From contig JAJYDX010000010.1 in NCBI GenBank assembly GCA_021777135.1, positions 1-49,537 of the forward strand: a stretch of DNA of 49,537 nt, given 5' to 3'. Made by a program: the position numbers and the translations under genes. Below, piece by piece: positions 1-49,537 of the stretch. The notes under the pieces were generated by a model. It saw nothing but the letters and a program-made list of their open reading frames with translations. It was not told the origin of the DNA and made no database searches. Origin of the DNA: a bacterium (GTDB lineage: Bacteria; SZUA-79; Acidulodesulfobacterales; Acidulodesulfobacteraceae). How positions within the stretch are numbered: the stretch's first letter is position 1; the number at the start of each line of letters is the position of its first letter.

Positions 1-349
1 AAAAATCCGGAACCTTGCAGTCCCTTAAAGAAATGGGCGATTTTGTAGCCGGTTTCAGCAAAGGAACCACGGACGCTATGGTAGAACGCATGGCTGGTAC
101 CGCCGAGAAACTGGCGGAACTAACGGATGTCCTAAGCGCGGATAATATGGCAGGCTTAATTAAAAAAGCACAGCATTTATCGGAATCTCTCGAGTCGTCT
201 TTGGATAAAATCTCCGAACTGGAAAAATCCGGAACCTTGCAGTCCCTTAAAGAAATGGGCGATTTTGTAGCCGGTTTCAGCAAAGGAACCACGGACGCTA
301 TGGTAGAACGCATGGCTGGTACCGCCGAGAAACTGGCGGAACTAACGGA
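1..349 (+). repeat. Perfect in-frame tandem duplication, 222-base period
   Basis: Bases 1-127 recur without a mismatch at 223-349. The 95 bases between them (128-222) are present once in the window. The period of 222 is a multiple of three, so the frame is kept. Identity at third codon positions argues for a very recent duplication, gene conversion, or an assembly effect. The left copy may extend past the window edge. Confidence 0.95.
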
Positions 350-782
350 ACTGACGCTTAACTATAACTTGAAACCCTTGCTCGATACTGGCGAAGCCTT
401 TATTAATAGCGGGACCCTGAACGACTTAGTAGAACTTTCAAACGGCGTTGCCGCAGCCAGAAGGATGATGACCGACGGGCTTATGGAAAGGGCGGTCGGA
501 ACAGGATTGGAATTAGTCGAAGCTCTTTTGACACAGATTGATATTAAAGAATTAATAAACGTTATCGACTGTTCTACTCATGAAACGCTTACGGAGTCTT
601 CAGATCCTAAATATCATAAAGGCGGAGTCCTGTCGCTGGTTTCAATGACTAAGGATCCAGATGTTATGAACGGGCTCAAATTTATGATGATTTTAGCTAA
701 AAATCTTGCTAAAAATTTAAAATTAAACGAACAGGATATATTCGTCCGTTCCGGTAGAACCGGTAAAACCGAATGTTATTAA
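3..782 (+). CDS. DUF1641-like protein, 5' end outside window
   Basis: The reading frame is open to the left edge, so the gene starts upstream. The TTG at 15 lies inside a repeated segment and is not a convincing start. The C-terminal part (GVLSLVSMTKDPDVMNGLKF and following) resembles DUF1641, a small helical family often encoded beside sulfide:quinone reductases and Hdr/hydrogenase-type flavoproteins; its biochemical role is not established. The visible protein is mostly amphipathic helix. Bases 1-127 and 223-349 are identical, so at least 42 residues (SGTLQSLKEMGDFV...) occur twice with a 222-base (74-residue) period. A hairpin terminator follows. An sqr-like gene upstream would fit, but that is inference. 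Confidence 0.6.
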   Translation, partial: KSGTLQSLKEMGDFVAGFSKGTTDAMVERMAGTAEKLAELTDVLSADNMAGLIKKAQHLSESLESSLDKISELEKSGTLQSLKEMGDFVAGFSKGTTDAMVERMAGTAEKLAELTELTLNYNLKPLLDTGEAFINSGTLNDLVELSNGVAAARRMMTDGLMERAVGTGLELVEALLTQIDIKELINVIDCSTHETLTESSDPKYHKGGVLSLVSMTKDPDVMNGLKFMMILAKNLAKNLKLNEQDIFVRSGRTGKTECY

Positions 783-821
783 AAAATAGCGCGGTTTAGT
801 CACGGAAATAACTTGTTTTTG

Positions 822-870
822 TCCCGCAGTTATCGTAAATAAATTTTTATGACGATTGCGGGATTTTTTT
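822..870 (+). terminator. Rho-independent terminator after the DUF1641-like gene
   Basis: TCCCGCA (822-828) pairs with TGCGGGA (857-863), extended by TCGT/ACGA around an AT-rich loop, and is followed by a run of T to 870. It closes the first transcription unit and separates it from the ammonium transporter gene. Confidence 0.75.
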
Positions 871-909
871 GTTTAAAATTATTTATAAAAAATGTTATTA
901 TTAAAAAGT

Positions 910-926
910 TTGATATTTAATATCAA
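910..926. promoter_or_regulatory. Dyad upstream of amt, possible operator
   Basis: TTGATATTTAATATCAA is a perfect 8+1+8 dyad, 40 bases before the amt start codon and just upstream of its GGGGGAG ribosome site. Its position suits a repressor or activator site for ammonium transport, but in such AT-rich DNA a chance palindrome is quite possible. Confidence 0.3.
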
Positions 927-965
927 TATTTTAGTAAAAATAATTCCAAAGGGGGAGTTATAAAA

Positions 966-2213
966 ATGGAAACAAATGTTGCCGCGTTTAGCGCGGGTAA
1001 TATTGCGTGGGTTTTAACTTCGGCTGCGCTAGTGTTAATGATGACACCTGCATTAGGTTTTTTCTATGGGGGGATGGTAAGGAAGAAAAATGTGTTAAAT
1101 ACCTTGTCCCTTAGTTTCGTAACTATTGCCACAGTCAGCTTTGTATGGATTTTATGGGGTTATTCGCTGTCTTTCGGACCTGATGCCTTAGGCGGATTTA
1201 TTGGAAATCTTAAATATTTAGGGCTTTCCGGCATGGGTGTAAGCCAACATTCAAGATATGCGGAATCTTTACCTTCGTATGTTTTTGTAGTTTTCCAGCT
1301 TATGTTCGCGATAATAACAGTAGCGTTAATAAGCGGTTCGCTTGTAGAAAGAGTAAAATTTTCTTCGTGGGTAGTATTTACGGCTATATGGCTTACAGTA
1401 GTTTATGCCCCAATAGCTCAGTGGGTATGGGGAATAGGCGGTATCTTTCAAAAAATGGGCGTTCTTGATTTTGCCGGCGGAACAGTAGTCCATATAAGCG
1501 CTGGATTTGCTGGACTTGCCGGTGCTTTAGTTTTAGGAAAAAGAAAAGGATATATGAAGGAAAATATAGTTCAGCCTAATCAGTTGGGATATACGATATT
1601 GGGAGCCGGACTTTTATGGTTTGGATGGTTCGGATTTAACGGCGGCAGCGCGCTTGCGGCAAATTCTATTGCCGCGTCGGCATTTTTAGTTACGAACACC
1701 GCTGCTGCATCCGCGGCTGTAAGCTGGATGATTGCGGAATGGATAAGGAACGGAAAGCCTACAAGCCTTGGTATAGTATCAGGTGCCATCGCTGGTCTTG
1801 CCACGATTACTCCCGCTTCCGGTTACGTAACTCCCGGCGCCGCAATAATAATTGGATTTGTAGCAGGTATTATATGCTTTTCAATGGTCGTCTTCATAAA
1901 GCCTAAGTTAGGTTACGACGACGCGCTGGATGTTTTTAGCGTTCACGGCGTGGGAAGCGTCTGGGGCGTTTTTGCGACAGGTTTATTTGCCGATCCTTTA
2001 GTTAATAAAGCCGGAGAAGGCTTGCTTTATGGCAATCCCAAACAGGTCTGGATTCAGGTGCTTACTATTATCGCCGTCGCCGCGTATTCATTTGTAATGA
2101 GTTTTATTATATTTAAGATACTTGATTTAGCAATGGGTCTTAGGGTAGATAAAGATTCGGAAACCATGGGACTGGATATAACACAGCACGAAGAAACAGG
2201 ATATAATCTATAA
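966..2213 (+). CDS. amt: Ammonium transporter, Amt/Mep/Rh family
   Basis: This inner-membrane channel carries ammonium (as NH3 plus H+) into the cell for nitrogen assimilation. The protein has 415 residues, normal for AmtB without a cleaved leader, and about eleven hydrophobic segments. The twin pore histidines are in GGTVVHISAGFAG and DVFSVHGVGSVWG. The N-terminus (WVLTSAALVLMMTPALGFFYGG) is the typical first helix with the FFYGG signature. The start is an ATG after a strong GGGGGAG site. No glnK/PII gene follows, which is unusual because amtB is commonly paired with one; the next genes are DsrE/DsrH-like. A dyad at 910-926 may regulate it. Confidence 0.95.
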   Translation: METNVAAFSAGNIAWVLTSAALVLMMTPALGFFYGGMVRKKNVLNTLSLSFVTIATVSFVWILWGYSLSFGPDALGGFIGNLKYLGLSGMGVSQHSRYAESLPSYVFVVFQLMFAIITVALISGSLVERVKFSSWVVFTAIWLTVVYAPIAQWVWGIGGIFQKMGVLDFAGGTVVHISAGFAGLAGALVLGKRKGYMKENIVQPNQLGYTILGAGLLWFGWFGFNGGSALAANSIAASAFLVTNTAAASAAVSWMIAEWIRNGKPTSLGIVSGAIAGLATITPASGYVTPGAAIIIGFVAGIICFSMVVFIKPKLGYDDALDVFSVHGVGSVWGVFATGLFADPLVNKAGEGLLYGNPKQVWIQVLTIIAVAAYSFVMSFIIFKILDLAMGLRVDKDSETMGLDITQHEETGYNL

Positions 2214-2245
2214 ATAACTGCATTAGAGGGCGATAAGTAAAGCGT

Positions 2246-2527
2246 ATGAAGAGGATAGCAGTCTTGCTTGCGGAAAAAGAAGGATATTCCGAAGGTTTGC
2301 GAATGGCCGCAGGATTAAGCCTTTTAGACGATAAGGTAGATGTTTATCTTTTAAACGGTGATTTTGCCCAAGCTGATTTGACGGCCATAGAAAATCATCT
2401 CAGCATGATGAGAACCGTCGGAATAGGACTGTATTCCAATTTTGAAAAAGAAGGTTTTGATTTTATAAGCACATCAGATTTAGGAAAAGATTTATTGAAG
2501 TATGAGTATGTATTTTCGTACAGATGA
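2246..2527 (+). CDS. DsrE-family small protein lacking cysteine
   Basis: A 93-residue protein with the alpha/beta opening MKRIAVLLAEKEGYSEGLRMA and a VDVYLLNGDF strand, matching the DsrE/TusD-like fold. Active members of that family carry sulfane sulfur on a cysteine. No cysteine is present anywhere in this protein, so it probably does not act as a persulfide carrier itself; a structural or regulatory partner role is possible. Its stop overlaps the next start (ATGA at 2524), so the two genes are translationally coupled. The family call rests on fold-like pattern and length only. Confidence 0.55.
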   Translation: MKRIAVLLAEKEGYSEGLRMAAGLSLLDDKVDVYLLNGDFAQADLTAIENHLSMMRTVGIGLYSNFEKEGFDFISTSDLGKDLLKYEYVFSYR

Positions 2528-2712
2528 AAATTTTATATTTAATGAAAGAAAAATATGACGACGATTTTTTAAAATCGTTTAAATATATAATCGATGCCCA
2601 AATTGCAGAAGGCATCGAAGTCCTGACGATAAACCTTTACGATGGTGAAAATATCGATTATACTTCGTTGACCGATAAGATTTTTTCATATGACCGCGTA
2701 GTATGCGTGTAG
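2524..2712 (+). CDS. Small DsrH/TusB-like protein, possibly shortened
   Basis: A 62-residue protein starting MKILYLMKEKYDDDFLKSF and ending in YDRVVCV. Coupling by a 4-base overlap to a DsrE-like gene, the beta-strand start, and a cysteine near the C-terminus suggest a DsrH/TusB-type partner. Those proteins usually have about 90-100 residues, so this one is short. The stop codon falls inside an imperfect GTAGTATGCGT repeat (2698-2728), so slippage may have truncated the gene. The identification is tentative; it may be an unrelated small protein. Confidence 0.4.
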   Translation: MKILYLMKEKYDDDFLKSFKYIIDAQIAEGIEVLTINLYDGENIDYTSLTDKIFSYDRVVCV

Positions 2713-2728
2713 TATGTGTAGTATACGT
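2698..2728 (+). repeat. Imperfect short direct repeat over a stop codon
   Basis: GTAGTATGCGT, GTAGTATGT and GTAGTATACGT follow one another directly and contain the TAG stop of the small DsrH-like gene. It looks like a slippage product. Confidence 0.6.
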
Positions 2729-2762
2729 TTAGTAAAATAAATTAGTCGGAGGTTAAATTTTT

Positions 2763-3539
2763 ATGGATTATGGAATGGGAAATAGGCTTTCCAGAATTAT
2801 TAAGCCAAAAGACGGCAAAACTGTTATGTTGGCCGTTGACCACGGGTATTTTATGGGACCGACCGGTGGACTTGAAAATATAGGCAAGTCCGTTACCCCG
2901 CTTTTAAGGTATGCCGATTCTTTAATGCTTACCCGCGGTATTTTAAGAAGCCATATTGACCCTAAAATCGATATTCCAATAGTTTTACGCGCAAGCGGCG
3001 GAACGAGCATTCTTAAAGACGACCTGTCGGACGAGGATATCGCAGTTTCTATGGAAGACGCCGTAAGGTTAAATGTAAGCGCGGTAGCTTTGTCTATTTT
3101 TATCGGTTCTAAAAATGAAAAACAGGGTATAATAAATCTGTCAAAATTAGTGGATAAAGGTTATAAATACGGTATTCCAGTTCTTGCCGTTACCGCGGTT
3201 GGAAGGGAAATGACCAGAGACGCCCGTTATTTATCTTTGTCCGTTAGGATTGCGGCAGAAACTGGGGCGTCAATAGTTAAAACATACTATTGCGAAGATT
3301 TCGAAAAGGTTGTGGAAACATGCCCCGTACCGGTTGTGGTTGCCGGAGGTAAAAAAACTTCGGAGGCAGAAGCCATCAAACTTGCGTATGACGCTGTTAA
3401 ACATGGAGCATCCGGCGTTGATATGGGCAGAAATATATTTCAATCCGAAAAACCAATAAATATGATTAAAGCGGTGAAAGCGGTAGTCCACAAAGGAATT
3501 TCGCCGGAAGAGGCTTATAACTCTATATATAATATATGA
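2763..3539 (+). CDS. Class I aldolase of DhnA/LsrF type
   Basis: A 258-residue TIM-barrel aldolase. The family includes DhnA-type fructose-bisphosphate aldolase, LsrF (processing of phospho-AI-2) and archaeal ADH synthase of the alternative shikimate route. Visible signatures are MLAVDHGYFMGP (residues 22-33), the Schiff-base lysine in GASIVKTYY (Lys173), and the phosphate-binding VVVAGGKK and GVDMGRNIFQ segments. A good GGAGG site precedes the ATG. No other lsr genes are seen nearby, so an AI-2 role is not supported. A sugar-phosphate or amino-sugar aldol reaction is the safest statement. The next gene starts 10 bases after the stop. Confidence 0.75.
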   Translation: MDYGMGNRLSRIIKPKDGKTVMLAVDHGYFMGPTGGLENIGKSVTPLLRYADSLMLTRGILRSHIDPKIDIPIVLRASGGTSILKDDLSDEDIAVSMEDAVRLNVSAVALSIFIGSKNEKQGIINLSKLVDKGYKYGIPVLAVTAVGREMTRDARYLSLSVRIAAETGASIVKTYYCEDFEKVVETCPVPVVVAGGKKTSEAEAIKLAYDAVKHGASGVDMGRNIFQSEKPINMIKAVKAVVHKGISPEEAYNSIYNI

Positions 3540-3549
3540 AATATAATTC

Positions 3550-5751
3550 GTGAATAATTTAAAAAGCGAAAAAAGTTCTTATTTAAAATCTGCTGTCCAC
3601 CAGCCCGTAGACTGGTATCCATGGTGCGCAGAGGCTTTCGAAAAAGCAAAAGAAAAAGATATGCCGGTTCTCCTTGATATTGGAGCCGTATGGTGCCACT
3701 GGTGCCATGTAATGGACGGGGAATCTTACGAAGATGAGGAAACCGCGGCAATAATAAACGGAAATTATATAGCCGTAAAGGTAGATAAAGACGAAAGACC
3801 GGACATTGACTCCAGATATCAGAAAGCCGTCAGCGCTTTTTCCGGAACAGGAGGCTGGCCTTTAACCGCTTTTTTAACATACGAAGGATATCTTTTTTAC
3901 GGAGGCACTTATTTTCCTAAAGAATCAAATTATGGACTTCCCGCATATAAGTCTGTTTTGTCTGAAATAGCTAAATATTATCGTGAAAATAAAGAATCTG
4001 TTTTTATCCAAAGTCTCGATTTCTATAAAAGAATTTCTGAAGACCATAATAAATCCCCTATCTTTAATATAAATATTAAAAGAATAAACGACGCGATAAA
4101 AAAAGACAACTCTTTAAATACCGATTACGTAAAGCGCTTTGTAAACGAAGGGGCATTTGAATTCAAACTTCATTTTGACGAAATTAACGGAGGACTGGAT
4201 GAATCTCCGAAGTTTTTTTATTTTTCCGCATTAGAACTTCTTGCATGGGATTATATAGCAAACAATGACAAGGATTCGCTAAACAAGGGGTTCTTTACCT
4301 TAAAAAAAATGGCTGCCGGAGGGGTATTTGACCATGTAGGAGGCGGTTTTCACAGATATTCTACCGATAAAAAATGGATAATTCCGCATTTTGAAAAACT
4401 TGCCGAAATCAACGCTCAGGCTTTAAGAGTTTATTCATACTATTACAGATTGACCGGCAATAAGATTATGCTGAATGTTATAAACAAAACTCTAGATTTT
4501 ATATATGGCGAACTATACGACGGGTTTAACGGCGGTTTTTATACAAGCGTAGATGCCGATACCGGTTATAACGACGATGGAAGGTTCTTCACGTGGACTT
4601 ATGAAGAATTTAAGGAAATTTTTAATACCAAGGAAGAGTTCAAAGCTGCCGTAGAATTGTTTAATATAAACAAAGAAGGAATAATGCGCCGTTCTGAAAC
4701 GGAAAATCCTTCCGATGGCAGCTTTGCAGGAAAAAATTTAAATTTTGACGGCATTACCAATGTATTATACGTTGAAAACAATGAAAACGCCTTAGGCGGT
4801 AAATTATATGACGGCATCATATCAAAGCTAAAATCTTTCAGGGAAAAAAGAAAAAAACCTTTTACCGACAAAATAAAATATTCATCAGTCAACGGAAGTC
4901 TTATTTATTCTGTTACCGAGTTAAGTAAAATTTTCAGCCCTTTCGATGCTAACCGGCATAAGCTAAATGCAATTGCCGAAAAATCGATTAAAATTTTTAT
5001 TGATGTTTTTGATAAAAACGGAGACGTCGGAAGATTTACCGTAGAACAGGGAGGTTCCGTCTTAGAGGATAACGCGTATATTATTCTGGCGCTTATAGGA
5101 CTGTTTGAAACAACGTCTAAGCCTTTATATTTTATTTATGCTAAAAAAATAGCCGAGTATGTTATTAAAAATTTTTATGACAGCGGGACAGGCGGTTTTT
5201 TCGATATAATTCACACTACGAGGAGTTCAAAAATCGGTTTTTTAAGCCATAAGGAAAAAAATATAACTGATTATGGAGGATATTCGCAAAATTCTTCTAT
5301 ATTGACGGCTATGTCTAAATTGTATGCGCTTACAGGCGAAGCCCAGTTTAAAAACGTAATACTGAAATCTTTCGAATATTTTATAAACGAGGCAAATATG
5401 CTAAAGCATAATGCGTCCGGTTACTTAATAAGTCTGATTAATTACGCGTTTGGCGCTAATATTAATATTATAACAGGCAGATACGGAGATAAAGCGGTTG
5501 GAGATTTTTTCGATGCGGCTTATAAATTAAACGACACCGGTAAACTAAAGTCAAATTTCAATTCTTATAATATTTTTGTAGATATAAATAATAAAGAGCT
5601 GACTGATAGCTATTCATCTTTTGAAAGTTTTGGAAAAGGAGACGCTTTAATTCTTGAAGAAATTAGAAAAGCGTTGACGGAATTCGGCAGGGTAAAAAAG
5701 CCTTTAGTTTTTCAATGCGGTAATAAATCATGCACGGTAAAAATTTTATAA
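3550..5751 (+). CDS. DUF255 thioredoxin-domain protein (YyaL/SSP411 family)
   Basis: A 733-residue cytoplasmic protein with no signal peptide. Residues 10-165 form the DUF255 thioredoxin-like domain with WCHWCHVM (Cys49, Cys52) and the typical ending of this region, GGWPLTAFLTYEG...YFP. The remainder is a six-hairpin (alpha/alpha)6 region with FGGVFDHVGGGFHRYSTD-like repeats of the family (AAGGVFDHVGGGFHRYSTD at about residue 255). Family length is about 650-750. Function is poorly defined: redox plus a glycosidase-like fold. Start is GTG at 3550, ten bases after the aldolase stop; the N-terminus NNLKSEKSSYLKSAVHQPVDW matches the family start. Confidence 0.85.
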   Translation: MNNLKSEKSSYLKSAVHQPVDWYPWCAEAFEKAKEKDMPVLLDIGAVWCHWCHVMDGESYEDEETAAIINGNYIAVKVDKDERPDIDSRYQKAVSAFSGTGGWPLTAFLTYEGYLFYGGTYFPKESNYGLPAYKSVLSEIAKYYRENKESVFIQSLDFYKRISEDHNKSPIFNINIKRINDAIKKDNSLNTDYVKRFVNEGAFEFKLHFDEINGGLDESPKFFYFSALELLAWDYIANNDKDSLNKGFFTLKKMAAGGVFDHVGGGFHRYSTDKKWIIPHFEKLAEINAQALRVYSYYYRLTGNKIMLNVINKTLDFIYGELYDGFNGGFYTSVDADTGYNDDGRFFTWTYEEFKEIFNTKEEFKAAVELFNINKEGIMRRSETENPSDGSFAGKNLNFDGITNVLYVENNENALGGKLYDGIISKLKSFREKRKKPFTDKIKYSSVNGSLIYSVTELSKIFSPFDANRHKLNAIAEKSIKIFIDVFDKNGDVGRFTVEQGGSVLEDNAYIILALIGLFETTSKPLYFIYAKKIAEYVIKNFYDSGTGGFFDIIHTTRSSKIGFLSHKEKNITDYGGYSQNSSILTAMSKLYALTGEAQFKNVILKSFEYFINEANMLKHNASGYLISLINYAFGANINIITGRYGDKAVGDFFDAAYKLNDTGKLKSNFNSYNIFVDINNKELTDSYSSFESFGKGDALILEEIRKALTEFGRVKKPLVFQCGNKSCTVKIL

Positions 5752-5794
5752 GTTGAAAAATTAAATAAAAAAAATAAAATTATGCCGATAATTC

Positions 5795-5824
5795 TTGACA
5801 TAAATTAATATGTTGTAGTAATAT
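5795..5824 (+). promoter_or_regulatory. Sigma-70-like promoter for the LysM-NlpC/P60 gene
   Basis: A perfect -35 TTGACA (5795-5800) is followed after 18 bases by TAATAT (5819-5824), about 78 bases ahead of the start codon. It gives the hydrolase gene its own transcript, separate from the DUF255 gene. Confidence 0.55.
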
Positions 5825-5836
5825 ACTTTACTATTG

Positions 5837-5901
5837 GTATGCAGGCAATCGGCATACAAGGTATATATACAGTTTAACGGTTTAAAAACGGGGGAACCTG
5901 C
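5837..5901 (+). other. 5' leader with hairpin, LysM-NlpC/P60 gene
   Basis: GTATGC (5837-5842) and GCATAC (5852-5857) form a 6-bp hairpin in the predicted leader. The leader ends with CGGGGGAACC directly before the ATG, which also serves as ribosome site. GGGGAACC recalls a conserved block of the ydaO c-di-AMP riboswitch, which often precedes cell-wall hydrolases, but the rest of that motif is not recognisable and there is little room for it. Confidence 0.25.
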
Positions 5902-7212
5902 ATGAAAAGAGTATTGGTTTTACCGATATTTTTTACAATACTTTTTGTTTTAATTACAAATGCTTATTCTTACGTTAAACTTGTCGTGGTTCGTCCGGGA
6001 GCAACACTAGGTCAGATTGCAGGCGCGCATAATACCACGGTAGCGTCTATAATGTCTTTAAACGGTCTTCATAACTATGTCATATATCCTGGCGAAAAAC
6101 TAAAAGTTCCTTCCGCAGGAGGCTCATATCGTCCGTATCATCCGGCTCCGTCATTCGGTCATTACACTGTTCAGTTCGGAGACACCCTTTCTTTGATTGC
6201 GCAGAAATATGGAACGTCAATCGCTGAACTAAGAAAGTTAAACCACCTATATTCTAACGTCATAAGGCAGGGGGCTGTTCTTACCGTGCCGCTTCAAAAT
6301 AACGGAAACGGCGCAGGAGCTTCGCAGGCCGTCGCATATATAACCGTTCGTCCGGGAGCAACACTAGGTCAGATTGCAGGCGCGCATAATACCACGGTAG
6401 CGTCTATAATGTCTTTAAACGGTCTTCATAACTATGTCATATATCCTGGCGAAAAACTAAAAGTTCCTTCCGCAGGAGGCTCATATCGTCCGTATCATCC
6501 GGCTCCGTCATTCGGTCATTACACTGTTCAGTTCGGAGACACCCTTTCTTTGATTGCGCAGAAATATGGAACGTCAATCGCTGAACTAAGAAAGTTAAAC
6601 CACCTATATTCTAACGTCATAAGGCAGGGGGCTGTTCTTACCGTGCCGGAAAGCTATAATACATACAAAACATATAAAACGGCTCAAAACAATATCAATG
6701 CCGCAGAAAAAAATTATAATTACTATGGCAATAATAATTATAATACTCCTAAAGAAACGACTTTTACGATTTTAAATAAAAATAATTGCAAAGTTGAAAA
6801 TAATACCCATAGGAGCATTGCATCGGGCAATTTAGGAAAATTCAGCATTGGAAAAAAAATAGTAAATGTTGCATACAGATATAAAGGAGTTCCTTATGTA
6901 TGGGGAGGAACAAACGACAATGGAATGGATTGTTCCGGTTTAATCCAACATGTTTTTTTAAAACTAGGTATACATCTTCCAAGGACGGCGGCTGAGCAGG
7001 CCAGGCTTGGCACGTATGTTCCTAAAGATGAGCTTAAACCCGGGGATTTACTTTTTTTTAGAACATACGCTTCATACATTTCGCATGTCGGAATATATAT
7101 CGGTCACGGAAAATTTATACAGGAAAATTACGATGCGGGCAAGGTAACTATTAACAGCCTTAACGACGAATATTTTGAAAGAACATACGCTTTTGCTAAA
7201 TCCGTTAGATAA
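5902..7212 (+). CDS. Exported LysM / NlpC-P60 peptidoglycan endopeptidase
   Basis: A 436-residue secreted cell-wall enzyme. The signal peptide is MKRVLVLPIFFTILFVLITNAYS. Four LysM peptidoglycan-binding modules follow (about residues 28-250) as two pairs; each pair is VRPGATLGQIAGAHNTT... then HYTVQFGDTLSLIAQKYG... . After an Asn/Tyr-rich linker comes the NlpC/P60 domain (about 315-436) with catalytic Cys344 in MDCSGL and His395 in SHVGIYIGHG. Such enzymes cleave the D-Glu to diamino-acid bond in stem peptides during growth or division. The two LysM pairs are encoded by perfectly identical 303-base segments. It has its own promoter; lgt follows 57 bases later. Confidence 0.9.
   Translation: MKRVLVLPIFFTILFVLITNAYSYVKLVVVRPGATLGQIAGAHNTTVASIMSLNGLHNYVIYPGEKLKVPSAGGSYRPYHPAPSFGHYTVQFGDTLSLIAQKYGTSIAELRKLNHLYSNVIRQGAVLTVPLQNNGNGAGASQAVAYITVRPGATLGQIAGAHNTTVASIMSLNGLHNYVIYPGEKLKVPSAGGSYRPYHPAPSFGHYTVQFGDTLSLIAQKYGTSIAELRKLNHLYSNVIRQGAVLTVPESYNTYKTYKTAQNNINAAEKNYNYYGNNNYNTPKETTFTILNKNNCKVENNTHRSIASGNLGKFSIGKKIVNVAYRYKGVPYVWGGTNDNGMDCSGLIQHVFLKLGIHLPRTAAEQARLGTYVPKDELKPGDLLFFRTYASYISHVGIYIGHGKFIQENYDAGKVTINSLNDEYFERTYAFAKSVR
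5989..6648 (+). repeat. Perfect 303-base in-frame duplication of a LysM pair
   Basis: Bases 5989-6291 and 6346-6648 are identical (offset 357 bases, 119 codons). The 54 bases between them encode a short linker (LQNNGNGAGASQAVAYIT). No silent differences exist between copies, so the duplication is very recent, is kept uniform by conversion, or is an assembly product. Confidence 0.95.
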
Positions 7213-7268
7213 ATCAATCCTTTATTTTAATAATTATATAACTAAACAGGAGACCGTAAGGATAAAAT

Positions 7269-8135
7269 ATGCTTAATTTTAATAACTGGTATGCGCCTAC
7301 GCCCGTCGTTTTCTTTGGAAATATTCCCGTACACTGGTACGGAATATTAATAGGAATAGGTTTTGTAGTGGGTATCGCAATTGCTTATTTTAGGGCAAAA
7401 TCATGGGGTGAAGACCCTGAAAATATTATAAATATAATGGTTTTTGCCATACCGGTTTCTATTGTCTTCGCCCGACTTTATTATGTAGTATTCGCATGGG
7501 GATATTACGCAAATAATCTCCCAAGCGTTTTTTATATATGGCAGGGAGGATTAGCTATATACGGCGGCGAAATAGGAGGTCTTTTAACCCTTTACATTTA
7601 TACTCGCGTAAAAAAACTTAATATTTGGCTTTATATTGATATGCTTGCCCCCAGTCTTCTTCTTGGTCAGGCAATTGGCAGATGGGGAAATTTCATAGAC
7701 CAGCAGGCTTTCGGTTATCCGGTTAAATGGGGATTGCCTATCGCGGAAGGATTGCGTCCGGTTAATGCCTATACGCCCAAACATCTTATATTTGGTTTAT
7801 GGGGGTATCCTTTCCAATCGGCGCGTCCGGAAAATCTTACTATGTATTCTCATTTCGAGCCTTCTTTCTTTTTTGAATCGATGCCGGACTTTTTAGGTTT
7901 TATATTTTTAATATGGCTTTCCAGAAAAAAACCGAAAGTTGCCGGAAAAATCCTTATAGGATATTTAATATGGTACGGAATTACCAGATTTTTTACGGAA
8001 GGTACCAGAATAGACAGCTTATGGTTAGGAAACAGCATCAGAATTTCTCAGGTTTTAAGTATGTTTGCTGTTATTATTTCTATAGGGGTTTTGATTTACA
8101 GGCACTACAGGTTTAAAGAAACAGTGCTAAGATAG
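7269..8135 (+). CDS. lgt: Prolipoprotein diacylglyceryl transferase
   Basis: This inner-membrane enzyme moves diacylglycerol from phosphatidylglycerol to the lipobox cysteine of prolipoproteins. The 288-residue protein has about seven hydrophobic segments, an early HWYGILIGIGF motif, GGLAIYGGEIGG, the Lgt signature as GRWGNFIDQQAFG, and a late YGITRFFTEGTR motif. In the signature the usual N-x-E reads D-Q-Q, so the important glutamate (Glu151 in E. coli numbering) is glutamine. Otherwise the protein looks intact. The ATG follows AGGAGACC. It probably shares a transcript with the barrel protein, which starts 17 bases later. Confidence 0.92.
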   Translation: MLNFNNWYAPTPVVFFGNIPVHWYGILIGIGFVVGIAIAYFRAKSWGEDPENIINIMVFAIPVSIVFARLYYVVFAWGYYANNLPSVFYIWQGGLAIYGGEIGGLLTLYIYTRVKKLNIWLYIDMLAPSLLLGQAIGRWGNFIDQQAFGYPVKWGLPIAEGLRPVNAYTPKHLIFGLWGYPFQSARPENLTMYSHFEPSFFFESMPDFLGFIFLIWLSRKKPKVAGKILIGYLIWYGITRFFTEGTRIDSLWLGNSIRISQVLSMFAVIISIGVLIYRHYRFKETVLR

Positions 8136-8151
8136 AGATAATATAATAAAA

Positions 8152-9240
8152 ATGCGAAGCACACCCCCCTCCTTTATATTTATTTTTGACCTGTTTTTAA
8201 TATTTGCATTATTAACAATCGCTGTTAATAGCTTTGCCGGCGGACCCGACGGTACATCAAATAATTTTATTAATCAAAATCCTTTTGCCTTTAGTATGCA
8301 CAAACCTAACACATTTGTTAGTTTTGACGCAATACAATATTCTGGTTTTAATCAGGTTTATAACAACGACGGTCAATTGGTTTCCAAGCCTGCGCAGGAG
8401 CAGTTTTTGTTCATTCCTGCTTTTGTCTGGACATATAGGTTCTTAAGAAAAGTAAATTTCTTTGAAGTCGCGTTTCCCTTCGGTAAACAATCGATGCAGA
8501 ATGCTATTTCCCAGACGCTTAATAACGGCAAAACAAATATTATGTATACTAACGGTTATCAGCTTACGAATAGCGGTATGGGAAATCCGGTAATTTTTTA
8601 CGGAATAGAGGCATGGCACCAAAATATTGGCAGATTTAGATATAATTTTATGCCGATGCTTGTAGCGGTTATACCTGAAAACTGGAATTCCAGTTCGGTA
8701 AATAATATAGGAAGCGATGAGTTTAATTTTGAATTTGCGCTCACAGGAGGCTTAGGTTATAAGTTTAATAAAAAATTTGGAGTTGCTCTTGATTACGCTA
8801 TAAGCGAAAGCGATAATCTGGGACATAACTCGATAAACTATGCCGAGGCTACCCTTGCCGCGCCGTCGGTACAGGATGCCGGCCTTACCGGGTCGCCAAC
8901 AGGCGGAGGAAGTTACACTAATCCCGGAAATAATTTTATATTAAGTACGTATTTACGATTTATTTTTTTTAAAAAATTAGAAGTCTTTAATGAAACGGTA
9001 TTCGAAAATCAGAGCGCAAATTACGGATGGTTTAATACAAATCCATTAGGAATGGCTTCGGTTTCGTTGAAATACGGCTATTTAAACAGCGGATATGAAA
9101 CGTTTATGACAGGGTTTGGCGTTTCTTATAATTTTGGCAGCGCCATATACGACATAAGGATGCTTAAAACTTTACATGCAAAAAACGGACCTAATTTAAC
9201 ATCAGAACTATTATCGGTAACGATACCTTTTAATTTTTAA
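8152..9240 (+). CDS. Outer-membrane beta-barrel protein, transporter-like
   Basis: A 362-residue exported protein with an N-terminal hydrophobic leader ending VNSFAGG. Alternating strands rich in aromatics and glycine run to a terminal phenylalanine (SVTIPFNF), the usual signal for outer-membrane insertion by BAM. The pattern (GIEAWHQNIGRFRYNFMPML, AVALDYAIS-type strands) resembles the 'MetA-pathway of phenol degradation'/transporter family of barrels, whose substrates are mostly unknown. It lies just downstream of lgt and convergent to kup, with only 18 bases between the two stops. No lipobox is seen, so it is not an Lgt substrate. The precise substrate cannot be read from sequence. Confidence 0.7.
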   Translation: MRSTPPSFIFIFDLFLIFALLTIAVNSFAGGPDGTSNNFINQNPFAFSMHKPNTFVSFDAIQYSGFNQVYNNDGQLVSKPAQEQFLFIPAFVWTYRFLRKVNFFEVAFPFGKQSMQNAISQTLNNGKTNIMYTNGYQLTNSGMGNPVIFYGIEAWHQNIGRFRYNFMPMLVAVIPENWNSSSVNNIGSDEFNFEFALTGGLGYKFNKKFGVALDYAISESDNLGHNSINYAEATLAAPSVQDAGLTGSPTGGGSYTNPGNNFILSTYLRFIFFKKLEVFNETVFENQSANYGWFNTNPLGMASVSLKYGYLNSGYETFMTGFGVSYNFGSAIYDIRMLKTLHAKNGPNLTSELLSVTIPFNF

Positions 9241-9258
9241 AATTTTAGTTTTATTTCT

Positions 9259-11130
9259 TTACATCTTAACCCTTACCATTACTCCGTTAACTTTTTCTGC
9301 CGGGAGTTTATAAAAACGGACGAATGAAGGAGACAGCTTTTTAATTAAGGCAAATATCCTCCAGAATATATTATTGCTGACTATTTCTTCAAATCCGTAG
9401 AATATGACCGTTTCGTCTATATTATATTTCCTTAATACTGCTTCTATGTCGACTACCTCTGAGTATCCTGCCCTGATTGAAAACTGGCTGAGCCCGGGGG
9501 CTACGTCGTTTTTAAACAGGCTGTCTGTTCCATATGGTTTTTCTGTTCTTTCTATCGAAACGAATATATTTTTTTCGTAAATGATATTGTTATTAAACAT
9601 CGTTTTAATTATATAAGGAGATACCTTATCGGAAAGACTCGCAAAAAAAAGCGACGTTCCTGAAAGTTTGGAGAAATTTTTATAACGGTATTCGTATTCT
9701 TTTAAAAATATATTAAAATCTGTCATTTTATATATGCCGTGAAGCCTCTTCTGTCCCTTTGTATATATCATTATAACGGCAAAAGGAATCGTCGCTATAA
9801 TTAACGCAAAATAGCCGCCCTGTAAAGTCTTGTAAAGCAGGTTGGATGTTAAAAACATTATATCGGCAAACGTCGTTATCAGCGAAACAAACAGCATGAA
9901 ATATCTTCTCTTATGAAAGAAATGGATATTTATTAAAATTCCGGTAAAAGTCATAGTTCCGCTTACGGCAAGACCGTAAGCCATTGCAAGATTGTTAGAT
10001 GTCTTGAATATTAATATTGCCGCTAAAACGCTTAAAAATAAAAACCAGTTAGCAAAACTTATATATATCTGTGATTGAATTTCGCTAGATTTGTAGCTTA
10101 TTTTTAAAAGGGGCATAATCCTGTTGTTTATAAGCTGGTAAACTATGGAAAATATGCCGCTTATAACTGCCTGAGACGCTATAACGGTTGCGGCAATACT
10201 TAAAATTAGGACAGGTATATAGAAAGTGCGTGACTGAAAATAAAGCATTTTAAAAAAGGCGTTCGTGTCGGTCTTATGAGAAAGCAGGAATGCTCCCTGA
10301 CCCATATAATTTAATATAAGAGCGATAAATACAAAAATCCAAGCCTTAGTTATAGGTTTTCTGCCTATATGACCCATATCGGCATACAGGGCTTCTCCGC
10401 CGGTTGCTGAAAGAATAACGTCCGACAATACGAATAAGGAAATAATACCGTGTGTTGCTAACCGGTTTGCCGATATATTGCCGTTAAACACGAACCTTAA
10501 AGCATAGCATGGATTTATAACTTTTAAGAAAATTTGCGGCATATGCGTCAGCGACAAAAAACCGGATGCTCCGATGACTATAAACCACAGAAGCATGACC
10601 GGACTGAATATATTTGCAACTTTTTCGGTACCCTTTTGCTGATACCAGAATAGCAGGGCGGTAATTATAATAGAAATGAAAACGACCGTATCCGTCGTTA
10701 TATTTTTAAAAAAGGGTATAAGACTCATACCTTCGACGGCGCTCAATATACTGATAGCAGGGGTAATTACTGAATCGCCTATGAGAAGTGATAGGGCAAT
10801 ATAAGATATTACTGTTATAAAAGCAATTTCCCTTGCAGACCTTATATATTTTTCGATGATGTTTTTAAGTATTATAGTGCCGCCCTCATTTCTTTCGCTA
10901 ATACCCATCGCAAACCAGACGTACTGGATAGTGACAAGAAGGGTAAGCGTCCATATTATGAGGGATACGACGCCTAAAACGTTAGAGCCCGTAACTTTAA
11001 GGTAGGCAAAAATGACGGCAATTGTATAAATAGGGCTCGTTCCTATATCGCCGAACACGATGCCCAATGCTTTTATCGATTTATTTTCCGCCCAATTTTT
11101 TTTAGCTTTGCCTATAAACGATTTATCCAA
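9259..11130 (-). CDS. kup: Kup-type potassium uptake transporter
   Basis: A 623-residue inner-membrane K+/H+ symporter of the KUP/HAK family. The family signature GIVFGDIGTSPIYT lies at residues 23-36, and about twelve hydrophobic segments fill the first 450 residues (SLLIGDSVITPAISILSAVEG is the second conserved block). A cytoplasmic C-terminal domain ends in IKKLSPSFVRFYKLPAEKVNGVMVRVKM. Length matches the usual 620-630. It is alone on the minus strand, divergent from the pilin cluster across a 152-base AT-rich gap and convergent with the barrel gene. Confidence 0.95.
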   Translation of the reverse strand: MDKSFIGKAKKNWAENKSIKALGIVFGDIGTSPIYTIAVIFAYLKVTGSNVLGVVSLIIWTLTLLVTIQYVWFAMGISERNEGGTIILKNIIEKYIRSAREIAFITVISYIALSLLIGDSVITPAISILSAVEGMSLIPFFKNITTDTVVFISIIITALLFWYQQKGTEKVANIFSPVMLLWFIVIGASGFLSLTHMPQIFLKVINPCYALRFVFNGNISANRLATHGIISLFVLSDVILSATGGEALYADMGHIGRKPITKAWIFVFIALILNYMGQGAFLLSHKTDTNAFFKMLYFQSRTFYIPVLILSIAATVIASQAVISGIFSIVYQLINNRIMPLLKISYKSSEIQSQIYISFANWFLFLSVLAAILIFKTSNNLAMAYGLAVSGTMTFTGILINIHFFHKRRYFMLFVSLITTFADIMFLTSNLLYKTLQGGYFALIIATIPFAVIMIYTKGQKRLHGIYKMTDFNIFLKEYEYRYKNFSKLSGTSLFFASLSDKVSPYIIKTMFNNNIIYEKNIFVSIERTEKPYGTDSLFKNDVAPGLSQFSIRAGYSEVVDIEAVLRKYNIDETVIFYGFEEIVSNNIFWRIFALIKKLSPSFVRFYKLPAEKVNGVMVRVKM

Positions 11131-11282
11131 TGTAATGTTTTAATAAAAAATATAAAACGTTAAATTAAAAATAAATGTAATATAAATTATTATTGTATTA
11201 TTTTTTTTAAAAAAAGAAAAATAAAAAATTTAAATAAGATATAATAATATTTAAATGTAATGTAAATATTATTACGATAATT

Positions 11283-11840
11283 ATGCCGTTGCAACAATGC
11301 AAAAATAAAATATTAAAGCTGGGTAGAAGCGGTTTCAGCCTGTTAGAGATAATATTTACGATTATTATAATCGGGCTGGCGATGGGCGCCATAACCGAAA
11401 GCTTTTTAGTTGGTTCGGCAAAAAGCGTTAATATCGTTAACGAGGAGACCGCGACAAACTTAGCGAAGCAGATAATGGCGGAGCTTAACTACTGCCGGAA
11501 CGGTGGAACGCCTACAGGAGGTGTATGCACCAAGTTTAATGGAGGAACCTGGAATAGCCCTTCTTCAAGCCTTGATACTACGCAAGAATATCCCTACCCT
11601 ATAAACAATGAGTGCTATAACACCAGTATAAATGCCCAAAATGTTTATTTTCAAGATACAGGCGGGAGCGGCACCATTAGCGGTAGTAGCCCTAGCGATT
11701 TTATTCAGGTCATAGTCAAAACGGGCTGGTTTGCGTCAAACGCGGGCGGAGGGTCGTGTCCCGCCGCTCCGGTAGGATGTCCCGGAACTCCGGGAAGCTG
11801 TCCATATGTAACTATTTCGACCGTTTATGCAAATTATTAA
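11283..11840 (+). CDS. Type IV prepilin-like protein (PilV/GspI type)
   Basis: The leader MPLQQCKNKILKLGRSG is followed by F-S-L-L-E-I-I-F-T, a prepilin peptidase site with cleavage after Gly and Glu at mature position 5, then a hydrophobic helix (IIFTIIIIGLAMGAITESFLVG). The mature globular part is Gly/Ser/Cys-rich (six or more cysteines, GSCPAAPVGCPGTPGSCP), probably with disulfides. The 185-residue size suits a minor pilin such as PilV. It is first in a run of three pilin-type genes. Minor pilins prime pilus assembly at the inner membrane and may sit at the tip. A palindrome lies between it and the next gene. Confidence 0.8.
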   Translation: MPLQQCKNKILKLGRSGFSLLEIIFTIIIIGLAMGAITESFLVGSAKSVNIVNEETATNLAKQIMAELNYCRNGGTPTGGVCTKFNGGTWNSPSSSLDTTQEYPYPINNECYNTSINAQNVYFQDTGGSGTISGSSPSDFIQVIVKTGWFASNAGGGSCPAAPVGCPGTPGSCPYVTISTVYANY

Positions 11841-11844
11841 TTGC

Positions 11845-11874
11845 TCGTCATTCCCGCGCAGGCGGGAATGACGA
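11845..11874. repeat. REP-like palindrome CGTCATTCCCGC family
   Basis: Arms 11845-11857 and 11862-11874 (TCGTCATTCCCGC / GCGGGAATGACGA) pair perfectly around GCAG. This type of palindrome (CGTCATTCCCGCGCAGGCGG...) occurs as a dispersed extragenic repeat in many Gram-negative genomes. Here it lies between the PilV-like and PilW-like genes. Without a T-run it is a poor terminator, but it could protect or attenuate the transcript. Confidence 0.8.
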
Positions 11875-11902
11875 ATATGTTTAAATCTTTATAAAGACGA
11901 TT

Positions 11903-12451
11903 ATGAAGCTGACGATGATTTCGAGCAGTTTTAAGAAAAAAGACGGCGGGTTTACGCTAATAGAGCTGGTTATGACGATACTGCTTATCGGCATACTGTC
12001 GATAGGGCTGTATGAAGTCGTTATGTGGGGGATAAACGACTACCTAACCAACGAGAAGTATCTCCATGCAAACAATTCGATGACATACGCGATGTCGGTA
12101 ATAAGGAGGGGTATAGTGCAAGCGGCTACGCCGCCTGCTACTCAATTAACACAGACTAATTTAATTTGCCCTTTAAAGAATTATCCCAGCAACGGTCAGG
12201 TAATAGTCCTTGCCTGTCAGGACGGCTCGGCTCCTTCCTGTTCAAACAGTACTGAATGCCCGATAAACGGCTCTTGCGCAAATACTATCCCGCCTGGAGA
12301 GATTGCTTTTTATCAAAACGTTCCGCCACCGACAAATAATCAGCTTGTAGTGTTTTGTATTAATAAAAATACATTATATGAGGAGGTTACCGCCAGTGGC
12401 ATCACGACGTCGTATCCAATTGCTAATAATATCAGCGGCATTAGTTTTTAG
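11903..12451 (+). CDS. Type IV prepilin-like protein (PilW/GspJ type)
   Basis: The leader MKLTMISSSFKKKDGG precedes F-T-L-I-E-L-V-M-T-I, a class III prepilin cleavage site with Glu5 and a hydrophobic helix. The remaining globular region has Cys pairs (CPLKNYPSNGQVIVLACQDG, CSNSTECPINGSC). It has 182 residues, consistent with a PilW-like minor pilin. Its last 56 bases overlap the start of the LYN-repeat gene in another frame, and that gene's Shine-Dalgarno site lies inside this coding sequence. The two proteins are therefore likely made together. Confidence 0.8.
   Translation: MKLTMISSSFKKKDGGFTLIELVMTILLIGILSIGLYEVVMWGINDYLTNEKYLHANNSMTYAMSVIRRGIVQAATPPATQLTQTNLICPLKNYPSNGQVIVLACQDGSAPSCSNSTECPINGSCANTIPPGEIAFYQNVPPPTNNQLVVFCINKNTLYEEVTASGITTSYPIANNISGISF
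12381..12387 (+). promoter_or_regulatory. Shine-Dalgarno site fixing the LYN-repeat gene start
   Basis: AGGAGGT lies 8 bases before GTG at 12396 and inside the PilW-like coding sequence. It makes that GTG the better start than the in-frame ATG at 12378, which has no such site before it. Confidence 0.7.
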
Positions 12452-13703
12452 TATAACCGCCGGTATCGTCGTTATTAGCGGCATAGGTTTTGCAAAACCC
12501 GTATATGCCGGAACTTGCCAACCTCCTACGCAGAGCCAGCTTCTTTCTTATAGTACCGGGACGCAGGTTTATAATGCCCTTAGCTGTCTTTCTCAGAGCG
12601 ACCTTTACAATACTTTAAATTCATTAACCGATACCCAGTTGTATAATGTTAATATGTTAATGGACACGACTCAGTTAGATTCGGTAATGGGTATTTTAAA
12701 TTCAGATCAGATAGGCTATTTAATATATCCTTTTAACAGCAATCAGTTATATAATTTTTTAAATAATTTAGGTTCGGCGGAAACATATAATTTTTTAAGC
12801 AATACGGTTCCCAATACAGGACAAACGCAGGCAGAACTTGTTTACGACACGTTAAGTCCATTAGTAACGCAAATAGGTAATATTCCTAATGGAAGCCCGC
12901 AGCCGCCGCAAGATTTTGCAAACGTTCTTATAGGCATAGGACAATATAGCGGAACCGATTTATATAATATATTAAATATTTTGAATCAACAAGTACAAGG
13001 CAATACAAATAATAATAAAAATTATCTATATTCGGATCTTTATGCTTTAAGCGGCGATATGCTTTATAATGTCGTTTCTCTTCTTCCTATTAATGATTTT
13101 TACAGCATATTCGACAGTTTTAATTCCACCGAAATCGTATATACGCTTGGCTGGATGTCTTCGACGGAATTATATAATCTTTTATCGCAATTAACCTCTA
13201 AGCAACTTTATAATCTATTATCTAATTTAAATAATAGTGATTTAAACTATATTCTCGGAACCGTTTTAAGTTCGACGGATCTTCAAAATTTATTTCCGCA
13301 GGGCAGCCAGAATTTTACAGTGCTTCAAGAATTAGCGCCTTGGTATGATTGGAGCATATGGGCTTCTTACTACGGCTATAATAATGGAAACGGAGAATCT
13401 GTTTCGAGCGTGTCATATTCTTTGCCGCCAGGTTCCAATTCTTTTAACCCACCGCTGCATACAAGCAACACTTCGAATAATAGTCATAACCCCTATCCTA
13501 CAAATAGCGGCGGTCCGGGAATAGGTTCTCAGCCGCCACCGCCATCAGGAGGCGTAGGAGGAACTCCGTCAACCTGCACTCAAAATTCTTCGACAAACGT
13601 ATATAAATGCAATATCAATATTACGATAACTACGCAGGCGCCTAACGAGCCGTCGTATTCGCAATCGAGCGGGGTGTCCGTAACGGTAGCATATCCGCAG
13701 TAA
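12396..13703 (+). CDS. Secreted LYN-repeat protein of unknown function
   Basis: A 435-residue protein I do not recognise. The GTG start at 12396 is chosen for the AGGAGGT site 8 bases before it; an in-frame ATG at 12378 would add six residues. An Arg-rich start and long hydrophobic stretch end at KPVYA-G, a likely signal peptidase I site. About a dozen 12-13 residue units follow, consensus (S/T)-x-L-Y-N-x-L-x-x-L-x-S (SDLYNTLNSLTD, NQLYNFLNNLGS, TELYNLLSQLTS, KQLYNLLSNLNN), suggesting a helical solenoid. The tail is Pro/Gly/Ser-rich with two cysteines and a Thr-rich strand region. It sits between PilW- and PilX-like genes and overlaps the former, so a pilus-associated role is plausible but inferred. 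Confidence 0.7.
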   Translation: MASRRRIQLLIISAALVFSITAGIVVISGIGFAKPVYAGTCQPPTQSQLLSYSTGTQVYNALSCLSQSDLYNTLNSLTDTQLYNVNMLMDTTQLDSVMGILNSDQIGYLIYPFNSNQLYNFLNNLGSAETYNFLSNTVPNTGQTQAELVYDTLSPLVTQIGNIPNGSPQPPQDFANVLIGIGQYSGTDLYNILNILNQQVQGNTNNNKNYLYSDLYALSGDMLYNVVSLLPINDFYSIFDSFNSTEIVYTLGWMSSTELYNLLSQLTSKQLYNLLSNLNNSDLNYILGTVLSSTDLQNLFPQGSQNFTVLQELAPWYDWSIWASYYGYNNGNGESVSSVSYSLPPGSNSFNPPLHTSNTSNNSHNPYPTNSGGPGIGSQPPPPSGGVGGTPSTCTQNSSTNVYKCNINITITTQAPNEPSYSQSSGVSVTVAYPQ

Positions 13704-13718
13704 TGAGTTTATATTTCA

Positions 13719-13755
13719 GAAAAAGGGGTCAGATTTTAAATCTGACCCCTTTTTC
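13719..13755. repeat. Palindromic element copy 1, also terminator-like
   Basis: Arms 13719-13736 and 13738-13755 (GAAAAAGGGGTCAGATTT / AAATCTGACCCCTTTTTC) pair perfectly over 18 bases around one T. It ends the LYN-repeat transcript and has T-runs in both directions. It belongs to the dispersed family also seen at 30405, 30922, 32241, 32799, 34392 and 34905. Confidence 0.9.
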
Positions 13756-13805
13756 CTCTTCTTCAGACGGAAATATCGCGTAAGCGGGAATAAGGAAAAT
13801 AAACT

Positions 13806-13877
13806 TTAACAAAAACGTAACATAAATTTAACAAAAAATTAACAAAACTTTCATAATCCTGCAACATCATTTATGAT
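13806..13877 (+). promoter_or_regulatory. Pho-box-like TTAACA direct-repeat array and promoter
   Basis: TTAACA (13806), GTAACA (13817), TTAACA (13828) and TTAACA (13839) recur at exactly 11 bases; a weak fifth copy TTCATA lies at 13850, at the next 11-base step. An AT-rich -10 candidate TATGAT follows at 13872. Repeats of about one helical turn with this core are how PhoP/PhoB-type regulators bind (TTAACA repeats in Bacillus PhoP boxes). Phosphate control of the next gene is inference. Confidence 0.55.
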
Positions 13878-13945
13878 ATAAATAAAAGCTCGCACTTTAG
13901 CGTAAATTTTTATTAAACCTTAAAATAAGAGTGGGGGAATTTATT

Positions 13946-14218
13946 ATGGACGGAAGAAAATCAAGCGGGAAAATAGAAAATAAATCAAAACCGGCAAAAA
14001 GAAGAATGAGTTTTCAAGAGTTTATAGACGGTATAAACGTCGTTTTAGAGGAAAGAAAAGAAACAGAAGAACTGTTTCGCAGAGTTTTATTTTTGACTCC
14101 TGAAAAAGTTTTGGAAGAAATGGAAATAAAGAGAAAAAATAACGAGATACTAGAAGCGCATATGCGGGCAAAGTCCAAAAATAGTAATAAATTGAACGAA
14201 GTGAGCAAAGAAAACTGA
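13946..14218 (+). CDS. Small charged helical protein, unknown
   Basis: A 90-residue protein of unknown family. I start it at ATG 13946, about 8 bases after GGGGGAA; the GTG at 13931 lies inside that ribosome site and is less likely. It is rich in Lys and Glu, with a probable amphipathic helix (MSFQEFIDGINVVLEERKETEELFRRV), no signal peptide, no membrane segment and no cysteine. It stands behind the TTAACA array and precedes the PilX-like gene by 52 bases. A role in phosphate-responsive control of the pilin cluster would be speculation. Confidence 0.6.
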   Translation: MDGRKSSGKIENKSKPAKRRMSFQEFIDGINVVLEERKETEELFRRVLFLTPEKVLEEMEIKRKNNEILEAHMRAKSKNSNKLNEVSKEN

Positions 14219-14270
14219 AGGAAATATATAAAAATGTTATAATTATAAAAATAAATTTAATTTATATAAT

Positions 14271-14819
14271 ATGTTTTTATTGGCGGCAAGATTTTTTAGA
14301 AAGACGGTCATAGGTTCGAATAATGGCATTTCCATAGTTCTGGCGATTATAATTATAATCGTGCTTGGGCTTGCGGGGTCTATTTTTGCTTATCTGACGT
14401 CGAGCGGCAATATTACTTCGAGATCGGATTTAACCAGCGCGGCGGCAAAATATGCGGCGGAATCGGGGGTGGAGATAACGATGTACGAGATAAAAAACTC
14501 AGGTAATTTTTCATCTACGCTTTCCGGCTGTCCCTTGAATCCGGTTCTGCCGCCTGGGGTGAGCAAGACTTTGACCGGCAGCTATTCTTATCTTTCCGGT
14601 AACTTGCAGGGCAATCTGCCCCAAAGTTCTAATTATACTCCGACCTTTTGCGCGGTTTACGGCAAATTGCAAGGCGGGGGCAGTTGCACCTATTACGTCA
14701 TCACCTCCAACGGTTTTGCGGACGGGACAGAAAGAGAGGTTACGGCGGAAGTCGGAATAAAAAACGGTGAAGGCGGTTGCACCGGCATTTACGTCGAAAC
14801 CGAACTCCCTAACGGCTAA
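14271..14819 (+). CDS. PilX-like minor pilin
   Basis: A 182-residue protein with a short basic start, GSNNG, and a long hydrophobic helix ISIVLAIIIIIVLGLAGSIFAYLTSSG. This matches PilX/GspK-type minor pilins, in which glutamate at mature position 5 is absent, as here (I-S-I-V-L). The segment SDLTSAAAKYAAESGVEITMYE continues the N-terminal helix as in PilX. The C-terminal part has cysteines (SGCPLNPVLPPG, GGSCTYYV, GEGGCTG). With the PilV- and PilW-like genes it would form a tip or priming complex. No PilY1 adhesin is encoded in this cluster. Confidence 0.7.
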   Translation: MFLLAARFFRKTVIGSNNGISIVLAIIIIIVLGLAGSIFAYLTSSGNITSRSDLTSAAAKYAAESGVEITMYEIKNSGNFSSTLSGCPLNPVLPPGVSKTLTGSYSYLSGNLQGNLPQSSNYTPTFCAVYGKLQGGGSCTYYVITSNGFADGTEREVTAEVGIKNGEGGCTGIYVETELPNG

Positions 14820-14871
14820 AATTATGGAAAAAATAAACATAGCGAAACTTTATAAAATTTGAGGGGCATTT

Positions 14872-15801
14872 ATGCTTAATACCGCGCTTTACGCCATAAA
14901 TTTCGGAGAATTTTATTACGAAAACCTCGACTGCTTTGCAAATTATTCAAAGCTTGGCTTAAAAGAGATTGTACTCATACATGTTATAGACCCGTCCGTT
15001 TTTCAGCACAGCCTTTATTCCGTCTATAAAAAAGAAGACGAGGAGAAGATAAAAAAGTTTGCGGAAATTAAACTTGAAGATATTAAAAAATATTTAGAAA
15101 AATCAGGGTTCGGCGTTCGATATATAATAAGGGTGGGTAATACGGCGGAAGAAATATCGGAAGAAGCAAAGGCTGAAAATATAGACTTTATAGTATTAGA
15201 TAAGAATGCCGGCGTTAAGTCCAAGGGATATTTTTCATTTTACGGTTCTCCGCTTTACGATATTATAATTAAAGCAGAAAAACCTGTTTTGGTTATGAAA
15301 CGGGTTTTGCTTCATTCTTCCAGCGATTTTAAAAACGACAGAAAAACAAGCTGCAGGCATTTGTTCGACGACGTCGTCTTTGCCACCGATTTTTCGGAAT
15401 TTTCGCTTAAAGCCTTACCTTTGATATTAAAGGCTCCAGACGACTTGATTAAACTATTTACTATTTTACATATTATCGATGAAAAACTTTTCAAGGGATT
15501 TAAAGATTCGCATAGCGGGGACGAAATAAAAAATCATGAAAAAGCCCTTGCTGAAAAATTTGAGTCTGTAATTAGCGGATTAAATTACAGGTTTGTCAAA
15601 GAAAAATCTAATTTGGAAATAGCGGTAAGGAAGGGCGCTCCATATAAAGAAATAAACGATTTTATAGAAGAAACCGGAAAAAAATTATTAATTTTGGGCT
15701 TTAAGGGGAGGGACAGGGAGGGTTTGAGGGAGATTATTTTTGGAAGTACCGCCGAAAGAATAATAAACGCCTTACCATGTTCTATATTAATAGTAAAATA
15801 A
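14872..15801 (+). CDS. Tandem universal stress protein (two UspA domains)
   Basis: A 309-residue cytoplasmic protein made of two UspA-type Rossmann-like domains (about 1-145 and 165-309). The second ends in ILGFKGRDREGLREIIFGSTAERIINALPCSILIVK and has the G-x2-G-x9-G-S/T nucleotide-binding pattern. The first domain ends in SPLYDIIIKAEKPVLVMK but has lost most of that motif, so only the second is likely to bind ATP. Such proteins support survival under starvation, energy or oxidative stress. GAGGGG precedes the ATG. It is convergent with the MFS gene, with 5 bases between stops. Confidence 0.85.
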   Translation: MLNTALYAINFGEFYYENLDCFANYSKLGLKEIVLIHVIDPSVFQHSLYSVYKKEDEEKIKKFAEIKLEDIKKYLEKSGFGVRYIIRVGNTAEEISEEAKAENIDFIVLDKNAGVKSKGYFSFYGSPLYDIIIKAEKPVLVMKRVLLHSSSDFKNDRKTSCRHLFDDVVFATDFSEFSLKALPLILKAPDDLIKLFTILHIIDEKLFKGFKDSHSGDEIKNHEKALAEKFESVISGLNYRFVKEKSNLEIAVRKGAPYKEINDFIEETGKKLLILGFKGRDREGLREIIFGSTAERIINALPCSILIVK

Positions 15802-15806
15802 ATTTT

Positions 15807-17195
15807 TCAATCTTTGACGACCCGTGCTTTTTTATATGATTTTGCGAAAAAGCCGAATAAAACCGTCGCAAGAATTATTATAAACGCTACCAAGCCGTAT
15901 GCGGATATATAGTTGAAATAATCAAAAACCGCGCCTACCGCAAACGGTCCAAGGACAAATCCCAAATCGCTTAATGTTCTGTATATCCCTATAGCTTCAT
16001 CGTAATTGCTTTTGTCGACGCTGTCCATTAAGTAAAGATTTCTTGCGGGACCGGAAAAGCCTCCGCCCGCGCTTAATAATATAATTGACAAACCGAATGC
16101 GATAATGTTCTGAAATATAATGAAGCTTAAAACCCCGATCGCCGTTATTATAAAAGACGCGATTATAGATTTTTTAACCCCCATTGCGTTAATTATCCTG
16201 TCGGAATAATATGTAAGAATTACGCCTATTACCGCGGATATTGAAACTAGGAGCCCTATATCGGCTTTATTTAAGTTCATTACGCTGTAGCCTACGAGCG
16301 GTACAAGCTCCCTTCTAGAGCCTATTCTTGAAAAGAAAAACGAAAACGTTAAAAAACATAAGGCTATAAAATTGAAATTATACAAAAGGGAAAAATATTT
16401 TTTCATATGACCGGGCTGAAATCCGTCCGGTGGATTTGGCATATTTCCTGCGGCGTTTATATTTGAGTTTGGAATATTAGTATCTTCGTCGTTTATATTT
16501 TTTATATTATTATTATTTATTTCTTTATTTAAAGTGCCGCCCGCATTATTTACGTCATTTAGAAATTTTTTGTTATATAACGCTACAATAACACCCGCCG
16601 CCATTATTAAGGTGTAAAGCAAAAAAGCCGATTTGTCGCTAAATTCGTAAGCGGTTATAGCGCCTAGAAAAGGCGCCGAACCCATAGAAAGCCTTCTTGC
16701 TATCATATATCTGCTTAAAACTTTCGCCCTTTTTTCGTCTTTATATAGGCGTTTAGTCAGTATTATCATTGAAGACGTGTTTATTATCCCAGAGCCTAAA
16801 CCTTCCAGAAATCTAAAGGCAAAAAGCTGATAATATGCAGTGGAAAGTAGATATCCTAACGCCCCTATAAAAATAAAAAATATACCTATGTGAATATATT
16901 GGGCATTAAGCCTTTTGCTTATTATGCTTATCGGGATATTAACGAATATGCGGGCTAAACCGAAGGATGCGATTATCAAGCCTACCGTAATTATGCTTGC
17001 GCCCAAGCTTCTTGCGTAAAGCGGAAGAACGACGGTGTTTAATCCGAGTCCGAAATCGGCAAGCGCTATGGTTGAAAGAATGGCTATCAATAGCCTTTTA
17101 GTAGAGGCGGGAGCAGTTTCTGCTATATCTGTATCTGTTTTGCCGGAGTTTTCTTCATTATCGTTGTTATGGCCTCTGCCCTTGTTTGTTTTCAT
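15807..17195 (-). CDS. MFS transporter
   Basis: A 462-residue inner-membrane carrier of the major facilitator superfamily with about twelve helices in two halves. The MFS loop motif appears in degenerate form after helix 2 (FGLARIFVNIPISIISKR). The N-terminus is hydrophilic (MKTNKGRGHNNDNEENSGKTD). The central loop between the halves is long and low in complexity (Asn-rich, about residues 215-262), which looks like an AT-driven expansion and not a frameshift, since the frame and helices continue. Drug/sugar efflux-type members share this layout, but no substrate can be assigned. Confidence 0.8.
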   Translation of the reverse strand: MKTNKGRGHNNDNEENSGKTDTDIAETAPASTKRLLIAILSTIALADFGLGLNTVVLPLYARSLGASIITVGLIIASFGLARIFVNIPISIISKRLNAQYIHIGIFFIFIGALGYLLSTAYYQLFAFRFLEGLGSGIINTSSMIILTKRLYKDEKRAKVLSRYMIARRLSMGSAPFLGAITAYEFSDKSAFLLYTLIMAAGVIVALYNKKFLNDVNNAGGTLNKEINNNNIKNINDEDTNIPNSNINAAGNMPNPPDGFQPGHMKKYFSLLYNFNFIALCFLTFSFFFSRIGSRRELVPLVGYSVMNLNKADIGLLVSISAVIGVILTYYSDRIINAMGVKKSIIASFIITAIGVLSFIIFQNIIAFGLSIILLSAGGGFSGPARNLYLMDSVDKSNYDEAIGIYRTLSDLGFVLGPFAVGAVFDYFNYISAYGLVAFIIILATVLFGFFAKSYKKARVVKD

Positions 17196-17297
17196 AAAAA
17201 TTTATTCTACAATATGATGACTTTTAAGTCAATTTTAATAGTTTATGCAGTCAGTTTATGACATTAAAATACATTAAAATTTGTTATTTATCGGATA

Positions 17298-17326
17298 TTG
17301 TTAATTACTAAGAAATGTTATATAAT
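17298..17326 (+). promoter_or_regulatory. Sigma-70-like promoter for the ferritin-FNT gene
   Basis: TTGTTA (17298-17303), 17 bases, then a perfect TATAAT (17321-17326). Transcription would begin near 17333, so the ATG at 17315 would not be in the mRNA, and translation would start almost at the 5' end at ATG 17336. Confidence 0.5.
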
Positions 17327-17335
17327 TTATACATT

Positions 17336-18769
17336 ATGACTGACTTATACTTAAAAAACGACGATAACGAAAGCGCTTCAGAAAAAGCTCATCATACTAA
17401 AGCGGTCGAAGACTCCATAGCACTTCTTCAAAAGTATCTTACGGCGGAAGTGGCTGGAAGGGATTTGTATACGGAACAGGCTAAAACGCTAAAAGACCCT
17501 ATTTTAGTTCAGGCTTTAAAATCTTTTGCCTCAACCGAAAGCGGACACATTATAAATATTAGGGAAAAGATAACCGAACTAGGCGGTACGCCAAAGTCCC
17601 TTAACGAAATAAGGGAAGCACAGAAAGGCGTCAGCGAAGCTTCTCATCAGGTTGCCGCGCCTTTAGACATGTTAAGGATAGATTTAAAAATAGAAGAGAA
17701 TGCAATCAACGATTACACCGCCGGTCTTGAAATTATTGAAGACCCTGGAGTAAGGGCGCTAATCGAAAATAATCTTGCCGAAGAAATACACCACTCTTTA
17801 TATTTATCTAAAAGAATAAACGAAATTCTTGAAACTACCAAAGCCCGAATAGGCGCTATTAAAGGCATAGAAAAGCCGGGCGGGAAAGAGGCGTCGGAAA
17901 TATTCAAGGCCTCGGTAGAAGTAGGAGAGGCAAGACTTAAAAGAAGCTGGCTTGAAATGTCTATGTCCGGTCTTATAGCCGGCATGAACGTTACTTTCGG
18001 CATAATCGCTTCTTCCTATGTCGCGGCGGCAACATCGCCTTTCGTAGGTATCAACGTTGCTAAAATATTAGGAGCGCTGTTTTTCCCAATAGGCTTTATG
18101 TTTTTAATGATAGGTAAAAGCGAACTTTTTACCGAGAATTTTCTGGTTCCTGTAAGTGCCGTAATTGCAAAAAGAGGTAAGATCAAGCAGCTTTTAAAAT
18201 TATGGTCGCTTACCTTAATAGGCAACATGGCTGGAATTTTTATTTTCGCGTTAGTAATCGCCGGTTCTTTGAACCAAATAGTTCCGTCGTTCGTCGTAGC
18301 CCATATACACTCTATGGCTAATAATTATATGGACAGAACTCCATTTGTAATGGTGTTAAGCGCCATATTTGCCGGTTGGCTGATAACCCTTATGACATGG
18401 CTCTTAATAGCTTCAAGCGGTACCCTCGCAAGAATTTTTATTATATGGACGGTCGGTTTTCTTATATATCTTAATTCGTTCAGCCACATAGTCGTGGCAT
18501 CGTCCGAGATTTTAATCGCCATCAATACCGGTTCCAATATCTCATATCTTCCGTGGCTTTATTCATATGTTCCGTTGACTATTATAGGCAATATGATAGG
18601 CGGATTATTTTTTGTTACTATTCTTCAATATCTTCAGATTTTACATTCTACCGACGCAGGCAGCAGGGACGAAGGACTTGTTTCTTCGCATCAGTTAAAT
18701 ATGGCCGGCAGCGATGGCCCCGGCAGCAAAAACTTTGAAAATGTAGAAAATATAGAAGACACGCTTTAA
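17336..18769 (+). CDS. Ferritin-like diiron domain fused to FNT channel
   Basis: A 477-residue fusion (484 if ATG 17315 is used). Residues 20-165 form a four-helix ferritin-like domain with the metal-ligand pattern Glu38, E68-x-x-H71, Glu120/121, E150-x-x-H153. From about residue 190 the protein is a formate/nitrite transporter-family channel (SMSGLIAGMNVTFGIIASSYVAAA, PIGFMFLMIGKSELFTENFLVPV, then further helices), closest in look to the YfdC-like branch. FNT proteins form pentameric anion channels; a ferritin-like head could oxidise or sense iron or peroxide on the cytoplasmic face. The coupling is inference. I prefer ATG 17336 because a promoter overlaps 17315. Confidence 0.85.
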   Translation: MTDLYLKNDDNESASEKAHHTKAVEDSIALLQKYLTAEVAGRDLYTEQAKTLKDPILVQALKSFASTESGHIINIREKITELGGTPKSLNEIREAQKGVSEASHQVAAPLDMLRIDLKIEENAINDYTAGLEIIEDPGVRALIENNLAEEIHHSLYLSKRINEILETTKARIGAIKGIEKPGGKEASEIFKASVEVGEARLKRSWLEMSMSGLIAGMNVTFGIIASSYVAAATSPFVGINVAKILGALFFPIGFMFLMIGKSELFTENFLVPVSAVIAKRGKIKQLLKLWSLTLIGNMAGIFIFALVIAGSLNQIVPSFVVAHIHSMANNYMDRTPFVMVLSAIFAGWLITLMTWLLIASSGTLARIFIIWTVGFLIYLNSFSHIVVASSEILIAINTGSNISYLPWLYSYVPLTIIGNMIGGLFFVTILQYLQILHSTDAGSRDEGLVSSHQLNMAGSDGPGSKNFENVENIEDTL

Positions 18770-18882
18770 ATAATACGGCTTAATAATTTAAGTTCCCCCT
18801 GTTGACTTCTTAATTTATTATGATAAGCTTTTTATATATTATATAAAATATAAAAAAGAAAATAATAAAGCAGGAGAATTTC

Positions 18883-19560
18883 ATGGAATATAATGAAAAA
18901 GGGGTAAGCATAGTACCTTCCGAATTTAAGAAAGAAATTTTCGAAGAAGCCCGAAAAGATTTCAGATACGAAGAATACGTCAGAGGTTGTTTAAATTGCG
19001 GCGTATGCACCGGAGGATGTCCGCCTCACAGATTTTTCGATTTCTCACCCCGCATAGTCCTTCAAAATATGAAGTCTAAAGACCCAGAGCTTATATGGAC
19101 GATGATGGACGAATATATTTGGGCGTGTTTCCAGTGTTTTACCTGCGCTATGATTTGTCCTTTCCTGAACAGTCCGGGAGGAATTATCGCCATATTAAGA
19201 GAAATTGCCGTCAGGAGAGGATTCGAATCGGCAAGGAAAGTCCTTAAGCCTTATTCAAGAGTTTTACTCAAACTTACCGCTTACGGCAACCAGTTATCGC
19301 CGGATATGATACAGCCGGATTTTTTCCCAGACTGGGGTCCGACCATAGGATATGCTTCTACCGACCTTGCCGTGAAAAGAAAAGCAATTCCCATGCCGAC
19401 CCTTCAGGTTACTAATTTGGCTTGGGACGTTGCTCCTGAAACAATGAAAGAATTGTATGAAATATTTGACGAATCCGGTGTTTTTAAAATAATAGAATCC
19501 GTGGACCCTTCGCTTTATGAAATAATACAGGATATAGTCGACGACGTTAGAAGTTCTTAA
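18883..19560 (+). CDS. hdrC1: sHdr subunit HdrC1, two [4Fe-4S] ferredoxin-like
   Basis: A 225-residue iron-sulfur protein, first gene of the sulfur-oxidation heterodisulfide reductase-like (sHdr) complex. It has two C-x2-C-x2-C-x3-C-P sets: Cys36, 39, 42, 46 (GCLNCGVCTGGCP) and Cys82, 85, 88, 92 (ACFQCFTCAMICP). It should pass electrons between HdrA flavin and HdrB catalytic clusters in the cytoplasm. AGGAGAA precedes the ATG. The order that follows, B1, A, hyp, C2, B2, is the one known from Hyphomicrobium and Acidithiobacillus sHdr loci. Spacing to hdrB1 is 40 bases. Confidence 0.92.
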   Translation: MEYNEKGVSIVPSEFKKEIFEEARKDFRYEEYVRGCLNCGVCTGGCPPHRFFDFSPRIVLQNMKSKDPELIWTMMDEYIWACFQCFTCAMICPFLNSPGGIIAILREIAVRRGFESARKVLKPYSRVLLKLTAYGNQLSPDMIQPDFFPDWGPTIGYASTDLAVKRKAIPMPTLQVTNLAWDVAPETMKELYEIFDESGVFKIIESVDPSLYEIIQDIVDDVRSS

Positions 19561-19600
19561 ATTCAGGTTAAATTTTTATTTAATTCAGGAGATATTTTAT

Positions 19601-20803
19601 ATGGATATCGAAATAGCCAACAGGCTCGGTCTTGCAAATATTAAATCTGATTATATTCATGCCGCCGGAAGAAAGCTTGAAGATATTCACGAGCACCTTC
19701 TAGAGCTTGAAGCGAAAGGAGAAGTTAAAGTCATACACGTAAAAGACGAGAATAAGCCGATAGAGGCAGATACTTTATTGGGCTGGAAGAAAAAGATACC
19801 TACCAACAAACTATGGCATCATAAATCTTGCGGACAGTGCGGCAATATCCCTGGATATCCTGTTTCACTGCTATGGTTTATGAACCAAATGGGTTTGGAA
19901 TACGTCGACGAAAGAAACCAAACCTCATGTACCGCTTGGAATTATCACGGTTCTGGAACTTCTAATCCTGTCGGGCTTGCGGCTGTCGCGGTAAGGAACT
20001 GGCACAGGGCTTACGAGCTAGGATTATTCCCTTTGTTTCACTGCGCTACCACCTTTGGCGACTATAAAGAAATGCGCAATATGCTTGTAGAATACAAAGA
20101 ACTGCGTGACGAAGTCAGGAGGATAATGCATAAAATTGGCAGGGAATTAGTTATCCCGGAATACATAGTGCATTACAGCGAATGGGTCCACGTTATGCGC
20201 TTCGAAATAGCAAAATTAAAAAAATACGATTTAAGCAACGTCATAGCTACCGTCCATCCCGCATGCCATACCTATAAAATGATACCCGAAGACTGTATAT
20301 ACGACAAAGATATATATGCCGGAAAAAGAACTGCCGTTTCTACCGGAGTTGCCCTTGCGCTTGGCGCGCAGGTTGCAGACTACTCTACATGGTATGACTG
20401 CTGCGGATTCGGCTTTAGGCACATACTAACCGAAAGGGAAGCGTCCAGGTCTTTCGTTATGGACAGGAAGATAAGGCCCATGGTTAGAGAAGCTCATTCA
20501 GACGTTTGTTTAACGCAGGATACCGGTTGCACCACTACTTTAGATAAAAACCAGTGGATAGGGAAAGCCATGGGCTATACCGAACAGGTTCCCGTTATGG
20601 CAGACGTTATGTTTGCGGCGTTAGCATGCGGAGCCGACGTCTATAAAATAGTTCAGCTTCAATGGCATACGACGGATTGGAGACCTCTATGCGAAAAGAT
20701 AGGGATAGACTGGAAAAAATCTGAAGAAGAATATAACGCGTATCTTGAAGAACTGAAATCGGGCGGCAAAACCGTTAATTTATACGAGTATCCTAAAAAT
20801 TAA
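19601..20803 (+). CDS. hdrB1: sHdr subunit HdrB1, CCG-domain protein
   Basis: A 400-residue HdrB-type subunit expected to carry cubane or noncubane [4Fe-4S] clusters for cleaving or forming a disulfide-like sulfur intermediate. Cys sets visible are KSCGQCGNIPG with QTSCTAW in the first half, and HPACHTYK, DCCGFGFRH and DTGCTTTLD in the second. The large size compared with methanogen HdrB and the distinctive first motif fit the sulfur-oxidiser B1 type. It begins after AGGAGAT, and hdrA follows 27 bases later. Along with HdrC1 it would form one of the two B-C electron branches on HdrA. Confidence 0.9.
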   Translation: MDIEIANRLGLANIKSDYIHAAGRKLEDIHEHLLELEAKGEVKVIHVKDENKPIEADTLLGWKKKIPTNKLWHHKSCGQCGNIPGYPVSLLWFMNQMGLEYVDERNQTSCTAWNYHGSGTSNPVGLAAVAVRNWHRAYELGLFPLFHCATTFGDYKEMRNMLVEYKELRDEVRRIMHKIGRELVIPEYIVHYSEWVHVMRFEIAKLKKYDLSNVIATVHPACHTYKMIPEDCIYDKDIYAGKRTAVSTGVALALGAQVADYSTWYDCCGFGFRHILTEREASRSFVMDRKIRPMVREAHSDVCLTQDTGCTTTLDKNQWIGKAMGYTEQVPVMADVMFAALACGADVYKIVQLQWHTTDWRPLCEKIGIDWKKSEEEYNAYLEELKSGGKTVNLYEYPKN

Positions 20804-20830
20804 TAATTTAAAAGCTTTGGAGGATTTTAT

Positions 20831-21874
20831 ATGGCGGAAAATATTTTGGTAGTAGGAGGAGGACCTGCAGGTTTAAACGCTGCGGTTATGCTCGCGGAAT
20901 TAGGAGTTAACGTATCTTTAGTAGAAAGGGATTCGTTTCTAGGCGGCAACCCAAAAAAATTCAAATACAAATTTTTGTTTCCAGATATGCAGCCTGCCGA
21001 TAACGTAATTGGAGAACTTATTAAAAAGGCTGAAACCGGCGGCAATATAAAAGTTTATTATTCTTCAGAAATATCGGATTTTAAAGAAAACGGAAAAAAA
21101 TTCGACGTTACCATAAAAACTGCCGATAAGAACGAATTAAAAACTTTCGATTCGGTTATAGTTTCTACGGGATTTGAACATTTCGACCCGGCTAGGGACG
21201 CAAAATATTCATACCAGCTATTCGACGACGTAATAGATATAAAAGACCTTGAAAGAATGATGGGCGAGGATAATTTCGTGAGACCTTCTAACGGACAGCC
21301 TCCAAAGAACGTTGCTTTTATATTATGCGTAGGCTCCAGGGACAGGCACGTCGGAAACCAGTATTGTTCGAGAGTTTGCTGTACGGTTTCCGTAAAACAG
21401 GCCATCGAATTAAGGGAACATTTTCCGGCTTGCGAAGTATATATATTTTATATGGATATCAGGACATACGGTTTCTTTGAAGATTTATACTGGAAGGCAA
21501 TGGAAGAGCATGACGTGCAGATAGTTAAAGGCAGGATTGCCGAAATTACCTCCGGACCTAATAATACTGTCGTATGCAAGGGAGAGGACACTCTTTTAAG
21601 AGGTCCATTTGAGATTCCTTTTGACATGGTAGTTTTGGCATCCGGCATGGAAGGCGGACCGCAATCGTCTGAAATATCGAAAAAACTTGGTATAGGACTC
21701 GACGAACACGGTTTTTTAAAGCCTGAAAATGTTACCCTGTCGCCTTTTAAATCAAACAGGGACGGGGTTTTTCTTGCAGGGGCATGCACCGGACCAAAAG
21801 CCATTTCGGATTCTATTACCGAAGGCGCTGCCGCAGCTATGAACGCTTATACTTATGCCGTTAAGAACAAATAA
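20831..21874 (+). CDS. hdrA: sHdr subunit HdrA, flavoprotein
   Basis: A 347-residue FAD protein. The dinucleotide fold starts ILVVGGGPAGLNAAVMLAE (residues 4-22), and the closing FAD motif is DGVFLAGACTGPKAISDSITEGAAAA. The middle has FILCVGSRDRHVGNQYCSRVCC, the HdrA-type cysteine segment. It is much shorter than methanogen HdrA (no C-terminal ferredoxin domains), which is typical of the sHdr version. In the complex the flavin would accept or distribute electrons from sulfur oxidation, ultimately to NAD+ or quinone in current models. GGAGG precedes the ATG. Confidence 0.92.
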   Translation: MAENILVVGGGPAGLNAAVMLAELGVNVSLVERDSFLGGNPKKFKYKFLFPDMQPADNVIGELIKKAETGGNIKVYYSSEISDFKENGKKFDVTIKTADKNELKTFDSVIVSTGFEHFDPARDAKYSYQLFDDVIDIKDLERMMGEDNFVRPSNGQPPKNVAFILCVGSRDRHVGNQYCSRVCCTVSVKQAIELREHFPACEVYIFYMDIRTYGFFEDLYWKAMEEHDVQIVKGRIAEITSGPNNTVVCKGEDTLLRGPFEIPFDMVVLASGMEGGPQSSEISKKLGIGLDEHGFLKPENVTLSPFKSNRDGVFLAGACTGPKAISDSITEGAAAAMNAYTYAVKNK

Positions 21875-21891
21875 ATAAAAACATTGGGATA

Positions 21892-22671
21892 ATGCCGTAT
21901 ATTTTAAAAAACAATAAAATAGATAAAAGATACGAAGAAAAATTCTTTGAAATCGTCAAAGAAAATCTGCCCTTAGAAAAAATAGAGTCTTTTAACAGCC
22001 TTTTAACAGTTAAGTCGCAATTAATAAAAGAATTCTTATCGGGCATAATAAAAACAGGCGGAAAATTAGAAAAAGAAAAATTTGACGAAATATTGTCCTT
22101 AATTTTTTCAATAAGAAGGCACAGGAATAAAATTTTAGATACATCAAGTATAGACAGCCTTAATTATGCGTTCAGTTTTTTTGAAGATTATAAAAAATCG
22201 GCTGAAATAAGAATAGGACGCTTTCTAGAAGCATTTTCTTACGAAGACATTATGGTTAAAAGAGACATTGCTTTAGAAATTCTACATTTTTACGAACCTG
22301 AGAAAAATGTTTTATGGACCTCTTGGATTTACAGGCAGGATAACGGCACGGGATGCCTTCCTTATATGGCGGATTTTTTAAAAAGAACGTGGGACGGAAA
22401 ACCATATATTATGCCGTTCAGTATTAAAGAAATGAAGGACGAAACAGATTATTTGTATGATTTGTCCGGCAGAAACGGACTAAATTTAAAGCGTCCGTAC
22501 GGGACAGATATTCTTTTAAGCTATATGTATTCGGATTACGTATATAAAATGGTATATGCTGAATCTAAGTCTTTGTCCGTAGGCGTTCCGGAAGGATTCA
22601 CTCTAATGAAAAAACTGCTGGGAATCGAAAAGCTAGAAGCTCAAAGAAATGAAAAAAGCCTGGTAGCTTAA
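21892..22671 (+). CDS. sHdr-associated conserved protein (Hyp, sHdrH position)
   Basis: A 259-residue soluble protein at the place of the conserved 'hyp' gene of sHdr operons, between hdrA and hdrC2 (17 and 21 bases spacing). It is helical and charged, with no Fe-S cysteine set; only GTGCLPYM contains a cysteine. No domain is recognised by eye beyond this synteny. In known sHdr systems this gene co-occurs strictly with the operon, so it is probably a structural or accessory subunit. The ATG has only a weak ribosome site (TTGGGATA), suggesting coupling to hdrA. Confidence 0.8.
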   Translation: MPYILKNNKIDKRYEEKFFEIVKENLPLEKIESFNSLLTVKSQLIKEFLSGIIKTGGKLEKEKFDEILSLIFSIRRHRNKILDTSSIDSLNYAFSFFEDYKKSAEIRIGRFLEAFSYEDIMVKRDIALEILHFYEPEKNVLWTSWIYRQDNGTGCLPYMADFLKRTWDGKPYIMPFSIKEMKDETDYLYDLSGRNGLNLKRPYGTDILLSYMYSDYVYKMVYAESKSLSVGVPEGFTLMKKLLGIEKLEAQRNEKSLVA

Positions 22672-22692
22672 GGGAAAAATAAAGGAGGTTTT

Positions 22693-23463
22693 ATGGCTTT
22701 GGAAAAACAGGAAAACAGGCCGGTTGCCGAAAAAGGCGAGCATATCATAGCAAGACATCTAATAGAAGACGACAACATTAAAGAAGAAAAAAATTTAGTT
22801 ATTGACGGAGTTGATGTTTCAGGCAGGTGGAATACTTTTATTCTTTCGAGGGTTGATTCCGAATTCGACAGAAGTTTTTTTAAAGAGGTTAAGGAAACAG
22901 TGGTAGGTTCCAGAATTAACAGGTGCTGGCAGTGCGGAATGTGTACGGCAAGCTGTACCGTAACACCCCTATACAGGCGGTTTAATCCCAGAGCGTTTAT
23001 ATATATGATGCAGCTCGGCAATTTAAAAGAGATAAAGAAGTATATCGATGTTGCATGGAGATGCGTAGGCTGTTATAAATGTTCTCAGAGGTGCCCCAAA
23101 CAGGTAAATCCGGCAGAGATGATGGAAGCGCTAGGGCTTCTTATAAAAAAATATTTTCCGGAAGAGGTTAAAAGCAAATTGAAAGTTGACGAAGACGTTA
23201 AAAAAATATACGACGATATGATTGTAGGACACGGGAGGCTTGATTTAGCTAAACTGCATACATCGGCTATGCAAAAAACAGGAAGAACAAAAGAACTGAT
23301 CGGAAAGATTGAAAGGGATGCCATCTTTAAAATGGCTAAAGACGGCAGGGCATTTTCTATATTACGGCTTGGCAAGCCCCATAACTGGAGCAGTTCCAAG
23401 GAAGCGATAACAGGCTATTTAAAAAATATTAACACTATTGAAAACGGCGAATCGGGGGTTTAA
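22693..23463 (+). CDS. hdrC2: sHdr subunit HdrC2, two [4Fe-4S] ferredoxin-like
   Basis: A 256-residue iron-sulfur protein with two cysteine sets, RCWQCGMCTASC and RCVGCYKCSQRCPKQV, each able to hold one [4Fe-4S]. The longer N-terminal extension (about 75 residues) and C-terminal helices are as in sHdr C2 subunits. A very strong AAAGGAGG site lies 7 bases before the ATG. The stop TAA is directly followed by the hdrB2 ATG, so C2 and B2 are translated as a pair and probably form the second electron branch on HdrA. Confidence 0.92.
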   Translation: MALEKQENRPVAEKGEHIIARHLIEDDNIKEEKNLVIDGVDVSGRWNTFILSRVDSEFDRSFFKEVKETVVGSRINRCWQCGMCTASCTVTPLYRRFNPRAFIYMMQLGNLKEIKKYIDVAWRCVGCYKCSQRCPKQVNPAEMMEALGLLIKKYFPEEVKSKLKVDEDVKKIYDDMIVGHGRLDLAKLHTSAMQKTGRTKELIGKIERDAIFKMAKDGRAFSILRLGKPHNWSSSKEAITGYLKNINTIENGESGV

Positions 23464-24387
23464 ATGGATAAATTAAGCGAAAATCAGGCGGCATATTATC
23501 CTGGATGCGCCCTGCTGACTATAGACAGGGCATATAATAACAGTTCAAAATTAGTTTCGAAAAAGATGGGTATAGAACTTGTTGAAATACCCGACTATAA
23601 TTGCTGCGGGATAGGAGAAATGAAATCCAAAGGCGCGGCGTCTATGTATATGCCTCTAAGAAATATGATGCTTGCCAAAAGCAGGCTCGGCTCAAAAAAC
23701 TTAGTTATGGCCTGTTCAGTATGTTATCATGAGTTTAAAAGGTCTATCGCAAGGGTCAGGGAAAACAAAAATGAACTTGAAGCAGTTAATTCCATATTTA
23801 AAGAAGCGGGCGAGTTTGGAGAAGAATATGCTCCGGACGGCGACGCAAGGCACATTTTAGAATTTTTATATAATGAAAAAGGAGTTGACGAGGTAAAAAG
23901 AAATACCGTTAATCCCCTAAAAGGATTAAAAGTAGCGCCATATTACGGATGTCTTTATTCCAGACCTTCAATGTACACGTTTACAGATAAAAAACCGCAG
24001 ATGGATAACTCGGAAAGACCACGTTTTATGCACGATTTTTTGAAAGCAGTGGGGGCTGAAACGGTTTTTTACGGCAACGAAGTCCAATGCTGCGGCGGCA
24101 GGAATCTTATTCAGGATGAGGAAACCTCTTTTACTCTTTGTTCTCAGACTATTTCTAAGGCAAAAAAGGCGGGAGCCGACGTTATCGCGCTGATATGTCC
24201 TAAATGCGCTGGAGCGCTAGACGTCAACCAGCCTAAAATAGTCGAAAAATTTGGGAAGGATTCGGAGCTTCCCGTTGTTTATCTGACGCAGTTAATGGCT
24301 CTTGCCTTTGGTTTTTCAAAAAAAGAGGCAGAATTCGGCGATATGATTTCAAATCCTTTGAAAGTTATTAATGAAAAAGGCTTTTAA
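23464..24387 (+). CDS. hdrB2: sHdr subunit HdrB2, CCG-domain protein
   Basis: A 307-residue HdrB-type protein with both classic CCG cysteine-rich motifs: YYPGCAL, YNCCGIGE and CSVCYHE; then YYGCLYSR, VQCCGGRN and CPKCAGAL. In methanogen HdrB these hold two noncubane [4Fe-4S] clusters that split the heterodisulfide. In the sulfur-oxidising complex a lipoate-bound or other sulfane substrate is proposed. It ends the operon, convergent with the GT39-like gene. No lbpA-type lipoate-binding protein gene follows, although one commonly lies near sHdr genes. Confidence 0.92.
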   Translation: MDKLSENQAAYYPGCALLTIDRAYNNSSKLVSKKMGIELVEIPDYNCCGIGEMKSKGAASMYMPLRNMMLAKSRLGSKNLVMACSVCYHEFKRSIARVRENKNELEAVNSIFKEAGEFGEEYAPDGDARHILEFLYNEKGVDEVKRNTVNPLKGLKVAPYYGCLYSRPSMYTFTDKKPQMDNSERPRFMHDFLKAVGAETVFYGNEVQCCGGRNLIQDEETSFTLCSQTISKAKKAGADVIALICPKCAGALDVNQPKIVEKFGKDSELPVVYLTQLMALAFGFSKKEAEFGDMISNPLKVINEKGF

Positions 24388-24401
24388 AATTTTGATTATT
24401 T

Positions 24402-25961
24402 TTAAAATTCTTTAGATGAGAATTTCTGGAACATAAATTTATCTTTATATAGAAAATCTTTTAAGATATAAAATTTAATAGTCCTTATTGTCTGTCCGTA
24501 TTTATTTTTTATGCTTATTTTTTTAATAAAATAACAGCTTGAAAAATTACGGCACAGACTTTTTTCAAGTCTTTTCCCGTATTTTGTATTAATGACGTAA
24601 AGAAAATTACGCCCTTTTTTGTTTTTAAAATCGTTCCATAGCGAATATTCGTTGTCTCTCATAAAATAATTAAAAGAATAGGTCTGCGGTTTTCCTTTAA
24701 CGTAATACGCAAGCTCGCTCGCCGTTTGAAATCTTCGTGTCGCTATAAGCAGGTCGTCTTTTTTATGCTCCGATAAAATTTTATCAACTTGCGCTGCCAT
24801 TTCTTTCCAGCCCAGCATATCCCTCAACGGACTCTTGCTGATTTTAATGTTTATGAAAGGCCTGAAAACCGGATAATACGGAGCGATAAAAATGATTAAA
24901 GAAAAGGCTATGCCGGTCAAAAAAGACAATCCGCCAAAATAGAGCATAATATTTTTTAACTTTGAAGCACGCAAGGAGCCATACAGCCTGAATGTTAAAA
25001 GGAAAGCAAGCAGGAAAGCGGGAAAGTATAAAAATACGGGCCAGTTAGGCTGGACCATAGTCTTTGTGCATTGATATATAAAATAAAAAAAAGGAACCAA
25101 AGACGCAGCCGAAAGAGCAATGTATATATCGTTATTTTCTTTTAATCCAAGATATAATCCGTAAAATGCACAGAATATTATAATTATGAATAAAAACGGG
25201 GAAATTATGCCAGCCTGGGAAGCTATAAATAAAAAAAAGTTCGATAAAAAAATACCGAAGTTTTTATATCCTCCCGATAAAGTTAAAAGATGTCTGAATG
25301 ATACGAAATCGTTTAAATAATTCCATATTATCACTGGGGCGAATATAACGATAGATATCAAAAAACTAAGATAAGGTTCTTTTCTAAAAAAATATTTTCT
25401 ATATTTTTTGCTTACAATAAGGAAAAGAAAAATTATAGGATAAATAAAAACCGCCGTATATTTGCTTAATAAGGCAAAACCGGTAGAAATGCCGATTAAA
25501 TACCAGAAGTAATCTTTATCTGTCGCGATAAGGTAAATAAGAAAAAGAACGGTTAATGAAAAAAACAGCATCTGCAAATTTCCGTAAACTATTAAAATTG
25601 AGCCTATGTTGAAGATTGGTATAGTGTTTAATAAAACAGCCCAGATTAACGCCGGTTCAGTCTTTCCCGTTATTTTTTTTAACGCCGCAAACACGAATAA
25701 TGACAATAACAAAGATATTAAAGGAGCGGCGATTCTGACAAAAAACTGCGAGCCGAGTTTTCCGAAAAAAGTGGTAAGGGCAATAGTATATGCAATCATG
25801 GGCGACATATCGTAATATGAAAGCGATAAGTGCCTAGACCATTGCCAGTAATAAGCTTCTTCCGGTATGAGGTCTATCTTAGTAATCAGTATAAGACGGA
25901 TTATAAAAAGAATAATAAGAATAGCGAAAAGAGAATATGACCTTATTTTGGTTTTGTTCAT
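24402..25961 (-). CDS. GT39/ArnT-like membrane glycosyltransferase
   Basis: A 519-residue membrane protein with about a dozen hydrophobic segments and the first-loop motif PEEAYYWQWSRHLSLSYYDMSP. That Asp/Glu-containing loop plus YY is characteristic of PMT_2/ArnT-type enzymes that move a sugar from a polyprenyl-phosphate carrier to lipid A, protein or glycolipid. The C-terminal 110 residues (DKILSEHKKDDLLIATRRFQTASELAYYV) form a soluble periplasmic domain typical of this group. It is alone on the minus strand. The acceptor is unknown. A diverging promoter for pilM lies upstream. Confidence 0.8.
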   Translation of the reverse strand: MNKTKIRSYSLFAILIILFIIRLILITKIDLIPEEAYYWQWSRHLSLSYYDMSPMIAYTIALTTFFGKLGSQFFVRIAAPLISLLLSLFVFAALKKITGKTEPALIWAVLLNTIPIFNIGSILIVYGNLQMLFFSLTVLFLIYLIATDKDYFWYLIGISTGFALLSKYTAVFIYPIIFLFLIVSKKYRKYFFRKEPYLSFLISIVIFAPVIIWNYLNDFVSFRHLLTLSGGYKNFGIFLSNFFLFIASQAGIISPFLFIIIIFCAFYGLYLGLKENNDIYIALSAASLVPFFYFIYQCTKTMVQPNWPVFLYFPAFLLAFLLTFRLYGSLRASKLKNIMLYFGGLSFLTGIAFSLIIFIAPYYPVFRPFINIKISKSPLRDMLGWKEMAAQVDKILSEHKKDDLLIATRRFQTASELAYYVKGKPQTYSFNYFMRDNEYSLWNDFKNKKGRNFLYVINTKYGKRLEKSLCRNFSSCYFIKKISIKNKYGQTIRTIKFYILKDFLYKDKFMFQKFSSKEF

Positions 25962-26021
25962 AATTTATAATTTTTTTTTAAACATTATACGATTTTTAAA
26001 TTTAAAATCAAATCAAAAAAC

Positions 26022-26072
26022 TTGACATTCAATATAATTAAAGATATCTTAATAATAATATTTAATATTATT
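26022..26072 (+). promoter_or_regulatory. Promoter and AT-rich dyad ahead of pilMNOPQ
   Basis: A perfect TTGACA (26022-26027) is followed after 17 bases by TATCTT (26045-26050). Directly after it lies AATAATATT-T-AATATTATT (26054-26072), a perfect 9+1+9 dyad over the expected transcription start, a position suited to an operator. In AT-rich DNA a chance dyad cannot be excluded. Confidence 0.45.
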
Positions 26073-26190
26073 GAGATAAATAAACATTTATATTTATTGA
26101 TTAAAGCAGAGTTTTAAAAAGCCGATATATATTATATAATATAACGAGGACGCATATAATTTAATTATAATAAAAATTTTAATTAAAAGT

Positions 26191-27243
26191 ATGGCTTTAA
26201 AATTAAGCATAGGTTCAAAAATAGGCGTCGGAGTTGATATTGGTTCAAGCTCTATTAAAGTTCTAGAGCTGTCGAAATCCGGTCATAAATATTATATCGA
26301 TGCGCTCGAAATAATAGACCTGCCTTCCGGAGCCGTCAGCGGCGGTATTGTAAACGACGCTGCCTCTTCCGCCTCATATCTTAAAAGTTCTTTTTCCAGA
26401 CTTGGCATAAGCGAAAAAAAAGTCGTAATAGGCATACCATGCAAGCACGTAATAATAAAGACAATAGAGATGCCTAAAATGAAGGCTAAAGAAATTGAGT
26501 CTTCGATATATTACGAGGCCCAAAGATATATAACTTACGATATTAAAGAAGTATTCATGGATTACATAGTATTAGGAGACTCTCCTAACGACGCGGGCAG
26601 TAATCTGATTATGATAGTAGCCGGTAAAAAAGATATAATCGACAACCAGATGGATTTTATCCACCAATGCGGATTAAATCCAAATATCGTCGATGTTGAT
26701 TGTATAGCCTTAGAAAATATGTTTAATTTTAATTATCCTGAAGAATTCGACGAGTTGACCGCAATAATAAAGATAGGAGCGTCGGAAACAAACGTTCATG
26801 TATTACAAAAGGGCGTTAACTTATTCAGGAGGGACATACCGATTGGCGGGGTCAACATCACTGAAGAAATAGCAAAGAAATTTCAGATAGATGTTAACGA
26901 AGCTGAAAATATAAAAATCGGAAATATGGGAAACAGAGGCGAAGATTTTAAAACAGATTATTCTATATATCTCAATATGATATTGTCGAGGATAACCTCA
27001 GAAATTCAAAGAACTATAGATTATTTTGCCGCCAATAACGACAAGCAGTATCCTAAAAAGGTTTACCTGACGGGTGGTTCAAGCAAATTGCCGGGCATTT
27101 TGGAAGACATAGAAGCAAAAATAAATATTCCCGCAGTCAACATAAATCCTTTCCGAAACATTCTTTTCAAAAAAAACATCGAAGACGATAAAAGCCATTT
27201 TTTTGCTGTTGCAGTCGGATTGGCATTAAGGGGAGTAGAATAA
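26191..27243 (+). CDS. pilM: Type IV pilus assembly protein PilM, actin-like
   Basis: A 350-residue cytoplasmic ATPase-fold protein. The actin/FtsA-like phosphate loop is GVGVDIGSSSIKVLELSK (residues 12-29), and the second nucleotide motif is KKVYLTGGSSKLPGIL. PilM binds the cytoplasmic N-terminus of PilN and links the inner-membrane PilNO ring to the pilus motor. It is the first gene of a five-gene operon in the standard order M-N-O-P-Q, 1 base before pilN. There is no strong ribosome site before the ATG, and a promoter lies 145 bases upstream. Confidence 0.92.
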   Translation: MALKLSIGSKIGVGVDIGSSSIKVLELSKSGHKYYIDALEIIDLPSGAVSGGIVNDAASSASYLKSSFSRLGISEKKVVIGIPCKHVIIKTIEMPKMKAKEIESSIYYEAQRYITYDIKEVFMDYIVLGDSPNDAGSNLIMIVAGKKDIIDNQMDFIHQCGLNPNIVDVDCIALENMFNFNYPEEFDELTAIIKIGASETNVHVLQKGVNLFRRDIPIGGVNITEEIAKKFQIDVNEAENIKIGNMGNRGEDFKTDYSIYLNMILSRITSEIQRTIDYFAANNDKQYPKKVYLTGGSSKLPGILEDIEAKINIPAVNINPFRNILFKKNIEDDKSHFFAVAVGLALRGVE

Positions 27244-27244
27244 A

Positions 27245-27826
27245 TTGATTAAAATTAATTTAAACAAAAAGCCTAAAAAAATAAAGATTAAAATAGAAAC
27301 CGGAGGCTTGCTGGTTTATTTTATAGCCCCCGTCGTTCTTGCCGCAATATTGATTTTTCTGCTTCAAGCATCAATTGATAAAAAAATAAGTAATTTAAAT
27401 AATAACATAAAAAATTATAACCAAAAGACGACGCTTTTAATGCCTAAAGTCAGGATGGTAAATGCGATTAAGGCAAAAGAATCGCAGATTATACAAAAAA
27501 TTAACGTCATAAAAATGCTGAAAAAAGAACAGATGGGTCCTATAGGATATATTTATTATATTACGTCGGCAATCCCAAGATTTTCATGGATTAATTCCTT
27601 AAAGTCCAATAAGGGAATTATCTCAGTTACCGGAATTGCTTTAGACGGTCAGGTTGAATCTATATTTATGAATAATTTGAGCCAGACCGGTTTTTTTAAC
27701 GGCGTAAGCTTGCTGGAGACTTCCGAGGTAAAAAAGCAAGGTTTAAGGCTTCAAAGTTTTGGATTAACCATGAACGTGAAAGGAAATGCTATTTTAAAAA
27801 ACAGCACTGTAATAAAGAAAAAATAA
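27245..27826 (+). CDS. pilN: Type IV pilus inner-membrane protein PilN
   Basis: A 193-residue bitopic inner-membrane protein. The start is TTG at 27245, giving MIKINLNKKPKKIKIKIETG. The N-terminal INLN is the motif that binds the PilM groove. One hydrophobic helix follows (LVYFIAPVVLAAILIFLLQA), then a coiled coil and a periplasmic ferredoxin-like domain (IPRFSWINSLKSNKGIISVTG). With PilO it forms the ring under the secretin. The near-absent gap to pilM implies translational coupling, in line with the weak TTG start. Confidence 0.88.
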   Translation: MIKINLNKKPKKIKIKIETGGLLVYFIAPVVLAAILIFLLQASIDKKISNLNNNIKNYNQKTTLLMPKVRMVNAIKAKESQIIQKINVIKMLKKEQMGPIGYIYYITSAIPRFSWINSLKSNKGIISVTGIALDGQVESIFMNNLSQTGFFNGVSLLETSEVKKQGLRLQSFGLTMNVKGNAILKNSTVIKKK

Positions 27827-27838
27827 AATATATTAAAC

Positions 27839-28462
27839 ATGGATATTAAATCTATTAAATCTAAAATAAATTTTGGCAATCCTGCGGTTTTAGGGACAGT
27901 TATAAGTATAGTCCTGTTTATAGTTATAATTGGAATATACTATTATTTTATATATTCCGGTCTAAGGGCTAAGGCTTCTCAGAAGCAGACGGAATTAAGC
28001 CAGATAACCGCCAAATATAATTCATACGTGGCTCTAGTCGCCAGCTATCCGATGTTGTTAAAACAGGACAAGAAATTAAATAAAGAATTTGCAGGTTTGC
28101 TTTCCGAACTTCCTTCTAAGAAAAACATACCCCAGCTTTTGATGAAAATTTCAAACTATGAAAAGATACTTAGTCTTAATTTGAAAATGTTTAAACCAGA
28201 GAAGGGAATTGCAAAAGGTTTTTACGAAACCGTTCCTTTCTCCATGAATATAAGCGGAGATTTTTACAACGTCTATAAATTTTTTTATAAACTTGCCGTT
28301 ATGAAAAGGATAGTGGACGTTCATAACGTTATTATTTCTAGGACGTCTAAAGGGCATAAGGTTACGGCTTCTTTTAACGGAACGGCGTTTTCCTTTATAG
28401 GTACGCCGCCGGCAGGAAAATTAAAAGCCGTTAAAAAAAATGGAGGTACGGTTAAGAAATGA
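27839..28462 (+). CDS. pilO: Type IV pilus inner-membrane protein PilO
   Basis: A 207-residue bitopic protein. The short cytoplasmic start is followed by a hydrophobic helix (VLGTVISIVLFIVIIGIYYYFIY), a coiled-coil stretch with KASQKQTELSQITAKY, and a periplasmic domain containing LPSKKNIPQLLMKIS and PFSMNISGDFYNVYKFFYKLA, both typical of PilO. It pairs with PilN and contacts PilP. The final four bases overlap the pilP start (ATGA at 28459). Confidence 0.9.
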   Translation: MDIKSIKSKINFGNPAVLGTVISIVLFIVIIGIYYYFIYSGLRAKASQKQTELSQITAKYNSYVALVASYPMLLKQDKKLNKEFAGLLSELPSKKNIPQLLMKISNYEKILSLNLKMFKPEKGIAKGFYETVPFSMNISGDFYNVYKFFYKLAVMKRIVDVHNVIISRTSKGHKVTASFNGTAFSFIGTPPAGKLKAVKKNGGTVKK

Positions 28463-28902
28463 ATAAACTGCTTTTTGCGGTTATAGCCGTATTCACTTGC
28501 GCGTTATTTTTTCTTCATACTGATTCTTTTGCCGCAACGTATGCCGCAGGAAAGTCAACTAATCTGAAATCAGCTTATCCTTACTATTTAAAAAGGGACC
28601 CGTTTCAGACTTTTATATATACTCAAAAGCCGGTAACTTCATTTAAAGCTGGCGAACTGCCCCTTTTACAGTATGCCATTTCATCGTTAAAGGTCGTGGG
28701 TATTATGAATAGGAGAGAAAAATATTTTGCGATGATTCAAACGCCGGATGACAGGTCATACATAATTACCGTAGGTTCATTAGTAGGCGTAAATAGGGCA
28801 AGAGTGGTTTCTATAAACCCTGACGAAGTAAATCTTGTCGAAAGAACTTATAATATTTTGGGTCAGATGATGTCAGTTGACGTAGTTATGAAATTAAAAT
28901 AA
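28459..28902 (+). CDS. pilP: Type IV pilus protein PilP
   Basis: A 147-residue exported protein. The leader MNKLLFAVIAVFTCALFFLHTDSFAA has a hydrophobic core; the cysteine at residue 14 lies too deep in the core for a clear lipobox, so lipidation is uncertain. The mature part has the PilP beta-sandwich features YLKRDPFQTFI and SSLKVVGIMNRREKYFAMIQTPDDRSYIITVGSLVG. PilP joins the PilNO ring to the PilQ secretin. A normal PilP has about 150-180 residues, so this one is slightly short. Confidence 0.88.
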   Translation: MNKLLFAVIAVFTCALFFLHTDSFAATYAAGKSTNLKSAYPYYLKRDPFQTFIYTQKPVTSFKAGELPLLQYAISSLKVVGIMNRREKYFAMIQTPDDRSYIITVGSLVGVNRARVVSINPDEVNLVERTYNILGQMMSVDVVMKLK

Positions 28903-28957
28903 TAAATTAAGTAAAATTAAAAATAATTAGCGGTAGAATAAAAATGAGGAAAATAAT

Positions 28958-30370
28958 ATGAAAAAGCGGAAATTTAGAGTATTGCCGTTGATATATATCG
29001 CATTTTTAGCATTTTTTACGTGCGGAGCGTCGCAGGCTTTTGCAGCACTAAATGGAGGGGATGGCGGCGCGAAGCCCGTTTCAGCATCAACGGCATCGTC
29101 ATCATCGTCCGTAGCGGCAAATCAGCCTATTCAGACCGTTAAAAAATTTTACTTAGACCCTAAGGATATGATGGTCAGTTTCGATTTCCAAAATGCCAGC
29201 GTATCAGACGTCATAAGGATGATAGCAAAGGTTTCAAATATGAACGTCTTAATTGGTTCTGACGTTAAGGGAACCGTTACCATGAAAATGAAAAACGTAC
29301 CGCTTAAAAATATTTTGTCTTTAATGTTGGAAGCGTACGGACTGGGGATGGTAAAGAAAGACGGAATATACTATATAAATTCAACAGGGACGATAGCGTC
29401 GGTAGTTTCAGCCGAGAAAAAAGCCAGAGCAATTTCCGAACATAAGGTAACAAGGCTCGTTCCTATTAATTATGTTTCTGCAAGCGGACTTATGACTAAA
29501 GTGAAATCGGTCTTAAGTTCTGAAGGCAAGGTTATTTACGACAAGTCGCTTCATTCGTTACTTATTACCGATATTCCTAATCATGTCGCAAAAGCCATAA
29601 GATTAGTAAAAATGCTTGATAAAAGAACGCCGGAAGTAGAGATTGTAGCAAAAATGGTTGAAGTAAGCAGAAATTATTCTAACCAGCTAGGCATAAACTG
29701 GAACGGCAGTTATCTTGGTTCGGCGCCTACTTCTTCAAATGCCGCAGTAACGCCTAATTATTTTAGCGGAGAAACTACCGGAACTCCGGCAGGACCCGGA
29801 TTAAGCCCGACTCTTTCTACTCAGGCGTCTGCGGGAACTTTTACCGTCGGAATATTAAATTCGTATGCCAGTATAAACGCAACGCTTCAGGCGTTGGAAA
29901 GCTTGTCAAAAGCAAAATCTATAGCTTCTCCTAAAGTCGTAGTTCTTAATAACCAGACCGCGACTATAGAGAAAGGTCAGACGCTTTATCTGCCGGGCGT
30001 TGCCGGAGTAGGCGCAACTGCCGCTCCACAGGCTATTACGGCGCAGATTTCGCTTCAGATTACCCCACATATAATGGCAAACGGAAACGTCAAGCTCGTT
30101 ATTAATTCATCTAATAATACCGTTGCGCCGCCTGTTTCAGGCGCGCAGGCAACTTTAGACACCGAAAGCGCTAATTCGACGGTTATAATTAAAAACGGAC
30201 AGACTGTCGTAATAGGCGGCGTTTATCAATTAAGCAAAACAGTTACTAATAACGGAATACCGGGGCTTATGAGTATTCCTCTTCTGGGGTGGCTCTTTAA
30301 ATCCCAAAATGTAAGCTATTCAAAAGACGAGCTAATGATATTTATTACGCCTAAAATTATAAACAGTTAA
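28958..30370 (+). CDS. pilQ: Type IV pilus secretin PilQ
   Basis: A 470-residue outer-membrane secretin. After a signal peptide (ends QAFA) and a Ser/Ala-rich linker come an STN/N0 domain (SFDFQNASVSDVIRMIAKVSN), an N1 domain (RLVPINYVSASGLMTKVKSVL) and the secretin core with VEIVAKMVEVS, SPKVVVLNNQTATIEKGQTLYLPG, and VVIGGVYQLSKTVTNNGIPGL. PilQ forms the gated channel for the pilus fibre. It lacks the N-terminal AMIN domains found in longer PilQs. A hairpin of the palindromic family follows as terminator. Confidence 0.93.
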   Translation: MKKRKFRVLPLIYIAFLAFFTCGASQAFAALNGGDGGAKPVSASTASSSSSVAANQPIQTVKKFYLDPKDMMVSFDFQNASVSDVIRMIAKVSNMNVLIGSDVKGTVTMKMKNVPLKNILSLMLEAYGLGMVKKDGIYYINSTGTIASVVSAEKKARAISEHKVTRLVPINYVSASGLMTKVKSVLSSEGKVIYDKSLHSLLITDIPNHVAKAIRLVKMLDKRTPEVEIVAKMVEVSRNYSNQLGINWNGSYLGSAPTSSNAAVTPNYFSGETTGTPAGPGLSPTLSTQASAGTFTVGILNSYASINATLQALESLSKAKSIASPKVVVLNNQTATIEKGQTLYLPGVAGVGATAAPQAITAQISLQITPHIMANGNVKLVINSSNNTVAPPVSGAQATLDTESANSTVIIKNGQTVVIGGVYQLSKTVTNNGIPGLMSIPLLGWLFKSQNVSYSKDELMIFITPKIINS

Positions 30371-30404
30371 AAAATAGTAAAAATAAAAAATTAGTCAGAT
30401 TTTA

Positions 30405-30439
30405 AAAAAAAGGTCAGATTTTAAATCTGGCCTTTTTTT
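30405..30439. repeat. Palindromic element copy 2, terminator of pilQ
   Basis: Arms 30405-30421 and 30423-30439 pair (one G-T wobble at 30414/30430), core AGGTCAGATTT / AAATCTGGCCT, ending in seven T. A half copy (GTCAGATTTTA) precedes it at 30394. It closes the pilMNOPQ transcript. Confidence 0.85.
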
Positions 30440-30508
30440 ACATTAAATCGGTATTTGGGTCAAATATTGCGGTTGCCAAATCTGCTGTTTTTCTGATAAA
30501 ATTGTGTA

Positions 30509-31375
30509 ATGCTTAAAGATGTTCAAAATTCAAAAGATAAAAGAGGCATAGCGATAGATAAGGTAGGAATAAAAAACCTTCATTATCCTATATCCGTCCT
30601 CGATAAAACAAAAACATTCCAGCATACCGTTGCAGACATAAATATGTATGTTGACCTTCCGCATTATTTTAAAGGAACTCATATGAGCCGCTTTTTGGAG
30701 GTATTAAATGAGCACAGAGGTGAAATAAGCATAGTAAATTTTCCGGATATATTAAGAAAAATAAAGAAAGTTTTAAATGCCGGTTCGGCTTCGGTAGAAA
30801 TGGAATTTCCTTATTTTATAGAAAAGTCGGCGCCGGTCAGCGGAAAAAAGAGCCTGATGGAATATATTTGCTATTATAACGGAACGATAAAAAGCCGGTC
30901 AGAAAAAAGCAGGAAGACAGAAAATGTGTCAGATTTGAATTCTGACGCCTTTATTTCTAATAAGAAGGCTTCCTCCAGCATTCCCGGCACCTATGACGAG
31001 AGCACAATAATAATCGGGGTTAAGGTGCCTATAAATACTCTGTGTCCCTGTTCAAAAGAAATATCGAAATACGGAGCGCATAATCAGAGAGGCGTAGTTT
31101 CGGTTTCGCTTGAATTTTCAAAACTGATATGGTTTGAAGATATAATCGAAGGCGTCGAATCGTGCGCCAGTTCGCCTATTTATTCGCTTTTAAAAAGAGA
31201 GGACGAAAGGTACCTCACCGAACATGCTTACGAAAATCCTATGTTTGTAGAAGACATAGCGAGATGCGTTGCGGGGACGTTAAAAAAAAATAAAAACATA
31301 AAATGGTTCAAAGTAGAGGCTGAAAATTTTGAAAGCATACACAACCATAATGCTTATGCGATGATAGAGAGGTGA
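30509..31375 (+). CDS. folE2: GTP cyclohydrolase I, FolE2 type
   Basis: A 288-residue enzyme of the metal-promiscuous COG1469 family, opening GTP to 7,8-dihydroneopterin triphosphate for folate (and queuosine) synthesis. Family blocks seen are FQHTVADINMYVDLPHYFKGTHMSRF, FPYFIEKSAPVSGKKSLMEY, the catalytic LCPCSKEISKYGAHNQRG, and a late FEDARCVAGTLK-like helix (EDIARCVAGTLKKN). Between YYNGTIK and IIIGVKVP lies an extra segment of about 35-40 residues (about 127-165) not usual in the family; it contains a decayed palindromic element encoding VSDLNSDAF. aroC follows at once, so this is the head of a folate/chorismate operon. Confidence 0.9.
   Translation: MLKDVQNSKDKRGIAIDKVGIKNLHYPISVLDKTKTFQHTVADINMYVDLPHYFKGTHMSRFLEVLNEHRGEISIVNFPDILRKIKKVLNAGSASVEMEFPYFIEKSAPVSGKKSLMEYICYYNGTIKSRSEKSRKTENVSDLNSDAFISNKKASSSIPGTYDESTIIIGVKVPINTLCPCSKEISKYGAHNQRGVVSVSLEFSKLIWFEDIIEGVESCASSPIYSLLKREDERYLTEHAYENPMFVEDIARCVAGTLKKNKNIKWFKVEAENFESIHNHNAYAMIER
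30922..30952. repeat. Palindromic element copy 3, inside folE2
   Basis: Arms 30922-30936 and 30938-30952, with two mismatches (25/49, 34/40 in the last two digits) and one wobble; core GTGTCAGATTTGAATTCTGAC. It is a decayed member of the family, read in folE2 frame as VSDLNSDAF (about residues 140-148). Confidence 0.65.
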
Positions 31376-31383
31376 AACAATAT

Positions 31384-32592
31384 ATGTTAAGATTTTTAAC
31401 GGCAGGCGAATCGCACGGAAAAGGCTTGGTTACAATAATAGACAACTTTCCTTCCGGCGTTAAAATAGACGAAGATTTTATAAACGAGAAACTGAGGCTA
31501 AGGCAGTCGGGTTATGGAAGGGGCGCAAGGCAGAAAATAGAAACGGATAAAATAGAATTTTTGTCAGGAGTCAGGGGCGGTTTAACGACGGGCTCGCCTA
31601 TTTCGTTTTTTATAAAGAACAAAGATTACGAAAACTGGCGGGAGAGGATGGATGCATTTAAGCCCGTTGCGGAAGAAAGCAAAATCCATACTCCAAGACC
31701 CGGGCATGCCGATTTTGCCGGTTCTATAAAATTCGGATTAGACGATATAAGAAATGTTTTGGAACGCTCCAGTGCAAGGGAAACGGCTTCGAGAGTCGCG
31801 GTCGGGGCTATATGTCAGATACTTTTGAAAAATTTCGGCATCGAGTTTGCTTCTGTGGTGTTGGGTATAGGAGAGATAAAGGTGTCGGAAGCCGATATAA
31901 ATCTTTTCGACGAAACTATAAGCCGCAATATAGAAACTTCAGAACTTCGTATGCCTTACCGGGAACCTGAAGAAAAGGTAAAGGCGTTAATCGATAAGAT
32001 GAAGGCGGAAGGCGATACCGTTGGCGGTCTAATAACCGCGCAGGTTAAAGGCGTACCGGTAGGTATTGGCAGTTTTACCCAGTGGGACGAAAAATTAGAC
32101 GCACATATCGCGATGTCCGTAATGAGTATACAAGCTATTAAAAGCGTAGAAATCGGCGTCGGAGTAAAATCGGCTTTTTTAAAAGGTTCGGAATGCCACG
32201 ATTCGATATATTATGGAAAAAAGCAGGAAAAGGTGAAGCAGGAAAAGGGGACAGATTTAAAATCTGTTCCCTTTTCCTCGGCTTTTCATAGGAAAACCGA
32301 CAACGCAGGCGGTATAGAAGGCGGAATGTCCAATGGCGAAGTTATAAATATAACATGCGCTATGAAACCTATTCCCACGCTTATGAAACCTTACTTAGAT
32401 ACCGTGGATTTAAATACCGGCGAAGCTAAAAAAGCCTTTCTCGAAAGGTCTGACGTTTGTGCTGTTCCGGCGGCGTCCATCGTCGTAGAATCCGCTCTGG
32501 CCTTTTCGATATGTTATTTCTTTCTTAAAAAGTTCGGCGGCGACAGTTTAAGCGAAATCGGAAGAAATTATGAAGGATACGTGAATAAATGA
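31384..32592 (+). CDS. aroC: Chorismate synthase
   Basis: A 402-residue FMN-dependent enzyme converting EPSP to chorismate, last step of the shikimate pathway. The start is ATG 31384, giving MLRFLTAGESHGKGL, the family start; the GTG at 31372 would overlap the folE2 stop and its ribosome site GAGAGGTG. Motifs are RPGHADFAG, ERSSARETASRVAVG, and GGIEGGMSNGE. Between HDSIYYGKK and RKTDNAGG there are about 20 extra residues holding GTDLKSVPF, encoded by a palindromic element (32241-32277). The active-site blocks flank the insert and are intact. It overlaps aroK by 4 bases. Confidence 0.95.
   Translation: MLRFLTAGESHGKGLVTIIDNFPSGVKIDEDFINEKLRLRQSGYGRGARQKIETDKIEFLSGVRGGLTTGSPISFFIKNKDYENWRERMDAFKPVAEESKIHTPRPGHADFAGSIKFGLDDIRNVLERSSARETASRVAVGAICQILLKNFGIEFASVVLGIGEIKVSEADINLFDETISRNIETSELRMPYREPEEKVKALIDKMKAEGDTVGGLITAQVKGVPVGIGSFTQWDEKLDAHIAMSVMSIQAIKSVEIGVGVKSAFLKGSECHDSIYYGKKQEKVKQEKGTDLKSVPFSSAFHRKTDNAGGIEGGMSNGEVINITCAMKPIPTLMKPYLDTVDLNTGEAKKAFLERSDVCAVPAASIVVESALAFSICYFFLKKFGGDSLSEIGRNYEGYVNK
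32241..32277. repeat. Palindromic element copy 4, inside aroC
   Basis: Arms 32241-32258 and 32260-32277 (GGAAAAGGGGACAGATTT / AAATCTGTTCCCTTTTCC) pair over 18 bases with one G-T wobble. It is read in aroC frame as KGTDLKSVPF. A direct repeat AAGCAGGAAAAGG (32221 and 32236) sits on its left flank. Confidence 0.9.
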
Positions 32593-33155
32593 AAATTAAT
32601 ATCGTTTTGATAGGTTTTATGGGGGCAGGAAAGACGGAAGTCGGGAGGATTATTGCTAAAAATACGGGGTTAAATTTTATAGATATCGACTCTCTAATAG
32701 AAAAACAAGAAGGAATGACGATTACGGAAATTTTTGAAAAAAAAGGCGAAAAGCATTTTAGAGATTTAGAAACGGAAATTTTAAAGAAAATAGAAAAAAT
32801 AAAGGTATCGGATTTTAAATCCGATACCTTTATCGGTAACGACTTTAAACCGGATGTCCTTTTTGTAATTTCGACGGGCGGCGGTATGCCGGCGTTTAAC
32901 GGCAATATGAAAATTCTTAAAAAAATAGGAACGGTCATATATTTAAAAGCCGACCCTTCAGTTATTTACGAAAGGATAAAATCGGAAACCCACAGGCCGG
33001 TTCTGGGCGCCGGAAATTTTACCTTAAAATCGGTCCAAGATAAACTTAAAGAAAGAGAAAAATTTTACGGGCAGGCGGATATGACGGTATATACCGATGG
33101 TTTATCAACTCGAGGAGTCGCTGAAGAAATAGAAATTTTCCTAAACTTTTGTTAA
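32589..33155 (+). CDS. aroK: Shikimate kinase
   Basis: A 188-residue cytoplasmic kinase that phosphorylates shikimate with ATP. Walker A is GFMGAGKTEVGR (residues 9-20); the substrate-binding parts are DIDSLIE, FRDLE and the STGGGMP loop, with the lid arginine in THRPVLG. Typical length is about 170. Here about 20 residues are added between LKKIEKI and VLFVISTGGG, encoded partly by a palindromic element (32799-32833, peptide VSDFKSDTF). The ATG overlaps the aroC stop. It follows aroC in a shikimate pair; the rest of the pathway is outside this locus. Confidence 0.93.
   Translation: MKINIVLIGFMGAGKTEVGRIIAKNTGLNFIDIDSLIEKQEGMTITEIFEKKGEKHFRDLETEILKKIEKIKVSDFKSDTFIGNDFKPDVLFVISTGGGMPAFNGNMKILKKIGTVIYLKADPSVIYERIKSETHRPVLGAGNFTLKSVQDKLKEREKFYGQADMTVYTDGLSTRGVAEEIEIFLNFC
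32799..32833. repeat. Palindromic element copy 5, inside aroK
   Basis: Arms 32799-32815 and 32817-32833 pair perfectly over 17 bases (AAAGGTATCGGATTT / AAATCCGATACCTTT). The G-C stem differs from other copies on both arms at once (GGTATCGG against GGGGTCAG), so changes are compensated. It is read in aroK frame as VSDFKSDTF. Confidence 0.9.
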
Positions 33156-33262
33156 CCGCCCCGTCGGCCTTTGGCTATATATAACACGATAATAATCGGT
33201 TGCCAATACTTAACGAGTATTATAGTAAATTGCGATTATTTACTATCCTTTGAATTATAAAT

Positions 33263-33290
33263 TAAAGTTTTTTAAATACCCTGTCGATTA
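33263..33290 (+). promoter_or_regulatory. Sigma-28 (FliA)-type promoter for flagellin
   Basis: TAAAGTTT (33263-33270), 12 bases, GTCGATTA (33283-33290), against the consensus TAAAGTTT and GCCGATAA with 11 bases between. It lies 178 bases ahead of the flagellin start, as expected for a late-class flagellar gene. It leaves a long leader. Confidence 0.65.
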
Positions 33291-33467
33291 ATAAATAAAA
33301 GGATAGGTTAGTTGCCTAAAAATTTAGATACAAAACATAAAAAAATGGAGGTGAAAATAAGTTCAATAATAAAAGTTATCTAAAACTACAGGATATTAAA
33401 TCTATTCATTCAATTTAATTTAACAATTTCGGCATGGATGCCGGAATAATTTATCACGGAGGATAAA
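33291..33467 (+). other. Long flagellin 5' leader
   Basis: The 33156-33467 gap holds no gene I can support. Beyond the promoter it has a long leader with a GGAGGTG (33347-33353) not followed by a real ORF, a small hairpin CGGCAT-GG-ATGCCG (33430-33443), and the ribosome site CGGAGGA before the ATG at 33468. The hairpin just upstream of the ribosome site could influence translation. Confidence 0.4.
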
Positions 33468-34370
33468 ATGTATAACGGTCTATTTATCAACTCAAACCAG
33501 TCCGCAGTTATCGCTACGGACAATCTTCAAAATACCAATAACCAATTAGGACAGTCATTAAACGAACTGTCAAGCGGTTTACAGATAACCGGCGCTTGGG
33601 TTAACCCGGCAGGCTACGAAATAGCACAGAGCTTGAATGCAACTACATTGGGCATCAATCAGGCAACCTCAAACGCTAACAATGGAAATTCATTAATCAA
33701 CATCGCTTCCGGCGCTCTTTCCACCATACAGGGAATGTTAGGCACGATGCAGACTCTTGCTACCAACGCTGCCAACGGAACGAACAGCACTCAAAACTTA
33801 GATGCATTAAACAGCGAGTTTAGCCAGCTTGCTTCTGAAATTACGCAGATTTCAAATTCTACCCAGTTTAACGGACTCAATCTTTTAAATGCGACGGCAG
33901 GTACTTTGGCCGGCTCAATAAGTGCGTTCTCATTTCAGATTGGACCGAACGCCGATACCACAAACAATCAGATTTCGGTTTCTATTCAGGGCGTTGCGGC
34001 GAGCTTGTTAGGTTTAAGTTCTGGCGGCACAATTACTTCATCTTTATCGCAAGTCAGCTTAACCGGTTCTACCGCCAGCGCGGGTAACGCTAGCGCGTTA
34101 ATCGCCCTTTCCGCAGTTCAGGCGGCTATTACGCAGGTTGCAGGTATAAGCGGTCAGCTCGGTTCTTATCAGAACAGGGTTACCCAGATACTTGGAAATC
34201 TTCAGACCGAAGGAACAAACACGCAGGCTGCATACAACAACATTATGGACGTAAACTTTGCCTCGGAAATGTCAAATTTCACGCTCCTTTCGACTCTGGC
34301 GCAGTCCGGCGAAGCGATGCTTTCACAGGCTTCAATGGTTCCTCAGGGACTTTTGACCCTGTTGAAATAA
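33468..34370 (+). CDS. fliC: Flagellin, short and divergent
   Basis: A 300-residue filament protein with both conserved D0/D1 ends. The N-terminal end has LGQSLNELSSGLQITGAWVNPAGYEIAQSL in place of the usual LSSG-x-RI-x-SAxDDAAG. The C-terminal helix is NIMDVNFASEMSNFTLLSTLAQSGEAMLSQASMVPQGLLTLLK, close to the family end LLR. The central D2/D3 region is very short and Ser/Gly/Ala-rich. The first residues MYNGLFINSNQSAVIATDNL are unlike typical MxxINTN starts. Export goes through the flagellar type III system. A GT locus downstream suggests glycosylation. A sigma-28-type promoter precedes it. Confidence 0.88.
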   Translation: MYNGLFINSNQSAVIATDNLQNTNNQLGQSLNELSSGLQITGAWVNPAGYEIAQSLNATTLGINQATSNANNGNSLINIASGALSTIQGMLGTMQTLATNAANGTNSTQNLDALNSEFSQLASEITQISNSTQFNGLNLLNATAGTLAGSISAFSFQIGPNADTTNNQISVSIQGVAASLLGLSSGGTITSSLSQVSLTGSTASAGNASALIALSAVQAAITQVAGISGQLGSYQNRVTQILGNLQTEGTNTQAAYNNIMDVNFASEMSNFTLLSTLAQSGEAMLSQASMVPQGLLTLLK

Positions 34371-34391
34371 CCTTATATAATTAGTATATGA

Positions 34392-34420
34392 GAAGGGACA
34401 GATTTTAAATCTGTCCCTTC
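34392..34420. repeat. Palindromic element copy 6, between flagellin and flaG
   Basis: Arms 34392-34405 and 34407-34420 (GAAGGGACAGATTT / AAATCTGTCCCTTC), 14 perfect pairs around one T. It lacks a long T-run, so it would attenuate or stabilise mRNA ends more than terminate fully. The opposite strand also reads GTDLKSVP because the element is palindromic. Confidence 0.85.
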
Positions 34421-34439
34421 AATTAAAGAGTGATTTATT

Positions 34440-34874
34440 ATGGAACAGCAAATATCAAGCTTAAATTCGATAAATACATCTAATAATAATATATATAGTA
34501 CTAATAGTACTACTTCCGGTTCTAATATTAATATAGCTTCAGATGGACAGAACGCAGACGGTAATAATGTTAACGGCGACAATAATTCTATATCTGGCAA
34601 TTCAAATAAAAATATTTCAAGAAATTCAATTCAATCGGCAAGTAATAATGCCGAGAAAGGAAAAGAACTAAGTAAACAGATTGAATCTAATATAAATCCA
34701 ACGCCTATGCTTTCCCAAGCTATGCTTTTTAAGTGGGATGCAAGTGCGGGTGGTGCCGTAATTAATGTAGTAGATTTTAAAACCGGAAAAGTCTTGGCGC
34801 AGATTCCACCTAAATCTGTTTTAAAAATGATGGCGAACTATCAAAAAGGTTCGCTTTATAACAGCAAGTTATAA
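34440..34874 (+). CDS. flaG: FlaG-family flagellar protein
   Basis: A 144-residue protein with an Asn/Ser-rich low-complexity N-terminal half (NSINTSNNNIYSTNS...) and a FlaG domain at the C-terminus (MLFKWDASAGGAVINVVDFKTGKVLAQIPPKSVLKMM). FlaG proteins influence filament length and lie between flagellin and fliD, as here. Palindromes stand on both sides. The low-complexity half probably reflects AT drift. Confidence 0.82.
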   Translation: MEQQISSLNSINTSNNNIYSTNSTTSGSNINIASDGQNADGNNVNGDNNSISGNSNKNISRNSIQSASNNAEKGKELSKQIESNINPTPMLSQAMLFKWDASAGGAVINVVDFKTGKVLAQIPPKSVLKMMANYQKGSLYNSKL

Positions 34875-34904
34875 TTTAGCTAATTAATGTTCACAAAATA
34901 TAGA

Positions 34905-34942
34905 GAATAAAGGGGACAAAATTAATTTTGTCCCCTTTATTC
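34905..34942. repeat. Palindromic element copy 7, between flaG and fliD
   Basis: Arms 34905-34923 and 34924-34942, 19 perfect pairs, core AAAGGGGACAAAATT / AATTTTGTCCCCTTT. The centre differs from other copies (AAAATTAATTTT), so it is a diverged subtype. It ends 15 bases before the fliD start, so it could also cover the fliD ribosome site (GAGGTAA). Confidence 0.85.
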
Positions 34943-34956
34943 CGAGGTAATATAAA

Positions 34957-36417
34957 ATGTCTGTATCTTCAACGTCTTCAATCGGAAGCAGCCTGACACC
35001 AAGTTCGTACCCTAACCAGGGTCTTATAGTTATGGGAACGGGTCCGGATTCCGGAATAAATTATACCTCCATATTAAACGCGCTGGATAAGGCTTTGTCA
35101 GCTCCTATTACATTGATGCAGGATCAGGAGACTCCTCTAAATAACCAGCTTTCAGCATGGCAGTCTATAGGTTCTGATATTTCCGCTTTAAGTTCGTCGG
35201 CTTCTGCTCTCGGCCAGCCGTCTCTCTTTGAATCATATACGGCAAATTCAAGCGATACCTCTGTTGCTACGGCACAGACTTCTTCATCGGCAATTCCTGG
35301 AACATATAATTTAAGCGTTACGGCTTTGGCAACCCAGGGCGTAACAGCATCTCAGGGAGTAGCTTCAACCTCTACAGCCGTTGGAACCGGAACATTCGGT
35401 ATTACGGTAAACGGAAATACTACTAATATAACTATTACATCTTCGAACGATACTCTTGCCGGACTTGTACAGGCTATAAATAATTCGTCAAGCGCCGCTG
35501 GAGTTACAGCATCCATTATTAATAACGGCAGTTCTACGGATCCGTATCAGATTGTCCTTACGAGCAATAAAACCGGAACTAATTATGCTCCTTCGGTTAC
35601 CGACAGTCTTACGGGAGGCACTGCTCTTACATTTTCTACTACCCAAACTGCTACAAATGCGGCTTTAAGCTTTGAAGGAATAAATATCGCAAGCCAATCT
35701 AATACCGTGAGTAACGTTATTCCAGGAGTTACTTTAAGTCTAGGTTCTACCGGTTCAACTACAATAACGGTAGGTTTAGACACTACGGCTATCGATAACG
35801 CCGTAAGCAGTTTTATTTCCGCTTATAATAAAGTAATAAGCGACGTAGCCAGTCAAAATACCGTTACTACGAGCGGCTCTGGCAATAACAAAAGTGCTTC
35901 CATGGGTCCATTGGGCGGAAACACTTCACTTTCTAATCTGATAAACAGTTTAAGCGGTTTCATAGGGAGCGTAGCGCAAGGACTTTCCGGCGATGCAGGT
36001 CTTGCCTCGACATTCGGTATCACTCAGAGTACAAGCGGTTCTGGAACTCTAAGTCTTAATACCGCAACGTTAAACAATATGCTCACGTCTAACCCGCAAG
36101 AGGTTCAGCAGTATTTAAGCTCATTAGTTAACGGGTCGCCTACGGCGGACGGGGCATCTATGGCTGGCGGTATGACAAATTTTTTAAGTACATACACCAA
36201 TCCGGCAAATGGAATAGTGCAGTTCAGCGAACAGAATATAAATGACCAGCTTACAACAATGAACAACCAGATTTCTCTTCAGCAGGCTTTAGTGCAGGAT
36301 CAGATGGGAATATACACCAAACAGTTTTCAAGCCTGGAATCTTATATAGGACAGATGGAAACTACGAATACGACTATGTCTAACAGCATAAAACAGATGA
36401 TCGCAAGCGGCGCTTAA
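34957..36417 (+). CDS. fliD: Flagellar cap protein FliD
   Basis: A 486-residue filament cap that chaperones flagellin folding at the tip. The N-terminal domain has NYTSILNALDKALSAPITLMQDQETPLNNQLSAWQSIGSDIS, and the FliD C-terminal domain has DNAVSSFISAYNKVISDVASQN and a final coiled coil (QISLQQALVQDQMGIYTKQFSSLESYIGQMETTNTTM). The middle beta domains are Ser/Thr-rich. Exported by the flagellar apparatus. fliS follows 51 bases later. Confidence 0.93.
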   Translation: MSVSSTSSIGSSLTPSSYPNQGLIVMGTGPDSGINYTSILNALDKALSAPITLMQDQETPLNNQLSAWQSIGSDISALSSSASALGQPSLFESYTANSSDTSVATAQTSSSAIPGTYNLSVTALATQGVTASQGVASTSTAVGTGTFGITVNGNTTNITITSSNDTLAGLVQAINNSSSAAGVTASIINNGSSTDPYQIVLTSNKTGTNYAPSVTDSLTGGTALTFSTTQTATNAALSFEGINIASQSNTVSNVIPGVTLSLGSTGSTTITVGLDTTAIDNAVSSFISAYNKVISDVASQNTVTTSGSGNNKSASMGPLGGNTSLSNLINSLSGFIGSVAQGLSGDAGLASTFGITQSTSGSGTLSLNTATLNNMLTSNPQEVQQYLSSLVNGSPTADGASMAGGMTNFLSTYTNPANGIVQFSEQNINDQLTTMNNQISLQQALVQDQMGIYTKQFSSLESYIGQMETTNTTMSNSIKQMIASGA

Positions 36418-36468
36418 TACAAAATTTATATTTTATATAGATAAATTCTAAGGAGGATAAATTTAATT

Positions 36469-36930
36469 ATGAATGGAATTTCTACATACGAAAACGTAAA
36501 CGTTAATACTGTAGATCAAGGGACCCTTATTATTATGGCATATGAAGGCGCCATAGGTTTTATCAGTACTGCCAAAGAGAAACTTGCGCAGAACGACTAT
36601 GCAGGGAAATCTATAAATATTTCTAACGCCGTGGCGATAATAAACGAATTAAACGCACGGCTCAACATGGAAAAAGGCGGAGAAACCGCAAAAAATCTTA
36701 ACAAATTATACACCTTTTTATCTATTCATCTTACTACTGCAAATCTTAAAAAAGACGCGCATAAGCTTGATGAATCTCTTAACATACTTCAAAATCTTTT
36801 AAGCGGCTGGAAGATTATAATCGAAAAAGACAGAAAGCAAAATGCGGCAGCTTCGGAATCGAATGCGCCGTTAAAATCAGAACCTGCTTCGGGTGCGCAT
36901 ATTTCTGGCGGCATTGCCGTTTCTGTTTAA
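36469..36930 (+). CDS. fliS: Flagellar export chaperone FliS
   Basis: A 153-residue cytoplasmic chaperone that binds the flagellin C-terminus before export. The four-helix family pattern is visible from YENVNVNTVDQGTLIIMAYEGAIGFISTAKEKL through AVAIINELNARLNMEKGGETAKNLNKLYTFLSIHL. An added Ala/Ser-rich tail (after residue 125) is not part of the fold. AAGGAGG precedes the ATG well. Glycosyltransferase genes follow directly (12 bases). Confidence 0.92.
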   Translation: MNGISTYENVNVNTVDQGTLIIMAYEGAIGFISTAKEKLAQNDYAGKSINISNAVAIINELNARLNMEKGGETAKNLNKLYTFLSIHLTTANLKKDAHKLDESLNILQNLLSGWKIIIEKDRKQNAAASESNAPLKSEPASGAHISGGIAVSV

Positions 36931-36942
36931 TTTGTCGTTTTA

Positions 36943-38583
36943 ATGAAAACCGACGGAAATAATGCATTTATTTTTCAAACGAGGAGAATAGGAGATTTTT
37001 TTCAATCAATTCCTCTTATAGAGTTTGTAACAGCGTCAAAAGAAAACGCAGACATAAAACATGTCGATATATTAATAGACGAAAGCATATATAACGTTAA
37101 AGATGTTTTTAGCCGCGGAATAAATTTTATTACATATAAAAGTTTATTAAATTATACCGATATTCCTATTTCAGCCGACCGGCTGAACGAATTAAATTTA
37201 TTCTTATCAGATTTTACTTCTAAATACGAATTTGCTATAAACTTAAACTACGATTATACAAATTCACTTTTTTTAAGTTTTTTTCAGAATCAAAAAAAAG
37301 GTTTTATCGTCCTTAACAAATCTTCTAAAACAGCTGAATCCATCTCTAAAACAGGAGCGGCAAACTATCTTTTTAATATAGTTAAAAACCGCAATCTGAA
37401 CAGAATAAATATAGTAGATATATATTCACTCATAGGAAGCGAAAAACCAGCTGAAATAAAGGCTTCATACAATATTATAAACTTAAAAAAACAGCTTAAA
37501 AACAAAAAAAGGCTAATTGACGGAGAACCTATAAGAATTTGTATTTCTATTGGGGCAACGCATCCTAAAAGGATCTGGCAGTATGAAAATTATGCAAAAC
37601 TGATTAAATTGCTGTCGAAAAATCTTAACTGCCAAATAATATTGGTCGGAACGGCGGAAGAAAAGCCTGCAGCCGAAGAAATAAAGAAAAACATTCACTT
37701 GAATGATGGCGTTAATATTACTGATTTAACGGGAAAGACGAACCTTCAGGAACTTATTTATCTTATAAAAGATTTTGATATTATCGTTGCATCCGATACC
37801 GGAACCTTGCATATAGCGCAGATTTTTAACGTGCCATCCGTTTCGATATTTACCGGCAATGCAAACTTTTACGAAACCGGACCGCATATAGAAAATTCAT
37901 ATATAATTTATTCAAAGACGGAATGCTATCCGTGCTTGCAGAATGAAACGTGCCGTTTAAACTTTGCCTGTAAAAACGATATCAATCCGGAAGACGTTTT
38001 TAATTTAACGCTGATGCAGGTTGCAAGTAATAAATTAGGCTCGGCACATAAAGGCGGAAAAATCGACCTTTCGGATATTAAAAACAGAGTCGAAGCTAAC
38101 GTTAAAAAAGGAAATTTTTCGGTCGCCGTCTGTAAACATATAGATTCAGTTCATTTTTATCCGCTGCGAAAGCAAAAAATTAACAAAACGGAACTTGCTT
38201 CCGAAATATTAAAGTTCTGCTGGATTAACGTTCTGTCTAACGGTAGCTTAAAAGCCGATAAAAATAAAGTTTTGAGATATACTAATAAATATTATAAAAT
38301 AGACGAAAATACCGTAAACTCTTTAATCCGGGAAATATATTTTATTAAAACCGTATTCGAAAACGGTTTGAAGTCTTTCGGATGCAGTCATGCGGATGTT
38401 TCGTATTTCGAAAAATTTAAAGATGCCGTTAAATCACTTGGGTCAAACTATAATTATCTTAAGCTTGCCTGCGATTATTTCATGGACGAATTAAAGTCGT
38501 CAGGAGCCTCTAAAAGTTTTGGCGATATTCTTTTGCTTTTAAATAATGCTTTATCCATATTAAATTCATTTAGCTTTATATGA
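36943..38583 (+). CDS. GT9 (heptosyltransferase-like) glycosyltransferase
   Basis: A 546-residue cytoplasmic GT-B enzyme. The acceptor-domain start FQTRRIGDFFQSIPLIEFV and the donor-domain blocks ICISIGATHPKRIWQYENYAKLIK and IIVASDTGTLHIAQIFNVPSVSIFTG are GT9 signatures. After the standard 350 residues it has a C-terminal extension of about 190 residues with no recognised domain. A cysteine cluster (CYPCLQNETCRLNFAC) lies at the end of the GT part. It shares its plan with the gene at 40389. Placed after fliS, it probably builds a flagellin or surface glycan. Confidence 0.8.
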   Translation: MKTDGNNAFIFQTRRIGDFFQSIPLIEFVTASKENADIKHVDILIDESIYNVKDVFSRGINFITYKSLLNYTDIPISADRLNELNLFLSDFTSKYEFAINLNYDYTNSLFLSFFQNQKKGFIVLNKSSKTAESISKTGAANYLFNIVKNRNLNRINIVDIYSLIGSEKPAEIKASYNIINLKKQLKNKKRLIDGEPIRICISIGATHPKRIWQYENYAKLIKLLSKNLNCQIILVGTAEEKPAAEEIKKNIHLNDGVNITDLTGKTNLQELIYLIKDFDIIVASDTGTLHIAQIFNVPSVSIFTGNANFYETGPHIENSYIIYSKTECYPCLQNETCRLNFACKNDINPEDVFNLTLMQVASNKLGSAHKGGKIDLSDIKNRVEANVKKGNFSVAVCKHIDSVHFYPLRKQKINKTELASEILKFCWINVLSNGSLKADKNKVLRYTNKYYKIDENTVNSLIREIYFIKTVFENGLKSFGCSHADVSYFEKFKDAVKSLGSNYNYLKLACDYFMDELKSSGASKSFGDILLLLNNALSILNSFSFI

Positions 38584-40382
38584 ATAATTTAAAAAATTTC
38601 GAAATAGTGCAAACTAAAAAGAACGGTTCCCCATCCTTTAAGATTAACGGGATTACCGTCCATTCGGTTTACGACCCAGTTTCGGAAGCCCTGAAATGGG
38701 CGGCTCAAGTCATGGAGCGGATTGCCTCTGAAGGCAATCCGGATAAAATTATAATTTTCGGATTGGGAGCGGGTTATCATGTGGAAGCCCTGATAAAATC
38801 TTTAAGGGGTTTGGAAGGCCAGATAAGTAAAATAAATATAGAAGCAATAGAGCCGTCCGAAGAATCTTTAAATTTTATAAAAAATAATTTTAATGTCGTC
38901 AAATTATTAGAAGATATTAAGCTTACCGTTTTAGATTCGGACTCTTTTGGAGAAATTTCCGAAATTTCAGCAAAACTCGAACTCGATAAAGGTAATATAT
39001 TATTATGCGGACTTCCGTCGTATGAAAAAATATTTTCTGACATTTACGGTTTAATATACAAACTTCACGGCATCAATCAGTTTTTTACCCCTTCTTCCTT
39101 CAGGGTTTTAGTAGTCCAGCCGATGTATGGCGGGTCTTCGACTATCGGGAATTATATGTATTCGGCTTTTTTAAATCTCGGTTACGACGTAAAAATATTA
39201 GATTTTTCAAAATTTCACGATGCCTATAAATACCTCGGGGAATTTACTCCCAACGAAGACCATGTAAATACCTTAAAGCAAAGCCTGTTTAATCTTATGT
39301 CCGAGGCGCTGCTTTCTTTCGTATTTAACGATCCGCCGGATCTCGTCGTTTTTATGGCTCAATCTCCGGCAAGCGAAAGGACACTGCTTAAGTTAAGAAG
39401 CATGGGAATTAAAACAGCATACTGGTTCGTCGAGGATTTCAGGACGCTTACCTACTGGAATACTATAGCCGGGAACGTGGATTATTTTTTTACAATACAG
39501 AAAGACGATTTTTTCGAAGAACTAAAAAACATCGGCGCAAATAATTATCACTATCTTCCATTAGCCTGCCTGCCCGATTTTCATAAAAAAATTACTGAAA
39601 TTAATGGGGAAGACAAAATAAGATACGGTTCCGACGTAAGTTTTGCCGGAGCGGGATATTATAATAGAAAAAACGTTTTTGCTCAACTGATAGACTTTAA
39701 TTTTAAAATATGGGGAAACGACTGGTATGTCGGACTACCTTTAAGCCTGTTAATTCAGGAAGGCGGCAAGCGGTTTACCGAAGAAGAAGCCGTAAAAATA
39801 TACAACTATTCAAAGATAAACATAAACCTTCATTCTTCCATGTGGCACTGGGACATAAACCCAAACGGAGATTTTTTGAATCCAAGAGTTTATGAAATAC
39901 TAGCCTGCGGCGGTTTTCAACTCGTGGACAAGCGCAAATATCTGGAAGGAGTTTTCGAAGACGGAAAAGATTTAGTCGTTTTCGAAACGGTGGACGACTT
40001 AAGAAAAAAAATAAAATATTATCTTGAAAACGAAGAAGAAAGACAGGCTATCGCCTTTCATGGCAGGGAAACCGTCGTAAAGAACCATACGTACGAGAGC
40101 CGCATACGCAGGATGATGAATATAATACTTTTGGATTCTTACGAACATATAAAATCTAAGCTTGAAAGCAGAAAAGAAAATATAACCGTACTTTTAAAAG
40201 CTACGGAAGGCAATAAAGAACTTCACGACCTTATTATGCAGTTTTCCGATAAAAAATCCCTTTCCATAAAAGATATGGTCGAGCAGATAAAAAGCGGCAA
40301 AGGAAGGCTGTCGAAATCTGAAGCCACTATTTTAATGCTGTGGGCGATAAAACTGAAATTAGTCAAACTCGAAGGCTTGTAA
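38580..40382 (+). CDS. CgeB-like glycosyltransferase with added N-terminal domain
   Basis: A 600-residue protein. Residues 1-180 resemble the Rossmann part of motility accessory factor-like proteins (NPDKIIIFGLGAGYHVEALIKSL). From about residue 180 it is a CgeB/DUF3880-type GT-B protein (FRVLVVQPMYGGSSTIGNYMYSAFLNLGYDVKILDF, KTAYWFVEDFRTLTYW, FAGAGYYNRKN, NPRVYEILACGGFQLVD). The last domain is Glyco_trans_1_2. It overlaps the preceding gene by 4 bases and precedes a second GT9 gene by 6, so all are one operon. Probably adds a sugar to flagellin or a related chain. Confidence 0.72.
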   Translation: MNNLKNFEIVQTKKNGSPSFKINGITVHSVYDPVSEALKWAAQVMERIASEGNPDKIIIFGLGAGYHVEALIKSLRGLEGQISKINIEAIEPSEESLNFIKNNFNVVKLLEDIKLTVLDSDSFGEISEISAKLELDKGNILLCGLPSYEKIFSDIYGLIYKLHGINQFFTPSSFRVLVVQPMYGGSSTIGNYMYSAFLNLGYDVKILDFSKFHDAYKYLGEFTPNEDHVNTLKQSLFNLMSEALLSFVFNDPPDLVVFMAQSPASERTLLKLRSMGIKTAYWFVEDFRTLTYWNTIAGNVDYFFTIQKDDFFEELKNIGANNYHYLPLACLPDFHKKITEINGEDKIRYGSDVSFAGAGYYNRKNVFAQLIDFNFKIWGNDWYVGLPLSLLIQEGGKRFTEEEAVKIYNYSKININLHSSMWHWDINPNGDFLNPRVYEILACGGFQLVDKRKYLEGVFEDGKDLVVFETVDDLRKKIKYYLENEEERQAIAFHGRETVVKNHTYESRIRRMMNIILLDSYEHIKSKLESRKENITVLLKATEGNKELHDLIMQFSDKKSLSIKDMVEQIKSGKGRLSKSEATILMLWAIKLKLVKLEGL

Positions 40383-40388
40383 TTTCGC

Positions 40389-42110
40389 ATGAAAAACATA
40401 ATCATACTAAATCTTACCCGAATGGGCGACCTCATACAGTCCACCGCCCTGTTTAAAAAAATTAAATCGGCATATCCAGAAAGCCGCGTCAAACTTCTAA
40501 TTTCTACCGAGTTTACGGAAATTGCGCCATTTCTTCCTTACATAGACGAGATTAAAGCTATAGATATTACCGGACTTTCAGAACTGTTAAAAGCAAATAA
40601 TTTCGAATTTACATTAGACGTGTTAAATGCTTTAAGCGTTATATTTGAAGGAATTTTGCCGGTAAATTATGACCTTGCCGTAAACCTTTCCCATGACGAA
40701 TTCAGCGTCTATTTTCTTTATATATTGAATTCGTTAAAAAACATAGGTATATCGATAACCCGCGAAGGAAAGATAGTATCTAACGACGAAATGATAGCCT
40801 ATATGTTTTCTGCCGTTAAAAACAGAAAAGTAAGCGTTTTAAATCTTGTAGATATTTATGAAAGAACCGTTAATGTCGACCGGGGCCCGGATAAAGCGCA
40901 TATAAATAATATTTTTCTGGATACTCAGAAAGCGGACGGAGATGACAAAGAGTGGGAAGTCTTAAAAAAATACGGATTAGATGACGATAGTGAGACGCTT
41001 ATTTCATTCGCTATAGGCGCGTCGACACCCCTTAAAAAGTGGCGTTACGACTATTTTGCCGAACTTGCAAAGATGTTTCTTGCAGGTAATCCAAAAATTA
41101 AAGTGGTTTTGCTTGGGGCAGGCTACGATGTTCAAGCCGGCGGTTATATAGAAGCCGCCGTCGCAAACGAAAAGCTTCTAAACCTTACCGGCAAAACTTC
41201 CGTTTCCGATCTTGTCTATGTCGTAAAACGTTCAAATCTTCTTATAACCCACGACACCGGGACTATGCATATAGGAGTGGCCGTAGGGACTAAATTGATA
41301 GTTATATACACCGGAAACGTCGGATTTTTGGAAACCGGACCGTACGCGGAAAATCAGTTGCTCGTGGTACCTGATATAGGATGTTTCCCATGCGATTTTA
41401 ACCTGAAATGTTTAAATCCTGTATGTCAGAGTTTTATTAAACCCGAATATATTTACGATATAGCGTTAACGGTTATAGAAAAGGATAATTATAAAGAAAA
41501 ATTACATAAATATAAAGATACTGGCATCATTCCTTATCTGTCGAGATTTGATTCTAAGCAATTTATCGATTTTTTGCCCGCCGTTAAAACAAAGCTTAAT
41601 TTTAAAGATTTAAAATTAAAAGTGCTTAAATTAGCGCTAGAACATTATTACGAAGGAGATTTCAGGAATATAGACGAAAACGAAATCGAACTTTTTCTTG
41701 ACTGTTTCGAGGGCATAGAATATAATCTTAGCTTAGACGCCGCCGAAGAATTAAATGTCGTCGAAAGCCTTATTTCTTTGTGCGAAAAAGGTATGTCGGA
41801 GACGAAAAAAATGCTCAATCTTGCCTTAAAAGATCCGTTTAATTCAAAAAAAATAGAAGAATATACAGGCAGAGTTCAATCTATAGATCTCGAATTAAAA
41901 TATCTGTCCTCTGTTTACGACGACCTGTCTTTGTTTAACCAGATTCACGTAATAAATCAGAATAGTTCAATGAGCTACGACCTGTTCGGCCTCGCCGTAG
42001 ATTCCCTTAAAAGTTATTCTAAATATAAACTTCAGTTAAATATTTTTAGAAAAGTATCAACTTTATTTTTAAATAAAATAAAAAATTATAAGACGGAGGA
42101 GTTAATATGA
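40389..42110 (+). CDS. Second GT9 (heptosyltransferase-like) glycosyltransferase
   Basis: A 573-residue paralogue of the GT9 gene at 36943. Blocks are NLTRMGDLIQSTALFKKIKSAYPE at the start, LISFAIGASTPLKKWRYDYFAELAKMF, and LITHDTGTMHIGVAVGTKLIVIYTGNVGFLETGPY. The cluster CFPCDFNLKCLNPVC parallels that of the other gene. It too carries a C-terminal extension (about 210 residues, helical). Two enzymes of one type in series suggest two similar sugar links. Its end overlaps the next start by 4 bases. Confidence 0.82.
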   Translation: MKNIIILNLTRMGDLIQSTALFKKIKSAYPESRVKLLISTEFTEIAPFLPYIDEIKAIDITGLSELLKANNFEFTLDVLNALSVIFEGILPVNYDLAVNLSHDEFSVYFLYILNSLKNIGISITREGKIVSNDEMIAYMFSAVKNRKVSVLNLVDIYERTVNVDRGPDKAHINNIFLDTQKADGDDKEWEVLKKYGLDDDSETLISFAIGASTPLKKWRYDYFAELAKMFLAGNPKIKVVLLGAGYDVQAGGYIEAAVANEKLLNLTGKTSVSDLVYVVKRSNLLITHDTGTMHIGVAVGTKLIVIYTGNVGFLETGPYAENQLLVVPDIGCFPCDFNLKCLNPVCQSFIKPEYIYDIALTVIEKDNYKEKLHKYKDTGIIPYLSRFDSKQFIDFLPAVKTKLNFKDLKLKVLKLALEHYYEGDFRNIDENEIELFLDCFEGIEYNLSLDAAEELNVVESLISLCEKGMSETKKMLNLALKDPFNSKKIEEYTGRVQSIDLELKYLSSVYDDLSLFNQIHVINQNSSMSYDLFGLAVDSLKSYSKYKLQLNIFRKVSTLFLNKIKNYKTEELI

Positions 42111-42745
42111 AACTATGTGTTGACGAAAATTTAAGCGATTCCGCTTCAGATGCAGGAAGTATATACGATATTTTATACGGAGGCGACATAAAGCGCCTTA
42201 TTCCTGAAGGCAGAGTAATAAAAAACATAGTTATAAATGGAACGGAATATAACGATTTATTGCTGGACGCCGATAAATCTAAAACATTTAAGTTGTCGGA
42301 CCGAGACGAAATAAAAATAGCCACTATGAGTCAGCTTGATCTTCTAAATGGTTCTATAGATGCAGCTATAGCGTTTTTAAAAGAATTTAAAAACGGCATA
42401 GTAAAAACGACGGACGAAATAAGATGGGGCAACAGTATAGGAGGGTTTAAAAATTTCTCGGAATATCTTAAGGGACTTACTACCTTCGTTCAGATTATGG
42501 AGAAGATATCGGAGTTTTTAAAAGTAGATTATAACAATCTTGTTTATGAGGACAAAAGCATTCAGTCTTATTTTAACGACCTCGAAAGGATTCTTGCTTC
42601 CGTCCTTTCCACGCAGGTCGAACAGGATTACGTTTTGCTTGCCGACGTGGTCGAGTTTGAACTGAAACCTAATATAGATATATGGGGTAATATTTTGGAA
42701 GATATGAAAACTAAAATAAACGGCAAGATAAATGCTGGCAAATGA
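42107..42745 (+). CDS. Unknown protein of the glycan locus
   Basis: A 212-residue protein with no family I recognise. The first 80 residues look beta-rich (IKNIVINGTEYNDLLLDADKSKTFKLSDRDEIKIATM). From there on it is helical (LDLLNGSIDAAIAFLKEFKNGIVKTTDEIRWG). It has no signal peptide or membrane segment and only one cysteine. Overlaps at both ends with the GT9 and sulfotransferase genes show it is translated with them, and a scaffold or regulatory role in the same pathway is possible. GGAGG before the ATG is good. Confidence 0.6.
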   Translation: MKLCVDENLSDSASDAGSIYDILYGGDIKRLIPEGRVIKNIVINGTEYNDLLLDADKSKTFKLSDRDEIKIATMSQLDLLNGSIDAAIAFLKEFKNGIVKTTDEIRWGNSIGGFKNFSEYLKGLTTFVQIMEKISEFLKVDYNNLVYEDKSIQSYFNDLERILASVLSTQVEQDYVLLADVVEFELKPNIDIWGNILEDMKTKINGKINAGK

Positions 42746-43697
42746 AACAGGCAGGAAGAGAGTTATAGCCGTAATAGGCGTTCAGCGGAGCGGCACGAGT
42801 TCAATTACGAGAGGGCTTCAGGTTTTAGGAGTCAATCTTGGAAATTTATATGGACCTAATGTGGTTGGTCCGGACAATGAAAAAGGATATTTCGAGGATT
42901 TGGAAATAAGCCATTTAGACGTAAGCATGCTTAACTCTATCGGCTATACCTGGGATAATCCGGTTTTGCCCATATTTGACGATAATACGAAGCATATTTT
43001 ATCGGCTTTTTATCCTATCGCCGCAAATATCCTGCAAAGGAGATTTGAATCAACGGATTTATTCGGTTTTAAGGACCCTTTAATCACCAGGCTTTTGCCT
43101 TTATGGAACGAGGTATTTAAAGATGCCGGAGTAGAAGTATCTTATATAATAGCATGCCGCAATCCTTTAAGCACGGCAAAATCTATGCAGAAAAGGGACG
43201 ACTTCGATATAATTAAAGGGTGCTATATATGGCTCGGCTATATTATGGCTTCTTTGATTCATTCGGCGGGTTATAACCGTATAATCGTCGATTACGACGA
43301 GTTGATGAAAAACCCCGAAAAACAGCTTGAAAGGACGGCGGAGAGTTTAAATTTAAAATTCGACAGGAAAAGTCCGGAGTTTAAGGAATATAAAAGTTCT
43401 TTTTTGAGCGAATCTCTGAGACATACAAGTTTTGGGATAGGCGAACTTGCGGCAAATCCGGATATCCCGCCTAAAATTACCGAACTTTATGTTTTGCTTA
43501 AACGCATAGCAATGGATGAAATTTCAATAGACAATATCGAAGCGGCGGCGAAGATTAATAAAATTTATTCATGGATGACGGAACTCCGCTCGACACTTTT
43601 GTATATGCAGGCGCAATTCGATGCGTTGTATTTTCTAAAAAAACAACTTAAAGAAAAAGACGATAAAATTGCCGAATTACAAAACCTCGACATCTAA
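42732..43697 (+). CDS. Sulfotransferase family protein
   Basis: A 321-residue P-loop enzyme with the PAPS 5'-phosphosulfate loop IGVQRSGTSSITRG (from residue 15) and the 3'-phosphate block IIACRNPLSTAKSMQKRD. It would transfer sulfate from PAPS to a sugar or other acceptor. It lies amid glycosyltransferases, and a CysC-like remnant (PAPS synthesis) stands 2 kb downstream, so a sulfated glycan is likely but inferred. The C-terminus is helical and ends in KKQLKEKDDKIAELQN, a coiled coil that may pair with a partner. Confidence 0.78.
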   Translation: MLANETGRKRVIAVIGVQRSGTSSITRGLQVLGVNLGNLYGPNVVGPDNEKGYFEDLEISHLDVSMLNSIGYTWDNPVLPIFDDNTKHILSAFYPIAANILQRRFESTDLFGFKDPLITRLLPLWNEVFKDAGVEVSYIIACRNPLSTAKSMQKRDDFDIIKGCYIWLGYIMASLIHSAGYNRIIVDYDELMKNPEKQLERTAESLNLKFDRKSPEFKEYKSSFLSESLRHTSFGIGELAANPDIPPKITELYVLLKRIAMDEISIDNIEAAAKINKIYSWMTELRSTLLYMQAQFDALYFLKKQLKEKDDKIAELQNLDI

Positions 43698-43726
43698 ACT
43701 TAAATATTTAATTTATATATTTATAA

Positions 43727-45856
43727 GTGGAAAAAAACGAACTGGAACAGGCGTTTAATCTTGCCGTCGAAAAACAAAACGAAGGAAAAATAGAAGAGGC
43801 CGAAAAATTATACCGTTCTATATTGGACATCGATGCAAAACATCCTGGTTCTAATCACAACCTCGGAGCGTTACTTCTTTCAAAGTTAGAACTTGCAAGC
43901 GCCCTTAAATTTTTCGGTATAGCGTTAATTTCCAGCCCTTTGACTGAGCTTTACTGGAAAAACTATATATATTGCCTGTGGTTTTTATCGTCTTCCGGTA
44001 AGCTTTATGCAGAATTTCAAGACGGCATAAATTACGTGATAGACACCGTTTTAATGTTCATAGCCGATAACTTGCAAATTCCAGATTTCGGCAGTCGGCT
44101 CGGAAAACGTCCGGAGGGCTTGAATTTTTTGCTGCTCGGTACATGTCAAAGCGAATTTTTATTAAGTTTTGCTCAAAGTATTAACTGCAATATAGACCAT
44201 TATTTATTTGAATCTATACCCGAAGTTCTCCTGCCCGATTTTAAAAACAAAAACGATAAAGAATACGATGCGGCAACCGTAGTTTTTAGTTTAAGGCATA
44301 TCGTCGGCAGTGCCGTAAGTAAAGTTATACCCGACGTTAACGGCGATTTATTTTTCGCCGCGGCAAAAACAGAAAAAGATGTAGCCGATACTTTATACGA
44401 ATGCAAAAATATACTTTCCTCTTTAATATTTCAAATTAAAGAAAGCGTAGGAAAAGAATTGCCGGTTTTCTTTACCGGCTTTTTTGAGCCGCTATCGAGT
44501 TATCCGGGCTTTTTTTCTTCCCGTTTCGATTATGGCGACCCGAGATATTTTGTTTATAAATTAAATGAAATTTTATATAATTTATTAAAAGAAAACGGGG
44601 GCGGCAATTCATATTTTATAGACGCCGACGAAATATCCGATCGATTAGGCAAAGTTAAAATTCAGGACGATTTATATATTCATACTACGCACAACGGTTA
44701 TATAGGGCAAGATTATTTCAAGCCGGAATTTAATCTTTCAATTTACGGCAGAGATTTGTGGAACAGAATTATCGGGCAGATTAAAGTTTTAAGAAAGTTA
44801 GAACAGATTAAGCTTATAATATTAGATCTCGACTATACTTTATGGAGAGGAATTGCAGCCGAATCTATCGACGACGAGATAAATCCTGGTAATTTAACGG
44901 AAGGCTGGCCGCTCGGTTTCGTAGAAGCACTTTTGTTTTATAAAAAACGCGGCGGGCTCCTTGCGATATGCAGTAAAAACGATACAACAGAAGGAGAAAG
45001 ACTGTTTAAAAAAATATGGGGCGGGCGGCTTTCATTCGACGATTTCGTATCCATAAAGATTAACTGGAATGCTAAGTCTTCTAATATTAAGGAAATATTA
45101 AACGAGTGCAATATACTTGAAGAAAATACGCTTTTTATAGACGATAATCCAAGGGAGATAGAAGAAGTAAAGAATGTATTTCCAAAAATGCGTTTTTTAA
45201 CGGGTATTCAGTTAGACTGGCGCAGGATTATAACGGAATCGCCGGAAACGCAGACTGATATCGTTACCGAAGAATCGAAAAACAGGACGGCTTTAGTTAA
45301 AAGTAAGATAGAACGCGACAGGTTAAAAAAAACAGATAACACAATAAATAAAGAAAACTGGCTTTACGAATTAAATTTAACGCAAAGTTTTCATATTATA
45401 AAAAACGAAAAAGATAAATTTTTTCCGAGGGCAAAAGAACTGTTAAATAAAACAAACCAGTTCAATACTACCGGAAAAAGATGGGACGATGGGACATTGA
45501 GTATTTTTTTTAATGACGGCGGTTTTATCGTTTCGACTTTCGTAAAAGATAAACTTATAGACAACGGGCTTGTCGGGTTGGCTTTAATACAAGATAACAT
45601 TATCGAGCAGGCGGTTTTATCCTGCAGGGTTTTTGGGCTCGGTATAGAACAGGCATTACTTGCATATTCTTTAAAATTAGTTTTTGATAAATACGATTCT
45701 GTCTTAGCTTTGTTTAAAGATGCCGGTAAAAATTTTACTTGCAAAGACTATTATGTTGATAACGGTTTTACAAAAGAAAAAGACAATTATGAAGATTGCG
45801 ATGTTTCTAAAACTAATAAAATGGTTGAATATCCATCATGGATAAAAATTGTATAG
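43727..45856 (+). CDS. TPR plus FkbH-like HAD-family protein
   Basis: A 709-residue multidomain protein. Residues 1-75 are TPR-like (EQAFNLAVEKQNEGKIEEAEKLYRSILDIDAKHPGSNHNLGALL). The centre (about 100-350) resembles an SGNH/FkbH N-terminal part. HAD motif I is DLDYT (367-371), with FIDDNPREIEEV as a late HAD motif. The end is GNAT-like. FkbH proteins activate glyceryl or other acyl units on carrier proteins in glycan and polyketide pathways. The start is GTG at 43727, after a 29-base gap from the sulfotransferase gene; no good ribosome site is seen. Confidence 0.75.
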   Translation: MEKNELEQAFNLAVEKQNEGKIEEAEKLYRSILDIDAKHPGSNHNLGALLLSKLELASALKFFGIALISSPLTELYWKNYIYCLWFLSSSGKLYAEFQDGINYVIDTVLMFIADNLQIPDFGSRLGKRPEGLNFLLLGTCQSEFLLSFAQSINCNIDHYLFESIPEVLLPDFKNKNDKEYDAATVVFSLRHIVGSAVSKVIPDVNGDLFFAAAKTEKDVADTLYECKNILSSLIFQIKESVGKELPVFFTGFFEPLSSYPGFFSSRFDYGDPRYFVYKLNEILYNLLKENGGGNSYFIDADEISDRLGKVKIQDDLYIHTTHNGYIGQDYFKPEFNLSIYGRDLWNRIIGQIKVLRKLEQIKLIILDLDYTLWRGIAAESIDDEINPGNLTEGWPLGFVEALLFYKKRGGLLAICSKNDTTEGERLFKKIWGGRLSFDDFVSIKINWNAKSSNIKEILNECNILEENTLFIDDNPREIEEVKNVFPKMRFLTGIQLDWRRIITESPETQTDIVTEESKNRTALVKSKIERDRLKKTDNTINKENWLYELNLTQSFHIIKNEKDKFFPRAKELLNKTNQFNTTGKRWDDGTLSIFFNDGGFIVSTFVKDKLIDNGLVGLALIQDNIIEQAVLSCRVFGLGIEQALLAYSLKLVFDKYDSVLALFKDAGKNFTCKDYYVDNGFTKEKDNYEDCDVSKTNKMVEYPSWIKIV

Positions 45857-45857
45857 T

Positions 45858-46014
45858 ATGGCGCTAACAAAAAGTGCAGAGATAGAAAGCTACGCTGATT
45901 TAGATGTAGTTTATGAAAACCCGAAAAATGCCGATATAAATATAATTAATTTGTGAAATTAATCTAAACGAAGCAGTAAAAATGATTATTAACGCTATAA
46001 AAATAAAATTATAA
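45858..46014 (+). pseudogene. Adenylylsulfate kinase (CysC) C-terminal remnant
   Basis: A short open frame (45858-45956) reads LTKSAEIESYADLDVVYENPKNADI, which resembles the APS-kinase end (GEIKNFTGID-PYE-P-NP-I). It continues after a +1 shift at 45955 as EINLNEAVKMIINAIK, like the terminal helix of that family. The rest of the gene is gone and no ribosome site is seen. APS kinase makes PAPS, the donor for the sulfotransferase gene 2 kb upstream. The match is by eye and needs a profile search. Confidence 0.45.
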
Positions 46015-46062
46015 AATTAATATTAACATTTATAGAACAACAATAGATTTATAAAAATAATT

Positions 46063-49050
46063 ATGGAATTAGGAAATAGCGAAAAAAATAAGTTATATAA
46101 TTTTAGCGGCACTGATAATAAATATATTAATGACGATAATTATGTGAACATATTAAACAAAAATTCCAGTATTTCAATTATAGCAGATCTAATAGCCGAT
46201 AATTCAACAGTTTTAGATGTTGGCTGTTCATACGGTTATTTTGGTAAATGGCTAAAAAAAAACAAGAATTGTACTGTATATGGTATTGATTCAGACAGCA
46301 GCATGTTAAATTACGCAAAACAAGATTCTCTTTATAGAGATGTATTTATTATTGATCTTGATTTTCCAGAAGGAGAAGACTACAAAAGATTTAACGAACT
46401 TGGGCAAATTTTTGATTATATAATATTGGCCGATGTTATAGAACATTTAAAAAATCCTTTCAATGCTATACTTCATACCATAAACAAGCTAAAACCGTAT
46501 TCAAGTTTTTTAATCGGTGTTCCAAATATTGCAAATATAGACGTAATTTTTAATTTAATAGATGGTAGGTTTAATTATAACGAATACGGTATTTTAGATA
46601 ATTCGCATCTAAGATTTTTTACTAAAAGTTCATTTATCGAATGGATTGACTCCATAAATGAAAGTACTGTAATGGGTGATTTTAAATTGCAGTTAGATTT
46701 TTTAGGAAACACGATTTATACATCAGATTTCGTTAAAAAAATTATTTCCGAAAAGCCTATTATATACAATCTTTTAAAATCGTCAAATCCCGAAATAGAT
46801 GTTTTACAAAATATATTTTCTCTAACTAAAGTAAAGCGAACGGATAAAATTTTTCCTTTAGAATTAAATCAAAATATAAAACCTTTGGATAATATTTCTA
46901 AAACATTAAACGAATTGATTGAAATTTCGCAAAATTATGAAAAAGATATGGCCGCCATTTCAGAGAATTTTGCAAAGATAGATGAACAAAATCTTTATGT
47001 GATACATTTAATTAATGATAAAAACGATACTGAAGCGATTAAAAACGATTATATTATAGAAAATTTAAATCTTTTTAATATTGAAAAAGATGTCGATAGT
47101 TTAGAAACTTTATTTTTCCAGAAATTTGACGAACCTATCGTGTCTATAATTATACCGGTACATAATAATTGGGGATATACTTATAACTGCCTTAAATCTA
47201 TATTGTTGAATACTAATGATATTTCATACGAATTAATAATTGGGGATAATCAATCTACTGATGCGACACCGAGAATGTTTGAAGAAAAAGTAAAAAACGT
47301 GATTTATTACAGAAATAACGAGGATTTAGGTTATCTGTTAAACTGCAATAAAGCATTAGGGCTTGCGTCGGGTAAATATATATGCCTGCTTAATAACGAT
47401 ACGGTAGTAACCCGAGGATGGCTTAGCGAACTTGTTAATACCTTTAATGTACACAAAGATGCAGGTTTGGTCGGTTCTAAACTTATATATCCTGATGGCA
47501 GATTGCAGGAAGCCGGCGGTATAGTTTGGCAGGATGCATCTGCGTGGAATTATGGAAAGTTTTGTAATCCAAATAGTCCTGAATATAACTATATTCGCGA
47601 AACCGATTATTGTACTGGAGCGGCGATATTAATAGGAAAACAAATATTTAACGAACTTGGCGGATACGACAAAATTTACGCGCCCGCATATTACGAAGAT
47701 ACCGACCTTGCTTTTAGGGTAAGAAGCATTGGTAAAAAAGTAATTTACAATCCCTTTTCCGTCGTTATACATTTTGAAGGCATAACGCACGGAACTAATA
47801 TAAATCAGGGAATAAAAACATATGAAATAAGGAACAGAAAAATTTTCTATACACGCTGGAGAAATATACTCCAATCCCAACATTACAAGAACGGTGTAAA
47901 TGTATCTCGGGCAAAAGACCGCTCAAAAAACAAACCGGTAATTTTAATAGTTGACTGGGGTATACCTCATCCGGACAAAGACGCAGGTTCGCGTGCTATT
48001 ATTTCCACAATTGAATGTCTTACGGAAATGGGTGCAATAGTTAAATTATGGCCTAATAATTTAATAAAAGACGAAAAATATATAAGGAGATTACAAAATA
48101 TAGGTGTTGAGGTTTTTTACGGTTCTGAATATATAGGAAAGTTTGCTAATTATTTAAAAGAAAACGATATAGACATAGTTTTATTAAGTCGTCCAAATAT
48201 AGCCATAAATTATATAAATAACACTAAACAATTTAGTAAGGCTAAAGTGATATATTACGGGCACGATATTCATTATAAAAGATTTTTAATGCAGTATGAA
48301 TTAACAGGAGACAAACGTGCTTTAGAAATGTATCATGTTTTTCAAAAAATAGAGGAAGACTTATGGTCTAAAAGTGATATTGTTCTTTATCCGTCAATAG
48401 AAGAAGTAAATGTCGTCAAGTCAAAAGACCAAAAAATTAATGCTAAACCTGTGCAGTTATATTATTACGATAATTTTCCCGCGGTTAATAGCAATTCGTT
48501 GAAGCAACGCAGAGATATTATTTTTGTGGCTGGCTTCAGCCATTCTCCAAATGAGGATGCAGCAGTCTGGTTTGTATCTTATGTGCTGCCGTTAATAAAA
48601 AAAGTAATGCCAAATGTGAAACTATTTATTGTAGGTTCTAACCCAACGGAGAAAGTAAAAAACTTAGTCAATTCTGATATAATCGTTACAGGATACGTTA
48701 CCGACGACGAACTTTTTGAATATTATTCTAAAGCACGCGTTTCAGTTGTGCCTTTAAGGTTTGGCGCAGGCGTAAAAGGCAAGGTTGCAGAAGCATTGAA
48801 AAATGGAATTCCGCTCGTTACTACTTCGATAGGCGCGCAAGGCTTGCCAGGTTTAGAAACCGCAGCATTTGTTACCGATACAGCGGAATTGTTTGCCGAC
48901 GCTGTAATTAGACTTTTAAAAGACGACTGTTTATGGGAAAAATATGCAACTAAAGGTTCAGAATATGCGCAGAATAATTTTTCTAAAAGTTCTATGATTG
49001 AAAGCTTATCACAGATTTTTGATAACACAAAATATCAAAGATTGATATAA
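46063..49050 (+). CDS. Methyltransferase-GT2-GT4 three-domain fusion
   Basis: A 995-residue protein. Residues 40-210 are a SAM methyltransferase (TVLDVGCSYGYFGKW, VYGIDSDSSML, ILADVIEHLKNPF). A helical linker follows. From residue 360 it is a GT2 glycosyltransferase (VSIIIPVHNNWGYTYNCLKSI, ELIIGDNQSTDATPRMF, GKYICLLNNDTVV), and from about 625 a GT4/GT1-like unit (ILIVDWGIPHPDKDAGSRAI, IIFVAGFSHSPNEDAAVWFV, VVPLRFGAGVKGKVAEALKNG). Such fusions build and cap O-antigen or flagellin glycans. No ribosome site precedes the ATG, in an AT-rich stretch. The base composition is more AT-rich than the sHdr operon. Confidence 0.87.
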   Translation: MELGNSEKNKLYNFSGTDNKYINDDNYVNILNKNSSISIIADLIADNSTVLDVGCSYGYFGKWLKKNKNCTVYGIDSDSSMLNYAKQDSLYRDVFIIDLDFPEGEDYKRFNELGQIFDYIILADVIEHLKNPFNAILHTINKLKPYSSFLIGVPNIANIDVIFNLIDGRFNYNEYGILDNSHLRFFTKSSFIEWIDSINESTVMGDFKLQLDFLGNTIYTSDFVKKIISEKPIIYNLLKSSNPEIDVLQNIFSLTKVKRTDKIFPLELNQNIKPLDNISKTLNELIEISQNYEKDMAAISENFAKIDEQNLYVIHLINDKNDTEAIKNDYIIENLNLFNIEKDVDSLETLFFQKFDEPIVSIIIPVHNNWGYTYNCLKSILLNTNDISYELIIGDNQSTDATPRMFEEKVKNVIYYRNNEDLGYLLNCNKALGLASGKYICLLNNDTVVTRGWLSELVNTFNVHKDAGLVGSKLIYPDGRLQEAGGIVWQDASAWNYGKFCNPNSPEYNYIRETDYCTGAAILIGKQIFNELGGYDKIYAPAYYEDTDLAFRVRSIGKKVIYNPFSVVIHFEGITHGTNINQGIKTYEIRNRKIFYTRWRNILQSQHYKNGVNVSRAKDRSKNKPVILIVDWGIPHPDKDAGSRAIISTIECLTEMGAIVKLWPNNLIKDEKYIRRLQNIGVEVFYGSEYIGKFANYLKENDIDIVLLSRPNIAINYINNTKQFSKAKVIYYGHDIHYKRFLMQYELTGDKRALEMYHVFQKIEEDLWSKSDIVLYPSIEEVNVVKSKDQKINAKPVQLYYYDNFPAVNSNSLKQRRDIIFVAGFSHSPNEDAAVWFVSYVLPLIKKVMPNVKLFIVGSNPTEKVKNLVNSDIIVTGYVTDDELFEYYSKARVSVVPLRFGAGVKGKVAEALKNGIPLVTTSIGAQGLPGLETAAFVTDTAELFADAVIRLLKDDCLWEKYATKGSEYAQNNFSKSSMIESLSQIFDNTKYQRLI

Positions 49051-49076
49051 TAAATTATTTAAATTAATAGCACTAT

Positions 49077-49358
49077 ATGAATAAAATAGAATCTAAATAT
49101 ATTCCGAAAGTTTACGACTGTTTTACTTTTTTCAACGAATTAGAACTTTTGGAAATCAGGCTTAATGAATTAAGCTCCGTAGTTGATAAGCTTGTTTTGG
49201 TTGAAGCAACTAAAACTTTTCAAGGAAAATAAAAGCCATTATTTTATAATGAAAATAAAGACAAGTTTAAAGAATTTCATGATAAAATAATACATATAAT
49301 AGTAGATTTTCCAAGCGACGATATACTTGATTCGTTAAATGCCATATTTACTGGTTAA
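49077..49358 (+). pseudogene. GT17-like glycosyltransferase remnant
   Basis: The frame opens MNKIESKYIPKVYDCFTFFN then ELELLEIRLNELSSVVDKLV and LVEATKTFQGK, close to GT17 (beta-1,4-N-acetylglucosaminyl-like) starts. A TAA at 49230 interrupts it; the same frame then resumes KPLFYNENKDKFKEFHDKII and runs to a second stop at 49356. A GT17 is about 280 residues, so the rest is lost or lies past the window in another frame. Only a stop-to-sense change is needed to join the two parts, so a sequencing error at 49230 is the main alternative. Bases 49359-49537 hold nothing I can support. Confidence 0.6.
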
Positions 49359-49537
49359 CCCCTTCTCAGAGTATTACCGAATCTATGGTATTAATAACGT
49401 TATCATCTTTTGTAAATTTATTTATAAAATTTATTAGTTGTCCCTACGATTTTTTGAAAATATGAATTTTATCTATGCTTTTTCCAGTAATTATAAGGCT
49501 TTTATAATTTAATTTTGAAAAAAGGTGTCAAAGTCAG

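Follow-up and report, generated by a model that had tools for sequence, protein, structure and literature searches.

Membrane-bound ferritins of the MbfA (erythrin-VIT1) type are iron exporters whose transporter half belongs to the VIT family. Rubrerythrins carry a C-terminal rubredoxin domain and an extra glutamate three residues after the helix-C ligand, haem-binding bacterioferritins have a methionine directly after the helix-B glutamate, and diiron sites of the bacterioferritin (Bfr) and rubrerythrin types are reactive with O2 and H2O2. Among the formate/nitrite transporters (FNTs), whose usual cargo is small anions, the HSC-type proteins transport hydrosulfide. Translocation by FocA is under the control of PflB, which binds to the N-terminal helix of the channel (PMC5572259). 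The YfdC groups, described in a survey of 1723 prokaryotic FNTs, are characterized in FocA numbering by Glu 92, Asn 93, Gly 172 and Val 212, together with a charged residue at 86, an aromatic one at 79, a hydrophobic one other than Phe at 202 and a small one at 208 (PMC5525234); YfdC of E. coli still counts as uncharacterized (PMC10971958). Ferritin, fusion and domain architecture all go unmentioned in that survey (PMC5525234), and our literature searches for a ferritin-like/FNT fusion found nothing relevant. Here we describe such a protein, encoded in a window of 49,537 nucleotides (the whole stretch of DNA that was analysed). Both of its halves belong to ordinary families; their combination is, as far as the literature searched shows, undescribed.

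The fusion is encoded by a single uninterrupted open reading frame on the + strand (17315-18769 in the open-reading-frame listing of the window, 484 codons), with two candidate start codons and a promoter-like element upstream:

17336..18769, + strand: ferritin-like/FNT fusion gene, 477 amino acids from the ATG at 17336, with the frame open from the ATG at 17315.
17298..17326, + strand: promoter-like TTGTTA-17-TATAAT element, identified solely from its match to the consensus and its conservation; 9 nt separate its end from the ATG at 17336.

Translation most likely starts at the ATG at 17336 rather than at 17315, because the MTDLY N-terminus that it specifies is conserved in the alignment of close relatives and a TATAAT box lies 9 nt upstream; the same two observations make the start given in the earlier note (477 amino acids) the better choice. 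A TATAAT box is found at the matching place upstream of the fusion gene in the close relatives too. This arrangement suggests an mRNA that is leaderless and transcribed separately, and the gene probably has its own promoter. It is the sole FNT gene of the source genome, in which one further PF00210 protein is encoded elsewhere.

The protein comprises four parts, for which ligand and signature residues are numbered on the 477-residue form and Pfam spans on the 484-residue form:

17375..17848, + strand: ferritin-like four-helix head, residues 14-171, with ligands E38, E68, H71, E120, E150 and H153 and second-shell residues Y45 and Y127.
17849..17890, + strand: flexible linker, approximately residues 172-185, with pLDDT below 50 for residues 169-183.
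17897..18631, + strand: FNT channel domain (PF01226), YfdC-type, with F250, F254, K261, L264-F265-T266-E267-N268, G347, I377, S383-H384 and V387.
18653..18766, + strand: C-terminal tail, residues 440-477, of low confidence.

The head is assigned to the ferritin-like diiron superfamily by profile and by ligand set, from which we infer dinuclear metal binding. Residues 35-170 match PF00210 (Ferritin; E=6.7e-9, 36.3 bits against a cut-off of 24.5), and within the same span PF02915 (Rubrerythrin) scores 27.1 bits against a cut-off of 22.8; when scanned alone, the heads of all 24 fused homologues match both families. In the alignment of 24 fused proteins, in which head identity to the window protein falls as low as 24%, the ligand pattern E38 / E68-x-x-H71 / E120 / E150-x-x-H153 is invariant in every row. 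The head is invariant at L31, E38, Y45, A65, E68, H71, L82, D111, R114, E120, A123, Y127, E150 and H153, and most of its other residues vary. All six ligands align column by column with those of the Desulfovibrio desulfuricans bacterioferritin 1nf4, and a complete diiron set that is both invariant and in register with that protein marks a metal site under selection. Modelled alone, the head is predicted to be a four-helix bundle (pLDDT 91.5, pTM 0.86) with the ligands in its four long helices; its best structural matches are the Dps-like protein PA4880, a dodecameric thioferritin, a bacterioferritin and a mini-bacterioferritin. No rubredoxin domain was matched in the fusion protein by Pfam, and the position three residues after E120 is the invariant Ala123. 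The full E / ExxH / E / ExxH ligand set that the earlier note had read from the letters is thus borne out, and the two tests by which it said the reading could be refuted, a profile search and a structure prediction, did not refute it, giving two ferritin-like families above their cut-offs and a confident bundle.

In the AlphaFold2 model of the full chain, the four-helix head is followed by a low-confidence linker (residues 169-183), which is probably disordered, and then by the channel and a low-confidence tail. The channel matches PF01226 (Form_Nir_trans) over residues 195-439 (E=4.3e-48, 164.2 bits against 34.6), covering profile positions 1-239 of 240, and all 50 of the Foldseek matches listed for the full-chain model are FNTs (PfFNT, FocA, LciA and HSC; probability 1.00, TMt 0.78-0.87), so that the FNT-family channel proposed to follow the head is also confirmed. 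The pore histidine H384 (FocA His209) and L264 and T266 of the omega loop are invariant in the alignment. When FocA numbering is fixed by pairing L89 with L264 and H209 with H384, and other positions are counted from these without gaps, the channel carries the YfdC signature: K261 (86), E267 (92), N268 (93), I377 (202), S383 (208), V387 (212), G347 (172) and F254 (79). A proline at 100, reported for most YfdC-alpha members (PMC5525234), is not found at precisely that position, and the residues of the constriction are FIHV rather than YIHV. By these residues the channel is a YfdC-type FNT, a member of an uncharacterized subgroup.

Within the same family, in the Acidulodesulfobacterales lineage, the fusion is present in 23 of 30 genomes at 68-88% identity; Candidatus Acididesulfobacter diazotrophicus is a named carrier. 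Twelve more distant fusion loci, at 33-38% identity, come from metagenome-assembled genomes (MAGs) labelled Aquificota, Thermodesulfobacteriota, Proteobacteria or unclassified. One small phylum carries the fusion in 8 of its 9 genomes and in all 5 genera, one of the eight being a frameshifted copy, and a larger phylum in 4 of 198 sampled genomes. A search of viral contigs returned no relative. The fusion is sufficiently conserved to be functional.

In the channel tree, the channels of the family group with two from Bacillota and with four bare channels of Ectothiorhodospiraceae type, in a cluster (support 96/92) that leaves the distant ferritin-headed group outside. An AU test (p 0.119) does not reject a tree that holds the two ferritin-headed groups together as one, and with a profile built from the heads of the lineage, 9 of 11 distant fused-head loci outscore every free-standing ferritin-like protein sampled. 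The pairing arose either in a single fusion, followed by loss and replacement, or in two separate events.

The two Bacillota relatives, both in MAGs (L057:5101-6957 and L058:5632-6960), have an FNT channel 47% identical to that of the window, where a receiver domain stands instead of the ferritin head. This N-terminal response-regulator receiver domain (PF00072) scores above the Pfam cut-off in both, and a divergent GGDEF gene adjoins both genes. The phospho-accepting Asp is present in these receivers and the conserved Lys is apparently absent, so they may not be classical switches. At the other FNT loci, long open frames upstream of the channel resemble GC-rich noise, these two receiver fusions excepted. 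The exchange of a receiver for a ferritin-like domain on near relatives favours a sensory, gating head, and such a swap of N-terminal domains is, among the indirect evidence, the strongest sign of control of the channel by the head.

Immediately upstream of four bare FNT channels (L062:2164-2880, L071:4336-5031, L072:290-982 and L076:5179-5958) lies a conserved gene of some 230 codons. The product of this gene, found before the Ectothiorhodospiraceae-type FNTs, had no Pfam match in the two members scanned and has C-terminal membrane helices by appearance; it is possibly a partner subunit of the bare channel.

Alignments and models together show one polypeptide in which a complete, invariant set of diiron ligands is joined to an entire FNT half with its pore histidine, a pairing conserved across distant lineages. 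Our main reading, to which we give a probability of roughly 0.5, is that the protein is a pentameric FNT of the YfdC type bearing a cytoplasmic, bacterioferritin-like diiron head, and that its flux is set by redox or iron state. The pentamer would form as in known FNTs, with one N-terminal head per subunit in the cytoplasm, each binding two irons (or Fe/Mn) and reacting with O2, H2O2 or Fe(II). The change in metal state would be relayed by way of the linker and the pre-TM1 helix to the cytoplasmic slit, whose opening or closing would make the passage of a small anion or weak acid (such as formate, hydrosulfide, bisulfite or nitrite) depend on cytoplasmic redox or iron state. The pairing of a diiron domain with an FNT has stayed intact across distantly related bacteria, and flux therefore probably responds to iron or oxygen. 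Cysteine is absent from all 13 family proteins aligned, which makes thiol sensing unlikely in the lineage and leaves the metal site as the obvious sensor; the low-confidence linker, for its part, does not favour tight mechanical coupling of head to pore. The lineage is described as facultatively anaerobic and as living in acid, iron- and sulfur-rich, low-oxygen, sulfide-rich habitats (PMC6776010), which fits a head that responds to iron or oxygen.

A head of the same composition could instead serve as a tethered scavenger, an oxidase or peroxidase at the channel mouth that protects the channel or oxidizes an incoming substrate such as hydrosulfide, with no gating. The reactivity of Bfr- and rubrerythrin-type sites towards O2 and H2O2 would suit this role, as would the flexible linker. 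So would a low-oxygen, sulfide-rich habitat (PMC6776010). A head that acted as a tethered ferroxidase or iron buffer and left the pore unaffected would, moreover, be indistinguishable in sequence from a gating one. However, the protein has no rubredoxin domain, an invariant alanine occupies the place of the extra glutamate of rubrerythrins, and a scavenging role leaves the receiver-domain swap unexplained; we regard it as unlikely.

Somewhat less credible is iron efflux or handling in the manner of MbfA, whereby the head would oxidize or collect Fe(II) and the membrane part would export iron or a counter-anion. The order of the parts is the same, with the diiron domain before the membrane part, and the omega loop carries Glu (E267) where other FNTs have Ser or Gly, a difference by which the pore may not be purely anion-selective. 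But the membrane half is an FNT rather than a VIT (in Pfam it matches PF01226 alone, and a VIT1 membrane domain was not found), the FNT histidine and hydrophobic constrictions are retained (F250, I377, H384 and V387), and among FNTs we are aware of none that transports metal cations. The habitat of the lineage, acid and rich in iron (PMC6776010), is in keeping with iron handling, as it is with control of the channel by the head, the reading that we prefer.

The third alternative arises from the neighbourhood of the gene, which in the family runs Usp, MFS (on the opposite strand), fusion gene and then a cluster outside the fusion protein that we take, from its gene order hdrC1-B1-A-hyp-C2-B2, to be sHdr:

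18883..24387, + strand: sHdr-type cluster hdrC1-hdrB1-hdrA-hyp-hdrC2-hdrB2, a neighbour of the fusion gene, named from gene order and family matches.

The fusion gene lies directly before hdrC1 in all family genomes with that flank in view, and HSC-type FNTs carry hydrosulfide; the protein might thus be a functional part of the sHdr pathway, for instance a hydrosulfide importer or bisulfite exporter whose head senses oxygen. This is doubtful on three counts. Three near-complete genomes of three other genera (G017, G018 and G020; loci L135-L137) keep an intact MFS-hdrC1 junction with no FNT gene between (in a fourth, G014, the contig ends at this junction, and absence of the fusion gene there is unsure). 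Outside the family, sHdr genes are not adjacent to the fusions in the flanks of the distant loci, where the neighbours include a radical SAM gene, tilS, a glycosyltransferase or a permease (several of these names being read from sequence). The fusion gene also has its own promoter-like site. Partnership with sHdr as the main function was set back by the first two of these observations, on account of which we read the fusion gene as an accessory module and not as part of sHdr. What the earlier note had proposed, a redox- or iron-responsive head on an anion channel in a sulfur oxidizer, is accordingly consistent with the evidence in its first part and weak in its tie to sulfur oxidation.

An artefact, either two genes joined by a frame error or a helical N-terminus that resembles ferritin by chance, was rejected as exceedingly improbable given a pairing conserved across assemblies, since the frame is open in the other genomes, which come from many assemblies, and the ligands are invariant in 24 of 24 rows with an independent fold match of the head. 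In one distant homologue (L025/L074) the fusion is indeed split within the head by a frameshift, which probably reflects an error of assembly or sequencing.

A more specific form of our reading, in which five heads report the oxygen or iron state directly to the FNT pore and the protein belongs to a modular YfdC-type branch with interchangeable N-terminal control heads, is put forward tentatively. The receiver-headed version in Bacillota suggests such a general design, that of channels with exchangeable sensor heads. The YfdC subgroup is without known substrate or function, and a conserved diiron site offers a direct handle on its stimulus; G017, G018 and G020, set against the carriers, provide a natural presence/absence comparison for the fusion gene. 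If gating by the head holds true, this would be, as far as we know, the first channel of the FNT family under the control of a metal redox site.

Among the described diiron proteins, the head has the four-helix bundle in common with bacterioferritin, mini-bacterioferritin and Dps-like proteins (1nf4, 9qq4 and 8w1d), with ligands in register with 1nf4, but it is joined to a membrane channel whereas theirs is a free cage subunit. It differs from haem-binding bacterioferritins in carrying Ser69, where they have Met, after the helix-B Glu, and from rubrerythrin proper in having neither the rubredoxin domain nor the extra Glu, which is replaced by Ala123. In MbfA and erythrin-VIT1, as in the fusion, a ferritin-like diiron domain precedes a membrane transporter, and the comparison drawn previously is apt in that respect; the transporter there is a VIT and here an FNT, and fold and expected substrate differ. 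With FocA, NirC and HSC the protein shares a full-length PF01226 domain, the pore histidine and the FNT fold, and it is set apart from them by the attached diiron head and, like its subgroup, from other FNTs by Glu in place of Ser or Gly in the omega loop. In the FocA-PflB system, the control point is likewise the N-terminal cytoplasmic part of an FNT; the partner there is a separate enzyme, whereas in the fusion protein the diiron domain is covalently attached.
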